The notes below the pieces were generated by a model that was not told where the DNA came from, ran no database searches, and saw only the letters and a program-made list of their open reading frames with translations. Positions 1-64,000 of a stretch of 64,000 bases of DNA are shown one piece after another. The DNA is from Microcoleus sp. AS-A8 (GTDB lineage: Bacteria > Cyanobacteriota > Cyanobacteriia > Cyanobacteriales > Coleofasciculaceae): NCBI GenBank assembly GCA_039962225.1, contig JAMPKV010000002.1:1-64000 (forward strand), read 5' to 3'. Numbering within the stretch: the first letter of the stretch is position 1; the number at the start of each line of letters is the position of its first letter. The position numbers and the translations under genes are program-made.

Positions 1-1
1 A

Positions 2-328
2 GGCTATAACCTCGAAGGTTCACAAGCTTCATCAGATAGATTAGTCCGTTTAGTATTGTTAATTGCCCTCGCTATGTCTGCTGCTTGGTTGCAGGGTCAA
101 CACACCTCAACTGGAGGTCAATCTTCCTATATTTGTCGGCAAAAAGAAACCCACAGAACTCGCCGAAGACATAGCAACTTTTGGTATTGTTTGTATGGCT
201 ACAATTGGATAGCTGCTTTTCATGAGTGTCAAGATTGGGTGGAGGAATTAATCACTTCTGTTCGCAATAAGCAGGCATTTTATCAACGAGGGATAAGGGC
301 GATAACGCTTATACAGGAAGCATTTTAG
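2..328 (+). mobile_element. 3' end of an IS4-type transposase gene
   Basis: The frame is open from the left edge and ends with TAG at 326-328, so only about 108 C-terminal residues are visible. It reads GYNLEGSQASSDRLVRLVLL and continues through WLQGQ, RRRHSNFW, WVEEL and YQRGIRA. These are typical of the C-terminal part of IS4-type DDE transposases common in cyanobacteria; NLEGS..SSDRL is the region around the last catalytic residue. The DDE residues further upstream lie outside the window, so intactness cannot be judged. The first start codon inside the window (TTG at 56) is internal to the gene. Family assignment is by recognition of these motifs. Confidence 0.75.
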
Positions 329-435
329 GGCGCTTGTCGCCCCCTGAACTATTTGGAATTACTGCTTTTCCGATAGGAGAGAATACCCAAGGTTCATACT
401 TGGGGAGTGGTCGAATTGCCTTTCCCTAGGGGCAG

Positions 436-478
436 TAAAAAAGGATGAAGTCTCAAAACTTTCTAATACTTCATCCTT
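436..478 (-). terminator. Rho-independent terminator downstream of coaBC
   Basis: A perfect 11-bp stem (441-451 with 468-478, AAGGATGAAGT/ACTTCATCCTT) is followed on the minus strand by a T run. It lies 29 bases past the coaBC stop codon and so probably ends the DUF2555-coaBC transcript. Confidence 0.75.
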
Positions 479-506
479 GATAGTCTTTTGATTGGTTTTT
501 GCTCTC

Positions 507-1766
507 TTACTCGCCTGGAATACTACTGACAAAATCAAACAAATGATGAGCGAGTTGCAATTTACTACAAGGTGAAATTTCTACCTGACGTCCCTGTTTA
601 TCGAGAAATATGGCTTGATTCGTATCGCTACCAAAACCACTGTTAGGTTTATCGATCGGATTAGCGGCGATCGCATCTAATTTCTTGTTCCGCAATTTCT
701 CTAAGGCAGGCTTGACAATATCGCCAGTTTGTGCAGCAAATCCAATTAAGCGTTGATGCGGCTGTTTGCGGTGTCCCAACTCTGCCAAGATATCCGGCAC
801 AGGTTCTAAGCGTAAAGAATTGGGAAGTAATTTTTTCGGTAACTTCTCCGGGGCATATTCAGCGGGTTTTACATCTGCCACTGCTGCTGCCATCACAATC
901 ACATCTGCATCCGGGAAGCATTCCATCATCGCTTGTCCCATCTGGGCTGCACTCACCACCGCAATGGCTCGAATGCCTAACGGTACCTCCCAGGTGATGG
1001 GGGCGTGAACCAGGGTTACTGTGGCTCCTCGGTGCAATGCCGCTTGTGCCAACGCCAGCCCCATCTTACCCGTGGAAGGATTGCCAATGAAGCGAACCGG
1101 GTCAAGATATTCCTGGGTTCCGCCAGTGCTGATTAAAACTCGCTTGCCGACTAAATCGCGCTTACCGTTCGTATGCAGGAGCGATCGCACCGAGGCCAAT
1201 ATCTCATCGGGTTCTGCCATGCGTCCAGAACCCACGCGATCGCACGCCAACAATCCTGCCTCTGGCCCCACACGATGATATCGAGAGTCACTCAGCAATT
1301 GCTGCCAGTTTCGTTGCACCGACGGCTGTTCCCACATTTGGGTATTCATCGCCGGTGCCAACAGGACGGGACAACCAGAAGCGAGTACTGTATTCGTTAG
1401 CAAATTATCGGCTAAGCCATGGGCTAACTTGCCCAAAGTATTTGCCGTCAGGGGAGCAATCACAAACACCTCAGCCCATTCCCCTAACTCAATATGCACT
1501 GGGCGGGTGTGAGTGGGTTGCCAGAAAACTGAGTCTGTATAAGCTGGATGACGCGAAAGTGTGGTTAATGTTAAGGGAGTAATAAATTCTTGAGCCGATT
1601 GCGTGAGAATAACTCTCACGTCTACCCCTGATTTAAATAAGGTAGAAATCACCTGACAAACTTTATAGGCGGCGATGCCGCCGCCTACACCAACTAGAAC
1701 TCGCCTGCCTTCCCAGCCTAGATTTTGGATTTGAGCTTTTGAAGTAGGGAGTGGCTCAGGCTTCAT
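507..1766 (-). CDS. coaBC: Bifunctional phosphopantothenoylcysteine decarboxylase / phosphopantothenate-cysteine ligase
   Basis: CoaBC makes 4'-phosphopantetheine for coenzyme A: CoaB joins cysteine to 4'-phosphopantothenate and CoaC decarboxylates the product using FMN. The 419 residues are the usual length. The N-terminal flavoprotein domain (about 20-195) shows [16 protein letters not shown] and [13 protein letters not shown], whose Cys is the expected CoaC catalytic residue. The C-terminal CoaB domain (about 205-415) begins with [19 protein letters not shown] and contains AAAVADVKP. The ATG overlaps the 3' end of the DUF2555 gene by 11 bases, so the two are probably translationally coupled. 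A terminator follows. Confidence 0.96.
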
Positions 1767-1974
1767 CGTAGCCTTCTAGATCGAGCAAGTAGAGATAGGG
1801 TTCGATTAGCTCTGGACGCTGAAATGCTAAGGCACGCAGTAAATGCCAATCGTCGAGTCCCTCAAAAGCATTCGTGTAATCATCCCGTTCTAAACGTCCA
1901 GCTAGCTCTGCAACGTCATCTGCCGTGAGAGCCATTAAATCGCGCTCCCGAATAGTTAAGGTTAAAGTTGCCAT
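1756..1974 (-). CDS. DUF2555 family small cyanobacterial protein
   Basis: This 72-residue acidic protein contains [18 protein letters not shown], then [20 protein letters not shown] and ends in a [13 protein letters not shown] tail. The pattern matches the DUF2555 family, found in cyanobacteria and with no known function. It has no signal peptide or membrane segment. It is the first gene of a two-gene unit with coaBC and overlaps it. The ATG start follows an A/G-rich stretch. The association with coaBC suggests co-expression only; nothing in the sequence shows a direct role in CoA synthesis. Confidence 0.85.
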
Positions 1975-2199
1975 TGCTCACGCCTCCCTTGATTAGCCTC
2001 TATGTCCAATGCTAAATAGCTTTAACATCCGCTTATCCTATTATCCCTATTACTTGACAGGACTCGGTTGAAAACTACGAAGTATTAAGTGAAGGTGGTG
2101 TGAATTTTTAAGGCTGTCCTCACAAAAGTCAATCAAATCACCTTCGAGTTGGCTCGAAACTAAGCAGGAATGCGGTAACTGTTCTAGGTTTGGCGTGAT

Positions 2200-2826
2200 T
2201 TAAGCTGGGGCGGAGCCAGTATTAACTAAAATAAACTCCCGCAGGATCTCCATGACATCGGGTCGAATTTCATGCCCCATCTCAAATTCTTTGTACTGCA
2301 TGGGTGCCCCTAGGCTGAGTAAATAATCTCGTACTCTTTGAGCTGCTGTGATCGGCACAACCGTATCTTGTCTCCCATGCACAATTAAGACCGATGGTAA
2401 AGGAGGCTCAATATCTTGCGGTGTTCGATGCAGATAGCCGCTCATACAGATTAAACCCCCTAGCGGTAACATTAAGCCGACATCGAGGGTCATCGCGCCA
2501 CCTTGGGAAAAGCCACTCAAAATCGTGGACTCCAGGGGAACGCCTGTCCTACTTTCTAAAGACTTGAGCCACTCTTCTAGCAGTTCTTGGCTGAGGGTTA
2601 AACCCTTATAATCTTCCCTGGCTAAGTCGTACCACATCTTGCCTCCGGCTACCTGAGGGTGAGAAAAAGGAGCATTAGGAAGCAGGAAGTGGTAATTGGG
2701 CAGGTTCAACATGGGCACGAGAGAAGCCAAATCTTGGGCGTTGGCTCCCCAGCCGTGTAAGATTACGATCAGTCCAGTGGGGGTCTGACCCGAAGCTGGG
2801 GGAATTGAAATAGCGTCGAGAGACAG
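2200..2826 (-). CDS. Alpha/beta-hydrolase, phospholipase/carboxylesterase family, probable CTG start
   Basis: This is a serine esterase of the Abhydrolase_2 (carboxylesterase/YpfH-like) group, about 209 residues. From the proposed start the oxyanion-hole motif HGWGANAQDL lies near residue 25, the nucleophile elbow SGFSQGG has its Ser near residue 107, and the acid and base are in VHGRQDTVVP and EMGHE. The first conventional start (TTG, 2730) would remove HGWG and leave a dead enzyme. The frame is open upstream to about 2846 but has no ATG, GTG or TTG there. AGGAG (2834-2838) sits 7 bases before a CTG at 2826-2824, which I take as the start; an ATG-to-AAG mutation at 2832-2830 is the alternative. 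Substrate unknown. Confidence 0.85.
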   Translation of the reverse strand: MSLDAISIPPASGQTPTGLIVILHGWGANAQDLASLVPMLNLPNYHFLLPNAPFSHPQVAGGKMWYDLAREDYKGLTLSQELLEEWLKSLESRTGVPLESTILSGFSQGGAMTLDVGLMLPLGGLICMSGYLHRTPQDIEPPLPSVLIVHGRQDTVVPITAAQRVRDYLLSLGAPMQYKEFEMGHEIRPDVMEILREFILVNTGSAPA

Positions 2827-2908
2827 AGCCTTACTCCTAAAGAATGCAACTCACTATTTGTAATAGATGTGAAGCTGATATTCTAAAGGATTTTTTCGTA
2901 AATGGCGC

Positions 2909-3535
2909 TCACCAATCCGCAATATTTTTGAAGCTGTCCGTCAGGATAATATGGCGATCGCGATCGATAGTAATTGCGCCTTCACGTTTCAGCTTGCTGA
3001 GGAGTCGTGTGACGGTTACTCGTGTGGTGCCGATAGCATTGGCTAAGTTCTGGTGAGTCAGACGCACTCTGAGACGAGTCCCTTCCGGCATCGGTTCACC
3101 CATTTCTTGCTTCATCAGCAAGAACAGTTGCTGCAAGCGTTCTTCAACCCGGCGCTGACCTGAAATCGCGAGCAACGCTTCTGTCTGCCGCATCCGACGT
3201 ACCATCTGCGGTAAAACGATCTGAGACAGGCGTGCAGAAGCGTTGATTTCTGCTAAAGAAAACCAAATGAGATGAACATCAGACAGAGCTGTTGCTTGGT
3301 AAGAGTGCAGCAAGGAGAACCACTGACCAAAAAACATGGAAGGGTCTGCCCAACCCAGCCACACCTCTTCACCATTCAGGCATGGTGTACTTAACTGCAC
3401 GAGTCCCTGGCACACCTGCCAGACACCCTGGGAAACGAGTGGGATGCCTTCGCCTTTGGCATAAAAATGTAAGCGGCGTCCTTCCCTTAACTCATTGTGT
3501 TCGAGTTCGAGAATTGCTCTGGTAGCTTGGGGCAT
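2909..3535 (-). CDS. Crp/Fnr-family transcriptional regulator
   Basis: The N-terminal part (about 1-120) resembles a cyclic-nucleotide-binding-like beta-roll (FYAKGEGIPLVSQGVWQVCQ), followed by a long dimerisation helix (RRVEERLQQLFLLMKQE) and a C-terminal winged helix with recognition sequence LANAIGTTRVTVTRLLSKLK. The helix matches the NtcA/Crp type of DNA-binding motif. No iron-sulfur cysteine cluster of the FNR type is evident, and cAMP-contacting residues cannot be confirmed by eye. I chose the ATG at 3535; a GTG at 3598 in the same frame would add 21 residues but lacks a ribosome site. Target genes are unknown. Confidence 0.85.
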   Translation of the reverse strand: MPQATRAILELEHNELREGRRLHFYAKGEGIPLVSQGVWQVCQGLVQLSTPCLNGEEVWLGWADPSMFFGQWFSLLHSYQATALSDVHLIWFSLAEINASARLSQIVLPQMVRRMRQTEALLAISGQRRVEERLQQLFLLMKQEMGEPMPEGTRLRVRLTHQNLANAIGTTRVTVTRLLSKLKREGAITIDRDRHIILTDSFKNIADW

Positions 3536-3674
3536 GAGGTGCAACTCTTTTGGTGCTGTGTACAACTGGCGTAGATTGCCAGCCCTACTGTAAGCCACCC
3601 AGGTAAAGGCTGGGTAATCCCAAGATTAAGCACTTAGTCTGCCAGCCAGGGCAATTCCTCACTTGTCTTGAATC

Positions 3675-4664
3675 CTAAGGTGTTTTTGGAGCAACAGGTT
3701 TGAGCAAGGTCTGATGCAAATCTCTTCGGGTTTTGGGATTGAGATATCGCTGCTGTAAAGGCCGCCACTCCTGCCAAGCTTGGTAACGCGCTTCTGTGAA
3801 CTGACTAGCCATCGTTGGCAGTTGAGCGATATTTCCTGAATCTAGGCTTGCTTTCAAAAATTCAGCTAATACGAAACTGTCTTGAATGTGCCCCAAAATG
3901 CTTTGGATATTTTTGATGTCTTTGACATAATCCTCATAAGTAGAGGGATAGAAGTCTGTAAAGAGTTCCATCTGATAGCGCACTCGCTTGGCTTGTTTCC
4001 GCAAGCTATGAAGACTATCTCCATGCGCGGTTAAAAGCTGCACCACGATTTCTGAATTCAGGCCGCTGGGAGCAGCAATCTCTCCATCCGTCAGCTTTAC
4101 GCCGACGAGCCAAGCTGGATGAAGCAAAAATTGACTCACGAGGGGTAGGAGCAATTCTGGCAAAATCTCATCAATGGGAAATTCCGCAAATTCCCCATAA
4201 CTCGGTTGGTTTAGCCAGTTTTGAAACCCCTGTTTGAGTTCCTCATAGCGTCCCTCTTTGAGAGTTGTTTGAACCAGCTCTAATGATTTTTGACGCTGCT
4301 TTTTGAGGGTTGCCAAAACTTTTTTGAGAGCGTCTTGTTCGGAGGGCGGTAGGGTCGGGAGGTACTGATTTTTCAGGGTGTCTTGCAGTACATCGATATC
4401 CCGTAACTCACCTAATTGTCGGGCAATTTTGGCAATTTTTTTCTCTTGAGCGGCTGTTGGGAGTGAGAGGGCGGGGGCAAAACCATGAACGGCTGTACGC
4501 AGACGGCGCATCCCGACGCGCATTTGATGTAAAGCTTCTGGGTCTTTGTCGGCGAGAACGTCGCTTTCGTATTTAAGCGTTTTTTGAAAGTGTTTTTCGA
4601 TAGCTAGATACGCCCAATAACCTAATGTTTTTGGTGCTAACCCTGTAGTTTTTGTCATCGGCAC
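3675..4664 (-). CDS. CHAD domain-containing protein
   Basis: This 329-residue protein is a CHAD (conserved histidine alpha-helical) domain along nearly its whole length. Visible landmarks are LHQMRVGMRRLRTAVHGF near residue 45, LRDIDVLQDTL near 90, HSLRKQAKRVRYQMELF near 215 and ILGHIQDSFV near 250. CHAD domains bind polyphosphate and are often linked to CYTH triphosphatases; here it stands alone with no CYTH domain. It is helical and probably cytoplasmic. Two small inverted repeats lie upstream (4665-4767). Confidence 0.9.
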   Translation of the reverse strand: MPMTKTTGLAPKTLGYWAYLAIEKHFQKTLKYESDVLADKDPEALHQMRVGMRRLRTAVHGFAPALSLPTAAQEKKIAKIARQLGELRDIDVLQDTLKNQYLPTLPPSEQDALKKVLATLKKQRQKSLELVQTTLKEGRYEELKQGFQNWLNQPSYGEFAEFPIDEILPELLLPLVSQFLLHPAWLVGVKLTDGEIAAPSGLNSEIVVQLLTAHGDSLHSLRKQAKRVRYQMELFTDFYPSTYEDYVKDIKNIQSILGHIQDSFVLAEFLKASLDSGNIAQLPTMASQFTEARYQAWQEWRPLQQRYLNPKTRRDLHQTLLKPVAPKTP

Positions 4665-4726
4665 AAGAGGCAGGCTTTCATGTGAACAAAATTGAAAGCC
4701 TTATTTCAGTAATTAAGTTTAAGCAC

Positions 4727-4748
4727 TTCAGCTTAACATAAAGCTGAA
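4727..4748. repeat. Short hairpin between unknown gene and CHAD gene
   Basis: TTCAGCTT (4727-4734) pairs with AAGCTGAA (4741-4748) around a six-base loop. It lies in the roughly 100-base gap between two minus-strand genes and may attenuate or end the upstream transcript. No T run of terminator quality follows on the minus strand. Confidence 0.4.
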
Positions 4749-4767
4749 TATACGTTTGTGATATAGA

Positions 4768-5481
4768 CTACTTGAGCCAAGAGGGTTGGGTAATGTCCAT
4801 AGGACGGGCAACCCATAAGTCATAACGAGCTGAAGATATGCCCGAAGCTAGATGCTTTAAAAAGGGTTTTCCGGTCCAGATTTGACAACTACAAACCGTC
4901 TTTTGATTTTGCAGTTCAAACCCACCTAGAGTAGGGATAAGCTGCAAAAATTCAATATGCCAGTGTGCGGGTTCAACGGCAATATGAGAGGATTGAGAGT
5001 CTGTTTCATCAGAGTTGGAATGCCGAAAATCGTGCTTAATGGCCAGAGGCAGAAAGTCGATATCCAGCAAATAAGACTCGAATCCTTGCTGCTGAGCAAA
5101 TTTGATCACATCTGGCCAGTCATGCATTGGGATTTGTTCACCATCACGGTGGCTGTCTTGAGTGAAGCAGAATCCTCCAAACAGCCAAATCAGTTGAGCG
5201 ACGATGCTCTCTACACGGGGGAGATCACGAGCTAAGAGTTCCACATCTTCTGGTAAAAGCATACGACCGGGTACACACCACCAGTATTCCCAAAAGGTAT
5301 CGGCATCAAAAAAAACAAGACGTTTGACGACTCCAGGAATGTGTTCTCGCCGCTGTATCTCCCGGATTTCTTGCACAGAAGCACTCCGATGATCAGGAAT
5401 CGACAATTCCAAATTCTGCTCCAGGGGATGTGGGGGCGCAAGCAGTAGTTCCTCAGGAATCAAGGAATCAAAGTCAATCAC
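4768..5481 (-). CDS. Unrecognised 237-residue protein
   Basis: I do not recognise this family. The protein starts MIDFDSLIPEELL, is rich in aromatic and acidic residues (DADTFWEYWWCVPGRM near residue 60) and has no signal peptide or membrane segment. A central stretch (QDSHRDGEQIPMHDWPDVIKFAQQQG) and a C-terminal WVARPMDITQPSWLK are the most distinctive parts. Codon use and the HIP1-poor but normal composition resemble neighbouring genes, and the frame is long and uninterrupted, so it is likely real. It is on the same strand as the CHAD gene, 103 bases upstream. Confidence 0.65.
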   Translation of the reverse strand: MIDFDSLIPEELLLAPPHPLEQNLELSIPDHRSASVQEIREIQRREHIPGVVKRLVFFDADTFWEYWWCVPGRMLLPEDVELLARDLPRVESIVAQLIWLFGGFCFTQDSHRDGEQIPMHDWPDVIKFAQQQGFESYLLDIDFLPLAIKHDFRHSNSDETDSQSSHIAVEPAHWHIEFLQLIPTLGGFELQNQKTVCSCQIWTGKPFLKHLASGISSARYDLWVARPMDITQPSWLK

Positions 5482-6532
5482 AGGCTATCTCCTATGTCGC
5501 TAATAGAGTCCGTTCTTGGAGTTGAATAGCACAAAACGTTGAAAATGGTAACTGTAGCTTGCCGACGCTGACACGCAACCCTTATCTTTATAGAATAGGT
5601 TTTTTAGAATTGGCTTCTTGCCGTTCGAGGGCACATTCAATTGACCATGCCCACGATCTTTGCACTTAGAGTGCTTCTGTAGGATTGGAACGGATGAGTG
5701 CCAAACCTGGCGCTTTGTTTAAAGCACGTTATAGTTCTAAAGACAGATTATTCAGTAAGCACTAGCTAAACGGAACACAATCCTGATCCAACTGTATGAC
5801 GCCGAGCCAAGACTTGGGAGCAGCAGTCAAGTCCACCGGGGCATTTAAGACAAGAGACTTTTCCAGTTTGATGCCGAGACCTGGCTGGAAGCAAAACCAG
5901 CTGTTCTGGGAAGGGTTTTTGTAGCGGTTGTGACAGCAGGCATTGGGTAAACCCAAATACAGACGGAAGTTCTTCTGTGATTCCGTCTGATCAAATTAGT
6001 GCAGGATATGAGGGAGGTGACATAAGCTGAGTCGCCTGAAAACAGCTTTCTTTGTTTCACAGAGGTTATGGACACCATCAATCATGACTCTATCGAGAGT
6101 CCCTATGGCTAGGGAAGATTTCCTGCGCTCAGCTTGAGATAACTCACTGATGTTCGAGCGGGAGATAACTCTTAGCCGTTGAGAGAGTGAAAAGGCTAGC
6201 TCTTAACTGAGCAAAAGTCTTTAAGTAAACTCTACTTTCTTAATAAAATCCTATTCGTTTTCCTCTGCTCTGATCATTTTTTCATTCATTGCATGGCTTG
6301 AGATTTTTAATTGAGCCATGAGTCAAAAACGATTGATAGTTCTTAGATTGCACAAAGAATCTAAAATCAACGTCTTGACACACTAATCTTCTTTTGGTCA
6401 AACATTACTCAATTACTCAACCTTAGTAAGTTCCAAGGAGTTATTAGCTAACCTTTGCCACCTGAGCGTTCTTTTAAGAAAATCAGGTCGAGCCTGGAGC
6501 TGATAAACAGCAAGGAAAATCAGGCAAAATTT
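5482..6532. other. Long intergenic region, no convincing gene
   Basis: About 1 kb without a recognised gene. A minus-strand frame at about 5762-5996 (FDQTESQKNFRLYLGLPNAC and onward) is open but matches nothing I know and lacks a good start, so it may be a remnant. GAGATAACTC occurs twice (6136-6145 and 6162-6171), 26 bases apart. The last 200 bases are AT-rich and probably hold the promoter of the pentapeptide gene. Confidence 0.4.
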
Positions 6533-7600
6533 ATGAAAGCAAGCGAATTTTCAACTGAAAGCGAACTTTTGAGTCGGCACGAAACAGGAGAACGAAATTT
6601 TTCAGGTGCCAAACTCAGTGGAGTCGATTTAAGTGGCTCTAATCTCAATCGGATCAATCTCAGTTCAGCCCATCTGAATGGGGCTAATTTAACAAAGACT
6701 AAGCTAATTAGAGCGAATCTCAGCAATGCCGATTTGAGGGTAGCCAATTTCACAAAAGCACAACTCATTGAAACCACTCTCTCACGAGCAGACCTGACTC
6801 AGGCCATTTTGAGTGAAGCAGATTTGAGTGGAGCCATTTTATCGGGTGCATTGCTATCGGGAGCCGACTTGAAATGGGCTACTTTGATCGGTACCAGCCT
6901 GATTGGGGCCTTGATCAAAGGGGCAAAACTGACAAAAGTAAACTTGACTGGAGCAACATTAAGCCGAGCTATTCTCGTCCAAGCGGATTTGAAAAAGGCC
7001 ATATTAAATCGAGCCATTCTTGGTGAAGCTGATTTGAGTGAAGCCAACCTGAGTGGAGCGAGTTTGATTCGGGCTTATTTGAATCGAGTGAACTTGCGTC
7101 GGGCTAATCTGGAAGAGGCTGATCTAAGTGAAGCCGATCTCAAAGGGGCGAATCTGAGTGGGGCGAATCTGAGTGGGGCGAATCTGAGTGGCGCTGATTT
7201 GCGGGAGGCCAATTTAAGCCATGCTGATTTGAGTGGCGCTGACTTGCAAGGAGCAAATCTAACGCGAGCGAACCTGGCTGAAGTGCTGCTGAAGAAGGCT
7301 AACTTACGAGGAGCAGAACTGAGTAAAGCCAACTTGCACAAAGCGAATTTGTCTAAAGCGAATTTGTCGGGTGCGAATCTGCTTGAGGCTAATTTGCTGG
7401 ACGCCAACTTAAGCCAGGCCAATTTGCTGCGATCGGGTTTGTTACTCACTTATTTAACCAATGCTAATCTCAGTAGCACTAATCTGAATGAAGCCAATTT
7501 AATTGGAGCCAATTTAGAGGGAGCCAATTTAAGTGAAGCCTCCTTGGAAGGTGCAATCATGCCCAATGGTACAATCTATTGCCAAACTGACCGAGTATAG
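6533..7600 (+). CDS. Pentapeptide-repeat protein
   Basis: After a short lead (SEFSTESELLSRHETGERNF) nearly the whole chain is pentapeptide repeats of A(N/D)LXX type, for example GANLSGANLSGANLSGADLR. These repeats fold as a right-handed quadrilateral beta-helix. The lead resembles the usual E-L-L-x-R-Y-x-x-G-E-R-N-F start of cyanobacterial members, which is why I prefer the ATG at 6533 over an in-frame TTG at 6455; the TTG form would be 381 residues and the ATG form 355. No catalytic domain, signal peptide or membrane segment is present. The cellular role is unknown; such proteins are common in cyanobacteria. The repeated codons make the DNA low in complexity and produce long false frames on the other strand. 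Confidence 0.9.
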   Translation: MKASEFSTESELLSRHETGERNFSGAKLSGVDLSGSNLNRINLSSAHLNGANLTKTKLIRANLSNADLRVANFTKAQLIETTLSRADLTQAILSEADLSGAILSGALLSGADLKWATLIGTSLIGALIKGAKLTKVNLTGATLSRAILVQADLKKAILNRAILGEADLSEANLSGASLIRAYLNRVNLRRANLEEADLSEADLKGANLSGANLSGANLSGADLREANLSHADLSGADLQGANLTRANLAEVLLKKANLRGAELSKANLHKANLSKANLSGANLLEANLLDANLSQANLLRSGLLLTYLTNANLSSTNLNEANLIGANLEGANLSEASLEGAIMPNGTIYCQTDRV

Positions 7601-8007
7601 TTCCTGTTTCGGCTTAGGGCATAACCCAAAAGAAGTCTGTTAGGGGCATAAATGACCCGTAAGGTGGGCATGACCCACCTTACAAAAGACCGCATTATTT
7701 TTCCTGACGTAAAACTCAGATTTTGAACCTTAAAACCTACATTTTCCACTCGCCAAGTGTCACGTTACGTAATTTCTGGTAATGGCTAATGGCAAGATTT
7801 TTTGGGGATGCGTCACCTAAACATCTGCCTCCTTGTATAGCCAAAGGCACCGGAGCGACCGCCGGAGCTCATACGAGGACTTTAGTGAGGATGAGGAGGT
7901 ATTGGAGTTCATACGAGGAGGCAGAAGGCAAATGGCAAAAGATTGACGGCTCAAGGTTTCAGTATTGGGTGAGAGTCAATCTTTTGCCTTGGCGACTGCT
8001 ATAAAAC
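7601..8007. other. Intergenic region with a hairpin and repeat copies
   Basis: GTAAGGTGGG (7659-7668) pairs perfectly with CCCACCTTAC (7674-7683) around a five-base loop, and no T run follows. At 7861-7880 and 7903-7919 are two short copies of a CCGGAG(C/T)TCATACGAGGA repeat that also occurs near 9165 and 40026. TTGCCTTGGCGACTGCTA at about 7985-8002 recurs at about 19511-19528. I see no gene. Confidence 0.6.
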
Positions 8008-8292
8008 TCAGGGACATCGCGCCGCGAAGTGAGATTCTTCTAGTAATTCTGAAAATTTTTGTGATAACCCTAGGGAGGACAAGGTTGCACTGTGCTGTAA
8101 TTCTTCTTTCCTGGGTTGGCGAACAGGTATATTCTTACTGAGCCAATGCTGCTGACTTACTTGAGCGTCTTGCCAGTTAGCTAAGTCTGGCATTTCTTGG
8201 TGACAGTGGCTACAAAACCAGAAGCTTCTTTTGAAAGAAATATGTCTAAGTAAGGGTTGTGAACAACAAGGACATGAATGTTTTTTCAACAT
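8008..8292 (-). CDS. Small zinc-ribbon-like protein
   Basis: This 94-residue protein carries two Cys pairs, CPCC near residue 8 and FWFCSHCHQEMP near residue 32. The spacing suits a single zinc ribbon (CxxC-x19-CxxC) at the N terminus. The rest (QHWLSKNIPVRQPRKEELQH and on) is polar without known motif. Members of this size occur in cyanobacterial genomes without assigned function. The start is an ATG at 8292, and an AT-rich promoter region lies upstream. Confidence 0.6.
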   Translation of the reverse strand: MLKKHSCPCCSQPLLRHISFKRSFWFCSHCHQEMPDLANWQDAQVSQQHWLSKNIPVRQPRKEELQHSATLSSLGLSQKFSELLEESHFAARCP

Positions 8293-8769
8293 AATTATCT
8301 TTATTTCCTCTCATAAGTTAGAGGATATGCTCGTGGCTTTTATCAAAAAATCCTATTTCTATTCTTCCTTGTTTTTTGATAAAAATTAGTTTACTTTTTC
8401 AAAGATTGGTAAACAAATATTAATTCAAAAGATAAGTTAAAATCGGTAAAAAGTAAACGTAAAATTTAACAAAAAATTGGAGTCAATTCTTAATAAATTC
8501 GAGGACAGTGACTGACTCAAGTGGCTTCCTGTAAGGGGTAGAGGGCTGACTTCTTTTTTTACGCTACATTAGCTGTACTCATTAAGAAGGTATTGAATTG
8601 TTTCATTTTGTTCAAATTTGACCTAAATAAATAGATGATTGACCGCTCAATCTTTCAGAAGTAAAACATTAGCTTTCTGGAAAATCTTTTGACGGTTTCT
8701 AAATCCAACGATAAGTAGTGTCTTGCTATTTCTTAATGTAGCAGAACCTGCTATTTTATATTGATATTA
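8293..8769. other. AT-rich intergenic region with an inverted repeat
   Basis: No gene is seen. TTTTATCAAAAAA (8338-8350) pairs perfectly over 13 bp with TTTTTTGATAAAA (8372-8384). It is placed about 50 bases upstream of the zinc-ribbon gene on the minus strand. The remainder is AT-rich and probably holds promoters. Confidence 0.45.
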
Positions 8770-8982
8770 CTAGTCAAGGGATTCGACTACTCTGAGTAAG
8801 CCATGGCGCACACCGTAAAATACCCGATCAATCAGTGTCCGCTCTTGCTCATCAAGATCCTGTTGAGATACTAAAGCCCACCTGAGCATCTGCTGATCGG
8901 TATAAGTAACTCTTCGTTCCATCAAGATTTGGGCAACGCGCTCTTCGATGCTAATCGCAGAGCAAAAGAGTTGGGCTGACAT
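8770..8982 (-). CDS. Small conserved-type hypothetical protein, 70 residues
   Basis: The product reads MSAQLFCSAISIEERVAQIL, then VTYTDQQMLRWALVSQQDLD and ERTLIDRVFYGVRHGLLRVV. It is predicted helical, soluble and acidic to neutral. I have no function for it. The compact start (ATG), the balanced composition and an AT-rich leader of about 200 bases support a real gene. It resembles small cyanobacterial proteins of unknown role, but I cannot name a family. Confidence 0.6.
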   Translation of the reverse strand: MSAQLFCSAISIEERVAQILMERRVTYTDQQMLRWALVSQQDLDEQERTLIDRVFYGVRHGLLRVVESLD

Positions 8983-9164
8983 ATTATCTTTACCAAAGGG
9001 ATTTTGTATGTAACTAATATGAACTTTTTAGCAAGATTTCACTGTGATCCCTAAGAGAGATAAAGTGTGACTCGGAAATACATCCTTTTGTGATATCTGT
9101 CACAGAGTTGCTTAAGAAAATGAAGGGAAGAGACTGGAGATGAGGAAGGTCGTGGAAGACTGGG

Positions 9165-9238
9165 GCCGGAGTTCATACGGGGATGGGACAAACACCTACA
9201 AAAAACGGGTGGATGATTTTCTGTGAGTCTGCACTAAG
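9165..9238 (+). repeat. Dispersed repeat copy A
   Basis: The stretch starting GCCGGAGTTCATACGG and ending GAGTCTGCACTAAG aligns over about 75 bases with 40026-40100. Both lie between genes. Shorter relatives are at 7861-7919 and inside the histidine kinase gene at about 47374-47396. Confidence 0.7.
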
Positions 9239-9332
9239 CTGCTCGTTATTTAGTGTTACAGGGCAATCTAAGGCAGCAAATGGTTTCAGGCGCTTGCATT
9301 ATCACACTTTAGATGCGCGTCAGCTTAGTGCA
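9230..9332. repeat. 103-base segment bounded by a 12-bp inverted repeat
   Basis: TGCACTAAGCTG (9230-9241) and CAGCTTAGTGCA (9321-9332) are perfect inverted repeats with 79 bases between. The right arm runs into the stop codon of the response regulator gene. The layout resembles a very small MITE-like element, or a large hairpin in the 3' leader-out of that gene. Confidence 0.5.
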
Positions 9333-9963
9333 AAAAGGAGTGAGCTAAAATGGCGGCCTGGGTGCGATCGCGCAAACCTAACTGATTGAGAATACGTGTC
9401 ACATGATTTTTCACGGTTCCTTCGGAAATGTAGAGTGATTCTGCAATCTCGCGGTTACTAGCACCGGCGGCAATTAGCTTTAAGACTTCCTTTTCTCTCG
9501 GCGTTAACTGTTCCCAACCGGCTGGAGGACTAGTAGGAGGAGCAGGAACTTTTTGCATCGCCTTTTCAAACAATCCTGGCCCCAGTTGGGTGTAACCTTT
9601 GTAAACGGCTCGAATCGCTGCCGCTAACTCTTCAGAAGGAGTGTCTTTGAGCAAATAGCCTTTTGCCCCATAGTGCAGCGCCTGTGCGACATATTGCTCA
9701 TCATCAAACGTGGTTAGCACTAAGACTTTTGTGTCAGTAAAGCGTTGACCAATTTCTCGCGTGACAGCAACTCCATCCATCACAGGCATCCGAATATCCA
9801 GGAGCAAGACATCTGGGTTTAAGGTTTCGACGAGCGCGATCGCACTTTGCCCGTTCTCTGCTTCTCCCACGACTTCTAAATCCGGCTCTAGTTCTAATAA
9901 TGCTCTCAATCCTTGACGAATTAAACTCTGGTCATCTACAAGCAATATCCGAATCATGTTCAT
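9325..9963 (-). CDS. NarL/FixJ-family response regulator
   Basis: A 212-residue two-domain regulator. The receiver domain (about 4-120) has the acidic pair DDQ near the N terminus, the phospho-acceptor in PDVLLLDIRMPVMDG near residue 56 and the Lys in GAKGYLLKD. The C-terminal LuxR-type helix-turn-helix reads LTPREKEVLKLIAAGASNRE and SEGTVKNHVTRILNQLGLRD. It lies 70 bases downstream of a DesK/NarX-type kinase gene on the same strand, so the two form a two-component system. Targets are unknown; the divergent Spy-like gene is a plausible one. Confidence 0.95.
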   Translation of the reverse strand: MNMIRILLVDDQSLIRQGLRALLELEPDLEVVGEAENGQSAIALVETLNPDVLLLDIRMPVMDGVAVTREIGQRFTDTKVLVLTTFDDEQYVAQALHYGAKGYLLKDTPSEELAAAIRAVYKGYTQLGPGLFEKAMQKVPAPPTSPPAGWEQLTPREKEVLKLIAAGASNREIAESLYISEGTVKNHVTRILNQLGLRDRTQAAILAHSFLH

Positions 9964-10033
9964 GAGTCAGTCGTCATTAATGGGTCAGGCAGCAGGGCTA
10001 ACATAGCGCTATCGAGGATGAATTTTTTCTCTT

Positions 10034-11233
10034 TTATAGCTGGGGTAAGGGAAAATGAGCGCTAATTCGGCATCCAGCGCCGGGTTGACTATCAATCAGT
10101 AACTGACCCCCCAAGGCCAGAGTGCGTTCCCGCATACCTTGCAAGCCAAAACCCGTTGTATTGGTTTCGACATTAAATCCTCTGCCATTATCCTGAATGA
10201 TTAAGTCCAGCTCGTCTGTGGTGGCTTTTAGCTGAATTTTGACTTCGCTTGCGCCTGCATATTTACAAATATTTGTCAATGATTCTTGGACAATTCGATA
10301 GACAGCCGTGTGCAGCTCAGCCGGGAGGGGACGGGCTACAAGCAGGCTACAACTGGCAGAGATACCCGTTGAGCGCTGAAGTTCTTCTGCTAAATAGGCG
10401 ATCGCGTCTTCGAGGGGACGCCCTTGCACCGGGTCGGAGCGCATGGTAGAGACGGATTGTCGTACCTCTTGAAGCGATTGAGAACCGAGTTCTTTCGCCC
10501 GTGCCAAAAAGGTTTTTGCCTTGTCAGGATTGGATTGCCAAAGCTTCACGGCGGTTTCGAGCTGAATATTGAGGGCGGTTAGGGAGTGCCCTAAGGAATC
10601 ATGAATGTCACGAGCAATGCGGTTCCGTTCTTGCAGGATCGCTTGGTTTTCAATGCGTAGGGCGTACTGTCGCAGTTTTTCATTGGCGATCGCTAGTTTT
10701 TCTCGGCTCTGACGCTCGGCAACCATTGAATTCATCGATAGTAAGACAAACACGAAGGTCAATCCAAATAAGAGCGCATACCCGAGAATAAAAAACTGCA
10801 ATCGCTCCTGTAAAAGGGGTGAGGTGGGTATGCGTTGAAAGCGGCGGAGTAAGGTTAGCAAAAACAAAGAAAATGATAAACCTGTCACCCCCAAACGACC
10901 GGGCAGTTGAAAAATTAAGCAACTGCGAGTCACCACAATTAGGTAGAGTAAAGGAAAAAGTCGGACTGTTCTACCACCCGTAATTGACGTGAGTAAAATC
11001 AGGAAAACTTCTACAAGTGTGTAGAGAATCTTGTAACGTTGCTGACCCGTGGGTAATCTCAATCCCATCAACCCAAAGCCAATAATCAATGAAACGGTGA
11101 GTTCGGGTAAGCGGAAAAATCGTTGATGAGGCGAGGGAATCAGTTCAGTAAAAATAGCAACGAATAGCAGCATCCACTCTAGGTAGAGCAGAAACCGAAA
11201 GGGATGATTTTGGACTTGGATGGGGCGGCTCAC
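10034..11233 (-). CDS. Membrane histidine kinase, HisKA_3 (NarX/DesK) type
   Basis: About 170 N-terminal residues contain several hydrophobic segments (FLLYLEWMLLFVAIF; LIIGFGLMGL; FFILGYALLFGLTFVFVLLS), so it sits in the membrane with little periplasmic domain. A coiled stretch leads to the HisKA_3 motif NRIARDIHDSLGHSLTALNI near residue 205, whose first His is the phosphorylation site. The ATPase shows IVQESLTNICKYAGA, DNGRGF and GFGLQGMRERTLALGG. The design, with many membrane passes and no sensor domain, resembles DesK, which senses the membrane itself; that function is inference. It is followed by its response regulator. Confidence 0.93.
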   Translation of the reverse strand: MSRPIQVQNHPFRFLLYLEWMLLFVAIFTELIPSPHQRFFRLPELTVSLIIGFGLMGLRLPTGQQRYKILYTLVEVFLILLTSITGGRTVRLFPLLYLIVVTRSCLIFQLPGRLGVTGLSFSLFLLTLLRRFQRIPTSPLLQERLQFFILGYALLFGLTFVFVLLSMNSMVAERQSREKLAIANEKLRQYALRIENQAILQERNRIARDIHDSLGHSLTALNIQLETAVKLWQSNPDKAKTFLARAKELGSQSLQEVRQSVSTMRSDPVQGRPLEDAIAYLAEELQRSTGISASCSLLVARPLPAELHTAVYRIVQESLTNICKYAGASEVKIQLKATTDELDLIIQDNGRGFNVETNTTGFGLQGMRERTLALGGQLLIDSQPGAGCRISAHFPLPQL

Positions 11234-11418
11234 AGGAATAGGTTAAAGACCTAACCCTACGTTAAATTGTCTGAGGATAAAACGGCTCGTCACTTTCTTC
11301 CCCAAGTTGTTTATGACAAAAGTCATGCTGGAATTCATGACTTTCTCCTCATGTGCTTCAAGTGTGCGAATTCCTATGATGAGGGCATCAAACTCAAGCG
11401 ATACTCAACGAGGCCACA

Positions 11419-11910
11419 ATGAAAATCAAACTGATGCCAATGCTAGCGGGAGTGCTTGTTCTTGGTGCTGTTGCAGCTCCCTTCGCTGTCAACGCCCAAG
11501 CTAACCCATCCGTGAAGCTATTAATGGCGCAAGCTCAACGCCAAGGTAAAGAAGGTAAATGGGCGAAGCTCAATCTAACCGATGCCCAAAAAGAGCAAAT
11601 GCGTCAAATCAAGGAAGAGACTCGCGCCCAGATTCAAGAAGTCCTCACCCCAGAGCAACGCGCACAGATGGAAACGATGAAGCAAAACCGTCAAGGGCAA
11701 AACGGTCAAGAGCAAGCTCGTCAAGGACGGCGCGGGGGTAAGATGGCAGCCCTGAATCTGACAGCAGAGCAGGAAGCCAGCATCAAACAGATTATGGAAT
11801 CACAAAAAGCCCGCATGGAGCAGGTTCTGACGCCTGAGCAGCGGCAACAAATGGAGCAAATGCGCTCCCAGTGGCAGCAACAACGGCAACAGCGTCTACA
11901 GGGTAACTAG
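11419..11910 (+). CDS. Spy/CpxP-like exported protein with LTXXQ motifs
   Basis: The 163-residue protein starts with a signal peptide (KLMPMLAGVLVLGAVAAPFA, likely cut after VNA). The mature chain is helical, Gln/Arg/Glu-rich and internally duplicated: LNLTDAQKEQMRQIKEE..VLTPEQRAQ and LNLTAEQEASIKQIMES..VLTPEQRQQ. These LTxxQ motifs define the Spy/CpxP periplasmic stress proteins. In enterobacteria they act as chaperones or as inhibitors of a sensor kinase. The gene is transcribed away from the kinase/regulator pair at 9325-11233, with 185 bases between, so regulation by that system is plausible. No catalytic residues are expected. Confidence 0.8.
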   Translation: MKIKLMPMLAGVLVLGAVAAPFAVNAQANPSVKLLMAQAQRQGKEGKWAKLNLTDAQKEQMRQIKEETRAQIQEVLTPEQRAQMETMKQNRQGQNGQEQARQGRRGGKMAALNLTAEQEASIKQIMESQKARMEQVLTPEQRQQMEQMRSQWQQQRQQRLQGN

Positions 11911-11941
11911 TAATCAGGTAATGGCATCAACTTGATTCAAG

Positions 11942-11977
11942 GGGGCAACTATAGGTTAGTTAACCTACGGTTGCCCC
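11942..11977 (+). terminator. Hairpin downstream of the Spy-like gene
   Basis: GGGGCAAC (11942-11949) pairs with GTTGCCCC (11970-11977), and inside it TAGGTTA (11952-11958) pairs with TAACCTA (11961-11967). It lies 32 bases after the stop codon. No T run follows, so termination may be weak. Confidence 0.5.
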
Positions 11978-12006
11978 AACCCAAACATAGTATGTGGGTG
12001 TTGCCG

Positions 12007-12219
12007 TCAAAAAGAAAATGAATAGCCAGTAACCAAACGCACCTCGCTACGTTCACCGTTGCCAGTCGCCAAGTTGCCTTTTAGACCAATATCGATAACA
12101 CTCTGATAGCCTACCTGCTGGCGCAGTCCCACTCCAGCCGACACGATCGCTCCGTCTCCCTTTTCCTCACCAACACGCGCCCCCACTTCTGCTACCAAGG
12201 TACGGTCAAGGGACGGTTC
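12007..12219 (-). pseudogene. C-terminal fragment of an outer-membrane-type beta-barrel protein
   Basis: The frame reads LDRTLVAEVGARVGEEKGDG, then VGLRQQVGYQSVIDIGLKGN and ends VRLVTGYSFSF. Alternating residues, Gly-rich turns and a terminal Phe are typical of a final outer-membrane barrel strand. Only about 70 residues remain: upstream the frame meets a stop (TCA on the plus strand at 12223-12225) and there is no signal peptide. It faces away from another gene fragment that begins at about 12201. Confidence 0.6.
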
Positions 12220-12488
12220 GCATCAATTGGGTAACTAAACGGCTAATCACAGGTTACTTTAAACCGCCAGAAGGCTGGCCCCAAAAAAGTCCAATCTTGA
12301 GGAGTTCCCTCACTAGCTACCGCGTGCTTTGGTTATGTCACAAATATTTGGCCCCAAAATCTCGTGAGTATATCGATCAGGCTCAAAGCAGCAAAAGTGT
12401 TTATCACATTCGCTCGATTAAACATATTTCACAATTTATTAAATTAATGGAAAATGAAACTAACTTTAAAGATGGTGCATCAGCCTAA
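12201..12488 (+). pseudogene. C-terminal fragment of an unrecognised gene
   Basis: From about 12201 an open plus-strand frame reads GQGTVRINWVTKRLITGYFK, PPEGWPQKSPILRSSLTSYR, then YLAPKSREYIDQAQSSKSVY and FIKLMENE, ending with TAA at 12486-12488. Its composition looks like real protein, but it has no start in place: the only one (TTG, 12297) would cut off a good N-terminal part. It starts just where the opposite-strand barrel fragment ends, so both look truncated at a junction near 12200-12220. I do not recognise the family. Confidence 0.45.
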
Positions 12489-12551
12489 CCATGTTGGATA
12501 GCATCCCCTCTTGATTAGGTTATATAGTAAGTTTAAAAGAAATCTAATTGC

Positions 12552-12965
12552 TTAAATTCCTTGAATAATTGGACAAATGGTTGCTTCCAGTGTTTCTGGT
12601 ATGGTTTCCCATCCCGAAAGTAATCCGACTAACTCCAGCTTCAAAACCTGTAACTGTTGGATTTGGCGATCGATTTCGTCAATTTTATCGTTCAGCTTCA
12701 CCTTAATGCGATCGCAAGGTAAGTCACCTTGGTCGTGAACAGCCAGAAATTCCTTGATTTCTGACAAACTCAATCCTAGACTCTGGGCACGTTTGATAAA
12801 ACTTAAACGCGCAAAAACATCGGAGTTGAATAATCTAAATCCACCCTCCGTTCTTCCCGATGACTTCAGTAAACCTAGTTCCTCATAGTAGCGAATCGTT
12901 TTAATGGGGACGCCACTTTCCTTGGCGACTGAACCAATTTGTTTTAGTGTTTCTTGGGCTAACAT
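12552..12965 (-). CDS. MerR-family metal-responsive regulator
   Basis: This 137-residue protein has the MerR winged helix (IGSVAKESGVPIKTIRYYEE LGLL, residues 11-34; GGFRLFNSDVFARLSFIKRA) followed by a dimerisation helix. The Cys residues expected for metal binding are in DLPCDRI (near 78) and in EATICPIIQGI at the C terminus, a pattern used by CueR-like copper and related sensors. Its gene lies 217 bases downstream of the cupredoxin gene and on the same strand as copA. Two promoters with the matching palindromic operator are seen, one before this gene and one before copA, so it probably controls both. The metal is inferred from the neighbours. Confidence 0.9.
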   Translation of the reverse strand: MLAQETLKQIGSVAKESGVPIKTIRYYEELGLLKSSGRTEGGFRLFNSDVFARLSFIKRAQSLGLSLSEIKEFLAVHDQGDLPCDRIKVKLNDKIDEIDRQIQQLQVLKLELVGLLSGWETIPETLEATICPIIQGI

Positions 12966-13003
12966 CCTTAACGACTCTCATCCTCAATTTAATTTCTAAG
13001 TTT

Positions 13004-13035
13004 ATCCTAAATTATCCAGTGGGCTGGAGAGACAA
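13004..13035 (-). promoter_or_regulatory. MerR-type promoter/operator of the merR gene
   Basis: On the minus strand TTGTCT (13035-13030) and TAGGAT (13009-13004) are separated by 20 bases, the overlong spacing typical of MerR-controlled promoters. The spacer carries TCTCCAG-N4-CTGGATA, an imperfect palindrome close to that in front of copA. It lies 39 bases before the merR start, which suggests autoregulation. Confidence 0.75.
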
Positions 13036-13076
13036 GAGGGTAGGCCATATCGAATAAAGCTACCGAAGGTACAAAC

Positions 13077-13167
13077 AGCGCCCAGTATTTGAGAAATGAT
13101 GAGTATTGCACACGAATGTATTTCTTTGCTAGCAACCAATCGCGGCAATCTGCTTATACTGGGCGCT
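13077..13167. repeat. 91-base segment bounded by a 12-bp inverted repeat
   Basis: AGCGCCCAGTAT (13077-13088) and ATACTGGGCGCT (13156-13167) are perfect inverted repeats. The segment begins 15 bases before the end of the cupredoxin gene and extends towards merR. It may be a tiny MITE-like element or a large terminator-type hairpin between the two genes. Confidence 0.5.
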
Positions 13168-13181
13168 TCCTTTTACCTCAC

Positions 13182-13745
13182 TCACGCTGGGATTTGGGCG
13201 AAGAAGTTCTCTTTACTCGAACTATTGGATGCCTGTACTTCTAGGGCACCGCGAAACATATTCATACCGCAGGTAAAAACATAATCTCCTGCTTGTTCAG
13301 GCATGAACTCCACAGCCGTCACTTCATTAAGCGGTAAATGAACTGCGATGTGAAAATCGGGAATGAGTACCTGTTCCAAACAACTGCTTTTATCTTTACG
13401 GAAGAAGTTCAGCCGCACAAGTTGACCGGCTTGCACGACAATGCGACTCGGTTCATAACCGCCATCAACATTAACCGTCACTTCTTGAATTCCTCCACCT
13501 GCTAATTCAGCTTTCTGAGACTTCGGCTTACTCAGCAAGAACCACCAGAGTTCTAAACCAATTAATCCCAATCCACCCAGACTCACCGCAATTTTGTTGA
13601 TTAAGGGTTGTTCGATATGTTGGAATTGAGTAGTTTTGGGAGTGGAGTGTTCAGTTGGCATTTCGGCGGCAATCGTCCCGGAAATTACCCCTAACAGAAA
13701 TCCAAATCCTGCTAATGCCCCGAAAAACGTAACTTTCTTAAACAT
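13182..13745 (-). CDS. Membrane-anchored cupredoxin-domain protein
   Basis: The 187 residues begin with a signal or anchor segment (FFGALAGFGFLLGVISGTIA) and contain a second hydrophobic segment (KIAVSLGGLGLIGLELWWFL). The C-terminal half is a cupredoxin fold of the EfeO/PF13473 type: EVTVNVDGGYEPSRIVVQAG, then KSSCLEQVLIPDF and QAGDYVFTCGMNMFRGALEV. The Cys, His and Met residues in the last two blocks are likely copper ligands. The ATG lies 29 bases from the copA stop codon, so the two form an operon. A role in periplasmic copper capture is inferred from this linkage. Confidence 0.85.
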   Translation of the reverse strand: MFKKVTFFGALAGFGFLLGVISGTIAAEMPTEHSTPKTTQFQHIEQPLINKIAVSLGGLGLIGLELWWFLLSKPKSQKAELAGGGIQEVTVNVDGGYEPSRIVVQAGQLVRLNFFRKDKSSCLEQVLIPDFHIAVHLPLNEVTAVEFMPEQAGDYVFTCGMNMFRGALEVQASNSSSKENFFAQIPA

Positions 13746-13774
13746 CGTTATTTCTCCTTTAATGAATGATGCAC

Positions 13775-16036
13775 TTAACCCAGAATTTTGGGTTGAAAAT
13801 TACGCAGACGCAGCGCATTTGCAACCACTGAAACCGAACTAAACGCCATTGCTGCACCTGCAATAATGGGACTTAAGAGCCAACCAAAGATAGGGAAGAG
13901 AATGCCAGCGGCGATTGGTATTCCTGCCACGTTGTAGATGAAGGCAAAGAACAAATTTTGTTTGATGTTTCGCATCGTGGCGCGAGACAGTTGAATCGCG
14001 GTAACAATGCCTTGTAAATCACCAGAAATCAGGGTAATATCACTAGCAGCGATCGCAACATCGGTTCCTGTTCCAATTGCCATACCAACATCGGCTTGTG
14101 CTAAAGCGGGTGCGTCATTAATACCATCCCCCACCATTGCTACGATCTTCCTTTCAGACTGAAGTGTCTCAACCGTTGCAGCTTTTTGCTCAGGACGAAC
14201 TTCAGCAAAGACTCGTTTAATCCCAACCTCACGCGCAATTACGTTAGCAGTGCGGCTGTTGTCTCCAGTCAACATAACTACGGACAATCCCATGCGTTGT
14301 AAAGTACGAATGGCACTGACAGAAGAGGGTTTCACCGCATCGGCAATACCCATAATTGCTTGAATTTTGCCATTAACTGCCATCCAAATCACGGTTTTAC
14401 CGAGATATTCCAGCTGCTCCCAAGGCGTTGGCAAAGCGCTTGTATCAATACCCAATTCAGTCATCCAACGGCGCGTCCCAATTTGTACGAATTGATTGGA
14501 TACATATCCTTGTACACCGCTACCTGCTATTGCTTGAAATTCTTGGGTATCAGTTAATTCCACACCTTGGGATTGGGCATACTGCACTACCGCTTCAGCC
14601 AAGGGATGTTCTGAATTCCGCTCAACAGATGCTGCTAAGCACAAAAGTTGGAGTTCATTACGATTTGCCGTACCATTGACCGTCACAAAATCGGTGACAG
14701 TCGGCTTGCCTTGTGTAATGGTGCCCGTTTTGTCGAGGACAATGGTTTGCAATTGGTGTGCAAGTTCCAGACTTTCTGCACCTTTAATCAGGATGCCATT
14801 TTCTGCCCCTTTACCGGTACCCACCATGATGGAGGTTGGTGTGGCTAAACCTAGCGCACAAGGACAAGCAATAATTAAAACGCCCACGGTTGTGATTAAC
14901 GCCATCGTGACATTCCCCATGATGTTGTACCAAATAATGAAAGTAGCGATCGCAATGGCAATCACGGCAGGTACAAACCATCCCGTTACTCGGTCTGCTA
15001 ATCGTTGAATGGGTGCTTTAGAGCCTTGAGCTTGCTGGACTAGCTTCACAATTTGAGCCAGGAATGTATCTTTCCCAACTCGTGTGGCTTGGAACTTGAA
15101 GCTTCCAGTTTTGTTAATCGTAGCCCCAATGACTTCATCACCAGGCTGTTTTTTCACAGGCGCACTTTCGCCCGTCACCATTGCTTCATCAATCGTTGAG
15201 GAGCCATCAACAATTTTTCCATCCACCGGAATCTTTTCGCCAGGACGAACCAGAATCACATCTCCCACCACCACTTCAGCAATGGGAATGTCTACCTCTC
15301 TACCCTGGCGAATAATGCGAGCCGTTTTGGCTTGCAATCCCACAAGAGAGCGAATGGCTTGTGAGGTTTGTCCCTTGGCGCGATTCTCCAACAATCGTCC
15401 CAACAAAATCAGAGTGACGATGACTGTAGCTGCTTCGTAGTAGACATCAGCGCGTAATCCTCTACTTGTGAAATATTCAGCAAAGAACGTAGGAAAAAGA
15501 GAATAAAGATAGGCCGCACCGGTACCAATCGTTACCAATGTATCCATCGTTGCCGTGTGGCGTTTGAGAGCTTTCCAGGCATTAATAAAGAAAGATGCTC
15601 CACACCAAAACAATACTGGTGTTGTCAGCACTAACTGAAACAGGGGATTGTGCAGCCACGTTGGGAGCAAGGACAGACTCATTCCCGTCATCATCGGTAG
15701 TGAGCCAACAACTAGTAGTAGGCTGATGATGCCAGCGACCCAAAGCTTACGTGCCAAGGCACGCGATTCTGTTAGACGAGTTGCTTTTTCAGTATCATCG
15801 TCCCCACTCAAAAAGTCTTGTTCTTGGAGGGGATGAGCAGAGTATCCGGCTGCATCGACGGCATTCTGAATTTCCTCCAAATTAGTTGTTTGCGGGTCAT
15901 AGATAACAGTGGCTTGTTCTGCACCAAAATTTACATAACATTCGTTGACACCGGGCACTGAACGAATAGCCTCTTCGATACTGTTGGCACAGGAGGCACA
16001 ACCCATCCCTCGGAGTTTGAGCGTTGCGTTATCCAT
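13775..16036 (-). CDS. copA: Copper-transporting P1B-type ATPase
   Basis: This 753-residue ATPase moves Cu(I) across a membrane. It has one N-terminal heavy-metal domain with GMGCASC, then the membrane metal site CPC in [12 protein letters not shown], the phosphorylation motif DKTGTIT, the TGE motif in AMVTGESAP and the hinge [13 protein letters not shown]. The N(x)6YN-type sequence after the hinge (NLFFAFIYN) and the M(x)2SS in [13 protein letters not shown] fit the Cu+ subgroup (CopA, CtaA, PacS in cyanobacteria). AAGGAG precedes the ATG. A MerR-type promoter lies about 70 bases upstream and a cupredoxin gene follows. Whether it sits in the plasma or thylakoid membrane cannot be told from sequence. 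Confidence 0.95.
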
Positions 16037-16102
16037 CGCGTCTCTCCTTATTTAAGACATCAATTTCTCAGCAAGGGTCTATCCCCTTTGCCTCTAAAAA
16101 CT

Positions 16103-16134
16103 ATGTTGCATTCTCCAGCCGACTGGAGAATCAA
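16103..16134 (-). promoter_or_regulatory. MerR-type promoter/operator of the copA operon
   Basis: On the minus strand TTGATT (16134-16129) is followed after 20 bases by CAACAT (16108-16103). The spacer holds a perfect palindrome, ATTCTCCAG (16110-16118) with CTGGAGAAT (16123-16131). The same core and the same flank (CAAGAGGG on the plus strand) occur before merR. This is the classical arrangement in which MerR proteins untwist a long spacer. Confidence 0.85.
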
Positions 16135-16368
16135 GAGGGAAATCGAAAATTTTGCTTAAGGAGAAAAGCGATCGCACTTTGGCGCTGACCGTGGTAGTCT
16201 AAGATGCCTTTGATGGGTGAAGCTGATGCTGTTGACAACCTCAACCATCGGATTGACGGGTTGTCGGGAAGGATCGAATCGCTTTTAGAGTTCAGGGCTA
16301 TCGGGCTGGTAATCTTGACTAGGAGCATAAAAGTCGCTTCCAATTGACCCCCAGCTTAGATGTGTACC

Positions 16369-17310
16369 ATGTCCGCAACGCGCGATCGCATCACGCAAAT
16401 CTACCACCAGCCCCTACCCGACTTACTCTTCGAGGCTCAGCGCACCCACCGGGAACACCACGACCCCAACGCCGTTCAGCTTTGCACCCTCTGCAACATC
16501 AAAACCGGTGCCTGTCCCGAAGACTGCGCCTACTGCTCCCAGAGTGTTCGCAACAAAACAGGACTCATCCCGCAAGAATTGATGAGTGTTGAGGCGGTAG
16601 TCGCTGAGGCACAAGCCGCGAAAGCCAATGGTTCTACACGGTTTTGCATGGGTGCCGCTTGGCGAGAAGTCAAAGATGGCCCCCAGTTCGAGCGCGTTCT
16701 GGACATGGTGCGTCAAGTCGCCGCTCTCGACATGGAAGTTTGTTGTACTCTCGGTATGCTTAAGCCTCACCAAGCTGAACGTCTCAAAGCGGCTGGCTTA
16801 AAGGCTTACAATCACAACCTGGATACCTCGCCCTCCTACTACGATCAAATCATCACGACGCGCACCTATAAAGACCGCCTAGAAACGATCCAAGCGGTCA
16901 GTGCGGCTGGCATTTCCGTCTGCTGTGGTGGCATTCTAGGGATGGGAGAATCCCTGCAAGACCGCCTTGATTTACTCGAAGCCCTTGGTAGACTCGATCC
17001 GGTTCCAGAGTCCATTCCGATTAACTGCTTGATTCCGGTCAAAGGCACTCCCTTAGAAGATGCCCCACCCATCGATTCGATTGAACTAGTACGAACGATC
17101 GCAACGACTCGCATCTTATTTCCTAAAGCTATGGTGCGTCTTTCTGCCGGTCGGGTGCAGATGAGTGACGAATTGCAAGCTCTATGTATGCTTGCCGGTG
17201 CTAACTCGATCTTTACCGGCCCTGTCTTGCTGACGGCACCCAACCCAACTCGCTCTCACGATGAACAGATGTTAGAACGACTGGGTATGATTCCCAAACC
17301 TCTTGCATAG
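16369..17310 (+). CDS. bioB: Biotin synthase
   Basis: BioB converts dethiobiotin to biotin by radical SAM chemistry. The signature CNIKTGACPEDCAYCSQ near residue 45 contains the CxxxCxxC cluster that binds the [4Fe-4S] centre. Further landmarks are YNHNLDTSPSYYDQI, ETIQAVSAAGISVCCGGILG and PINCLIPVKGTPLEDA; Cys residues in CCTLG and CCGG and Arg in VRLSAGRVQM match the [2Fe-2S] site ligands. I chose the second ATG (16369); an ATG at 16360 would add three residues. No other biotin genes are next to it. The coding sequence is complete. Confidence 0.96.
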   Translation: MSATRDRITQIYHQPLPDLLFEAQRTHREHHDPNAVQLCTLCNIKTGACPEDCAYCSQSVRNKTGLIPQELMSVEAVVAEAQAAKANGSTRFCMGAAWREVKDGPQFERVLDMVRQVAALDMEVCCTLGMLKPHQAERLKAAGLKAYNHNLDTSPSYYDQIITTRTYKDRLETIQAVSAAGISVCCGGILGMGESLQDRLDLLEALGRLDPVPESIPINCLIPVKGTPLEDAPPIDSIELVRTIATTRILFPKAMVRLSAGRVQMSDELQALCMLAGANSIFTGPVLLTAPNPTRSHDEQMLERLGMIPKPLA

Positions 17311-17636
17311 TCAATTGATTGTTGACACTCCCACTGCCTTTAAGCCCTGGGAGTGTCAAATTCCACCCTGAAAAGACGTGGGTTTTACAAAAAAGGCAGA
17401 GGGAAGATGGCAAAAGGAAGAAGGGAATAAAGACTTTAGTCGTGGGTTTAAAGCAAAGGAAAAGGAAAAAAGTTTGATTCAAGAGAGGAATATCATCTGT
17501 TGAATCAAACGTCTTTTGCCAATCCCACGCTTTTCTACCGTGGGTACATAATAGCCTTCTGCCTTCCCTATAAGAGCCTTCTGAGGGGCTTCTATAAAGT
17601 CTTAAACAGCGAGTAAAAAGGAGTGCAAATACTCGG
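17311..17636. other. Intergenic region with several hairpins
   Basis: TTGACACTCCC (17322-17332) pairs perfectly with GGGAGTGTCAA (17349-17359). This may end bioB transcription, and the TTGACACTC edge also resembles ends of IS200/IS605-type elements such as the one at 32740. Further right, GTGGG/CCCAC words recur, including CCCACG..CGTGGG at about 17525-17544. I see no gene. Confidence 0.5.
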
Positions 17637-18560
17637 ATGAAAAATGTTCTGTTGTCGGGTTTGTTGCTGTTGTTGCTACCTTTAGCCGCTTGCTCACCGC
17701 AAACAAGCGGAACTTCAGGGACAACAGGCACCCATGAGGCAAAAACAAAAACCCTCTCCATGAGTGCCATTCCCGACCAAGACCCGCAGAAGTTGCAGCG
17801 CAAGTATGATAAGTTAGCCACCTACCTGGAGCAAGAACTGGGTGTACCCGTGAAATATAAGCCTGTGACCGACTACAGCGCGGCGGTAACGGCGTTTAAG
17901 GTGGGGGATTTGGAGTTAGTTTGGTTTGGGGGATTGACCGGGGTTCAGGCGCGCTTGCAGGTACCAGGTGCAGAAGCGATCGCACAACGTGATGTAGACG
18001 AGCAATTCCACAGCTTGTTCATTGCTAATAAAAAGAGTGGACTAAAACCGTTTAAAGATATATCGGGACTAAAACAGCTCAAAGGCCATACCTTCACTTT
18101 TGGGAGTGATTCCTCGACATCTGGGCGTTTGATGCCTCAATACTTTCTCCAACAAGCTGGACTTAAGTTAGAAGATTTTAAGGGTCAAGCTGGTTTTTCG
18201 GGCGACCATGATAAGACCATTAAACTGGTTGAATCAGGTACCTATGACGTGGGTGCTGTAAATGAAAAAGTCTGGGAAAAACGAACTCAATCCAAAGAAG
18301 TAGACCTGAACAAAGTAGAAGTCCTTTGGCGAACGCCAGCTTACTATGATTATCACTGGGTGATTCATCCAAGTGTCAAAAAAAAATACGGCGAGGATTT
18401 TGCTAAGAAAGTGCAGAATGCCTTCTTCAAACTAGACCCAAAGGTACCAGAACACCAAGAAATTCTTGACCTCTTAGAAGCTAAAAAATTTATTCCCAGC
18501 CAAAATTCAAATTATGGTCAAATTGAGGCCGTTGGTCGGAAAATTGGCAAGATTAAGTAA
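17637..18560 (+). CDS. PhnD-like ABC transporter substrate-binding lipoprotein
   Basis: A periplasmic binding protein of the phosphate/phosphonate (PhnD) family, 307 residues. The signal peptide ends in the lipobox LAAC, so Cys19 is probably lipid-modified. Family landmarks are SAIPDQDPQKLQRKYDKLAT, YKPVTDYSAAVTAFKVGDLE, VWFGGLTGVQAR and FTFGSDSSTSGRLMPQY. The same subgroup is often annotated in cyanobacteria as a putative selenate transporter component; whether it binds phosphonate, phosphite or a selenium or sulfur oxyanion cannot be decided here. The ATPase and permease genes follow on the same strand. Confidence 0.88.
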   Translation: MKNVLLSGLLLLLLPLAACSPQTSGTSGTTGTHEAKTKTLSMSAIPDQDPQKLQRKYDKLATYLEQELGVPVKYKPVTDYSAAVTAFKVGDLELVWFGGLTGVQARLQVPGAEAIAQRDVDEQFHSLFIANKKSGLKPFKDISGLKQLKGHTFTFGSDSSTSGRLMPQYFLQQAGLKLEDFKGQAGFSGDHDKTIKLVESGTYDVGAVNEKVWEKRTQSKEVDLNKVEVLWRTPAYYDYHWVIHPSVKKKYGEDFAKKVQNAFFKLDPKVPEHQEILDLLEAKKFIPSQNSNYGQIEAVGRKIGKIK

Positions 18561-18726
18561 GGGCTAAGGCACTGATCTAGGGTGCATCCCAAAGTTGCAT
18601 AAATAGTTTTGAAAAGGGGCAAGAAAGACAAGGGGGACAAGGGGGATTGTACTGAGACCAAAAAAGATATTTGCAAAGATGGGATGCTCCCCTGAGCTAA
18701 AACAGGGGAATCACTTTAATGACTCA

Positions 18727-19509
18727 ATGGATCACCAACAAAACCGTCCAATTAACTCCATTGCACCGATTTTTGAACTGAAAAATGTTACCCATCGATT
18801 TGGTCACTTTCAATCGCTGACGGATATTAATTTAAAAATTCAGGCGGGAGAACGAGTTGCCCTCGTGGGTTCTAGTGGTGCAGGGAAAAGTACCCTGATT
18901 AGCTTACTCAATGGCACACTACTACCGACCTGCGGAGAAGTGTGGGTACTCGATCGCAATCTCGCTCAGCTTCGTCCGAAGTTGCAGCGTCAAGTTCAGC
19001 GTCAGATTGGCACAGTTTATCAACAATTTCATTTAGTAGAGAATCTGCGAGTGATTCACAATGTCAATGCTGGGCATTTAGGGCGTTGGTCGTTTTTAAA
19101 AGCTGCACTCTCCCTGATCTGGCCTCAGGAAGTCGAAACGGCGGCACAAGTTTTATCACAAGTGGGGATTCTGGATAAACTTTATTCTCGCACAGATCAA
19201 CTTTCTGGCGGTCAACAGCAACGAGTGGCGATCGCCCGTGTCCTCGTGCAAAACCCGACAGCTATCCTGGCGGATGAACCCATCTCTAGCCTTGACCCAG
19301 AGCGATCGCGTGAAATTATGGACTTATTGCGCCATCTGAGCGACGAAACGGGCAAAACGTTGGTTACGAGTCTCCATGCGATCGAATTTGCTCGGAGCCA
19401 TTACCAACGCATCATTGGTTTGCGGCAAGGACGTATTTTGTTTGATACATCGCCTGAATCCCTCTCCAAAGCGATGATTGAGGAATTATATAACCTGAAC
19501 TCTATCTAG
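18727..19509 (+). CDS. PhnC-like ABC transporter ATP-binding protein
   Basis: A single ABC ATPase domain of about 260 residues. Walker A is GSSGAGKST, the signature is LSGGQQQRVAIARVL, Walker B is AILADEPISSLDP and the H-loop His is in VTSLHAIEFA. It pairs with the upstream binding protein and the downstream fused permease. I preferred the ATG at 18727 (MDHQQN), because an in-frame ATG at 18679 lies in a repeat-like leader with a GGGATG..CATCCC theme. The permease gene follows only after a 497-base gap that holds a small RNA gene. Confidence 0.9.
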   Translation: MDHQQNRPINSIAPIFELKNVTHRFGHFQSLTDINLKIQAGERVALVGSSGAGKSTLISLLNGTLLPTCGEVWVLDRNLAQLRPKLQRQVQRQIGTVYQQFHLVENLRVIHNVNAGHLGRWSFLKAALSLIWPQEVETAAQVLSQVGILDKLYSRTDQLSGGQQQRVAIARVLVQNPTAILADEPISSLDPERSREIMDLLRHLSDETGKTLVTSLHAIEFARSHYQRIIGLRQGRILFDTSPESLSKAMIEELYNLNSI

Positions 19510-19670
19510 ATTGCCTTGGCGACTGCTAGATCACGGAAAACCGCTATAGGGCTTTATGAGAAAAATCGAAACTTTTCTTTACAAATATGATTGAAACCCT
19601 CATTCTTTCGTTGAAAAAGAAAGGGGTATCAGCCCCTATAACTTTTTTCCATAAATATGTAACACACCCC

Positions 19671-19700
19671 TTGACCTGTAAGACAGATCCGTATTACAGT
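19671..19700 (+). promoter_or_regulatory. Promoter of the small RNA gene
   Basis: TTGACC (19671-19676) and TACAGT (19695-19700) are spaced by 18 bases and point to a start near 19706. Just upstream is TATGTAACA, which on the other strand reads TGTTACATA. This resembles one half of an HLR1 (RpaB) site, but a second half at the usual spacing is not clear. Confidence 0.6.
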
Positions 19701-19705
19701 GTAAA

Positions 19706-19790
19706 CACTGCGGACTGTGTCCAATAGGTTTGAGTCTTCCTCGGGTAATCATGGGCTTTACCTCCTCCATTACCTGAGGCTTTTTTTTTG
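19706..19790 (+). ncRNA. Candidate small RNA, possibly PsrR1
   Basis: No reading frame explains this segment, yet it has a promoter and a strong intrinsic terminator: CCTCGGGTAAT (19739-19749) pairs with ATTACCTGAGG (19769-19779), followed by nine T. The 19-base loop contains CTTTACCTCCTCC, a CU-rich stretch complementary to Shine-Dalgarno sequences. The length (about 85 nt), the single-stranded 5' part and the CU-rich loop fit PsrR1, the cyanobacterial RNA that represses photosystem I and other photosynthesis mRNAs at their ribosome sites. That it is a small RNA is well supported; the PsrR1 identity is from memory of the family and is uncertain. Confidence 0.7.
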
Positions 19791-20006
19791 GGTGCCTAGT
19801 ACCGCGTCGCATCCGGTCAAAATCATTCCTGTGAGAGCCACGAAGGGTTCAGTCAAAATTCTTAGAGCGTATGGAGTTTAACCGCTTGTAAGCTGGTGAA
19901 TGATTTCTGCCAGCTTGTACTCGAAGCATCTAGATGCTAATGCCTGCCTGTAAAAGCCTGATCTACGCTACATCCCTGGCAGCAAGAGAGCGTCCTTGGG
20001 TTTGAT

Positions 20007-21755
20007 ATGAGAAATACTCCACAGCACCAATTCCCTGCCCTGCCACAGCGCCCTTCACCGCTCAACACCAGAAGCTTGTGGGCCTTGTTGCTTGTAGCCT
20101 CTTTGGTCTGGTCGTTACATGCAGCAGGTCTATTCGAGCGCGAGTTGCTCAACGTTGGGGGCTGGACTCTCGTCTGGCGCTTTCTCGTTGCTGCGACTCA
20201 TCCCGATCTTAGCCGGGAAATACTTCAGCTCACCTGGGATTCGACCCTCAAGACCTTAGCCTTCGCGGTGTGTGGCACCTTTTTTAGCGTGCTGATCGGT
20301 TTGGTGGGTGGCGTTCTGTCTTCTCAGGTATGGTGGCAGTCTGTGGCACGAGTCAGGAGTCAGGGTTCGGGCGTTAGGAGTCAAGCTCCCTGGCTAGGAA
20401 TCAGAGCAGTTCTAGCCCTTCCTAGAGCGATGCACGAATTAATTTGGGGATTATTTTTGATCAATATTTTGGGTCTCGACCCACTGGTGGCCGTTTTAGC
20501 GATCGCTATTCCCTTTGGTGCCATCACCGCTAAAGTCTTCTCAGAGATTTTAGACGAAACACCCCGCCAGCCCTTGATGGCACTCCTCAATAGTGGTGTC
20601 TCCCCCCTCAACGCTTTCACTTATAGCCTGATTCCCCAAGCCTTTCTGAATCTGCTTTCTTACAGTTTCTATCGGTTTGAGTGTTCCATTCGTTCTGCCG
20701 CCGTGCTGGGGATTATTGGGGCGGGAGGGCTGGGCTATCAAATTCTTCTCAGTCTCCAGTCCTTACACTACGAGCAAGTCTGGACTTTTCTGATTGCCCT
20801 GATTGTCTTAAACGGACTTACCGATTTCTGGAGTGCACTGCTGCGTCACCGCTTGGGAGCACCCAGTCGCCTAGATTTGAACGTTCTAAATTTCAAGAAA
20901 GGTAACAAGCCTGATTACCAGAGTGATTTAGTCGTCAGAGGGTCGTTTCTGGGTATGGTTGTTTTAATTATTTTCTCCTTCTGGTACGTGCAAGCCGACT
21001 TCTCTAAACTCTGGGCACCCAGAACCGCCGAACTTTTAGCAGGAGTGGTTCGGGATATTTTCCCACCGGATGGGAGTCAGTTGAGTCAGCTATTCACGCT
21101 TTCGCTGCAAACCCTGGCTATGTCTATTCTGGCGATGGCTGGGGCTGGGTTAGGGGGTATTGTATTTTCTTTTGCGGCTGCTCATAACTTCTTGTTGCCC
21201 GGAGGGATTTTTGATACTGGCAACAATTCCCCCCGAAGTTCGGGCGGTTGGGGGGGTCAAAATCAGTGGTGGGGAACCGTTGTACTGATTTTTACCCGCT
21301 TCCTGCTACTGGTGGCGCGTGCTGTGCCCGAACCGATTTGGGCGTTATTGTTTCTGTTTGTCCTGTTTCCAGGGATTTTGCCGGGAGCGATCGCACTTGC
21401 CTTACACAACTTCGGTATCCTAGGGCGTCTCATGGCAGAAGTGACGGAAAATCTGGATGAACGTCCGTTGCGATCGCTCAAAGCTTTGGGTGCAACTCGT
21501 GCACAAGTCTTTCTCTATGGCGTCTTACCTGTGACTCTCCCCCGTTTTATCGCTTACATCCTCTACCGTTGGGAAGTCTGTATCCGCGCTACCGTGATTG
21601 TCGGGTTGGTCGGCGCTGGAGGATTAGGTCGTCTGCTCACAGAGCAACTAAGTAGTTTTGATTACCAAGGTCTTCTCACCACCTTAATTGTTTTTCTCGC
21701 ACTCACCTTTGGAGTTGACCTAATCAGTGCTTCGGTAAGACGAGCGTTAAGGTAA
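20007..21755 (+). CDS. Fused double permease of a PhnE-like ABC transporter
   Basis: At 582 residues this is twice the usual PhnE length and contains two homologous permease halves. Each ends in the same block: LMALLNSGVSPLNAFTYSLI..IRSAAVLGIIGAGGLGYQI (about 190-245) and LRSLKALGATRAQVFLYGVL..IRATVIVGLVGAGGLGRLL (about 490-545), which hold the EAA loop that touches the ATPase. Many hydrophobic segments indicate a membrane protein. Two low-complexity inserts look repeat-derived: RVRSQGSGVRSQ near residue 115 and NSPRSSGGWGGQ near 408. It completes the transporter with the genes at 17637 and 18727. Confidence 0.9.
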   Translation: MRNTPQHQFPALPQRPSPLNTRSLWALLLVASLVWSLHAAGLFERELLNVGGWTLVWRFLVAATHPDLSREILQLTWDSTLKTLAFAVCGTFFSVLIGLVGGVLSSQVWWQSVARVRSQGSGVRSQAPWLGIRAVLALPRAMHELIWGLFLINILGLDPLVAVLAIAIPFGAITAKVFSEILDETPRQPLMALLNSGVSPLNAFTYSLIPQAFLNLLSYSFYRFECSIRSAAVLGIIGAGGLGYQILLSLQSLHYEQVWTFLIALIVLNGLTDFWSALLRHRLGAPSRLDLNVLNFKKGNKPDYQSDLVVRGSFLGMVVLIIFSFWYVQADFSKLWAPRTAELLAGVVRDIFPPDGSQLSQLFTLSLQTLAMSILAMAGAGLGGIVFSFAAAHNFLLPGGIFDTGNNSPRSSGGWGGQNQWWGTVVLIFTRFLLLVARAVPEPIWALLFLFVLFPGILPGAIALALHNFGILGRLMAEVTENLDERPLRSLKALGATRAQVFLYGVLPVTLPRFIAYILYRWEVCIRATVIVGLVGAGGLGRLLTEQLSSFDYQGLLTTLIVFLALTFGVDLISASVRRALR

Positions 21756-21818
21756 TAGACCTCTGTTAACTTAGTGACCAGAGAGCATAAAACACTTATA
21801 GAATGAAATGACCGTAAA

Positions 21819-21856
21819 ACCCACGGATGAGAGCGACGCGGAGTCGTGGGAGTGCC
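21819..21856. repeat. Solo IS200/IS605-type end hairpin
   Basis: CCCACG (21819-21824) pairs with CGTGGG (21844-21849), followed by AGTGCCAAC. The CGTGGGAGTG(T/C)CAAC edge resembles the right end of tnpB-carrying elements in cyanobacteria. No transposase gene is attached. It lies 70 bases before the nuclease-ParA gene. Confidence 0.45.
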
Positions 21857-21922
21857 AACTAAGTTGCTATAGTTACTTTGAAATACATCCTTGTTTGAAC
21901 CTAAACCCTGAACATTGCTTTT

Positions 21923-23065
21923 ATGCCACCATCTTCCGAGGCATCCTTTACTAAAGACTTCGTCCACTTTAAGCAGCATGTGGTCAAACTTTTCCAAACA
22001 GAAGGGTGGACGGTTGAAATCGTAAACCACGCTAGTTACGATTTGATTGTCAAAAAAGATAACCAACTGGGTGCTGTCCAGGTTAAATGGTTAAAAAGTC
22101 CTGTCCAAAAGCCGCAGCTTTCAAAATTTGTTGATTTTTTAGACACTAACGCGGGTCAAAAATTTAATCAGGGCTTTTTTATCACGACACAGGGTTATGG
22201 TGGGTCAGCACGCGCTTTAATCAGAAGTTGGGGACAGAATCCTAAACTCCTGTGTGGGATTGTTAGTCAAAGTGAAATTATTTGGATTAACGATAATCCA
22301 GATAGGTCTGCACCTGAACCGCCCAAGCCCGACAAGATTTATTTTGGTGTTTTTACCTGCAAAGGTGGAGTCGGAAAAACCACTGTCGCTGCCCATTTAG
22401 CTGGAGCATTTGCGCTTCAAGGATTCAATGTAGCGCTGGTGGATTTAGACCCGGAAAAAAATCTTCAGAAGTTGATTGGGGATGGCGTTTATCTTCCTAA
22501 ACCCCAAAGTGTGGGTGAGAGTATAGAAGTTTATGATAAGGAAGCTTGGGACGAAGATGCCGCCCGTGACAGCAAAATAGTGATTTGTGATTGCTCACCC
22601 GCCTTCGATCGCAATCCCGAAGAGTTAGTCAAGAAGTTCGACTATTGTATTATTCCCACAACGTTTAATCCGTTGGGAATTAATAAGCACGGTCAGGTGA
22701 TTAAAGATACGGTTACAGATATCCGAAAAGTTAACACGAATGCTCACCTTTTTGTGTTAATTAATAACTTTAGACCGACAACTAAGCGGCAAATGCAGAT
22801 TCTTAAGGGTGTTTTTTTCGACGCTTTTGCAGACATAAAAGCCATGGATGAAAAATTCCACTGCATTGAACCGGAACAAGTCTGTATTCGCTCTAGCGAT
22901 CAACTTTATTATTGGGGCATTCATTGTCTGGAAAACCCAGAAGTACCGCGAAGTGAGTTAGCCTTCAAACTGATTGGAGGTAAGTGTAAGCCACGGGAAG
23001 ATTTTATTGATTTAGCAGATTATATTGAACGAGTCGCTGGCTTAGGAATTTTGCGGCATGAATAA
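21923..23065 (+). CDS. Fusion of an Mrr-like nuclease domain with a ParA/MinD ATPase
   Basis: The 380-residue protein has two parts. Residues about 10-125 look like a restriction-endonuclease fold (Mrr_cat type): YDLIVKKDNQLGAVQVKWLK gives a D-x(n)-(Q/E)xK catalytic pattern, followed by FVDFLDTNAGQKFNQGFFIT and GGSARALIRSW. Residues about 140-380 are a ParA-type ATPase with the deviant Walker A FTCKGGVGKTTVAAHLAG, switch I region LVDLDPEKN and a Walker B-like IVICDCSPAFDRN. No partner ParB gene lies next to it. The gene follows a solo insertion-sequence end and precedes a small helix protein. A DNA-defence or DNA-segregation role is inference. The start is the ATG at 21923. Confidence 0.85.
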   Translation: MPPSSEASFTKDFVHFKQHVVKLFQTEGWTVEIVNHASYDLIVKKDNQLGAVQVKWLKSPVQKPQLSKFVDFLDTNAGQKFNQGFFITTQGYGGSARALIRSWGQNPKLLCGIVSQSEIIWINDNPDRSAPEPPKPDKIYFGVFTCKGGVGKTTVAAHLAGAFALQGFNVALVDLDPEKNLQKLIGDGVYLPKPQSVGESIEVYDKEAWDEDAARDSKIVICDCSPAFDRNPEELVKKFDYCIIPTTFNPLGINKHGQVIKDTVTDIRKVNTNAHLFVLINNFRPTTKRQMQILKGVFFDAFADIKAMDEKFHCIEPEQVCIRSSDQLYYWGIHCLENPEVPRSELAFKLIGGKCKPREDFIDLADYIERVAGLGILRHE

Positions 23066-23393
23066 GATGGATTCTACCCCCTAACTCCCCTGATTCATGG
23101 GGGGAGCCAAAAAAGTATTTGTAGCCAGCATTTAGCAAATTGGTATAAGTGTTTACATAAGGAACACTTTCTAGCTGAGCAACGTCTCATTAGAGGCGCT
23201 GCTCTTCTAAGTTAACTACAATAAAGAACAATCGCTTTTGCCGATGTGCGTTTGCGCCCCAGCTTTAGTGAGAACATGGTGCGTAAGCAGCAAAGCGCAA
23301 TCGCTTGGACAGAGCTAAAATACGAGACGATACTCTTGAGGGTGCTATCGCCGTGATGCCCTATTGACTACGGAGACCAAAAGAGTGAGTTCA

Positions 23394-23618
23394 ATGAATT
23401 TAACCAAGACACGCTACGAAGTTTCTCTCAGCCCAGAGGCATGGGATGGAGTTGAAACCATTGCCAGAAAGTTTAATCTATCGGTGTCTGAGCTTTTTGA
23501 GCAAGTTGGCTGTGGACTTCTGGCGATTGTTGACCCTGAAGACTTAGAAGACATTGAAGATTTTCTGGATGTGCAGATGTCATTGGAAGCCGAACCCGTT
23601 CTCGAAAGCCAAGAGTAA
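23394..23618 (+). CDS. Small ribbon-helix-helix-like protein
   Basis: The 74-residue product reads TRYEVSLSPEAWDGVETIAR then KFNLSVSELFEQVGCGLLAI and has an acidic tail. A short strand followed by two helices, with SVSE at the turn, is the layout of ribbon-helix-helix DNA-binding proteins such as antitoxins. GAGTGAG precedes the ATG at 23394; a TTG at 23364 is an alternative start. It is 330 bases downstream of the nuclease-ParA gene on the same strand. No toxin gene follows it. Confidence 0.55.
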   Translation: MNLTKTRYEVSLSPEAWDGVETIARKFNLSVSELFEQVGCGLLAIVDPEDLEDIEDFLDVQMSLEAEPVLESQE

Positions 23619-23627
23619 ATTCCAGGC

Positions 23628-23653
23628 GGTGCGTTACACTGCGTTAACGCACC
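23628..23653. repeat. Intergenic palindromic repeat
   Basis: GGTGCGTTA (23628-23636) pairs with TAACGCACC (23645-23653). GGTGCGTTA..TAACGCACC is a familiar intergenic repeat in cyanobacteria. It lies between converging genes and may help to end transcription. Confidence 0.6.
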
Positions 23654-23668
23654 CGACAGATTGCCGAT

Positions 23669-24586
23669 TTACTTTTTGTAAATCAAGAAGACTGACCCAA
23701 CAGGATGAGTATTTTCCACATAAATTTTATTATCAAAAAAAAGACCTGTAGAAAATCCGCCATCAAACAACATCCCGTCTTGAATGTTGCCTAAACAGTA
23801 ATTTGAAGCAATTCCTTCAAGAACATCATCAAACATCGATGGATAAAGGGATTGCTTCAAATTGGCGTTGTTGACTAACAAAATTACATATCCTTTAGAA
23901 GTCGTGGCTACCAGAGAGCGACTTGTTTCACCAGCACAGACATAGTCACCTAAGTCCGGGCAAATATTTTTAAATTTTCCATTCTGATAAAATCTTCCAT
24001 TTCCACCGACTACGTTGTAATTCAGTAGTTCCTCGTTTCTTTTGCCAATTTGGATCGTAGCTGTTCGCTTTTGAGGCTTACCGCCTGAAATCCCAAAAGA
24101 AGACCGCTTATCTTTAAATTTACCTGAATATTCCACTCCTTTAGAAATATTCAGTCCTTGGGGCTGATTATCAACCCCGATGTAATCAGCATTAATGGCA
24201 GCAATTGGTGGTTTACCATTCAGGGTTGAATTCTCATCACTGATGAGTTCAGAAAACCGTTTGGAGATATATTTTTGACGGGTTTTACCGTCATCATTTT
24301 TCAGATAGAGTTTATGAGATAGACCCACATTCACTTTAAAATCTAGGTCTTTAGATTTTGGGTCAAAAATAATAACGTAATTGACCCCCTGCTCATCACC
24401 ATTACCCTTATTATCAGTTGCGGTCAGCTCAATATTTTTAATGATTGGGCACTCTTGAATTTTGGCTCTATTGAGTGATAGTAAGTTTCTTAGGCTTAAT
24501 TTTGACCCCTCTCCCCAACCAGAATATAGTTTAACTAAAATAGCTAAAACGATGGTTAATAAAAATATTCTTTCTTGTACCTGCAT
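23669..24586 (-). CDS. Phosphodiester glycosidase (NAGPA-domain) family protein
   Basis: This 305-residue protein has an N-terminal membrane or signal segment (IFLLTIVLAILVKLYSG) and a NAGPA-type domain. Landmarks are PPIAAINADYIGVDNQPQGL, GKPQKRTATIQIGKRNEE, YVCAGETSRSLVATTSKGYV and DGMLFDGGFSTGLFFDNK. The family is named after the human uncovering enzyme that removes GlcNAc from mannose-6-phosphate; bacterial members are exported and act on cell-surface glycans or spores, with mostly unknown substrates. The typical TxxGxxxxxxLLxxDGGxS pattern is only partly kept here. It is probably monocistronic and converges on the small helix gene. Confidence 0.75.
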   Translation of the reverse strand: MQVQERIFLLTIVLAILVKLYSGWGEGSKLSLRNLLSLNRAKIQECPIIKNIELTATDNKGNGDEQGVNYVIIFDPKSKDLDFKVNVGLSHKLYLKNDDGKTRQKYISKRFSELISDENSTLNGKPPIAAINADYIGVDNQPQGLNISKGVEYSGKFKDKRSSFGISGGKPQKRTATIQIGKRNEELLNYNVVGGNGRFYQNGKFKNICPDLGDYVCAGETSRSLVATTSKGYVILLVNNANLKQSLYPSMFDDVLEGIASNYCLGNIQDGMLFDGGFSTGLFFDNKIYVENTHPVGSVFLIYKK

Positions 24587-24773
24587 AAAGAGATTCCAAC
24601 ACCCAATGTTCTACGTCAGGTCTTGCGCCCAAGCAGAAAGAGTTTTGTTGCGATCGCAAGCAATCTCTCATCACCGACTGGCGCAACGGCAGTTAGACCT
24701 AACTATCAGAGGTGCAATCATCGTCAGGATAGCGTATTTTGGCGCTGGTCTCCCAAATCTTCAGCAGATCAGA

Positions 24774-25373
24774 TTACGCTGATCGCAAGGACTGGGTTTG
24801 CCAGTGACGCTGTTGTAATTGGTGCATGTGGTTAAATAACTTCCATACATAAGGTTCACTTAGCCCACAAGTCACGGCACCCCGAAGTACAACATTGAAA
24901 TACCAATCATTGGGAGCTAATTCTTCGGCTAATTTATTGACGACAACATAGGTACGAACATTCTTATACAAACGCCCATGAGCGCGAACTTCAATCAGTT
25001 CTCGTCGATAGCCACCGCGAGGGACTTCTTCTCGCTCATCAAGAGCATCACTTAACCGCATGGGTAAGCGATACAACACACCTTCAATAGATGACGTTGA
25101 ATCAGGTACCACATCCAATACGCCGCAGTTACGAAGCACTGATTTGCGGTTAAAACCCAGCCGATAACCCTTGAGCGTGGCGGGGCCAATTACATATTTG
25201 TGAGTTTTCTCGCCGAGCGAGCGCTTCAAATCCACCGGACACATGCAAGAACCATAAGCGAAATAGTAAAACGTTGCCTCCTTGTGCAGCGGCTGATGGA
25301 TAGAAACAGCCCCCTGAAAATGCTGTAACAACTGTGTCGGTGAATTTTGACTATCGCTAGACGGAGTACTCAT
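24774..25373 (-). CDS. Gamma-glutamylcyclotransferase-like protein
   Basis: The fold signature FYYFAYGSCMCPVDLKRSLG (about residues 30-50) is the GGCT/AIG2 YGSN-type loop; here the last residue is Cys rather than Asn. Further on, GYRLGFNRKS, GVLYRLPMRLSDALDEREE and YRRELIEV follow the family order, with the Glu of DEREE as the likely catalytic residue. Members open gamma-glutamyl peptides to 5-oxoproline; the substrate here is unknown. The 199-residue protein has a C-terminal extension (about 40 residues, LFNHMHQLQQRHWQTQSL). No signal peptide. Confidence 0.75.
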   Translation of the reverse strand: MSTPSSDSQNSPTQLLQHFQGAVSIHQPLHKEATFYYFAYGSCMCPVDLKRSLGEKTHKYVIGPATLKGYRLGFNRKSVLRNCGVLDVVPDSTSSIEGVLYRLPMRLSDALDEREEVPRGGYRRELIEVRAHGRLYKNVRTYVVVNKLAEELAPNDWYFNVVLRGAVTCGLSEPYVWKLFNHMHQLQQRHWQTQSLRSA

Positions 25374-25488
25374 GGTTCAAAAAAACCGATGTATATTCTC
25401 AATAAGCAGGATATCAAACCTGCTTATTGAAAGCAACATATTCCGATAAATTAACCGTAGTTTAGAAATGTTAAGTGCAACCCAGTAG

Positions 25489-25509
25489 GGGCACGACCAT
25501 ATCGTGCCC
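25489..25509. repeat. Intergenic palindromic repeat
   Basis: GGGCACGA (25489-25496) pairs with TCGTGCCC (25502-25509). It belongs to the GTAGGGGC-type palindromes also seen at 29559 and 35552, and here follows the gene ending at 25524 on the minus strand, where it may act as a terminator. Confidence 0.6.
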
Positions 25510-25523
25510 TCACCTGTTGTGTA

Positions 25524-27467
25524 CTATCTGCGGTTAGCGATTTGCCTCCAAGCTTGAACTACAGCCTGCAAAGGCTCAGGTAAACGGTCTTGACCCATAT
25601 CCGCGTAGCTGGTGGTACCCATTTGACTCGTGAGGGTAACTGTGATGAAGTCGGCGGCACCTCTGGGCGCGGGGTAAACCAGTCGGTTGAACTGCCCAAA
25701 ATTGTGTTGCTCTAGTAATTCCTGAAACCGCCGCAGTTCTTGGCGAGAAATTTGATACATTTCTGCCGGAGCATTAATTCTCGAATCCATCAAGCGCCGA
25801 ATCACTCGTCCATCATTCGTGAGGAGCGTTTCAGTTGTGCGACCGGTGAAACCGCCCCCTTCGATCGCACGAAACACCACACCCCGCCCCAGTGGCGCAG
25901 GGTACTCACTCTCAGACATGGGAACAGCTCCACTATTCCCTTGAACGGCTCCATTCTCCAACTTGATGACAGAACCTGATGCGTTGGTGCGATAGACAAA
26001 AGTTTGCCCCTCGTCTTCCACCAGTACTCGCCAACCGGGAACAATGGCCTGCGTGCAGAGTATCCCCCGTTCCGCCAAACCCAAACAGCCATCAGGCCAA
26101 TCTTGCGGTTCACCCTGGACAATACGCAAACCCCTGCCAACATTTGGCTGGCGAGAGGCGTTCTCTAAAACCGCCTGGGCAACAGCCTTGGGCAAATTGC
26201 CCTCAATCGGCAGTTGTCCAACGATGGCTTCTGAGCGGATGCGGGAACCAGAATCATCGGTACGATAAACTTGGGTTCTTTGTCTACCTTCTATGGTCAC
26301 CTGCCAACCCGGTGTCGGAGTGCCCATACATCGTTCTGTAGGGCGAGGAAGACCCAAACAGCTATCAGACCAAGTCTGCTGTTGGGCTTGTGTGATTCTC
26401 AGTTGGGAACTGGACACGCCCCAATCCTGGGAGGCAAACTGTAAAACGGCATCAGCAACGGCTCGTGGCACGTTGCCATTCCCGACGTTGCTCGCTTGTT
26501 CATTCAGCCGAATCCGGGAACCGTTCATCGTGGTGTGATAAACCAAGCGTTGTTGCCCAGCTTCTACCGTGACTTGCCATAGCGACGCTAGATCTCTTGT
26601 ACAAGCTTCACCAGAAGGGGAAGAAATACCTAGACAACTACTGCTTCCCTGAATCTGTTGGGACTGAACAATCCGCAGAGCAGAAGGGCGTAACCCAGTG
26701 TCTTGGGACGCGGCCTTTAAAACAGCATCAACAACGGATTGAGGCACATTCGCGTCACCGACACCTTCGGCTGATTGATTGAGCCTGAGTAGGGAACCCG
26801 TGGCGTCAGTATGATAGACCAAGCGTTGTTGCTGACCTTCAACAAGCACTCGCCAACCCGGTGTGAGAGCACTTTCACACAGTTCTACAGGGCTACCAAG
26901 ACCGAGACAGCGATCGCTCCAAGTCTGCTGCTGGGCCTCGATAATCCGGAGTTGGGAACGTGGCGTTCCTAATTGCCCCGCGGCTGTTCGTAAAACAGCA
27001 TTAGTGACTGAATTGGGCAACTGACTATTATTATTTCTGGGCTTATCTTGATTTTCTAGGCGTACCAAACGTCCAGTGCCATCAGTACGAATGACCCACG
27101 TTTGGGCACCGTCAGACATGACAACACGCCAACCGTTCTCGATAAATACTTCACCGCAAGCTTCATTGGGTTTTCTAAGACCTAAGCAGCTATCAGACCA
27201 ACTTTGTTGAGTGGCACTCACCACTTTAAGTTGACCGGGAGAAATTCTGTAGGTACGAGCGATTTCGCGGCGAACAGCATTGACGACTGAACGAGGTATT
27301 TCACGATTGCGTTGCTTTAAACCAGCAACACCTTGGGGGCTTTCGATCGACTTAGCGGCGGCGGGATTAACAACGGTTCCACCAGCACCCAAGGACAAAA
27401 TACTCGTTAAAATTAAAGCAGTGAAAATCTGTTGTGTTTGCCGATTTTTTGGAGAAAACAGTTTCAT
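25524..27467 (-). CDS. Secreted protein with five copies of a WSDxCLGL domain
   Basis: A signal peptide (FTALILTSILSLGAGGTVVN) is followed by five domains of about 85-90 residues. Each has SVVxAVLxxA, an LRI(V/I)xxQ strand, a Q(T/S)WSDxCLGL block, a second Cys (EACGE, ELCES, EACTR, ERCMG, ILCTQ) and GW(R/Q)VxVExGxQxxVYxTDxxGS. The two Cys per copy probably form a disulfide bridge. The C-terminal part (about 535-647) is different: RAIEGGGFTGRTTETLLTND, DGRVIRRLMD and a helical AVVQAWRQIANRR end. The domain is known to me from cyanobacterial envelope proteins but has no assigned function. It is probably periplasmic. Confidence 0.75.
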   Translation of the reverse strand: MKLFSPKNRQTQQIFTALILTSILSLGAGGTVVNPAAAKSIESPQGVAGLKQRNREIPRSVVNAVRREIARTYRISPGQLKVVSATQQSWSDSCLGLRKPNEACGEVFIENGWRVVMSDGAQTWVIRTDGTGRLVRLENQDKPRNNNSQLPNSVTNAVLRTAAGQLGTPRSQLRIIEAQQQTWSDRCLGLGSPVELCESALTPGWRVLVEGQQQRLVYHTDATGSLLRLNQSAEGVGDANVPQSVVDAVLKAASQDTGLRPSALRIVQSQQIQGSSSCLGISSPSGEACTRDLASLWQVTVEAGQQRLVYHTTMNGSRIRLNEQASNVGNGNVPRAVADAVLQFASQDWGVSSSQLRITQAQQQTWSDSCLGLPRPTERCMGTPTPGWQVTIEGRQRTQVYRTDDSGSRIRSEAIVGQLPIEGNLPKAVAQAVLENASRQPNVGRGLRIVQGEPQDWPDGCLGLAERGILCTQAIVPGWRVLVEDEGQTFVYRTNASGSVIKLENGAVQGNSGAVPMSESEYPAPLGRGVVFRAIEGGGFTGRTTETLLTNDGRVIRRLMDSRINAPAEMYQISRQELRRFQELLEQHNFGQFNRLVYPAPRGAADFITVTLTSQMGTTSYADMGQDRLPEPLQAVVQAWRQIANRR

Positions 27468-27727
27468 AATAGTAGCTACGACCTAATTGTTCGCGTTATG
27501 AATGTACACCACGCGAATGTATAGAGGGATTACAGATATCTGGGACGAATAGGCGGGGGTGAGAAGTTCCGCAATCAACACGACCTGATCAATCTCTGTA
27601 CTACTTAAACCTTAAGCGAAGTAGATAGAAAGCGACCTCACCTGTTCGATTCACCCAACTCGGTGATATTGCACAATCAATCTGTTTTGAGCTGATCAGG
27701 CAATAATATTGGATCTAACTTTGTGAA

Positions 27728-28645
27728 TCAAGAAAAACGTACATGCCAAATTTTGATCGTTTCATCCCAACTCCCACTGGCAAAAGCTTGTCCATCCGGA
27801 CTAAATGCCACAGACCAGACACCGCCTAGGTGTCCCGTAAGGGAGGAAAGTAGTTTTCCACTTGCTGGATGCCACAGTTTGATGGTTTTGTCCTGACTCC
27901 CACTCGCAAGGGTTTTTCCATTGGGACTGAAAACCACACAATTCACGGCACCGGAGTGTTCCGTCAAGGTGTGTAATAATTCTCCACTGCCAATCTCCCA
28001 GATTTTGATGGTGCCGTCAGCACTCGCACTGGCTAGGAGTTGACCCATGGGGTTAATCGTAATGGACAAAACGTCATCCGTATGTCCGGTCAAAATTCGA
28101 CTAGGCCCTTTACTATACAAAGGCCACAGCCTGATGTTTTGATCTTTACTGCCACTCGCGAGGAGCTGTCCATTTGGACTAAATGCCACAGTAAGCACCC
28201 AGTGTGCGTGTCCTGTTAAGGTGTGAAGCGGTTGGTCTGCGTTAGGATGCCACAACTTAATGGTTTTGTCATGAGAACCACTGGCAATGAGGCGTCCATC
28301 CGTACTAAAGGTAATGGCTCGCACCCAGCCAGAGTGTCCTGTAAGGTTCTTTAAGAGTTTCCCTGTTTGAAGATGCCAGAGTTTGATGGTTTGATCGTTA
28401 CTGGTACTGGCAACAATCTGTCCCTTAGGGCTGATGGCAAGCGATCGCACCCAGCTCGTATGGCCTGTAAGAGTGTGGAGAAGTATGCTTTTTTTGAAAT
28501 CCCAAACCTTAACCGTTTTATCCCCACTGCCACTGGCTAAAAATTGCCCATCAGGACTAATATCCACTGACCGCACCCAACTTCTATGGTGTGTTAGGGT
28601 TTGCACACATACCCAAGTAGGAGCTTGCGGTTGGGATGCAGACAT
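27728..28645 (-). CDS. WD40-repeat protein, one propeller
   Basis: Seven WD40 repeats fill the 305 residues, each of the form HTLTGHxxWVxSVAFSPxGQxLASGSxDxTIKLWxxxxG. Seven repeats make one complete beta-propeller. There is no kinase, caspase or membrane part, so this is a stand-alone scaffold. It is unlike the larger TIR-WD40 protein at 51957 in repeat divergence: here repeats differ clearly from each other. The HIP1-containing coding sequence matches neighbouring genes. Binding partners are unknown. Confidence 0.92.
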   Translation of the reverse strand: MSASQPQAPTWVCVQTLTHHRSWVRSVDISPDGQFLASGSGDKTVKVWDFKKSILLHTLTGHTSWVRSLAISPKGQIVASTSNDQTIKLWHLQTGKLLKNLTGHSGWVRAITFSTDGRLIASGSHDKTIKLWHPNADQPLHTLTGHAHWVLTVAFSPNGQLLASGSKDQNIRLWPLYSKGPSRILTGHTDDVLSITINPMGQLLASASADGTIKIWEIGSGELLHTLTEHSGAVNCVVFSPNGKTLASGSQDKTIKLWHPASGKLLSSLTGHLGGVWSVAFSPDGQAFASGSWDETIKIWHVRFS

Positions 28646-28844
28646 ATAGCTATTGTTAAGTTTTTGGGAATGCCTGTATTTTACCTCTTACGCTGAGTAT
28701 CTCCAGTCGATGGAACACCCTGTGTTTCATCAAGTCTAAGGATGAGTAAGGTATACTATCCGTTTGGGTTCAGGCACCCCCTGACTGATTTAATAAATTG
28801 CTATAGTTCACTCAAAGGAGCCATTCTCTCTGAGGCTAGGTACA

Positions 28845-29426
28845 ATGGCGGATTCGCAAGCAGCTTTAACGGAGGAAGAACTGATGAGAATGAGTTTAGA
28901 GAATCCAGAGCTGCGGTTTGAGCGCAAGCCGGACGGAACACTGGTAAGTATATCGTCAACTGGAGGAATTTCTGGCAATCGAGAAGCCAAAGCCGTCGCT
29001 TATCTGCTCAACTGGGTGGAAACTTACGATTTGGGTGAAGTTTTTGGCTCTGGCACTGGGTTTATATTGGGCTGTGATACGGTGCAAAGCTCCAAGCTAG
29101 TCACTTTGCTCATGCCTGATGCGGCTTTCGTGGCTAAAGGGCGCTTACCAGAGGGATGGGATCAGGGAGAAGATACATTTCTCAACCTGGCACCGGATTT
29201 TGTGATTGAGATTTGTTCCAAGATCGACGATTTGGAAGCGAGCAAAGCCAAGATGCAAGAGTCGGTTTCTTATGGCGTACAGTTGGGATGGTTGATTGAC
29301 CATCAGAATGAGCAAGCCTTGGTTTATCGTGCGGATGGTCACATTACGCAGTATCCAGCCACAGCCATATTGAGCGGTGAAGATGTTGTGCCTGGGTTCA
29401 AGTTGGCACTCAAGTATTTGCTTTAA
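28845..29426 (+). CDS. Uma2-family endonuclease-like protein (DUF820)
   Basis: The 193-residue protein follows the Uma2/DUF820 plan, a PD-(D/E)XK nuclease-like fold very abundant in cyanobacteria. Visible landmarks are LEN(P)ELRFERKPDGTLVSIS, FGSGTGFILG, the MPDAAFVAK strand with its Asp, APDFVIEICSK with Asp and Glu, and SYGVQLGWLIDHQNEQALVY. Whether members cut DNA is not known, and the family expands in many copies per genome. The ATG at 28845 gives the usual family length. Confidence 0.85.
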   Translation: MADSQAALTEEELMRMSLENPELRFERKPDGTLVSISSTGGISGNREAKAVAYLLNWVETYDLGEVFGSGTGFILGCDTVQSSKLVTLLMPDAAFVAKGRLPEGWDQGEDTFLNLAPDFVIEICSKIDDLEASKAKMQESVSYGVQLGWLIDHQNEQALVYRADGHITQYPATAILSGEDVVPGFKLALKYLL

Positions 29427-29558
29427 TCAGCAATTGAAGCATCAGCTTTCAGGCGGCACAGAAATGACAGTGTGCTTTGGGAAGCGGGAACGGTTGCTCA
29501 TCAGACTGGCGCACCAGCGTCAAGACTTAGGCATTTTCTGCCTTAATACACCATCTTC

Positions 29559-29586
29559 GTAGGGGCAAGACATGCCTCGCCCCTAC
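29559..29586. repeat. Intergenic palindromic repeat
   Basis: GTAGGGGC (29559-29566) pairs with GCCCCTAC (29579-29586); the loop keeps part of the GAGGCATGCCTC core that is usual in this cyanobacterial repeat. It lies between two converging genes. Confidence 0.65.
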
Positions 29587-29649
29587 CTGTAGCTCTCCCT
29601 GTCCGTGAGAACAGCAAACCAAAGCCATCTCCCATCTAAAAGCTAAACT

Positions 29650-31239
29650 TTACAAGGGGCGATAGACTCGATAGTTGATTTCAGGGAAGATGTTGTCGAT
29701 TTCCTCGACTTTTTCCAGCCAACCACTGTCAATTTTGCCAATCTTGATATCGTCGTAGAGCTTATTGAAGCGCATTAAGTGCGATCGCGTCCTGCGTACC
29801 GCATAAGGTACCATCGTCCCAGTACGCATAATAAACGCCCAGTCGGAAGATTGTGCGAGCAGGACTTCTCGTGCGGCTTGGTTAAGAGCCTTCCACACCA
29901 ACTCATCTTCGGGTTCCCGATAAGCGAGTTCAATCATCCGTTCTGCGGCTTTGTGCAGGTGAGGATAAATCCAGGCGTTTGTCTCATTTAACCAGTACTC
30001 GTGGAACCCCTTGTAGCCCCAACTAGACTGAGAAGGCTTACACACTTGTTGAGTCGGATGTGCCTGTAAATAATCCGCCAAGTGGGTCATGGCGTAGGTA
30101 CCTTGGTCATACCAAGACTTGCGGAACAAGTAATCGATGAACCAAGGGCCTTCGTACCACCAGTGACCAAATAGTTCTGCATCATAGGGAGAAACGATAA
30201 TCGGTGGTCGGTGCATAATACCAGCCAGATGCCTCGTCTGTTGCTCCCGGTTGAACATGAAGTTATCCGCATGTTCCGCCGCCTTTTCCCGCGCCCAATA
30301 GGGGTCATACAGAGCCTTATCCCCTAGCCCCAAACCACGACCTGTAATCTTGTGATACTTAATACCTGTATTCTTCCGCTGCCCATTGGGCATGATGTAA
30401 GGCTTAATGTATTCGTATTCCGCTTCCCAGCCTAAATCTTTGTAAAATTCCCGATATTCAGCGGCTCCAGGATACCCAACTTCCGATGACCAAACCTGCT
30501 GAGAGGACTCATGATCCCGACCAAATGCCGCCACCCCTGTTTCTGTAAAGATTGGGGCATAGGTGCCAAAACGCGGACGGGGACGAGCATACAACAGTCC
30601 ATGTCCATCGGTGAGGAAGTAGCGCAATCCAGCATCCGCCAGCATCCGCTCGACGCCTTCATAGTAAGCACATTCCGGTAACCAAATCCCTTTGGGGGGA
30701 CGCCCAAAGTTTTGCTCGTAATGTTCGCAAGCGACCTGAATTTGCGCCCAAACTGCCTGGGGATACATCTTCATTAGCGGAAAATAGCCATGGGTGGCAC
30801 CGCAAGTGATGATTTCCAGGTTGTTGCTATCTAAGAACTGCTTGAACGCCGTTACCAAGTCGCCTTTATAGTTCTCCCAGGTTTGGCGAATTTGGTTAAA
30901 CTCTGTGGCGTAATGTTCAGCTAGATAACGGATATGACCGTTACGCTGGTTGTGTTCGATCTCCTTTTCCGCGAGTTCTTCCAGTAGGGATAAGTGTTCG
31001 TCATACCGCTCCTGTAACAATGGGTCACGTAGCATTGACACCAAAGGGGGTGTCATGCTCATAGTCATTTTGAAATCAACGCCATCTCGCTTTAAGCCTT
31101 CAAAAACATGCAGGAGAGGAATGTATGTTTCAGTAATAGCTTCAAATAACCACTCTTCTTCGAGAACATAATCACTTTCCGGATGGCGGACAAAGGGCAG
31201 ATGGGCGTGAAGGACAAGAGCGACGTAACCTGTAACCAT
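29650..31239 (-). CDS. GH57 1,4-alpha-glucan branching enzyme
   Basis: The 529-residue protein opens with YVALVLHAHLPFVRHPESDY, the start motif of GH57 enzymes. The nucleophile is the Glu in GIWLPECAYYEGVERML (near residue 190) and the acid is the Asp in VSPYDAELFGHWWYEGP (near 355); the last block, with its His and Trp, is typical of GH57 branching enzymes such as those of Thermus and Thermococcus. A C-terminal domain of about 100 residues (HKAAERMIELAYREP and on) follows. It probably makes alpha-1,6 branches in glycogen. Glucokinase (40969) is not close enough to form an operon. Not obviously an amylase. Confidence 0.88.
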   Translation of the reverse strand: MVTGYVALVLHAHLPFVRHPESDYVLEEEWLFEAITETYIPLLHVFEGLKRDGVDFKMTMSMTPPLVSMLRDPLLQERYDEHLSLLEELAEKEIEHNQRNGHIRYLAEHYATEFNQIRQTWENYKGDLVTAFKQFLDSNNLEIITCGATHGYFPLMKMYPQAVWAQIQVACEHYEQNFGRPPKGIWLPECAYYEGVERMLADAGLRYFLTDGHGLLYARPRPRFGTYAPIFTETGVAAFGRDHESSQQVWSSEVGYPGAAEYREFYKDLGWEAEYEYIKPYIMPNGQRKNTGIKYHKITGRGLGLGDKALYDPYWAREKAAEHADNFMFNREQQTRHLAGIMHRPPIIVSPYDAELFGHWWYEGPWFIDYLFRKSWYDQGTYAMTHLADYLQAHPTQQVCKPSQSSWGYKGFHEYWLNETNAWIYPHLHKAAERMIELAYREPEDELVWKALNQAAREVLLAQSSDWAFIMRTGTMVPYAVRRTRSHLMRFNKLYDDIKIGKIDSGWLEKVEEIDNIFPEINYRVYRPL

Positions 31240-31535
31240 AGTGAATTAGGAGACGTGTGTCGATGAATAACGAAAACTGACCCAATCGGAGGAAGATTTT
31301 ACAGTCTGTTAAGATTTTAGGACGAAAGGGCTGGAGAGAACGTAACACAGAATCGGGTTATGTATAGGCAGTTTTCACTTGGTATCAAATCTAACCCCAA
31401 TTAGCGTAAGTAGTGCCGAAAATCTAAAATAGATATTAAATTGTAAGGAAGCTCAAACCTCCAGGAAACCTACAGTCACTCTTAATCTGTTGTCAAAGTA
31501 TTACTTGTTTCTCCCACGTGCTAACACCCAATTGC

Positions 31536-32729
31536 ATGCAGGCAGCTCTTGAAAAGTACGTCGATTCGGAACAACCATTACAGTTGCTGCTGTTTGTGGA
31601 TCACCGGATCAGTTCTCGAAAACATATCCAACGAATCCAGAGTTATCTCAAAACCTTGAGGGCAGATTATCCTTTTGAACTCAAGGTTGTAGATGTTGGA
31701 GAACAGCCTTATTTGGCTGAACACTATAAGCTTGTGGCAACCCCAGCGCTGATTAAGGTTCATCCCAAACCCAGACAAACCCTTGCGGGTAGTAATTTAG
31801 TCGCTCAACTCAAGAACTGGTGGCCCCGTTGGCAGCGCTCTGTGGAGGAACATCAATCAACGATTGCCCAAGCGGTTCCCCTACAATCATCTCTTAGCTC
31901 ATCGAACGCCTTACAGAGAGTGCCAGCAGCAGCCAGTTCCATTACGTCTTCGATCGAGCTAATTAGACTCTCTGACGAAATCTTCCGCCTTAAACAAGAA
32001 AAAGAAGAACTCCTAGAACAGCTACGTTTCAAAGAGCATGTGATATCCATGTTGGCACATGACCTGCGGAGTCCTTTGACGGCAGCCTCCATTGCCCTGG
32101 AAACCCTGGAATTAGAGCATAAACCCAAAGAGGGTTATACCTCTGAGTTGACACCTGCCCTAAAAGCGCGTCTGCTTAAGCAAGCTAGGAGTCAATTTCG
32201 CAGTATGGAGCGGATGATTACGGATCTTTTGCAATCGGCCAGGGGAAACACCTCTGAATTCAATCTCCGGCCTAAAAAATTGCACATGGGAAAACTGTGT
32301 GAGGATGTTCTGGCTCAGATGAAAGAGCAGTTTCAGCTTAAGTCTCAACAGGTGGAAACCGACATCCCACAAGACTTGCCCTGTGTCTATGCAGATGAAG
32401 AGTTGGTACGACAGGTACTGGTTAACTTGCTGGATAATGCTAACAAGTACACTCCTGTAGACGGCAAAATACACGTTTCAATCTTGCATCGAACCACTCA
32501 AAAAATTCAGGTGAGTGTTTGCGATAATGGCCCTGGTATCCCGGAAGAAAATCGCGATCGCATTTTTGAAGGCCACTTTCGCCTCAAACGAGACGAAGCC
32601 AAAGAGGGCTATGGCTTGGGTTTATCTCTCTGCCAAAAAGTGATTCGTGCCCATTACGGTCGGATTTGGGTCGAATGCGCTCCCAAAGGTGGGGGCTGCT
32701 TTCACTTCACGTTACCGATTTATTTATAG
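31536..32729 (+). CDS. sasA: Circadian clock output histidine kinase SasA
   Basis: SasA binds the KaiC clock protein and passes phosphate to RpaA, which sets circadian gene expression. The N-terminal 100 residues are the KaiB-like thioredoxin fold ([30 protein letters not shown] and [14 protein letters not shown]). A coiled linker leads to the kinase core: [20 protein letters not shown] with the phospho-His, [20 protein letters not shown] and [10 protein letters not shown]. The length of about 397 is usual. The ATG at 31536 is my choice; a GTG at 31518 is an alternative. kaiABC and rpaA are not in the window. A decayed tnpB element sits 11 bases after the stop. Confidence 0.93.
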
Positions 32730-32739
32730 ATAGTTTCTG

Positions 32740-33312
32740 TTGACACTCTCCGCCCTAAAAGTGCGGAGATTCTTTGTTCATAGACCCAACTTGCTTGTGC
32801 AGGATTGCTCCAATCAAAGTAGAGGTCGAATCTCCCAAAGCGTTCGGGTCTTGAACCCAAGTTCCTACATGCCCTGTGGTACTCAAGGCTGATTTCAGAA
32901 TATTAATCGCAGCATTCTAGTCTCTGTCTAAGACGAACCCACACTTGCAGACATGGCTTCTCATAGACAGAGATTTTTTGACTATAGCGCCACAGCTAGA
33001 GCATTCCTGGGATGTATAGACCGGGTTAACTGCAACAGTATGACCGTTGCTATCTGTATAAAACTTTTTGAGTCCTATATCTAAGCCAACAAGTTTACCT
33101 GTCGGTTGAATGTCTATTTTTTCTCCCTCAACTTTAATGAGGAATTGAACATAGTAGCCATCTGCCCGACGCACTAACCTAACCCGTTTTATCTGGTCTA
33201 ACTGGTAGAAATTTAAGTCCCACGTTCCTTTGAGCTTGAGCTTACCTATGCTTTTTTTATCAACGAAGTTGATTGAGCGTCTATCGGCAGAAAGCTTCCA
33301 TCCACAACTATC
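32740..33312 (-). pseudogene. Decayed tnpB with its right-end hairpin
   Basis: Reading on the minus strand, the TnpB sequence begins at GWKLSADRRSINFVDKK, passes LKGTWDLNFYQLDQIKRVRL and VGLDIGLKKF, then jumps to the zinc ribbon CSSCGAIVKKSLSMRSHVCKCG, so the region with the Glu and second Asp of the RuvC site is deleted. A TAG at 32917-32919 interrupts the usual DRDWNAAIN motif (here DRD-stop-NAAINILKSALS). The C-terminal end and the hairpin TCTCCGC/GCGGAGA (32747-32753, 32763-32769) with TTGACAC remain; this is where such elements encode the guide RNA end. The 5' part of the gene and any tnpA are missing. Confidence 0.85.
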
Positions 33313-33745
33313 CTACCAGAAAGAAAAGCCGTCCTGGAAGGACAGCGGAGCAATAGTTACGCAGCTTGTATCCCATTATTTTCGGTCAAAAGTCAAAAAT
33401 CAACAATGGAAATCTAGTCCCTGCAAGACTCTTCAGAAAGGGAAAGTAGAAAAGAAAAGGGAAAAAAATAAAACTTTTCTTGTTTTGCCTTTTCACTGTT
33501 TCCTTTGGTTATGAATCTGGGTCGTCTGTGTTCGATTGTTGCATTGAGTTTCGTCAATTAAGTTTTTACCTCGCCAAAGTGTTGATGCCGAGAAAGTCAG
33601 AAAGTCGAACCATGAATAATTTTCATATATAACGAAATGTTACAAAGATCTGATTTTTCTCCTGCCAAAGGTGAGGTTAAAAAAGTGTCATTGTTTCGGA
33701 AATAGAAGCAAAAAGTTACCATCTTGCCCAAGGAAAGTTTAACTA
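33313..33745. other. Intergenic region upstream of the dioxygenase gene
   Basis: I see no gene here. The left part is unexplained sequence beside the tnpB remnant, and the right part (33600-33745) is AT-rich and probably contains the promoter of the heme dioxygenase gene. Confidence 0.4.
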
Positions 33746-35536
33746 ATGTTTAAATTTCTCTCATCTCTAGGAAAGAATAAACCTTGGCATCGGTTGCCGA
33801 CTCCCTTAGCGCTCTTAAAACTAATCGGATTCCGCGATGAACTGCGGCAACACAACCTCCAGGATACGTCGCAATTACCAACGAAAGAAGGGCTGCCTAA
33901 ACCTGTACCTAGCCCAGATAATCGCCATCTGGTTGCCCGCACAATAGATGGAAGCTTTAATGACCTCGACCATCCAGAAATGGGTATGGTTGGTACTCGC
34001 TTCGGGCGCAACGTACCACTCAAAGAGACCTACCCGGATCAAAACAATTTACTCAAACCTAATCCCCGCTCGATTAGTCGGGCGTTGATGACGCGAGATG
34101 AATTTAAACCCGCCGAAACCTTGAACCTGCTGGCTGCGGCCTGGATTCAGTTCCAGAACCATGAATGGTTCTTTCATGGCGACGGTCAGCCGAATAATAA
34201 AATTGAAATTCCTTTAGAAAAAGACGACCCTTGGCCTGCGGAGCATCGACCGTTAGCGATCAATAAAACCTTAGAAGATCCGACCCGCCCAGAAGGAGAT
34301 CAATCAGGCCCCCCGACTTTTTTGAGTCACTCGACTCACTGGTGGGACGCTTCACAAATCTATGGTCATACCCAGGAAACCATTGATAAGCTGCGATCGC
34401 ATGTCGATGGCAAGTTAATGATCGGCGACGATGGTCTTTTACCCTGCGATCCAGAAACTGGCATTGATATGACAGGCTTCAACGACAACTGGTGGTTGGG
34501 GTTGGCATTATTGCATACTCTGTTTGTCAAAGAACATAACATCCTGTGCGATCGCCTTAAGCAGGAATATCCGGATTGGAAAGACGACGATTTGTTTGAC
34601 CACGCACGCCTGATTAATGCGGCGTTGATGGCTAAAATTCATACAGTCGAATGGACTCCCGGCATTCTCGGACATCCCGCCTTGCAAATTGCCATGAACG
34701 CCAACTGGTGGGGAATGTTAGGTCAGCATGTCAAACAAATCTGGGGACGGGTTAGCGACAGCGAGGCGATTAGCGGCATTATGGGGTCACCGACCGATCA
34801 CCATACCGCGCCCTATTACCTCACAGAAGAATTCGTATCTGTATATCGAATGCATCCTCTGATTCCGGATGATTTGGCTGTTTATTCAATCGAAAATGAC
34901 CAATTGCGTCTGGAGAAAAATTTCTTTGAAGTCTCTGGGAAACGCACGCGGGCGTTGGTGGAAGAGGTAGGAATGCAGGATTTGTTCTACTCCTTTGGAA
35001 TTGCCCATCCTGGAGCCATTACATTGCACAATTACCCTCGCTTTTTGCAGCATTTGGTAAGGGATAACGGTGAAGTTTTCGATCTAGCGGCCGTCGATAT
35101 TATCCGTGATCGCGAACGTGGTGTTCCCCGCTACAACCGTTTTCGCGAACTCATCGGTCGCGGCAAGGTTAAATCTTTTGAAGAGATTACCAGTAACCCA
35201 GTCTGGGTAAAGGAACTGCGCGAAGTATATAACAATGACCTGGAAAGTGTGGATTTGATGGTTGGCATGTTCGCTGAAGACCTGCCAGAGGGCTTTGGGT
35301 TTAGCGATACAGCCTTTCGCGTATTCATCCTTATGGCTTCTCGACGGCTAAAGAGCGATCGCTTCTTTACCAAAGATTATAGAGCTGAAATTTACACCCA
35401 ATTCGGTCTGGATTGGATTGACAACAACAATTTGTTGACAGTTCTGCGCCGCCACTACCCAACACTAAATCCCGCTTTAGTCGGCGTCCAAAACGGTTTT
35501 GCTCCCTGGCGTCGTGTGGGCGTAATAGGTCATTAA
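33746..35536 (+). CDS. Cyclooxygenase-like heme fatty acid dioxygenase, probable linoleate 10S-dioxygenase
   Basis: A 596-residue heme dioxygenase of the animal peroxidase/cyclooxygenase superfamily. Distal His is in FQNHEWFFHGDG (near 140); the pair of catalytic Tyr and proximal His is in SVYRMHPLIPDDL (near 370), matching COX and plant alpha-dioxygenase motifs. HSTHWWDASQIYGHTQ and FVKEHNILCDRL are further conserved blocks. In Nostoc punctiforme a homologue next to a catalase-related gene oxidises linoleate to the 10S-hydroperoxide. The same gene order is found here, so I assign the same role. The coding sequence is complete and no signal peptide is seen. Confidence 0.85.
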   Translation: MFKFLSSLGKNKPWHRLPTPLALLKLIGFRDELRQHNLQDTSQLPTKEGLPKPVPSPDNRHLVARTIDGSFNDLDHPEMGMVGTRFGRNVPLKETYPDQNNLLKPNPRSISRALMTRDEFKPAETLNLLAAAWIQFQNHEWFFHGDGQPNNKIEIPLEKDDPWPAEHRPLAINKTLEDPTRPEGDQSGPPTFLSHSTHWWDASQIYGHTQETIDKLRSHVDGKLMIGDDGLLPCDPETGIDMTGFNDNWWLGLALLHTLFVKEHNILCDRLKQEYPDWKDDDLFDHARLINAALMAKIHTVEWTPGILGHPALQIAMNANWWGMLGQHVKQIWGRVSDSEAISGIMGSPTDHHTAPYYLTEEFVSVYRMHPLIPDDLAVYSIENDQLRLEKNFFEVSGKRTRALVEEVGMQDLFYSFGIAHPGAITLHNYPRFLQHLVRDNGEVFDLAAVDIIRDRERGVPRYNRFRELIGRGKVKSFEEITSNPVWVKELREVYNNDLESVDLMVGMFAEDLPEGFGFSDTAFRVFILMASRRLKSDRFFTKDYRAEIYTQFGLDWIDNNNLLTVLRRHYPTLNPALVGVQNGFAPWRRVGVIGH

Positions 35537-35551
35537 TTGCTTTACTCAATA

Positions 35552-35581
35552 GGGTAGGGGGCATAGCCGTGCCCCCTACCC
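35552..35581. repeat. Palindromic repeat between oxylipin genes
   Basis: GGGTAGGGGGCA (35552-35563) pairs perfectly with TGCCCCCTACCC (35570-35581). It sits in the 178-base gap between the dioxygenase gene and its partner and could reduce read-through. Confidence 0.7.
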
Positions 35582-35714
35582 CTACAGTTATTGATTAAGA
35601 ATTCATCAACTAGAGCCAGTCTCAATAAACCGTAAAAATCTCTCTTCTCTTTCCCGGTGTTCTCTGTACCGCTGTGTAGTTTGTTACTGTTCATCTATTC
35701 CATAGAACGGCTAT

Positions 35715-36647
35715 ATGAAAGATATTCGTCGATTTTGGCATGGAGCTTGTGAGCTGAATCCCTTGCCTACAGAGTATGAATCTTGGGCTGCACAGCAAAA
35801 GCAGGAATTTCTTTGGCAGCAGAAAATCTTAGCATCTCAATACGATGAATGGCCTCCTCTAGAAAAAATTGATGTTCCTGGTTTATTTTTTAGCATCCTC
35901 AAAATTAAGATGGATCGCTTATCTGATGAAGCTCCTTCTAACTGGAAAAAGGCGATTCATGCTCACGGTAGCGTCGCCAAAGTCAAGTTTTTGCCTACAC
36001 CCAATAGTCCTTTTACAGGTTTATTTAAGGGCGCTGATTACGGTTTTTTGCGCTTATCCTTAACAGGCGAACCAGCAGATCGAGGGTTTGCTCCCGGTTT
36101 GGCACTGAAGTTATTTGTGGATGGTAAGCCTTCAGAAAACGTTTCAGCCTTAGTTTCGTTATCAGGTCAGGGGAAAAACTATAATTTCTTTGCCCATGAA
36201 TTTTCCAACATTGTTCCAGAAGACAAGAGTGTGGGACCTAAATTAATTAATTTAATCTTTCGTCGGGTGAGCAAATATCCGAGAAGACTCTATTTACGAG
36301 GGTTTGGAGAAATCGATCAAAAAGGTCACAAGGAAAGTGTGCCTTATTATCCAGAGCGAATTTTTCTCGTCCCAAATCCCAAGATTCAGTTTGCTGAAAG
36401 TCCGCCTCATGATTTTAGACACGACCTCGCCACAATAGAACTTGGAACATTATTTTCTGTTTATGGGGTCGCTCCTAACCAACGGGGAGATGAGGTTACG
36501 CATGCTACTACAGATGATATTGAACAGCCAGTATATCGCCAAAAATCTCAGCTCATCGGAACTCTGGAAACAACGTCTGAGTTTGTTTCATCATTCTATG
36601 GCGATAGTCGGCTTTTCTTTAGACATCAGCGCTTTGCTCATCAATAG
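35715..36647 (+). CDS. Catalase-related heme protein, probable fatty acid hydroperoxide lyase
   Basis: The protein has 310 residues. AIHAHGSVAKVKFLP resembles the catalase motif with the distal His (VHAKGxGAxGxF), and LKLFVDGKPSENVSALVSLS and NYNFFAHEFSNIV follow the catalase fold order. The usual catalase RxxxYxxxR proximal motif is not obvious at the C terminus, and no NADPH or C-terminal flavodoxin part exists. In Nostoc punctiforme the neighbour of the 10S-dioxygenase is a catalase-related lyase that splits linoleate 10S-hydroperoxide to 10-oxo-decenoic acid and C8 alcohols (1-octen-3-ol). Gene order and size support the same pairing here. Confidence 0.75.
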   Translation: MKDIRRFWHGACELNPLPTEYESWAAQQKQEFLWQQKILASQYDEWPPLEKIDVPGLFFSILKIKMDRLSDEAPSNWKKAIHAHGSVAKVKFLPTPNSPFTGLFKGADYGFLRLSLTGEPADRGFAPGLALKLFVDGKPSENVSALVSLSGQGKNYNFFAHEFSNIVPEDKSVGPKLINLIFRRVSKYPRRLYLRGFGEIDQKGHKESVPYYPERIFLVPNPKIQFAESPPHDFRHDLATIELGTLFSVYGVAPNQRGDEVTHATTDDIEQPVYRQKSQLIGTLETTSEFVSSFYGDSRLFFRHQRFAHQ

Positions 36648-36725
36648 TAACCCGTGACCGAGATACTGATAATGCTCAGTAGAAGTGAGAATCAACCCCC
36701 TCTATAGGCGAGGAGTTTTAGCTAT

Positions 36726-37889
36726 TCATTCAGCATTCTGTCGTAGAGCAGCGATAATCTGGATGTTGGCTTTTGGAAAAGGAAATTGATCAATTTCCTC
36801 TAACGTCACCCAGCGAATTTCATCACATTCAACGGGTTGCGGAATACCTGAAAGGTGACGGCAGTGATGCACGTTGAGGGTAATGCTAAAGTGGCTGTAG
36901 GCGTGATCGATAATAATCAAGCGATCGCCCACCTCAATCTCAATGTCCAGTTCTTCCTGAATTTCGCGTTTAATACATTCTTCAATCGTTTCACCTGGCT
37001 CAATCTTGCCGCCGGGAAACTCCCACAGACCCCCCAGCAGTCCCTCAGGACGTCGGCGGTCAATTAAAATATGCCCCTGTTCGTTCCAAATCACGGCAAC
37101 GCCAATCGTTTTGTGGGGCAACGGAGAAGAAAGTTCACGCATGGGTAGCTGGGATTGAATACCTAAATTGTATGCCTGACACAGGTCTTTCCAAGGGCAA
37201 CTTGTGCAATTCGGGTTTTTGGGTGTGCAGACGGTTGCCCCCAAATCCATCAGCGCTTGATTGAACTCTCTGGGATGTTCTTTGTCAAGCAAGGCTTCAG
37301 AAATTTGCCATAGCTGTTTCATCGCTTTAGCAGGTGGTACAGTTAAAGCCACTAATCGCGTCAGAACTCGCTTAACATTACCATCCAGAATCGCTACGGG
37401 CTGATTAAATGCCGCGCTGAGAATTCCACCGGCTGTTGTTTGACCAATCCCTGGTAAAGCCAAGACTTCTGGCAACTGTCTGGGAAAGACACCACCGTAT
37501 TCTTGCACAATTTTTTGTGCCGCCCGATGTAAATTACGTGCACGGCTGTAATATCCTAATCCTTCCCAAGCTTTGAGTACCTGTTGTAAGTTAGCGGCTG
37601 CTAAGGATTCAATGCTGGGAAATTGCTCGAACCAACGGTGATAGTATGGGATAACGGTTTTGACTTGGGTTTGCTGAAGCATAATCTCAGACACCCAGAT
37701 CCGATAAGGGTCGCCACAGTGCCGCCACGGTAAGTCTCTACCTGCTTGTGCATACCAAGTTAGGAGCGAGTGTCTCTGGAAAGGGACTCCAAAAGAACCC
37801 GCATTTGTAAGTGTAAATTTTTCTTCCCCCTCCCTAATCGAAACCGACAGATCAGAAATTGACGCTGTCGGTGTTCGCTGTTGTTGCAC
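36726..37889 (-). CDS. mutY: A/G-specific adenine DNA glycosylase MutY
   Basis: MutY removes adenine opposite 8-oxoguanine. The N-terminal glycosylase shows LPWRHCGDPYRIWVSEIMLQ, the helix-hairpin-helix LPGIGQTTAGGI and the catalytic Asp in VAILDGNVKRVLTRL. The iron-sulfur cluster Cys residues are in CTPKNPNCTSCPWKDLC. The C-terminal NUDIX-like domain that reads 8-oxoG has LGGLWEFPGGKIEPGETIEE. The first about 30 residues (MQQQRTPTASISDLS and on) look like an extension, and a later start near QRHSLLTWYAQ would suit some homologues. 387 residues is normal. Confidence 0.95.
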   Translation of the reverse strand: MQQQRTPTASISDLSVSIREGEEKFTLTNAGSFGVPFQRHSLLTWYAQAGRDLPWRHCGDPYRIWVSEIMLQQTQVKTVIPYYHRWFEQFPSIESLAAANLQQVLKAWEGLGYYSRARNLHRAAQKIVQEYGGVFPRQLPEVLALPGIGQTTAGGILSAAFNQPVAILDGNVKRVLTRLVALTVPPAKAMKQLWQISEALLDKEHPREFNQALMDLGATVCTPKNPNCTSCPWKDLCQAYNLGIQSQLPMRELSSPLPHKTIGVAVIWNEQGHILIDRRRPEGLLGGLWEFPGGKIEPGETIEECIKREIQEELDIEIEVGDRLIIIDHAYSHFSITLNVHHCRHLSGIPQPVECDEIRWVTLEEIDQFPFPKANIQIIAALRQNAE

Positions 37890-37944
37890 TTACCGTGGTT
37901 CCCTGAAACTTAATGAAGTATTAAATATTAACTGACCAACCCAC

Positions 37945-38289
37945 TTACTGAGCAGAATCTGAAGGATGAGCTTCTAGCGTGTGCAAAGACTTTTCAAAAA
38001 CCATGCGCTGTTCAGCATTACGCAGAAAATATCCACTAATCATGGCTGAAGCGAGGAGACGCCCTAAATTTTCACGGCTGGTATTGATCGTTACCCCAAA
38101 GTGCTCTGAGGGTAGGTTTCCCATCATGCCTACAATATTTCGCTCCATTACCTGAAAGACTTCTGGAGACATGGGCTTAGAGAGATGAGCAATCGTTTCT
38201 GGACTCATCGACTGCACATATTCCCACAGTAAGTTGGCGTTAGCCTCACTTCCAAAGAACTCAGACCCCTGATTGGATGTATTTTTCAC
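37945..38289 (-). CDS. DUF760 family protein
   Basis: This small soluble protein begins VKNTSNQGSEFFG and continues SPETIAHLSKPMSPEVFQVM, ERNIVGMMGNLPSEHFGVTI, NTSRENLGRLLASAMISGYF and LRNAEQRMVFEKSL. This is the DUF760 pattern found in cyanobacteria and plastids, with no known function. AGGAGG stands 6 bases before a GTG at 38289, so that is the start; an ATG at 38328 in the same frame lies upstream of the ribosome site. The protein is 114 residues long. It is in the same direction as mutY, 56 bases upstream. Confidence 0.88.
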   Translation of the reverse strand: MKNTSNQGSEFFGSEANANLLWEYVQSMSPETIAHLSKPMSPEVFQVMERNIVGMMGNLPSEHFGVTINTSRENLGRLLASAMISGYFLRNAEQRMVFEKSLHTLEAHPSDSAQ

Positions 38290-38522
38290 CTTGTACCTCC
38301 TAAAAATTGTTCGCTCTCCTGTTTCCACTCAGGGAGAAACGAGTTGTTACTTTTATCTCTACATTTGTATGTCTGTGTCAATTAATGTAACAAGAGCGAA
38401 CGAATTACACAGGGGGTGGAACCGAACCAAATACATCGGATTCTTTTACCTGTTGGGATTGCAGGTGACAGGTTCATCAGGGAGTTTAAGCCTTTAAAGT
38501 TCCAACCTCAACCTTTAACTGG

Positions 38523-39482
38523 CTAGCTAGCCGCGATATACTCTCGCATATCCCCTTTGCGCTTACGAAGTTTAGAGAGTGCTTCCCGTTCGATTTGTCG
38601 GACTCGCTCCCGGCTGATATTCAGGCGATCGCCAATTTTGGCTAAAGTCATGGGTTGTCCATCTTCTAAGCCAAACCGGAGCGCCAGCACTTCCCGTTGC
38701 TGAGGCGTTAAATCTGCCATCAGCTTCTCCAAGTCCACTTGCATCGCGGAATGAGTCACGAAATCTTCTGGCGAGGGGCCAGTGTCTTCCAGTAACTCGA
38801 CCAATTCTGTATCCTGATTATCACCGACACGCAGATCCAAGGACAGGGGTTGACGTGCGCGTTCCAGATACTCTCGCACTTGTTTGGGCGTCAAATCCAG
38901 TTCTTGGGCTAACTCGGCGACAGTCGCGGCTCGTCCCAGATTTTGGGCCAGATAGCGCTGAGCCTTTTTGATTTTGTTAAGTTTCTCGGTAATATGAATT
39001 GGCAGCCGGATCGTGCGACCTTTTTCCGCGATCGCTCTGGTAATCGCCTGCCGAATCCACCAATAAGCATAAGTGGAAAACCGATAGCCCTTGGTGGGGT
39101 CAAATTTCTCCACACCTCGTTGCATACCAATCGTGCCTTCCTGAATCAAGTCCAGTAGGTCTACATTGCGCTTGATATACTTTTTGGCCACTGAAACCAC
39201 CAGCCGCAAATTTGCCTCCACCATCTTGCGCTTGGCTATTTCACCAGCATTAATGTAAGAGTCTAACTCGCTTGGAGAAAGTGCCGTGGCTGTTGCCCAT
39301 TCCTCCATCGTTGGCTCATGACCGAGATCTTGCCATAGGGATTCTTTCACGTCCTGCAAGGCCGTTAACCGCTGCACCTGCTTTCCATAAAGAATTTCCT
39401 GCTCATGGGTCAGCAACGGTACACGCCCAATTTCTCGCAGGTAAGTACGGACTAGGTCTGTAGAGGTCTGAGCAGTTTTCAT
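38523..39482 (-). CDS. Group 2 RNA polymerase sigma factor (sigma-70 family)
   Basis: The 319 residues contain regions 1.2 ([20 protein letters not shown]), 2 ([40 protein letters not shown] and [14 protein letters not shown]), 3 and 4 ([20 protein letters not shown]). It lacks the long N-terminal region of the principal sigma factor, which makes it one of the group 2 sigma factors (SigB to SigE type) that cyanobacteria use for stress and nutrient responses. I cannot assign a letter from sequence alone. It is probably monocistronic with an AT-rich promoter region upstream. Confidence 0.93.
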
Positions 39483-40245
39483 AGAGCTCGATCTAGTATA
39501 GATGGATGTAAAACAAACAGGTTGACTTTGAGGCTCGGTTCACTCAAGGAACTAGTGAACTTTAATCTCTATGAGAAAAAAATTAATTTATGTTTCATGA
39601 TTGGCTACGGCTTGCCTAGGGTAACTTGACAGGCATTATAGCCAGCATTCTTTCGATGCAACAAATCTGCTGCTAAGGCGAACACATCAGTTTTCGCCTT
39701 TCCCGGCATGAGCTTTGTCATAAAACTTTTTGATTGAGCCGCACAACCTTAATTATTGTAACATTTATTAAGGGAAACAGAAGAGCTATGTTAAATCAGC
39801 CGCAGGTACTGTTTTAGGAAGACCAGGCTTTGTATAAGGGTACCCAGGCAAGAGGCAAAAGATTGCATCCTGGAAAACAAAATGAGAGCAAGGTGACAAG
39901 CAGCACCCTAATCTTAATATCTCAGCCTCCGCAGTATAGAGCTTAAGTGCAAGGCAGCGAAAGTTTCCCAGCAACGAGGTGAAAGGAGTGGGAGACGCGG
40001 GGAGTGAGGAAGAGTGGGAGTGGGAGCCGGAACTCATACGAGGATGGGACAAACAACTAGAAAAAAACTGGTGGATTATTTGCTGCTAGTCTGCATTAAG
40101 GAGCATCCAAATCACTCTGTCACGGCAACTGATACTGATATGCTAATGCCAGTGACTTAGTATTGTGACCGACCAAACCGAGGTTGTGCAGACACAGGCT
40201 CCCCCATCGGGTCGGAAGCCGGATTTGAATGAGCCAACGAAATTC
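39483..40245. other. Long intergenic region with dispersed repeat
   Basis: About 760 bases with no convincing gene. The first 270 bases are AT-rich and hold the sigma factor promoter. Copy B of the dispersed repeat is at 40026-40100. A plus-strand GTG at 40165 could extend the phosphatase gene upstream, but its residues do not fit the family. Confidence 0.5.
40026..40100 (+). repeat. Dispersed repeat copy B
   Basis: GCCGGAACTCATACGAGGAT and the following 55 bases, ending AGTCTGCATTAAG, align with copy A at 9165-9238. Both share GATGGGACAAACA and a run of A before GGTGGAT. Confidence 0.7.
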
Positions 40246-40884
40246 ATGAGCCAAACCATCTGGATAGCGAGACACGGAAACCGCCTCGACTTTGTGAACC
40301 CCGAATGGTTTAACACCGCCGAGCGACCTTACGATCCCCCCCTTTCCGAGGATGGCATTGAACAAGCCAAACAACTGGGTCAACGCCTTGTTGGGGAAGG
40401 CATCGTGTCTATTTTCGCCTCACCCTTTTTGCGAACCGTGCAAACAGCTAATGAAGTAGCGAATATCCTGGATTTACCCATTCAGCTAGAGTCAGGTCTT
40501 AGTGAATGGCTCAATCCAGAATGGATGTCAACTGTGCCCGAACGGCTGCCTATTGCTGAACTGCAAGAGCGCTTTCCGCGTATTAATCCCAGTTATACTT
40601 CCCGCGTGATGGCTCACTATCCCGAAACCAATGAGATGGTGCTGCAACGAACGGCTCAAACCGTACAACGTCTGACGGCTGAATTCTCAGAAGATATCCT
40701 ACTGGTCGGTCACGGCGCTTCAGTGGTGGGCTGTACACAGGGACTCGTGGGTGGAACCCCTGAAGTGAAAGCCTCTTTGTGCTGCCTGGTTAAACTTGTG
40801 CGCCAAGAACAACAATGGGTTATGGAACTCAACGGTGATACTTCTCACCTCAGTCAACAGGAACAAGTTATCCGATTTCATTGA
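40246..40884 (+). CDS. Histidine phosphatase superfamily protein
   Basis: A phosphoglycerate mutase-like phosphatase of about 212 residues from the ATG at 40246. WIARHGNRLDF contains the RHG motif with the phospho-His, FASPFLRTVQTANEVA is the second family block, and LLVGHGASVVGCTQ has the second catalytic His. PLSEDGIEQAKQLGQRL is also typical. The substrate is unknown. Cyanobacterial members of this group are close to SixA- and PspA-like phosphatases, but I cannot assign more. A GTG at 40165 would add 27 residues that look non-family. Glucokinase follows after 84 bases, so co-transcription is possible. Confidence 0.88.
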   Translation: MSQTIWIARHGNRLDFVNPEWFNTAERPYDPPLSEDGIEQAKQLGQRLVGEGIVSIFASPFLRTVQTANEVANILDLPIQLESGLSEWLNPEWMSTVPERLPIAELQERFPRINPSYTSRVMAHYPETNEMVLQRTAQTVQRLTAEFSEDILLVGHGASVVGCTQGLVGGTPEVKASLCCLVKLVRQEQQWVMELNGDTSHLSQQEQVIRFH

Positions 40885-40968
40885 ACCTTTCTTGCGGCGG
40901 ACTTTACAAATTTCTGTTACATGGCAAAATGCCTGTGGTAAGGGAACACAGGGGGAGAATCTCCATAA

Positions 40969-42009
40969 ATGACATTACTATTGGCAGGAGATATCGGTGG
41001 CACTAAAACGATTCTGCGTTTGGTAGAAAAGTCCTCAGGGTCATCCTGGCAAACTCTTCATGAGTCGCGTTATCTCAGCCGCGACTTTCCGGACTTAGTG
41101 CCAATCGTGCAACAGTTCTTGTTGGCAGTGAAGCAAAAGTTGGGCATGGTAGTTCGCCCGGAAAAAGCTTGTTTTGCGATCGCAGGCCCTGTGGTCAACG
41201 ATACCTGTGTCCTGACTAACCTGGCTTGGTTCTTGGACGCTAGACGCTTGGAACAAGAACTCGACATTGCCACAATCCACTTAATCAATGATTTTGCGGC
41301 TGTGGGTTACGGTATCCTCGGTTTAGAAGACAAAGACCTGTGTACGCTACAAGCGGCAACCGATCAAACCGATGCTCCTATTGCAGTGATTGGTGCGGGT
41401 ACAGGTTTGGGAGAGGGATTTCTGATTCAACAGGCGGGAGGTTATCAAGTCTTTGCCTCCGAAGGCGGTCATGCTGACTTTGCTCCCCGCAATGAGCTAG
41501 AATTTCAGCTTTTGCAATACTTACGAGATAAGTATGATATTCAGCGCATTTCCGTAGAGCGAGTTGTGTCAGGTCAGGGGATAGTCGCACTTTACCAGTT
41601 TCTCAGAGACCGTCAGGTGGCTCATGAATCGCCAGAAATTGGGGAGATAATTAGAACCTGGGAACGGGAGACAGGGCGCACGGAGAAAAGTGTAGACCCC
41701 GCCGCCGTGATCGCTCAAGCGGCTTTAGAAAAGCGCGATCGCCTCTGTGAGCAAACGTTACAAATGTTTGTTGAAGCTTATGGTGCTGAGGCGGGTAATC
41801 TCGCATTGAAACTACTGCCCTATGGGGGTCTGTATGTAGCTGGAGGGATTGCAGCCAAAATCTTACCCTTGATTCAAGAGGGTAATTTCTTGCGGGCATT
41901 TGGTCAAAAAGGTCGGGTAAGTCCTTTACTGGAAAAGGTGTCAGTCCGTGTCGTCTTGAACCCCCAGGTTGGGTTAATTGGCGCGGCTATTTGTGCCTCT
42001 AGAATTTGA
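40969..42009 (+). CDS. glk: Glucokinase
   Basis: A 346-residue glucokinase of the Glk family. LAGDIGGTKTILRLVEKS is the phosphate-binding motif, CFAIAGPVVNDTCVLTNLAW and HLINDFAAVGYGI bind sugar, and VIGAGTGLGEGFL is the second phosphate motif. EGGHADFAPRNELEFQLL is a Glk-specific block. It phosphorylates glucose to glucose-6-phosphate in the cytoplasm. The gene follows the histidine phosphatase closely. A small hairpin TACTGG/CCAGTA (42014-42032) directly after the stop may be its terminator. The frame is complete and the ATG is preceded by GGGGGAGAAT. Confidence 0.92.
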   Translation: MTLLLAGDIGGTKTILRLVEKSSGSSWQTLHESRYLSRDFPDLVPIVQQFLLAVKQKLGMVVRPEKACFAIAGPVVNDTCVLTNLAWFLDARRLEQELDIATIHLINDFAAVGYGILGLEDKDLCTLQAATDQTDAPIAVIGAGTGLGEGFLIQQAGGYQVFASEGGHADFAPRNELEFQLLQYLRDKYDIQRISVERVVSGQGIVALYQFLRDRQVAHESPEIGEIIRTWERETGRTEKSVDPAAVIAQAALEKRDRLCEQTLQMFVEAYGAEAGNLALKLLPYGGLYVAGGIAAKILPLIQEGNFLRAFGQKGRVSPLLEKVSVRVVLNPQVGLIGAAICASRI

Positions 42010-42079
42010 CAGATACTGGCTTTAGCCCAGTAGAGTGTGATTCAAAATAATGTAGATGAACCTCTGATTGGGCTATTTC

Positions 42080-42352
42080 TTAAGCTGCCATGTTGGGTTC
42101 TCGATCAGGAACCGCAAACTCACCCGGCAAGTCTGACAATTCATGAGAAAGAATATTTTTAGTCTCTAAATCTAAGCCTAGAGGAAAGACGAAAATTTCT
42201 TTGTCATGCCGCATTGCCTTACGGTAAAGCGAGATCGCTTCATTCAAGCAGAAACAGGTCATGGGAATCCATAGATCGCTATGAAAGTAGACCACAACTC
42301 GATTTTTTGCCTCTTCTCCTACGGGGAGCGGATTTTGCCAAGGTGAACTCAT
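42080..42352 (-). CDS. Unrecognised 90-residue protein
   Basis: The product reads MSSPWQNPLPVGEEAKNRVV, VYFHSDLWIPMTCFCLNEAI and KEIFVFPLGLDLETKNILSH. It is soluble, without signal peptide or metal motif. The composition is like a real protein and the frame is free of interruption, but I know no family. The ATG at 42352 is preferred; a GTG at 42358 is possible. It converges on glucokinase, with 70 bases between the stop codons. Confidence 0.55.
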   Translation of the reverse strand: MSSPWQNPLPVGEEAKNRVVVYFHSDLWIPMTCFCLNEAISLYRKAMRHDKEIFVFPLGLDLETKNILSHELSDLPGEFAVPDREPNMAA

Positions 42353-42608
42353 GAACACAAGATCTTAAAGGTTAAGTATTTTATCGGTATCTTTATTTAC
42401 CTTTATGACCGTAATACTTATGTATTACCACCTATCCTTCGTCATATGTCGGAAGTTAGATTTTTTTGGGGTGGTTTTGTAGCTAAGGATACAAACTAAT
42501 GCTTCTAGAAGTAGGGAAGGAAAATTTCGCATCTGCTATTAGCAGAGGACTGGAGCGTCTAATCTCAGTAACTTACAGGTAGAGGTCAGTGTTATTACCC
42601 GTATTGGC

Positions 42609-44099
42609 TTAGCGGAAAATTAGGTTTAACTGTCGCTGGGCTTTTTCGAGTGCCTGCTTGGGAGAAGTTTTACCCAAGAGTACAGCCTCGATCGCACGTC
42701 CTAAATGCTCAGAAATCCGAGGGTAGCCCTTCAAGATGGGACGCGATCGCCCAAATCCCGCTTGCTCCAGAAACACCTTGGCGATCGGTTGCTGCTCCAC
42801 AAAGGTTTGATAAGTCTCACTTTGACGTGCCCTGAGATTTACAGGCAAATAGCCCGTCCTCATCGCCCACTGCGTCTGAAACTCTTGTCCCATCACATAT
42901 TCAGCAAACGTAAATGCCGCCCGTTCACGTTCAGGGGTTGTTTTAAACAAAAATAAATTCTCACCGCCGATCACCGTAGCCTGCTGTGCCGCAGATGGCA
43001 TGGGAAAAACGCTGAAATCAACACCTGTCGCTTGTAGCTGTCCCAACGTCCAAGGGCCAGAAAACTGCATGGCTACCTTACCTGCAAGGAAGCCATCCAT
43101 CTCATATCCTCGTTCTGGCAGCGACAATACGGCTGAGCCATCCTTGATTAAATCCTGCCAGAATTGCAGCGCCGCGATCGCCCCCTCATTCACTAAATTG
43201 ACTCCTGAAAGGACTGGAAACTGAGGGACGTTTTGGATTGCGTTGTTGGATTTGATCCCGTTTTCCTCAATCGGCTCAATAGATGTCGAGGTCATCTTTC
43301 TCCCCCCCTTTTTAAGGGGGGGATCTGAATGTGTAGCCAGTTGAAGAGACATGGGTTGGAGGAGATCATCTCTCTCCATTCCCCCTGCAATCAACTCACC
43401 GCCACCACTCCACATAAACGGTAGCCACATAAATACCGTCCACTCACCCTTACCCAAAGGCAAGAGTATTCCATGCCGATCCACCCGACCATCACCATCA
43501 AAATCACCCGTGAGTTTTTTCGCCACCTGCCGCAACTCCTCCCAAGTCTTGGGCAGTTGGGTAATCCCTGCGGCCTTAAACAAAGAGGGTCGGTAAAAAA
43601 TTCCCGCATTATTTGTCCCAAACGGCAGCGACCAGATATGACCCGAAAACTCCATGGATTCAAACAAGGCTGGATCAATTTCGCCTTTGACTGATGAAGT
43701 CGCCAATAGATCATCGAGGGGACGAATGGCATTCAGTTCCACCAACTGTCCCGTAAGCGTGGGGTTAAACCACAGCATATCTGGAGGGACATTGCCGACA
43801 ACACTGGCTAGAATTTTGGGTGTCTGCTGGTCTTCTTGCCCTACGTAGAGTGATGTCACCTGAATCTTGGGATGCTGACGATTAAACTGAGCGACTAACT
43901 CCTCTAAAACATCACGATTATGAGGAGGGTTCACCCCATGCCACAACGTTAGGTGCATCCTACCCGGATCATCCGGACGTCCCTGTAGCTGACATCCTGC
44001 CAAGATCAATAGACAAATCCCCAAGGCTAACCATTGGGAGATACGGAACCCAAAATTTTCCGTTTTTTTTGCAAAAGTTTGAGCTTTCTCGCCTGCCAT
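42609..44099 (-). CDS. Extracellular solute-binding lipoprotein, sugar type (family 1)
   Basis: A lipoprotein with lipobox LILAGC (Cys near residue 35) and a family 1 solute-binding fold: LTLWHGVNPPHNRDVLEELV, FNRQHPKIQVTSLYVGQEDQ, DMLWFNPTLTGQLVE and NNAGIFYRPSLFKAAGITQLPKTWEEL can be seen in separate blocks. The C-terminal half includes AMQFSGPWTLGQLQ and YVMGQEFQTQWAMRTGYLPV. A segment near residues 255-310 (DPPLKKGGRK and on) is encoded by a palindromic repeat and seems inserted. The start I use is the ATG at 44099; a TTG further up (44234) would add 45 residues before the signal. No permease genes are adjacent. Confidence 0.85.
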   Translation of the reverse strand: MAGEKAQTFAKKTENFGFRISQWLALGICLLILAGCQLQGRPDDPGRMHLTLWHGVNPPHNRDVLEELVAQFNRQHPKIQVTSLYVGQEDQQTPKILASVVGNVPPDMLWFNPTLTGQLVELNAIRPLDDLLATSSVKGEIDPALFESMEFSGHIWSLPFGTNNAGIFYRPSLFKAAGITQLPKTWEELRQVAKKLTGDFDGDGRVDRHGILLPLGKGEWTVFMWLPFMWSGGGELIAGGMERDDLLQPMSLQLATHSDPPLKKGGRKMTSTSIEPIEENGIKSNNAIQNVPQFPVLSGVNLVNEGAIAALQFWQDLIKDGSAVLSLPERGYEMDGFLAGKVAMQFSGPWTLGQLQATGVDFSVFPMPSAAQQATVIGGENLFLFKTTPERERAAFTFAEYVMGQEFQTQWAMRTGYLPVNLRARQSETYQTFVEQQPIAKVFLEQAGFGRSRPILKGYPRISEHLGRAIEAVLLGKTSPKQALEKAQRQLNLIFR

Positions 44100-44358
44100 A
44101 GCTATAGATAGACAAATCGCGACTAAATTCAAGCGTAAATTTACTGAGAACTCGTCAGCCAGAAAAGCACATACCCCCGTATTTTCCACGAGGGATTGTA
44201 ATACGTGGCTATGCAACAATTTACAAGAAGCCATTCATAAGCAGAGGGCGATCGCTGTTCACGCCTTACAAAATTGCCGGAATAGAGCGAGTGCGTGTAG
44301 GCATGATGTTTCGCTTCCCACGGGCAATCGCACGACTAACGACCAATGGAGGAAACGA

Positions 44359-44757
44359 ATGACAAAGATTTTGGTCATTGAGGATGAGGAAAGCGTCCGG
44401 GAGAACATTTTGGAATTGCTAGACACGGAAGGGTTTGAGGCACTAGCCGCGAAAAATGGTCGCATAGGTTTGTTTGTAGCCCACCAAGAACTTCCCGATC
44501 TCATCTTGTGCGATGTCCGAATGCCAGAACTCGACGGCTATGGTGTTCTCACAGGATTACGAGCCGAACCGAAGACAGCGTCAATTCCGTTCATCTTTCT
44601 GACCGCCAAAGCCGCCAAAACAGACTTGAGCCTAGGTCTGGAATTGGGCGCTCATGCTTATATTACCAAGCCGTTTACCCTTGTGGAACTGCTAGACACG
44701 ATCAAGCAAGTACTCCTGGACGCGCCATCGCCAGCCGCTCAAATCGAGAGCAGATAA
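44359..44757 (+). CDS. Single-domain response regulator
   Basis: The 132 residues form one receiver domain: ILVIEDEESVRENILELLDT with the acidic pair, PDLILCDVRMPELDGYGV with the phospho-acceptor Asp near residue 53, and ITKPFTLVELLD with the conserved Lys. No output domain is attached, so it probably passes phosphate on or docks to another protein. It is first in a row of four signalling genes (to 50711) on the same strand, and shares near-identical N-terminal sequence with the receiver domains at 47837 and 49623, which suggests local duplication. Confidence 0.93.
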   Translation: MTKILVIEDEESVRENILELLDTEGFEALAAKNGRIGLFVAHQELPDLILCDVRMPELDGYGVLTGLRAEPKTASIPFIFLTAKAAKTDLSLGLELGAHAYITKPFTLVELLDTIKQVLLDAPSPAAQIESR

Positions 44758-44922
44758 GTACCTAGAACTGAAGACGTATGGGGATTAGGCCGATAGGACA
44801 GAAATTTACGAAATTAATCCCTAATACTTCTGTTAAGTCTCCACTCTCCTTCGTGACCGATAGCCCAATCGCCTATCCCGCTTATCTTTCAGTCCTCGCT
44901 CGCTCTCCATCTGTTGCGACTT

Positions 44923-47859
44923 ATGGCTACCTCATCTAACCCTCTACCGATCCATTCGACCCTGGAGCAGGGGGCGATTGCTTCTGATCTTGTCACCGTT
45001 CAGGCGGCAATGATTAACCAAATTGCTCAAGCGGCACTGGGGAAGCTGGTTCTCGATGACGTGCTACACTCCATCACTCAACAGCTACAAGATACTTTGT
45101 CAGTGAGTGGCTGTTTAATCGTTCAATTTGACGCTACCCCAGGTAGGGCGGTAGAGGACGAGTTCGGACAGGGTGTAGCGGCGCGATCAGTGAAGGTTGC
45201 AATAGCTCAACAAAATACTAAAGTCATTTCGGCTGAACGTCTCTCTCGTATATGCGATCAGTTTTACCAGTACTATCATTCCTGGCTGACTCAGGGAAAA
45301 TCGGTCAGTTTCCCTGGCACGGGTCAACCAATCTCCGCCACGATTCAGGACGCGCTCCAGGAAAATAGTCTTTGTGGAATCTTGATTGTGCCCTTATTGC
45401 ATTCCTCAACTTACCTGGGTGGAATTACCCTGTATCAGTGTGAGTATCAACGGGAATGGACTGATCAGGAAATTGCCTTTGTGCAAGCTATTGCTGATCA
45501 GTGTGCGATCGCCTTAGTCCTTACGACGCTAGTGCAGCGATCTGCAACGGAACTCACACACCGGCAAGAGAGCGAAAGAGCCTTGTACGAGAGTCAGAGA
45601 CTATTACAAGCCAGTGTTGCCCGAAACCATGCCCTATTAGAAGCTATACCCGATGCCATATTTCGCGTGACGCGAGATGGCATTTATTTAGATTGGAAAG
45701 CTGCCAAACAGGATACTCTATCGGTTTCTACGACTGAAATCATTGGGCGACATTTGCATCAAGTCTTGCCGACTGAGGTGGCAGGGCTGATTTGGCATCA
45801 TGTTGAGCTAGCCCTTGAAACCAATGAAACGCAACTCGTTGAGTATCATCTTTGGGTAAATGGCAAATCCCATCACTTTGAAGCTCGCATTGTTAAAAGT
45901 GGAGCTGATGAAGTTGCTGTGATTGTACAGGATATCACCGAGCGTGTAGAAGTACGAGTTGCCCTAGAACAACTCAATGATGCCTTAGAAATCCGAGTGG
46001 CAGAGCGCACAGCCGCCTTAAGGGAGGCGAACCGCATCCTTAGAGCCGAGATTATCGAGCGTTACAGGGCACAGGAGCAACTCAAGCAGAGTGAAGAACG
46101 GTTTCGCAATTTAGTCGAAACCAGCAGTGATTGGGTATGGGAAGCCGATGAAAATGCTGTTTATACCTATGCCAGCCCTAAGGTTGAGAGCTTGTTAGGT
46201 TACAAAGCTTCAGAAGTTTTAGGCAAAACGACCTTTGACTTCATGCCACCCCAAGAACGTCAGCGTGTTACTGACTTTTTTGCTCAACTTTCCGCCTCGC
46301 GCCAACCCTTCACCTGTTTGGAAAATACCAACATCCATAAGGACGGTTATCTGGTGGTTCTCGAACGCAGTGGCGTTCCGATTTTTGATGCCAAAGGTAT
46401 ATTTCGGGGTTATCGCGGGATTGATCGAGACATCACTAAACGCAAGGAATCAGAGAAGGAAGTCCAGTTCTTGCACTCTATTACGCGGGCAATCTTTGAG
46501 TCACGAGACTTTTATGCAGCTCTTGGTGTGGCACTCCAGAAAGTCTGTGAAGCCACAGGGTGGGATTTTGGCGAAGCTTGGGTGCCGAAAGCCGATGGGA
46601 CTGTGCTGGAATGCAGTCCTGCCTGGTTCAGCAAGACCAAAAGTCTAGAGCGATTCCGCAACGCCAGCGAGTCGTTGACATTTGCCCCCGATGTGGGTTT
46701 ACCAGGACGGGTCTGGGTCGCCAAAAACCCTGAGTGGCGACGTGATGTGTCAGCCGAATCCAATCAAATTTATCTGCGTGCTCAGATCGCCAAGGAAGCA
46801 GGTCTTAAAGCTGCATTGGGAATTCCCTTGCTGACCACTGATGGAGTCCTGGCGGTTCTCGTCTTTTATATGTTTGAATCCAAGGACGAAGACCAACGGT
46901 TAATTGAACTCATTGCGGCTTCAACAGAATTAGGTTTAATGATTCAACGCAAGCAAGCAGAAGGGGAAATTCGCAAAGCGTTGGAGAAGGAGAAGGAACT
47001 GAGGGAACTCAAATCTCGCTTTATCAGCATGACATCTCACGAGTTTCGGACACCTCTGACCACGATTCACTCTTCAGCTGAATTATTGGAACATTACGGC
47101 TATAAATGGACAGAGGAGAGGAAGCTTACTCATCTGTATCGCATTCAATCCTCGGTCAAATATATGACCAAGCTATTGAATGATGTTTTAATCTTGGGGA
47201 AGGCAGAAGCAGACAAAATTAAGTTACACTTAGTTCCCTTAAATTTAGAAAATTTCTGCCATAATTTGGTGGAAGAATTGCAACTCAATGACAACAGTCA
47301 GCACAAAATTATTTTTACTTGTGACTGGAGATTAGGGGCTGCTCAAGGTAAAGTAGGTCAGGGAGAAAATGAGGCCGGAGTGCATCCGGGGACGGCAGCG
47401 ATGGAGAAGGCCTCAACTCAATGTCAGGAGGAGAACCACAGCCTCACTATTGGACTACATCCCGCTACGCTAACACCTCGTCAGCTCTACATGGATGAAA
47501 AGCTGTTGCGGCAAATTTTAGAGAATTTGCTGAGCAATGCCATGAAGTACTCTTCTAGCGGTAGCCGTGTTGAGTTTACACTCAGCTACTTGGAAACGCA
47601 GGTTGTTTTTCAAATTCGTGATCGCGGTATCGGAATTCCGAACGAAGATCAACAGAGATTATTTGAAACCTTCCATCGGGCAACGAATGTTGGCACCATT
47701 GCAGGGACAGGTCTGGGTCTGGCAATCGTTAAAAAGTGTGTTGATATCCACCAAGGTCAGATTGCCGTGGAGAGTGAAATCGGGGTAGGCACTATGTTTA
47801 CAGTCACACTACCAATCTACAACTTGGAACCCGCTCATGAAAAAAATTCTTGTGATTGA
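44923..47859 (+). CDS. GAF-PAS-PAS-GAF hybrid-sensor histidine kinase
   Basis: This 978-residue kinase is soluble. Domains in order: GAF (about 35-210), PAS (about 235-345, ARNHALLEAIPDAIFRVTRD), coiled linker, PAS (about 385-510, ERFRNLVETSSDWVWEADEN) with a PAC block RGIDRDITKRKESE, GAF (about 515-685, TRAIFESRDFYAALGVALQK), HisKA (FISMTSHEFRTPLTTIHSSA) and ATPase (ILENLLSNAMKYSSSGS, DRGIGIP, GTGLGLAIVKKCVDIHQGQI). Between HisKA and ATPase about 40 residues (AAQGKVGQGENEAGVHPGTA and on) are not part of the fold and derive from a dispersed repeat. The stop overlaps the next gene by 23 bases. The ATG at 44923 is preferred to a TTG at 44914. Confidence 0.93.
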   Translation: MATSSNPLPIHSTLEQGAIASDLVTVQAAMINQIAQAALGKLVLDDVLHSITQQLQDTLSVSGCLIVQFDATPGRAVEDEFGQGVAARSVKVAIAQQNTKVISAERLSRICDQFYQYYHSWLTQGKSVSFPGTGQPISATIQDALQENSLCGILIVPLLHSSTYLGGITLYQCEYQREWTDQEIAFVQAIADQCAIALVLTTLVQRSATELTHRQESERALYESQRLLQASVARNHALLEAIPDAIFRVTRDGIYLDWKAAKQDTLSVSTTEIIGRHLHQVLPTEVAGLIWHHVELALETNETQLVEYHLWVNGKSHHFEARIVKSGADEVAVIVQDITERVEVRVALEQLNDALEIRVAERTAALREANRILRAEIIERYRAQEQLKQSEERFRNLVETSSDWVWEADENAVYTYASPKVESLLGYKASEVLGKTTFDFMPPQERQRVTDFFAQLSASRQPFTCLENTNIHKDGYLVVLERSGVPIFDAKGIFRGYRGIDRDITKRKESEKEVQFLHSITRAIFESRDFYAALGVALQKVCEATGWDFGEAWVPKADGTVLECSPAWFSKTKSLERFRNASESLTFAPDVGLPGRVWVAKNPEWRRDVSAESNQIYLRAQIAKEAGLKAALGIPLLTTDGVLAVLVFYMFESKDEDQRLIELIAASTELGLMIQRKQAEGEIRKALEKEKELRELKSRFISMTSHEFRTPLTTIHSSAELLEHYGYKWTEERKLTHLYRIQSSVKYMTKLLNDVLILGKAEADKIKLHLVPLNLENFCHNLVEELQLNDNSQHKIIFTCDWRLGAAQGKVGQGENEAGVHPGTAAMEKASTQCQEENHSLTIGLHPATLTPRQLYMDEKLLRQILENLLSNAMKYSSSGSRVEFTLSYLETQVVFQIRDRGIGIPNEDQQRLFETFHRATNVGTIAGTGLGLAIVKKCVDIHQGQIAVESEIGVGTMFTVTLPIYNLEPAHEKNSCD

Positions 47860-49600
47860 AGACGAAGATTTCGTCCGGGAAAACATCCTAGAACTTCTCG
47901 ATGTGGAAGGATTTGAGGCCATTGGCGCAGAAAATGGTCAAGTCGGACTCAATTTAGCCAAAGGCATCATTCCTGATTTGATTGTGTGCGATGTGATGAT
48001 GCCTGGATTAGACGGTTACGGCGTTCTGAGAGCGATACGTCAAGACGCACTCACGGCTTCGATTCCTTTTATCTTTTTAACGGCGAAAGCGGCGAAAGCG
48101 GATTTTCGTCAGGGAATGGAATTAGGAGCTGATGATTATATTACCAAACCGTTTACGAGAGCAGAACTCTTAGGTGCGATCACCAGCCGATTGAAAAAAC
48201 AAGCTACTCTCGAAACCCTCTACAACTCCGAACTCCAACAAGCCAAAGCAGAAATCAATTACTTAATTCACCATGACAGTTTGACTCACTTACCGAATCA
48301 ACTGTCCTTGCGAGAGCAGTTTAAGCAGGTACAATCCCAAGATATCAGCAATGAAAAATTAGTAACCGTTCTGTCTCTCGATTTAGACCGATTTAACCAG
48401 ATTAACGATAACCTGGGTCAGGCTGTAGCTGATGTATTGCTCAAAGCCGTCGCTGAACGGATCAAGACTTGTGTTGGCAGCCTAGGTATAGTGGCTCGCT
48501 TAAATACCACTCAATTTGCCATTATCCTAGCGTTCGCTCAGCAAGATGCCTGTTCTACACAGTATAAAAGAGAGGTAGGTAATCTTGCCCAAACTCTCCT
48601 GAACAGCCTCTCCCAAACCTTTGAGTTAGCGAATCAAGAACTGTTTATCACCGCTAGTATTGGCATCGCTCTTTATCCCCGTGATGGTACAGAGATTGAA
48701 CAATTACTCAATCATGCCAATACAGCATTGACTCAAGCCAAGCAACATGGAGGCAATCAATATCAGTTTTACTCCACTGCCTTTAACATCGGCTCTTCGG
48801 ATCGTCTTGCTTTACAAAGCAGTCTCCGACATGCCTTAGAACGCCAAGAACTCTTGCTCTACTATCAACCTCAAGTAAATTTGAAAACGGGGCAAATTGT
48901 CGGTGCAGAAGCGCTCGTGCGTTGGCAGCATCCAGATCGGGGTCTTATATCACCCGATAAGTTTATCCCGATCGCGGAAGAAACGGGGCTGATTGTACCG
49001 ATTGGAGAATGGGTGTTGAAGACCGCTTGCCAGCAAACCAAAGTCTGGCAAAATGCGGGTTTTAGTCATTTACGAATAGCCGTAAACTTATCAAGCCGTC
49101 AATTCAGTCAAATTGACTTGCGCCATCAGTTAGTTGCTATCCTCATGGAAACAGGACTAGACCCTAAATATATCGAATTAGAACTCACTGAAAGCATGTT
49201 GGTACACAATACAGAGGTGGCAATCCGGAGGTTAAATGCCTTAAAGTCTCTCGGTGTGGAAATCGCCATTGATGATTTTGGCACCGGATATTCTTCTTTA
49301 AGTTACTTGCAGCAATTTCCCTTCGATATCTTAAAAATTGACCGTTGCTTCATCCAGAATATTACGGACAATCCCAACAATGCAGCCATTACTAAAGCCA
49401 TTATTGAAATGGCCAAAACTCTAAATCTTAAATTGATGGCAGAGGGCGTCGAAACCGAAGCAGAACTTTCTTTTGTTTGCCAAAATCACTGTGATGGAAT
49501 GCAAGGTTATTTGTTCAGTCGCCCCTTGCCTAGCCATGATTTTGAACAATTACTAAAGAAGAATAAGCGTTTACCACTCCCCATTAACTCAAGCAAGTAG
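47837..49600 (+). CDS. Response regulator with degenerate GGDEF and intact EAL domain
   Basis: Domains in order: receiver (about 1-125, phospho-Asp in PDLIVCDVMMPGLDGYG), GGDEF-like (about 150-315) and EAL (about 330-575). In the GGDEF-like part the signature is RLNTTQFAI instead of RxGGDEFA, so it should not make cyclic di-GMP, though it could bind GTP. The EAL part keeps GAEALVRWQHP, AVNLSSRQFSQ, ELTESML, IDDFGTGYSSLSYL, LKIDR, AEGVETEAE and GMQGYLFSRPLP, so phosphodiesterase activity on cyclic di-GMP is likely. It overlaps the kinase gene and is probably phosphorylated by it. Confidence 0.93.
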   Translation: MKKILVIEDEDFVRENILELLDVEGFEAIGAENGQVGLNLAKGIIPDLIVCDVMMPGLDGYGVLRAIRQDALTASIPFIFLTAKAAKADFRQGMELGADDYITKPFTRAELLGAITSRLKKQATLETLYNSELQQAKAEINYLIHHDSLTHLPNQLSLREQFKQVQSQDISNEKLVTVLSLDLDRFNQINDNLGQAVADVLLKAVAERIKTCVGSLGIVARLNTTQFAIILAFAQQDACSTQYKREVGNLAQTLLNSLSQTFELANQELFITASIGIALYPRDGTEIEQLLNHANTALTQAKQHGGNQYQFYSTAFNIGSSDRLALQSSLRHALERQELLLYYQPQVNLKTGQIVGAEALVRWQHPDRGLISPDKFIPIAEETGLIVPIGEWVLKTACQQTKVWQNAGFSHLRIAVNLSSRQFSQIDLRHQLVAILMETGLDPKYIELELTESMLVHNTEVAIRRLNALKSLGVEIAIDDFGTGYSSLSYLQQFPFDILKIDRCFIQNITDNPNNAAITKAIIEMAKTLNLKLMAEGVETEAELSFVCQNHCDGMQGYLFSRPLPSHDFEQLLKKNKRLPLPINSSK

Positions 49601-49622
49601 AGGATTGTGAAAAGATAAAGCG

Positions 49623-50711
49623 ATGAAGAAGATTTTGGTGATTGAGGACGAGCAATCCGTGCGAGAGAATCTCCTGGACTTGCTGGATGCTGAAGATTTC
49701 GAGGCAATTGGTGCGGCAGATGGCAAAGTAGGTGTTGAGTTAGCGAATACTCATCTGCCCGATTTGATTATTTGTGATGTGATGATGCCCGAACTGGATG
49801 GTTTTGGGGTCTTGACTGCCTTGCGCTCTTCCCCAGTTACCGAAACGATTCCCTTTATTTTTCTCACGGCAAAATCGGACAAAATGGATCTACGTCAGGG
49901 GATGTCTCTGGGTGCAGATGATTACCTGACGAAGCCATTTACTAGAACGGAATTACTGGGAGCTATTTCGGTTCGTTTTGAAAAAAAAGCCACGTTGGAG
50001 AAGCATTCTCAGAAAAAATTAGATGAGTTACGTAACAGCATTACCTTATCCCTGCCTCACGAACTACGAACTCCCTTAAATGTTATTCTTGGTCTTTCCG
50101 AACTTTTGGTAGAGGAATCGGATATTTTGGAACGCCAAGAAGTTGGGGAAATGGCGCAAGGAATTCATAAATCGGCTGAACGTTTATTAAGGCTGATTCA
50201 AAATTTTCTATTGTATGCAGAACTGGAACTCATGACTACAGATTCTGAGCAAATCCAGGCATTGCAAAACGGTCAGGTTAGTTCAGCAGCTTCAGTTATC
50301 GAAGAGATTAGTATTCGTCAAGCGCATCAGGCCGGTAGAGAAGCCGATTTACAGTTGGAATTGCAAGATTCTAGCGTTCAGATTGCCAAAGTTAGACTAG
50401 AAAAAATTATTGAAGAACTAGTTAATAATGCCTTTAAGTATTCTTTGGCAGGCACACCCGTTCGCATCTTTGCCGCTCCAATGGAGCAGATGTTTACTTT
50501 ATCCGTAACCGATTGCGGCAGAGGAATGACAGCCGCGCAAATTGCTCAAGTAGGAGCGTATATGCAATTTGAGCGTAAACTTTACGAACAACAAGGTTCA
50601 GGCTTAGGACTGGCGATTGCTAAACGCCTGACTCAACTGCTAGGTGGAGAATTAACCCTGGAGAGCATACCCGAAAAACAAACCACGGTGAGAGTTGTGC
50701 TGCCGATTTGA
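49623..50711 (+). CDS. Receiver-histidine kinase hybrid protein
   Basis: The 362-residue protein starts with a receiver domain (about 1-120, phospho-Asp in [17 protein letters not shown]) and ends with a kinase: [20 protein letters not shown] (phospho-His near residue 149), [26 protein letters not shown] and [20 protein letters not shown]. The receiver-first order is common in cyanobacteria and lets an upstream kinase control a downstream one. It is the last of four signalling genes, 22 bases after the EAL gene, and overlaps a possible upstream extension of yebC. Confidence 0.93.
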
Positions 50712-50848
50712 TCGGTGAGTCATCAGACACAGGGTTGAAGGTTAGAAGGTTAAGTAAATACTCCAAATTCGGTAAACTCGGAAATGTACCGTCAGACACA
50801 GGCGGAATATTTATCGTTTGCCGAGAACCTCGATTTAGTTTTGAAGCT

Positions 50849-51616
50849 ATGGCAGGACACAGTAAATGGGCGAATATTAAGCGTCAGAAAGCGAGAGTGG
50901 ATGCAGTAAAGGGGAAAACCTTTGCTAAACTCTCACGGGAGATTATTGTTGCGGCTCGCATGGGTGTTCCTGATCCGGAAGGTAATTTCCGGCTACGTAC
51001 CGCTATTGACAAAGCCAAGGCGGCGGGAATCCCCAACGACAATATTGATCGGGCGATTGCTAAAGGTTCTGGACAACTGGGCAACGATAACGACAATCTG
51101 GAAGAAATTCGCTACGAAGGTTATGGCCCTAGCGGTGTCGCTATTTTAATTGAGGCGCTGACAGATAATCGCAATCGCACGGCGGCTGATTTGCGGGCGG
51201 CGTTCACGAAAAATGGGGGTAATCTCGGTGAGACTGGTTGCGTCTCCTGGATGTTTGAGCAAAAAGGCGTCGTTGTTCTGGCTGGTGCTGTGGCGGAAGA
51301 GCAGTTGTTGGAAGCGTCTTTGGAAGGGGGTGCCCAGACTTATGAGCTATCGGAGGAGGAGGACACCCCGGTAGCGGAGGTGTTTACTGAAGTCAGCAAT
51401 CTGGAAATCCTGAATCAAACATTGAAGGAAAAAGGCTTGCCGGTGCGTGAGGCAGAGTTGCGTTGGATACCGAGCAATACGATAGAAGTAACTGAGCCAG
51501 ATTTAGCGCGATCGCTCCTCAAGTTGATGGATGCTTTGGAAGATTTGGATGATGTGCAAAGTGTGACTGCAAACTTTGAGATGGCAGATGAGTTGATGTC
51601 GCTGACGATGGTGTAG
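50849..51616 (+). CDS. YebC/PmpR family protein
   Basis: The protein of 255 residues starts [20 protein letters not shown], the family hallmark, continues [40 protein letters not shown] and ends with a YebC-typical [20 protein letters not shown]. YebC proteins are ribosome- or DNA-associated; recent work on relatives links them to translation of proline-rich stretches, while others act as transcription regulators. The ATG at 50849 fits all homologues; the frame is open upstream to 50708 without support. It starts 137 bases after the signalling cluster. A terminator follows at 51802. Confidence 0.95.
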
Positions 51617-51801
51617 CGGCTGGAATATACTCCATTGAAGCTGTCCTCTACGCAGTGGGTTCATCTTGGTTCCCGTCTCGATAGAGGAAAGCTTTTTGTT
51701 CTCTGAAGCTTTCACTCAAGATAGACACTTTCCCTAGCAATTTTGATATAGTCGTATAAAAAGAGAGTATTGTGTCAACCGTCTTAAGATGAATTTATTT
51801 T

Positions 51802-51838
51802 GCGTTTCAATTTGTGTTGAAACGCTTGAGCTTTTTTT
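51802..51838 (+). terminator. Intrinsic terminator after yebC
   Basis: GCGTTTCAA (51802-51810) pairs with TTGAAACGC (51817-51825), and seven T follow at 51832-51838. It lies 186 bases past yebC; a TATAGT at about 51744 could instead start a short RNA ending here. Confidence 0.8.
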
Positions 51839-51956
51839 GTGCGATATCTCAATCGGACAAAGGTGCATCCTTAACAACAATACAACCCAAGCCAATCTGT
51901 GAATCTTATACTCTCGTTCCTTTGGGGAGTACCTTTGCCAAATCGAGATCGTTTAC

Positions 51957-54900
51957 ATGAAAAATTTGTTTAATGCCTTCATCTCCTACGGGAGAGCAGA
52001 TAGTAAAGCGTTTGCTACAAAACTTTATGCCCGCTTGCTGGAACAAGGGTTAAAAGTTTGGTTTGACCAAAATGATATTCCCCTTGGGGTCGATTTTCAA
52101 AACCAAATTGATGATGGCATTGAGAAGGCGCATAACTTCCTATTTATCATTGCACCACATTCGATTAATTCGCCCTATTGCGGCAAAGAAATTGAGCTAG
52201 CAATTAAGCTGAATAAACGCATTATTCCACTGTTGCACGTTGAACAAATTAATCAGGAAACTTGGCAGCAGAGATTTCCTAAAGGGACGATTCAAGAGTG
52301 GGAAGCTTATAAAGCGAAGGGATTACATTCGAGTTTTCCCAATATGCATCCAGCGATTGGGAAGATTAACTGGGTATATTTTCGAGAGGGGATAGATGAT
52401 TTTGAGGCTTCTTTTACAGGCTTAATGAATCTGTTGGGCAGACATCACGATTATGTCGAGCAGCATACCCAATTTTTAGCCAAAGCCTTGGAGTGGGAGA
52501 GGTATCAAAAACAAACGAGCTATCTGTTAGTTGGGGAAGAACGACAACAAGCAGAAGCTTGGCTAAAGATACACTTTAAAGACGAGCAACCGCCTTGTAT
52601 TCCTACTGATTTGCATTGCGAATACATTACCGAAAGTATCAAGAATGCGAATAACTTGATGACGCAGGTGTTTATCTCCTACGCCGAAGAGGATAGGGCG
52701 ACGATGGAGAAGCTTCGCAATAGCTTGAGGCGGGAGAGTATCACAGTTTGGACGAATAAGACGGATATTCAAACGGGGGAAGCATTTGAGGAGGCGATTA
52801 AGCGGGGGATTGAACAAGCAGATAATGTGGTTTATCTGCTTTCAACGGACTCGATAAATTCAGATTTTTGTCAGCAAGAATTGGACTTAGCATTGTCACT
52901 GCACAAGCGGATTATTCCTGTGTTGGTGCAAGAAACTGAAGCAAATCAGGTGCCGATTGCGTTGCGTTCTTTGCAGTATATCGACCTCACAGACAATGTG
53001 TTGGAAGACGATTACTTGCTCGATGAAAGTCAATTGTTGAAGATTTTTCATCAGGATGCGGCTTACTACAATGAACATAAAATTCTGTTGACTAAAGCGC
53101 TGAAGTGGAAGCGACAGCATGAGAATCCCAGCATTCTGCTGCGAGGGTATAACTTGCGGAGTGCTGAAACTTGGTTAAAGGTTGCACAGAAAAGGACACA
53201 GCATCCACCCACGCCCTTACAGGAAGAATTTATTGCCGAAAGTCTGCGGCAACCGCCTGCTGAGTCTCTGGATGTGTTTGTCTCCTATTCCCGTGCTGAC
53301 GCGGATTTTGCTCGAAAGCTGAATGATAGCTTACAGATTCAGGGCAAGACAACTTGGTTTGACCAAGAAAGTATTGCATCGGGAAGTGATTTTCAGCAGG
53401 AGATTTATCGCGGAATTAAAGTATGTGACAACTTTTTGTTTATTCTGTCACCGCGATCGGTGAATTCACCTTATTGTAAGGACGAGGTGGAGTATGCAGC
53501 TTCGTTAAATAAACGGTTCGTGACGTTGCTGCATCGGGAGGTAAATCCCAGCGATTTGCATCCAGAATTAGCCAAGGTACAGTGGATTGATTTTAATCAG
53601 AATGAGCGGGATTTTAATGCCAATTTCAATCAGTTGGTGAGAACGCTTGATACTGATCGGGAACACGTTCACAATCATACGAAATGGTTGCAACGAGCGA
53701 TCGAATGGCAGGAGAAAGATAAAAGTGCTGATTTGCTGTTGCGGGGTAATGAATTTGCCATTGCTCAAAATTGGTTGCAGGAAGCGGAAAAACAAAAGAA
53801 GCAACCCGTCGCGACTCGATTACAAAAAGAATATATAACAGCCAGTTGGAAGGCAATTGAAGCATCCAGAAAAAGAGAAAAATGGCGGATCATTATCTTA
53901 CGATCGCTACTCGGATTGGTGAGTGTTGTAGCGGGAGTTGCTGTTGTCGCAGGTGTGGAAGCTGGTAATCAGGGGAGACAAGCCAAAATAGCTCAAATAA
54001 ATTCTTTGGGGCAGTATTCATTGTTATTCTCTAAATCAAATCGGCAATTCGAGGGTTTGATTGAAGCGATTAGGGCTGGAGAGCAGCTTCAACAGATTCA
54101 GAAACAAAAGATAACCGACAAGAAAACCGAGAGTATAGTTTTAAGAGCGCTTCAGGAAGCAATTTATGGAACTACGCTCAGAGAACACAATCGCTTGGTA
54201 GGACAAGGACATTTGACTGATGTCAACGCTGCGGTGTTTAGCCCTGACGGTAAGACGATTGCTTCTATTAGTGATGACAACACTATAAAACTCTGGAATC
54301 TTCAAGGTAAGTTACTCCAAACCCTCGACAAGCATACCGATCGTGTGCGGGGAACAGCGTTTAGTCCCGACGGTAAGACAATTGCTTCTGCTAGTGCTGA
54401 CAAAACTATCAAACTCTGGAATATTCAAGGTCAGTTACTGAGAACTATCAATGCACATAGTGATTGGGCAAGAGACGTAGCATTCAGTCCCGATGGTAAG
54501 ACGATTGTCTCTGCTAGTAGTGACAAAACTATCAAACTCTGGAGTACTCAAGGTAAACTACTGAGAACTCTCAAAGGACATGATAAGGAGGTCAGAGGCG
54601 TAGTGTTCAGCCCGGACGGTAAGACAATTGCCTCTGCTAGTGCTGACAAAACTATCAAACTCTGGAGTACTCAAGGTAAGCTACTGAGAACTCTCAAGGG
54701 ACATAATGATGAGGTCATTAGCTTAGTGTTCAGCCCTGATGGTAAAACGATTGCCTCTGCTAGTGATGACAACACTATCAAACTCTGGAGTACTCAAGGT
54801 AAGTTACTGAGAACTCTCAAGGAACATACCGAATGGGTGTGGGGTGTAGCATTTAGTCCGGATGGTAAAACGATTGCCTCTGCTAGTGATGACAATACGA

Positions 54901-56030
54901 TCAAACTCTGGAGTACTCAAGGTAAGCTACTCCAAACCCTCAAGGGACATAGTGATGGGGTCAGAGGCGTAGCATTCAGTCCCGATGGTAAGACGATTGT
55001 TTCTGCTGGTGGGGACAGCACTATTAGACTATGGAGTTCTGAAGGAAAGGTACTTCCAACTCTCAAGGGACATAAGAAGAGAGTGTGGCGCGTAGCATTC
55101 AGTCCTGATGGTAAAACGATTGCCTCTGCTAGTGATGACACAACTATCAAACTCTGGAGTACTCAAGGTAAGCTACTCCAAACCCTCAAGGGACACAAGG
55201 ATAGAGTCAAAGGCTTAGCGTTGAGTCCTGACGGTAAGACGATTGCCTCTGCTAGTGATGACACAACTATCAAACTCTGGAGTCTTGAAGGTCAGCTACT
55301 GAGAACTCTGTCTAGGCATGGCGCTGCGGTATCGGGGGTAGCATTCAGTCCCGATGGTCAGACAATTGCCTCTGCTAGTAATGACAGAACTATCAAACTC
55401 TGGAGTACTCAAGGTAAACTACTGAGAACTTTCAAGGGTCATGCTGAATGGGTCAAAAACGTAGTGTTCAGTCCCGATGGTCAGACGATTGCCTCTGCTA
55501 GTAATGACAAAACTATCAAACTCTGGAGTCTTGAAGGTCAGCTACTGAAAACTTTCAAGGGTCATGTTGATACAGTGTGGGCGGTAGCATTTAGTCCAGA
55601 TGGTCAGACGATTGCCTCTGCTAGTCGGGACGGCACCATCAAGCTGTGGAACACTGAGGGGAAAGCCCTGCAAACCCTCACAGGGCATGAGGCTGCGGTC
55701 ATTAGCGTAGCGTTTGACCCCGACGGCAAGACGATTGCATCTGCTAGCAATGACAGCACTGTCAAACTCTGGAGCATTGAAGGGAAAGAGTGGAAAGAAC
55801 AGCAAACCCTCACAGGGCATACTAAAGGAGTCAATAGCGTAGTGTTCAACCCTGTCAGCAAGATGCCTGCCTCTGCTAGTGATGACAAAACTGTAATTCT
55901 GTGGAATTTAGAAGATTTAACTCTAGCTCCACTCATGCAGGATGCTTGTGCTTGGGTGGAGGATTATTTGAAGTACAACGCCCCAGAGAACGATAAGCAG
56001 CTTTGCAACGGTATCAGCACTCACAAATAG
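51957..56030 (+). CDS. Triple-TIR, membrane, 14-repeat WD40 protein
   Basis: This 1357-residue protein has three TIR domains: about 4-165 (FNAFISYGRADSKAFATKLY), 236-360 (TQVFISYAEEDRATMEKLRN) and 437-560 (LDVFVSYSRADADFARKLND). Each keeps a Glu in the Cys-x-x-Glu block (YCGKEIELA, FCQQELDLA, YCKDEVEYA) that is catalytic in NAD-cleaving TIRs. Each TIR is followed by a related 65-residue segment (HTQFLAKALEWERYQ; ILLTKALKWKRQHE; HTKWLQRAIEWQEK). Then come one membrane segment (ILRSLLGLVSVVAGVAVVAG), a helical part, and 14 WD40 repeats (about 745-1325), probably two propellers. TIR, WD40 and multi-domain order point to signalling or defence; function is not shown. Confidence 0.93.
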   Translation: MKNLFNAFISYGRADSKAFATKLYARLLEQGLKVWFDQNDIPLGVDFQNQIDDGIEKAHNFLFIIAPHSINSPYCGKEIELAIKLNKRIIPLLHVEQINQETWQQRFPKGTIQEWEAYKAKGLHSSFPNMHPAIGKINWVYFREGIDDFEASFTGLMNLLGRHHDYVEQHTQFLAKALEWERYQKQTSYLLVGEERQQAEAWLKIHFKDEQPPCIPTDLHCEYITESIKNANNLMTQVFISYAEEDRATMEKLRNSLRRESITVWTNKTDIQTGEAFEEAIKRGIEQADNVVYLLSTDSINSDFCQQELDLALSLHKRIIPVLVQETEANQVPIALRSLQYIDLTDNVLEDDYLLDESQLLKIFHQDAAYYNEHKILLTKALKWKRQHENPSILLRGYNLRSAETWLKVAQKRTQHPPTPLQEEFIAESLRQPPAESLDVFVSYSRADADFARKLNDSLQIQGKTTWFDQESIASGSDFQQEIYRGIKVCDNFLFILSPRSVNSPYCKDEVEYAASLNKRFVTLLHREVNPSDLHPELAKVQWIDFNQNERDFNANFNQLVRTLDTDREHVHNHTKWLQRAIEWQEKDKSADLLLRGNEFAIAQNWLQEAEKQKKQPVATRLQKEYITASWKAIEASRKREKWRIIILRSLLGLVSVVAGVAVVAGVEAGNQGRQAKIAQINSLGQYSLLFSKSNRQFEGLIEAIRAGEQLQQIQKQKITDKKTESIVLRALQEAIYGTTLREHNRLVGQGHLTDVNAAVFSPDGKTIASISDDNTIKLWNLQGKLLQTLDKHTDRVRGTAFSPDGKTIASASADKTIKLWNIQGQLLRTINAHSDWARDVAFSPDGKTIVSASSDKTIKLWSTQGKLLRTLKGHDKEVRGVVFSPDGKTIASASADKTIKLWSTQGKLLRTLKGHNDEVISLVFSPDGKTIASASDDNTIKLWSTQGKLLRTLKEHTEWVWGVAFSPDGKTIASASDDNTIKLWSTQGKLLQTLKGHSDGVRGVAFSPDGKTIVSAGGDSTIRLWSSEGKVLPTLKGHKKRVWRVAFSPDGKTIASASDDTTIKLWSTQGKLLQTLKGHKDRVKGLALSPDGKTIASASDDTTIKLWSLEGQLLRTLSRHGAAVSGVAFSPDGQTIASASNDRTIKLWSTQGKLLRTFKGHAEWVKNVVFSPDGQTIASASNDKTIKLWSLEGQLLKTFKGHVDTVWAVAFSPDGQTIASASRDGTIKLWNTEGKALQTLTGHEAAVISVAFDPDGKTIASASNDSTVKLWSIEGKEWKEQQTLTGHTKGVNSVVFNPVSKMPASASDDKTVILWNLEDLTLAPLMQDACAWVEDYLKYNAPENDKQLCNGISTHK

Positions 56031-56076
56031 CAGGAGTGACAGATACATCCTGGTGAGGATACGGAAGCCTTAGCCC

Positions 56077-56319
56077 CTACCGTTCACCATCATCAACCAA
56101 ATCACCTAAATACAATTCAATAAACTTCTCGGCGGCGGCAGGATTGATTTCGTTAAGCGCTTTGACAATATCTGCAACTGTCTCAGCCGTGGGGTCTATT
56201 TGCTCATGAAACCAGCGAAAAACTTTGTTTCGCTCCACGCCTAAAGCTACTGCCAACTTATTCTGGCTGATGCCATAAGAGTTCAATGTTTGCTTGAGGG
56301 CTTGCCCTGCTCTTCCCAT
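56077..56319 (-). CDS. Small HTH (XRE-like) regulator
   Basis: An 80-residue protein almost filled by one helix-turn-helix domain: LKQTLNSYGISQNKLAVALG, VERNKVFRWFHEQIDPTAET, VADIVKALNEINPAAAEKFI. The Q-N-K-L-A and N-K-V-F-R-W residues are where DNA is contacted in XRE proteins. The ATG is at 56319. Two perfect palindromes lie 59-115 bases upstream, in the divergent promoter region shared with the gene at 56467, so it probably binds there and controls itself. Its 3' end converges on the TIR-WD40 gene, with 46 bases between the stop codons. Confidence 0.85.
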   Translation of the reverse strand: MGRAGQALKQTLNSYGISQNKLAVALGVERNKVFRWFHEQIDPTAETVADIVKALNEINPAAAEKFIELYLGDLVDDGER

Positions 56320-56377
56320 GCCTCTGTTCGCGCTTTGCGTCCAAAGGACATCGTGTCAGAGGAGTATGACACAGTAA

Positions 56378-56434
56378 ATGTTACCAATATTGGTAACATC
56401 GGGTATGCTATTAGCAGTTACCAAATTTGGTAAC
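56378..56434. promoter_or_regulatory. Two perfect palindromic operators
   Basis: GTTACCAATATTGGTAAC (56380-56397; symmetry extends two more bases on each side) and GTTACCAAATTTGGTAAC (56417-56434) are perfect 18-bp palindromes differing only in the middle. Centres are 37 bp apart. They sit between the HTH gene (minus) and the small gene at 56467 (plus), where a repressor could control both. Confidence 0.85.
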
Positions 56435-56466
56435 ACTGTCTTTAGCTACAAATCAGGTGAACCCCC

Positions 56467-56721
56467 ATGACAGAAGAATTTGTCCCCGATGCCACCGAAA
56501 CGCCTGCCATTCCCGTCTCCCCGTCACCCTCGTCTGAACCCACCTCAAACCGAGAACCTGTCAAAATCCTGCTCATTGGCTCTCCCAAAGGAGTCAACAA
56601 CATCATTCAAACCTTGTATCGTCTCAGGTTTGCCGAGGTACGTGAGTGGAGTCCTTTGCAACCCACAACCAATCCCGGTGAAGTGGTGAGTATCCTCAAG
56701 CGCCAGCTTTCTATCAGATAA
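56467..56721 (+). CDS. Small cyanobacterial protein of unknown function
   Basis: The 84-residue product has a Pro/Ser-rich N terminus (AIPVSPSPSSEPTSNREP) and a conserved-looking core: VKILLIGSPKGVNNIIQTLY, RLRFAEVREWSPLQPTTNPG and EVVSILKRQLSIR. The core is of a type found near many cyanobacterial genes, but I do not know a function. AGGTGA is 7 bases upstream of the ATG. Its promoter region contains the two palindromes listed above, so the HTH regulator may control it. Confidence 0.75.
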   Translation: MTEEFVPDATETPAIPVSPSPSSEPTSNREPVKILLIGSPKGVNNIIQTLYRLRFAEVREWSPLQPTTNPGEVVSILKRQLSIR

Positions 56722-56975
56722 ACAACAGACCTCTTCTGGATTACCCCCTCAGCCCCTTTTGACCCTCCTAGCCCTCCTTATCAAGGGAGGAATATAAGGA
56801 GCAGCTTTTATTCTTGGGGGAAGCAAGAAAACTCAGGCTCCCTCCCTTTACCAAGGGGAGGGCTGGGGAGGGGTTCTTTCCCCAACCATTAAGTAGCTCT
56901 GAGTTGCCCGCTCTAGCTGCCCGCGTCACAATAAAGAAAAGTAAATATTCCTATTGGTGACAAAATTTCGGGAAA
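56722..56975. repeat. Intergenic region with palindromic CCTCC/GGAGG repeats
   Basis: Between 56740 and 56880 are CCCTCCTTATCAAGGGAGG and CCCTCCCTTTACCAAGGGGA followed by GGGCTGGGGAGGGGTTC, remnants of a common cyanobacterial repeat of the CCCTCCC..AAGGGGAGGG type. No gene is seen. Similar sequence lies near 23080. Confidence 0.6.
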
Positions 56976-58220
56976 ATGGCGCTGGAACAGCTCACTCAAA
57001 CCCCCCCTCTACCCCATACAAACTTCGATTATGACCTAGCGATCGCAGGTGGCGGAATCGTTGGTGCAACACTAGCCTGTGCTTTAAAAAACTCCGGGCT
57101 GAGTGTGCTGTTAATTGAAGCCCAACCTCCGTCTGTAGCTGTAGCAAGGCGACAAGCTTACGCCCTTTCTCTACTATCGGGACGCATATTGCAGGGAATT
57201 GGAGTTTGGGATAAGATACTGCCCCAAATTACAACCTATCAGCAAATTCGCCTCTCCGATGCCGATCATCCTGGTATCGTACAGTTCCATCCCAGTGATT
57301 TAGGGATGGATGATTTGGGTTATGTAGGAGAACATCGTCCCCTGCTGCAATCCTTATATGAGTTTTTGGCAGACTGTCCCAATGTTAGCTGGCTGTGTCC
57401 GGCTGAAGTGGTGAACGTTGAGTATCAACCGTCTGGCGTAGAAATCAAGGTTAGGGTAGATGGAGAGATTCGTCAGTTGCGATCGCGTTTAATTGTAGCC
57501 GCAGATGGGGCGCGATCGCACATTCGCACAGCCGCCGGGATTGGCACTCACGGCTGGAAGTACTGGCAATCTTGCGTGACAGTAAGAATTAAACCTGAAA
57601 AATCACACAATAACACAGCTTTTGAACGCTTCTGGCCTAGTGGCCCAATGGGAGTGTTACCACTACCTGATAATCGCTGCCAAGTCGTGTGGACGGCACC
57701 CCACGCGGAAGCACAAGCTTTAAAAGAGTTGGATGAAAAAGAGTTTCTAGCCTTACTGGAACACCGCACGGGAGGGCTGTTGGGGCATTTGGAATTAGAT
57801 AGCGATCGCCTCCTGTTTCCGGTACAGTTGATGCAGAGCGATCGCTACACCCAATCCCGACTTGCACTCATTGGTGATGCGGCTCATTGTTGTCATCCCG
57901 TCGGCGGACAAGGAATGAACCTCGGTATCCGAGATGCTGCGGCTTTAGCCCAAGTGCTACACGACGCTCATCAGCGGGGTGAAGATATTGGAGACATTCG
58001 GATATTAAAGCGCTACGAACGTTGGCGGAAAACAGAAAACCTGGTAATTTTAGGATTTACTGATTTTTTGGATCGCTTATTTTCCAATCGCTGGTTGCCC
58101 GTGGTAGCGGTTCGGCGGCTGGGTTTATGGGGGCTGCGAACGGTTCAACCGTTGAAGGTTCTAGCTTTGCGGTTGATGACCGGTCTATTGGGACGCCATC
58201 CCCAGGTGGCTCAACACTAA
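56976..58220 (+). CDS. UbiH/COQ6-type FAD-dependent monooxygenase
   Basis: The 414-residue protein is a flavin hydroxylase of the ubiquinone/plastoquinone biosynthesis type. DLAIAGGGIVGATLACALKN near residue 25 is the FAD-binding GxGxxG, VAADGARSHIRTAAGI is the second DG motif, and LIGDAAHCCHPVGGQGMNLG the GD motif that binds FAD. Aromatic-ring hydroxylation in quinone synthesis is the family role; the exact substrate is unknown. The last 164 bases overlap the opposite-strand SPFH gene. The ATG is at 56976. Confidence 0.9.
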   Translation: MALEQLTQTPPLPHTNFDYDLAIAGGGIVGATLACALKNSGLSVLLIEAQPPSVAVARRQAYALSLLSGRILQGIGVWDKILPQITTYQQIRLSDADHPGIVQFHPSDLGMDDLGYVGEHRPLLQSLYEFLADCPNVSWLCPAEVVNVEYQPSGVEIKVRVDGEIRQLRSRLIVAADGARSHIRTAAGIGTHGWKYWQSCVTVRIKPEKSHNNTAFERFWPSGPMGVLPLPDNRCQVVWTAPHAEAQALKELDEKEFLALLEHRTGGLLGHLELDSDRLLFPVQLMQSDRYTQSRLALIGDAAHCCHPVGGQGMNLGIRDAAALAQVLHDAHQRGEDIGDIRILKRYERWRKTENLVILGFTDFLDRLFSNRWLPVVAVRRLGLWGLRTVQPLKVLALRLMTGLLGRHPQVAQH

Positions 58221-59019
58221 CGATGCCATTGGGCTGGAACGGAATCGCGGGTGCGGCTTGATTACTCTGATGAAGCCCACTAGTAATTTGCTGGGTTAAG
58301 GACATTAAATCCGACGGCATCATAATCACCGTCGTGGTGTTATTTTCTGCCCCAATTTCGGTGAGCATTTGCAGACGCCGCAATTCTAAGACAGCGGGGT
58401 TTTGCACAATCAGCTTAGAGGCTTCGGCTAACTTAATTGAAGCTTCCTGCTCTGCGGCGGCTTTAATAAGACGAGCACGCTTTTCCCGAATAGCTTCGGC
58501 TTCCTTCGCCATCGCCCGTTGCATACTGGTAGGAATTTCCACATCTTTCATTTCCACCCGCTCAATTACAACGCCCCAAGGTTCAGTGATTTCATCAACG
58601 ATTTCTTGAACTTTGGTGTTAATTTTGTCGCGGTTTTGCAGAACATCATCTAGGATATTTTGACCGACGACATTTCGTAAGGTTGTTAAAGCGGCTTGAT
58701 AAACGGCTAATTGGTAATTCTCAACCTTCGTGATCGCCTTAGAAGGGTCAATAATGCGATAGTAGAGAACAGCATTGACTTTAATGGTGACACTGTCAGC
58801 CGTCACCGTTTCTTGGGGTTCAATACTGACTGTTTTGGTGCGGACATCGACTTGAGCTTTTTGGTCAAACACAGGAATAACCCAGTACATTCCCGGTCCC
58901 TTAACGCCACTTAAGCGACCCAATCGAAAGATAACACCTCGCTCGTATTCCCGGTCGATTTTGAGTCCGGCAGCGCCCAGAATGATTAAAGCAGCGACGG
59001 TACCTACAAGAGCTTCCAT
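58057..59019 (-). CDS. SPFH/Band 7 (stomatin-like) membrane protein
   Basis: The 320-residue protein has an N-terminal membrane anchor (LVGTVAALIILGAAGLKI), then the Band 7 domain with EYERGVIFRLGRLSGVKGPG, VQVDVRTKTVSIEPQETVTA-like core, VNAVLYYRIIDPSKAITKVE and IEPWGVVIERVEMKDVEIPT-type blocks (here ITEPWGVVIERVEMKDVEIP). A coiled region follows (EAEAIREKRARLIKAAAEQE). The Pro/Ala-rich C terminus from about residue 265 is encoded in the overlap with the hydroxylase gene. Such proteins assemble membrane microdomains, often with an NfeD partner, which is not next to it here. Confidence 0.9.
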   Translation of the reverse strand: MEALVGTVAALIILGAAGLKIDREYERGVIFRLGRLSGVKGPGMYWVIPVFDQKAQVDVRTKTVSIEPQETVTADSVTIKVNAVLYYRIIDPSKAITKVENYQLAVYQAALTTLRNVVGQNILDDVLQNRDKINTKVQEIVDEITEPWGVVIERVEMKDVEIPTSMQRAMAKEAEAIREKRARLIKAAAEQEASIKLAEASKLIVQNPAVLELRRLQMLTEIGAENNTTTVIMMPSDLMSLTQQITSGLHQSNQAAPAIPFQPNGIVSVEPPGDGVPIDRSSTAKLEPSTVEPFAAPINPAAEPLPRATSDWKISDPKNQ

Positions 59020-59103
59020 ATCTTGCTCAACCCAATCTTGGATAACTCTATTCTAGGCATCTAAGAAGATGGGTTGCGATCGCCAAGCGCACTGAAGCGT
59101 CTA

Positions 59104-59130
59104 TCCCCGACTTCTTAAAGAAGCCGGGGA
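59104..59130. repeat. Palindromic repeat downstream of mtnA
   Basis: TCCCCGACTTCTT (59104-59116) pairs with AAGAAGCCGGGGA (59118-59130) with one mismatch. It is a typical cyanobacterial intergenic repeat and lies 16 bases past the mtnA stop codon, where it may terminate transcription. Confidence 0.65.
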
Positions 59131-59145
59131 GCTAAATCTATTCAA

Positions 59146-60207
59146 TTAAGCGGGCTGCATGACTTGTAAGTTTTGCAACTCACTCGGCGTAACCACACCC
59201 TTTTCGGTAATAATTCCCGTGATTAACTTAGCCGGAGTAACATCAAAAGCCGGGTTATAAAACTCGACTCCAGGGGGGCAAACTAACGTCTCGCCAATTT
59301 GATAAATCTCCGAAGGATGGCGCTCTTCAATCGGAATTTCCATTCCATTGGATAATTCAAAATCTACGGTAGAGAGGGGAGCTGCTACATAGAAGGGGAT
59401 ATTATGAGCTTTGGCAACGATCGCTAAACTGTAAGTCCCGATTTTGTTAGCCGTATCCCCATTCGCCGCAATCCGATCTGCACCCACAACAACAGCATCA
59501 ATCATTCCCCGGTTCATGCAATGAGCTGCCATGTTATCGGTAATCACGGTAACGGGTATCCCTTCATGGACACATTCCCAGGAGGTGAGCTTTGCCCCTT
59601 GCTGACGAGGACGGGTTTCTGAAGCATAGACTCTTGCTAAGCGTCCTTCCCGCCATGCCGATCGTACCACACCCAATGCTGTACCATATCCAGCCGTAGC
59701 TAGCGCTCCAGTATTACAGTAGGTGAGAAGACATAACTGCTGCGGGTTCTTGGGCAACACTTCCAAACCGCGATCGCCAATCATCTGACAAGTTTGTAAG
59801 TCTTCCAACTGAATCGCTTGAGCCGTTTTCAGCAACGAAGCTTTTAGGTGTTCCACTGAGCCAATTGTCTCATAGGCCGTTTTGAGCATTCGTGCGATCG
59901 CCCAAAACAAATTCACAGCAGTGGGGCGAGTTAAGCGCAACACCTGAGCCACGTCTTCTAGCTGACTTAAGAAAGCTTCGCGCTCTTGTGTCTGAATTTC
60001 CCGTGCGCCCAAATACATGCCGTAGGCGGCTGCCACACCAATGGCAGGAGCTCCCCGGACAATCATGGTTTTAATGGCTTCTGCCATATCCTCATAGCGA
60101 CTGATTTCCACAATCGCGTACTTGGCTGGCAATCGGGTTTGGTCAATCAGTAAAACATGGTCTTCGTGCCAGATTACTGGGTACACGGGGCTTTTAGACA
60201 TCATCAC
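59146..60207 (-). CDS. mtnA: S-methyl-5-thioribose-1-phosphate isomerase
   Basis: MtnA isomerises methylthioribose-1-phosphate to the ribulose form in the methionine salvage pathway. It has 353 residues, the usual length. [20 protein letters not shown] contains the catalytic Cys, and [20 protein letters not shown] the catalytic Asp and the phosphate-binding region; [18 protein letters not shown] is the N-terminal signature. Two ATG codons and an AAA stretch mark the start at 60207 (MMMSKSP); the precise Met is uncertain by one or two residues. No other mtn genes are adjacent. Confidence 0.94.
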
Positions 60208-60450
60208 AAAGTATAAGGTTTTATATGGATGGAACCCACTCTATGAATACTGTATTCTTTATCTTTTAGGTTTGCAGGATTCGTTAACCCCTTTTATTGT
60301 TGATTTCCTCTCATTCTCTTCTCGGCGAAGTCTGTGCCTGGAGTGGTTTGTTGCCTCAAATCTAAAAGGGAAGGGGGCTAATCTCAAAGCCTCTCTTCTA
60401 GGAGAGATTTTAAAACTGTACCGTACACAACTGAGGACCTCTATAGCTAA

Positions 60451-60476
60451 TAGAGGCGCGATGTATCGCGCCTCTA
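60451..60476. repeat. Palindromic repeat between dxs and mtnA
   Basis: TAGAGGCGCGA (60451-60461) pairs perfectly with TCGCGCCTCTA (60466-60476) around TGTA. The 305-base gap between dxs and mtnA shows no gene. Confidence 0.65.
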
Positions 60477-60512
60477 CAAAACTTACCAACAGTTTCTAGA
60501 CTCAGTGATGAA

Positions 60513-62420
60513 CTACTGACTCATCGCTGCCATCTGGGGAATGAAGGTATTCCGCACACGTTCCGCAATTTGTGATGGTGTCAGCCCCAATTCTGCCTTC
60601 GATTCCTCCGGTTTGGCGTGCTCGACTAAGAGATCGGGAACACCCAGCCGCATGACGGGCACTACAACATTATGATCCAGCAACGTTTCGGCTAAACCCG
60701 AACCAAAGCCGCCCATGATACAACCTTCTTCTAAAGTCACCACTCGACCAATCCGCTGTGCTAAGGGCAGAATTAATTCGGTATCCAGAGGCTTGGCAAA
60801 ACGGGCATTAATTACCGTGGCTTCAATCCCATGTTCGCTCAAAATTTCGGCGGTTTGCATCGCGGTATGAACCATCGCCCCATAACCCACGATCAACACA
60901 TCATCCCCGTTCCGCAAGATTTCTCCCTTGCCAATGGGTAGCGCTTCCCATCCTTCCTCCATCAGGGGAACACCATAGCCATTGCCACGAGGGAAACGCA
61001 TGGCGATGGGGCCATCTGTGTAGTTGACACCCGTGACGAGCATTCGCTGGAGTTCAGCTTCGTCTTTGGGTGCCATCAACACCATGTTGGGCAAGCAGCG
61101 CAGGTAGGCGATGTCGTACATACCTTGATGGGTGGGACCATCCGCACCGACAATTCCTGCCCGATCCAAGCAGAAGAAGACGGGGAGGTTTTGGATACAC
61201 ACGTCGTGAACGATTTGGTCGTAGGCGCGTTGCAGGAAGGTGGAATAGATAGCGACAATGGGGCGTATGCCTTCACAAGCCAAACCTGCCGCCAGTGTAA
61301 CGGCGTGCTGTTCGGCAATACCTACATCAATGTATTGTTTGGGGAGTTTGGCATGGAGTTTGTCTAAACCCGTGCCTGTTGCCATTGCTGCCGTAATGCC
61401 GACAATCTTGGGATTGTTTTCGGCAAGCTTGACGAGGGTGTGGGCAAAAACTTTGGAGTAGCTAGGAGGCTTAGGTGAATTGGCAGGGATGGCTTTGCCG
61501 GTGGCGAGGTCGAAGGGACTTTGGGCATGGTAGCCGACTTGGTCTTTTTCTGCGATCGCATATCCTTTGCCTTTTACGGTTGCCACATGCACCAGTACGG
61601 GGCCATTGTGGCTGTGTGCGGCCTTGAAGGTAGAAATCAAATCTTCCAGATTGTGACCATCCACGGGTCCCATATAGGTAAAGCCGAGTTCCTCAATTAC
61701 CGCCCCCACCTTCGGTACCGCCAGACGCTTCATTCCTTCCTTGACGCGTGCCAACTCTGGGGACAATGATTCGCCGACAAAGGGCAGATGCTTAAACTGC
61801 TCTTCCAAATTGTCCGTCAGGAACTGTATTTGTGGGCTTAAGCGCACCTTATTCAGGTAGCGGGAAATCGCCCCGACGTTGGGGGAAATCGACATTTCAT
61901 TGTCGTTGAGAACCACCAAAACATTGGTGTTGGGCATATGTCCAGCATGGTTAATCGCTTCGAGTGCCATACCTCCTGTTAGGGCACCATCACCAATCAC
62001 AGCTACGACTTTGAAGTTCTCACCCTTGATGTCTCGCGCCATCGCCATTCCCAGCGCCGCAGAAATACTGGTAGAGGCATGGCCCGCACCGAAGTGATCG
62101 AATTTATTCTCGCAACGCTTCAAGTAACCGGCTACCCCATCCTTTTGCCGCAGGGTATGGAAGTTGTGGTACCGCCCTGTGAGCATTTTGTGGGGGTAGG
62201 CTTGGTGTCCAACATCCCAGAGTACCTTATCGTTCTCTAAGTCCAACGTTTGATACAGAGCAATGGTGAGTTCCACAACCCCTAACCCTGGGCCCAAGTG
62301 ACCGCCAGTTGCTGCTACTGTTTGCAGATGCTTCTCGCGAATTTGGCGAGCAATTTGCTCTAGTTGACGAATCGACAGGCCGTGCAACTGGTTGGGATGA
62401 GTAATTTCACTTATATGCAT
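60513..62420 (-). CDS. dxs: 1-deoxy-D-xylulose-5-phosphate synthase
   Basis: DXS joins pyruvate and glyceraldehyde-3-phosphate, the first step of the MEP isoprenoid pathway that feeds carotenoids, chlorophyll tails and quinones. The thiamine diphosphate site is in [20 protein letters not shown] and [14 protein letters not shown]; the transketolase half has [20 protein letters not shown] and IGFG-free but standard blocks [20 protein letters not shown] and [15 protein letters not shown]-like end. The [18 protein letters not shown] motif also fits. The 635 residues are a normal size and the ATG is at 62420. Confidence 0.96.
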
Positions 62421-62633
62421 ACTGAGGTACTTTTTGAGTTGCTATTGGAGTTTTTTATCCGTTTTCCACTCTAAAGTATCTAATAGTTTGGCTAACAAGC
62501 GTCAAGCTTATTTTCTCGTTGATTTAGGTTTCCTTGCCTCCTTGGCCTTGTCTTTGAGATTCTGGTTACAATGCAAAGAAGTCTCCCTGTCCCCAGAGAG
62601 GCTCTGTTCAAGAGTATCAATTAAACCTTCTAA

Positions 62634-62868
62634 CTACATTTTACCTTTTTGCATCACTTCCTGAAGGTGTTGGCGCACTTCTTGAGCTTGCTGCATGTCC
62701 TGCTGCTGTAACTTCTTGAATAGAGCAACCCAGGGTTGAGAACCTATGGATTCTGCATCTTCCATATACTTAATCGTATGCCTTAAGTGCTTCCGACTTG
62801 CTTTGCAACACGGTGAGCAAATCGTACTCAAGGTTACTGATGGCTTGTGAATTTCCGTTCGTTGCCAT
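62634..62868 (-). pseudogene. Small cyanobacterial gene with a one-base frameshift
   Basis: GGAGGAATTTTA leads into ATG (62868) and ATNGNSQAISNLEYDLLTVL, then QSKSEALKAYD and a TAA. In the next frame KYMEDAESIGSQPWVALFKK, LQQQDMQQAQEVRQHLQEVM and QKGKM continue to TAG at 62634. Joining the two gives an unbroken protein of about 77 residues. An extra T near 62771-62774 (GATTAAG for GATAAG) explains the break. The combined protein is helical. Sequencing error is possible, because the frames fit so well. Confidence 0.75.
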
Positions 62869-63103
62869 TAAAATTCCTCCAATCTAGTTATATAAACCAC
62901 CTAAGATTGAGTAGTTCTCCCCTGTCTTTCATCTATCTAAAAGAAGAGGAAAACTCAAACGATGGAGGATTTTATCAGCGTCAAAAAATAAATTATTTAA
63001 CCAAAAATGATCAACTTTATCATTACCGAATGGCGCGGCTACATAGTGGGCATAGCCAACGCCTTGCTTTAGTACAACCGCTTAAACTCTTTCAAGTTTA
63101 GCT

Positions 63104-63313
63104 TTACTCTTTGGGATAGTTGACATCCCTCCAACAGAGCGGTAAATCCTCCCCAGAGGGGAATTTTAATTGTGCTTTATCAAACGTTTCAGGATTCTGC
63201 TCTTCTTGTCCAGCTTGAGTTTGTCCAGAAATACTATTTTTATTGGGGTCAATCAAAGCTTGCATGTCAAGAATTTCGACAAGAGTTCCGTCAGTTTTAT
63301 CTTTGAGAAACAT
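63104..63313 (-). CDS. Small conserved-type protein, 69 residues
   Basis: AAGGAGG stands 6-7 bases before the ATG at 63313, so the product starts MFLKDKTDGTLVEILDMQAL and continues IDPNKNSISGQTQAGQEEQN, FDKAQLKFPSGEDLPLCWRD. A longer frame from 63349 exists but lies upstream of the ribosome site. It is acidic, soluble and of unknown function. It resembles a family of short cyanobacterial proteins that I cannot name. Confidence 0.65.
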   Translation of the reverse strand: MFLKDKTDGTLVEILDMQALIDPNKNSISGQTQAGQEEQNPETFDKAQLKFPSGEDLPLCWRDVNYPKE

Positions 63314-63458
63314 AGGATTTTCCTCCTTGGGTGAGTTGAGATGCCACAAAAGTTAATGGGCTGTTTTTTTAGATTATCGAGATTAGATCATCGAGATTTT
63401 AGGAAGTAGCCTGAAATTCCCAAAACCATTACCTTTCCTGACCTGAGAATAAAGAGGA

Positions 63459-63677
63459 TTATTGACCTGATGACTCAACAAGTTTTTTGAGACGCAGGTA
63501 AGCTTCCTCTGGCGTATAAGGATCGGTTTTCTTTTCATCAGGAATATAAAATTGCTGGCTATCCGAGAAATAACGCACAACAAAACTCGGAATTAGCCCT
63601 AAATCCATTGCTCGTTTACCCAGTTTTACGGCTGTTTCTGATAGAGTAAATTCATCATGAAATGGAGGCTTATCCAT
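63459..63677 (-). CDS. Small conserved-type protein, 72 residues
   Basis: The product reads MDKPPFHDEFTLSETAVKLG, KRAMDLGLIPSFVVRYFSDS, QQFYIPDEKKTDPYTPEEAY and LRLKKLVESSGQ. It is hydrophilic without signal peptide. I do not know the family. It lies 146 bases upstream of the gene starting at 63313, on the same strand, and the two could be co-transcribed. GGGAGATAACAAAA lies in front of the ATG. Confidence 0.6.
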   Translation of the reverse strand: MDKPPFHDEFTLSETAVKLGKRAMDLGLIPSFVVRYFSDSQQFYIPDEKKTDPYTPEEAYLRLKKLVESSGQ

Positions 63678-63794
63678 TTTTGTTATCTCCCGAAAAGTCA
63701 GTAATTATATTCCTAATTAAACATCTCGGTTGAGAATTATGGCTCGACATTGAACGGCAAAAAAGAAAATTTCCGCCGAAGGTGAGGTCTATAG

Positions 63795-63868
63795 TCTTGC
63801 AGGGAGAATCGAACTGAGCAAATAATGCCTCACTGGAGGTTACACACTCTGAGCTATTTACCCAATAA
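63795..63868 (-). other. Degenerate tRNA-like sequence
   Basis: On the minus strand a box-A-like TAGCTCAGAGTG (about 63858-63847) and a box-B-like AGTTCGATTCTC (about 63816-63805) appear at a tRNA-like distance. The acceptor and T-stem pairs do not close, so it is not a working tRNA. The rest of 63678-64000 shows no gene. Confidence 0.3.
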
Positions 63869-64000
63869 AGCTATGAAAACCTCTTCCCCGTCTCCAGTCC
63901 CCAGTTTTAATTAAAATTGGGTCTTTGCCTGATTTTTGAGCCTCAACCGGATTAGGAAAGCGATCGCATTGTAGTCCTGATTGCTTTTCTTAAACCTCTA

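Follow-up and report, generated by a model that had tools for sequence, protein, structure and literature searches.

A Mrr-type nuclease domain fused to a ParA-type ATPase in cyanobacteria, with a possible role in defence

Closest described systems

Mrr_cat, or Mrr-type, domains, as in AF1548 (PDB 1y88) and the nuclease domains of MspJI and AspBHI, are the closest known relatives of the N-terminal half of the protein described here, and ParF/ParA of plasmid TP228 (PDB 4dzz and 5u1g) is that of its C-terminal half. Unlike AF1548, MspJI, and AspBHI, this protein shows no DNA-recognition domain in Pfam, is joined to a ParA ATPase and, in the copy that we started from, carries a lysine in helix 1. 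It differs from the TP228 protein in its nuclease N terminus, its family-specific C terminus, and the lack of a ParB-like partner in the neighbourhoods compared. It also scores far below the cut-off of the NCBIfam model for ParA partition proteins, NF041546 (61.8 versus 180 bits).

ParA-type ATPases have been linked to biological conflicts before. According to the available part of PMC3710099, HEPN domains and the ParA/Soj-HEPN pair are assigned to conflict systems, the pairs are postulated to be toxin-antitoxin systems, and Swt1-type HEPN domains occur in restriction-type contexts. The MAE_18760 HEPN and ParA/Soj pairs of that survey resemble the fusion in that a ParA-type ATPase is proposed to control a conflict nuclease, whereas they consist of two genes and an RNase of another fold, and the fusion places a DNase fold in one polypeptide. 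A ParA-family (MinD/ParA) domain is likewise found in bacterial conflict proteins of the VMAP type; the excerpted text of PMC7159879 describes these domains as predicted to be inactive, while the ATPase motifs of the fusion are intact. Among other sources available in part, PMC12704722 surveys ParB-fold fusions and PMC13190303 concerns a membrane nuclease unrelated to the fusion. Among the papers listed in searches of the open-access literature, none was recognised as describing a Mrr::ParA fusion.

Two domains in one polypeptide

The fusion lies in the window, i.e., the whole stretch of 64,000 nucleotides from Microcoleus sp. AS-A8 that was analysed (assembly GCA_039962225.1, contig JAMPKV010000002.1). 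The first-pass annotation had described a single frame with the motifs YDLIVKKD, GAVQVKWLK, and KGGVGKTT, all of which were found as described (Table 1). Its nuclease-like N terminus was borne out by a Mrr_cat match (PF04471, 43.0 bits, cut-off 21) and by comparison of the predicted structure with solved structures, which gave a PD-(D/E)XK core fold with matches to Hjc and EndoMS as well as to restriction enzymes. The Asp and the (D/E/Q)xK motif of these nucleases are present. E. coli-type Mrr has an N-terminal Mrr_N winged-helix domain; in the fusion the nuclease domain itself is N-terminal, and Mrr_N does not appear in the list of 17 Pfam families matched up to E 1. The ParA-type assignment of the C half also held, with a match to CbiA (PF01656, 57.1 bits, cut-off 25.4, aa 146-294) and plasmid ParF as the best match of the predicted structure; the deviant Walker A, the Walker B, and the fold of ParA/MinD ATPases are all present. 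This half ends in a conserved, family-specific C terminus, and the full-length structure model is weak at aa 328-355, a region that includes conserved C-terminal residues. Profile matches and structure predictions confirm that a Mrr-type PD-(D/E)XK domain and a ParA/ParF-type ATPase are joined in one polypeptide. No PADLOC model matched the whole protein (four partial matches, the best with 4.9e-6 over aa 139-178), and the single Rfam match over positions 20500-24000 was far below its gathering score.

Table 1. Features of the fusion locus (positions in the window)
Feature	Coordinates	Strand	Remarks
Mrr-type nuclease::ParA-type ATPase fusion gene	21923..23065	+	380 aa, one uninterrupted frame
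Mrr_cat / PD-(D/E)XK domain	21965..22228	+	aa 15-102; D40, Q53, K55 kept; K17 at helix-1 Glu position
ParA/ParF-like ATPase half	22337..23050	+	aa 139-376; K147/K152 (deviant Walker A), D174, D176, D223
59-bp stretch with inverted repeat (seen by eye)	21800..21858		incidental to fusion
Small uncharacterised gene	23394..23618	+	74 aa from ATG; incidental to fusion

Conservation and selection

Conservation was counted in a 40-row alignment of the Mrr::ParA copies, taking as denominator the rows with a residue at the position. The nuclease motif is kept (D40 in 38/39, Q53 in 37/39, K55 in 39/39), and so is that of the ATPase (K147 in 39/39; K152, D174, D176, and D223 each in 40/40). The C-half residues R323, Y330, W331, G332, and D360 are each present in all 40 rows. 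Q53 is replaced by H in L207 and L208, and D40 by G in L015. A glutamate in helix 1 is a feature of PD-(D/E)XK nucleases of the Mrr/Hjc type. At this position (17), it occurs in 33 of 38 copies and is lost in five, which have K (the window, L207, and L208), R (L015), or Q (L253). Since a same-genus copy 95.5% identical to that of the window (L204) retains the glutamate, the change to lysine in the window is recent, and it may weaken catalysis by this copy.

In none of the pairs with usable dS (20/21 chosen pairs for each half) did dN/dS (NG86) reach 0.42 in the N half or exceed 0.13 in the C half; many dS values are near or above 1, so that single ratios are rough. Judged from these comparisons, both halves are conserved and under purifying selection. 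A chance frame or an assembly error, the latter raised by the first-pass annotation itself, is ruled out by the 40 copies, the full-length homologues, and the dN/dS ratios.

Distribution and inheritance

The window protein (E 1e-15) matched in 11 of the 386 genomes of a phylum sample and alignment A1 (E 1e-20) in 22 of the 243 genomes of an order sample. With the L212 protein as query, 30 of 388 order genomes matched at E 1e-75, a threshold that loses some known carriers, including the window's own genome. These three samples overlap; merged, they hold 40 distinct copies in 36 genomes. Two copies each are found in G005, G306, G382, and G453, and two copies are imperfect, one having an internal stop (G488) and the other beginning at a contig end (L238 in G718). 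The fusion had been called rare, which holds for the Mrr type in these samples but not for nuclease::ParA fusions as a kind, since these recur in cyanobacteria (see below).

Outside cyanobacteria, matches at E 1e-14 were found in 0/151, 1/150, and 0/198 genomes of three samples that we take from locus titles and taxonomy to be Chloroflexota, Proteobacteria, and Desulfobacterota. These searches had no positive control, so their empty results carry no weight by themselves. The lone match covers aa 142-253 only, in the ATPase part. Most matches in a broad contig scan and in a viral scan reflected the Walker A pattern, and each listed 80 loci without one that matched over most of the query. Viral contigs scanned with a C-terminal fragment (149 aa) gave four pattern matches and no relatives. 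A plasmid or phage origin was rejected: 182 plasmid and 90 phage records match, none of them covering 80% of the query.

Trees were built for the full-length proteins (39 rows, without L211) and for each half (38 rows, without L211 and L238); many of their branches are weak, and L015 forms a long one. Subfamily A (28 rows) clusters largely by host family, and family f3 falls into two parts in the full-length tree. The trees of the two halves show an identical split of 28 rows from the other 10 and differ in finer order. The grouping by host family suggests that inheritance was mostly vertical, with loss. The patchy distribution is the one point in favour of the accessory locus suggested earlier. 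Several copies occur on contigs between 2.6 and 8.6 Mb long, the grouping in the tree is largely that of the host families, and the insertion-sequence-like stretch and the small downstream gene are incidental to the fusion.

Genomic surroundings

We compared the neighbourhood in the window with 25 others, several of them ended by contig ends. The genes around the fusion vary, and those flanking it look housekeeping-like. A divergent gene for a calcineurin-like phosphoesterase adjoins it in L020-L024 (Pfam on the L020 copy), and copies of subfamily B adjoin a large chlH-like gene, named by eye, in L029, L031, L231, and L232. The permease gene upstream of the fusion (20007-21755) has the same position in G417 and G721, of the window's family, but no counterpart was found next to the copies of G544, G537, and G440. 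A search of 20 family genomes located the flanking gene at 23669-24586 in four. Two of these have the fusion at the same place; in the remaining two, G529 and G544, its vicinity contains none of the four other window genes tried, and no empty site for the fusion could be demonstrated through this gene among the 20 genomes.

Fifty-five adjacent or nearby proteins chosen for scanning showed no recurrent defence neighbour. Each Pfam family was matched by at most 5 of them, and no DNA methyltransferase was recognised in adjacent genes, both among the matches listed (25 of 59 families); PADLOC matches were scattered, with at most 3 proteins per model. Neither a ParB-like partner (two partner queries, E 1e-3) nor a recurring antitoxin-like partner was found in the window and the 25 other neighbourhoods.

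Other fusions of nucleases with ParA

A second type of fusion, HSDR_N-type::ParA, is represented by L215, in which Pfam recognises ParA and HSDR_N_2 (28.2 bits, cut-off 25); among six further members scanned, four exceed the cut-off of HSDR_N_2 and two (L268 and L283) that of HSDR_N. At E 1e-55, 29 of 194 phylum genomes match this type, some without the N-terminal domain. This domain is present in 19 of the 20 loci fetched (absent in L282), and 11 more matched places, several matching the ATPase part only, were left unfetched. A ParB-like partner lies downstream in 21/21 loci (the 20 fetched plus L215), and ParB_N was recognised by Pfam in one partner scanned. The set with the N-terminal domain comprises L264-L281, L283, and L215, L264 being the query's own locus. 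Like the Mrr type, these cassettes have a PD-(D/E)XK-type N terminus on a ParA ATPase; they differ in the nuclease family, in the ParB_N-type partner present in each locus read and found beside none of the Mrr-type copies compared, and in the ParA half, which falls in another clade. In a ParA tree of 19 rows with a weak backbone, the Mrr type (100/100) and the HSDR type (98/97) form separate clades, suggesting that the two fusions likely arose by separate events.

The window's own genome also encodes a HEPN_Swt1::ParA protein (L002:1201-2451 and L289:9348-11160, G000:C15; HEPN_Swt1 with 94.9 bits, cut-off 27.5). Used as a query, it matched in 4 of 244 genomes at E 1e-25, over its full length only in the window's genome. 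An overlapping 194-aa partner gene with no assigned family lies downstream of HEPN_Swt1::ParA. In G030 (L297:2291-5499), a ParA 49% identical to that of HEPN_Swt1::ParA carries a PD-(D/E)XK-like N terminus below the Pfam cut-offs (HSDR_N_2 19.9 versus 25), and a 52%-identical partner gene and a N6_N4_Mtase DNA methylase gene stand side by side at this locus. The arrangement resembles a ParA-based restriction-modification cassette. Finally, a 554-aa protein of G412 (L212:1009-2670) combines Mrr_cat, CbiA, and HEPN_Swt1 (126.1 bits), the last carrying the RNKWAH (Rx4H) motif; it is alone in this three-part arrangement among the 40 Mrr::ParA copies. As far as domain assignments tell, nuclease::ParA fusions recur in cyanobacteria as a wider pattern with interchangeable nuclease domains, one that may reflect a design for genome defence.

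Proposed function

We give an even chance to the fusion being a solitary, chromosomal, ATP-gated DNase that most likely cuts foreign DNA, from phages or plasmids. By analogy with known ParA and PD-(D/E)XK enzymes, ATP binding would lead to dimerisation and DNA binding by the ParA half, the two nuclease domains of the dimer would then be close enough to cut both strands, and ATP hydrolysis would release the dimer. The protein would thus be one of a wider cyanobacterial set of ParA fusions whose nuclease domains are interchangeable. Motif conservation, fold matches, and purifying selection count for an ATP-gated DNase, and the loss of catalytic residues (helix-1 Glu in five copies, Q53 in two, and D40 in one) counts against an active one. 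A role in conflict is favoured by the patchy distribution and by the exchange of one nuclease domain for another. A mobile defence gene is made less likely by the mostly vertical inheritance and by the lack of recurrent defence genes nearby, and the housekeeping-like flanking genes and the host-family tree are also unlike those of such a gene; the lack of any plasmid or phage record at 80% coverage and of a PADLOC whole-protein match weighs against the defence reading. We put the odds of a role in defence at roughly even; its main rivals are repair and positioning.

The matches to Hjc and EndoMS, the solitary position among housekeeping-like genes, the tree that largely follows host families, and the purifying selection would also fit a nuclease of DNA repair or recombination (like Hjc, EndoMS, or AF1548) with ParA as its ATP switch, i.e., an optional housekeeping factor unconnected with defence. 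We consider this unlikely, since the fusion is absent from most relatives (22 of 243 order genomes carry it) and one member (L212) is fused to HEPN_Swt1, an RNase-type conflict domain in the available part of PMC3710099. A similarly low probability attaches to a ParA-type positioning ATPase in which the nuclease-derived domain only holds DNA, cleavage being lost or irrelevant. The ATPase motifs present in 40/40 rows, set against the loss of the helix-1 Glu in 5/38 (the window included) and of D40 in 1/39, agree with it, as does the predicted structural resemblance of the C half to plasmid ParF; however, D40, Q53, and K55 are retained in nearly all copies, and positioning would have to do without the ParB-like partner that was not found in the 26 neighbourhoods at E 1e-3 with two queries. 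Least probable, by analogy, is a suicide effector whose host-toxic nuclease half would be held off by the ParA half until infection or stress. The same has been postulated for the ParA/Soj-HEPN dyad (PMC3710099, in part), and L212 has a HEPN_Swt1 with the Rx4H motif, but HEPN occurs in just 1 of the 40 copies and no antitoxin-like partner recurs beside the fusion.

Should the nuclease be gated by the ATPase cycle, as in the foreign-DNA DNase that we favour, a motor for DNA partition would have become a switch that controls DNA cleavage. A bolder and rather doubtful extension is that ParA serves cyanobacteria as a plug-in control for nucleases, onto which Mrr, HSDR_N, other PD-(D/E)XK-like, and HEPN domains were swapped, with or without a ParB-like partner, and whose ATP-driven dimerisation on DNA would license the cutting of replicons without host identity marks. 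Were this true, partition machinery would have given rise to a class of immunity in which the Mrr type is the branch without a partner. Because ParA has been joined repeatedly to unrelated nucleases, and HEPN has been exchanged for a PD-(D/E)XK-like domain beside a related partner gene, the gating of a nuclease by the ATPase cycle is open to direct tests in E. coli and in laboratory cyanobacteria.

Minor elements near the fusion

The solo insertion-sequence end reported in front of the fusion corresponds to the 59-bp stretch of Table 1, in which an inverted repeat is present. An 81-bp query over it matched only itself in the genome (E 1e-3), with no second copy, and the insertion-sequence label is therefore unproven. 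The stretch is missing from a same-genus relative (G417), though both have the fusion. The ribbon-helix-helix label suggested for the gene downstream could not be upheld, since this small gene has no family match above cut-off and no credible solved relative (best E 0.16); G417 is the one genome among the 25 other neighbourhoods compared in which it was found beside the fusion.

Genes resembling those of phosphonate-type ABC transporters, identified by eye, lie beside the fusions of the window (17637-21755) and of G531 (L226:6107-11568), which belong to two different subfamilies. In G440, an RRXRR/IscB-like gene, also named by eye, lies about 1.5 kb upstream of the fusion copy (L224:4137-5459), and RRXRR gave one match among the 55 scanned neighbour proteins.
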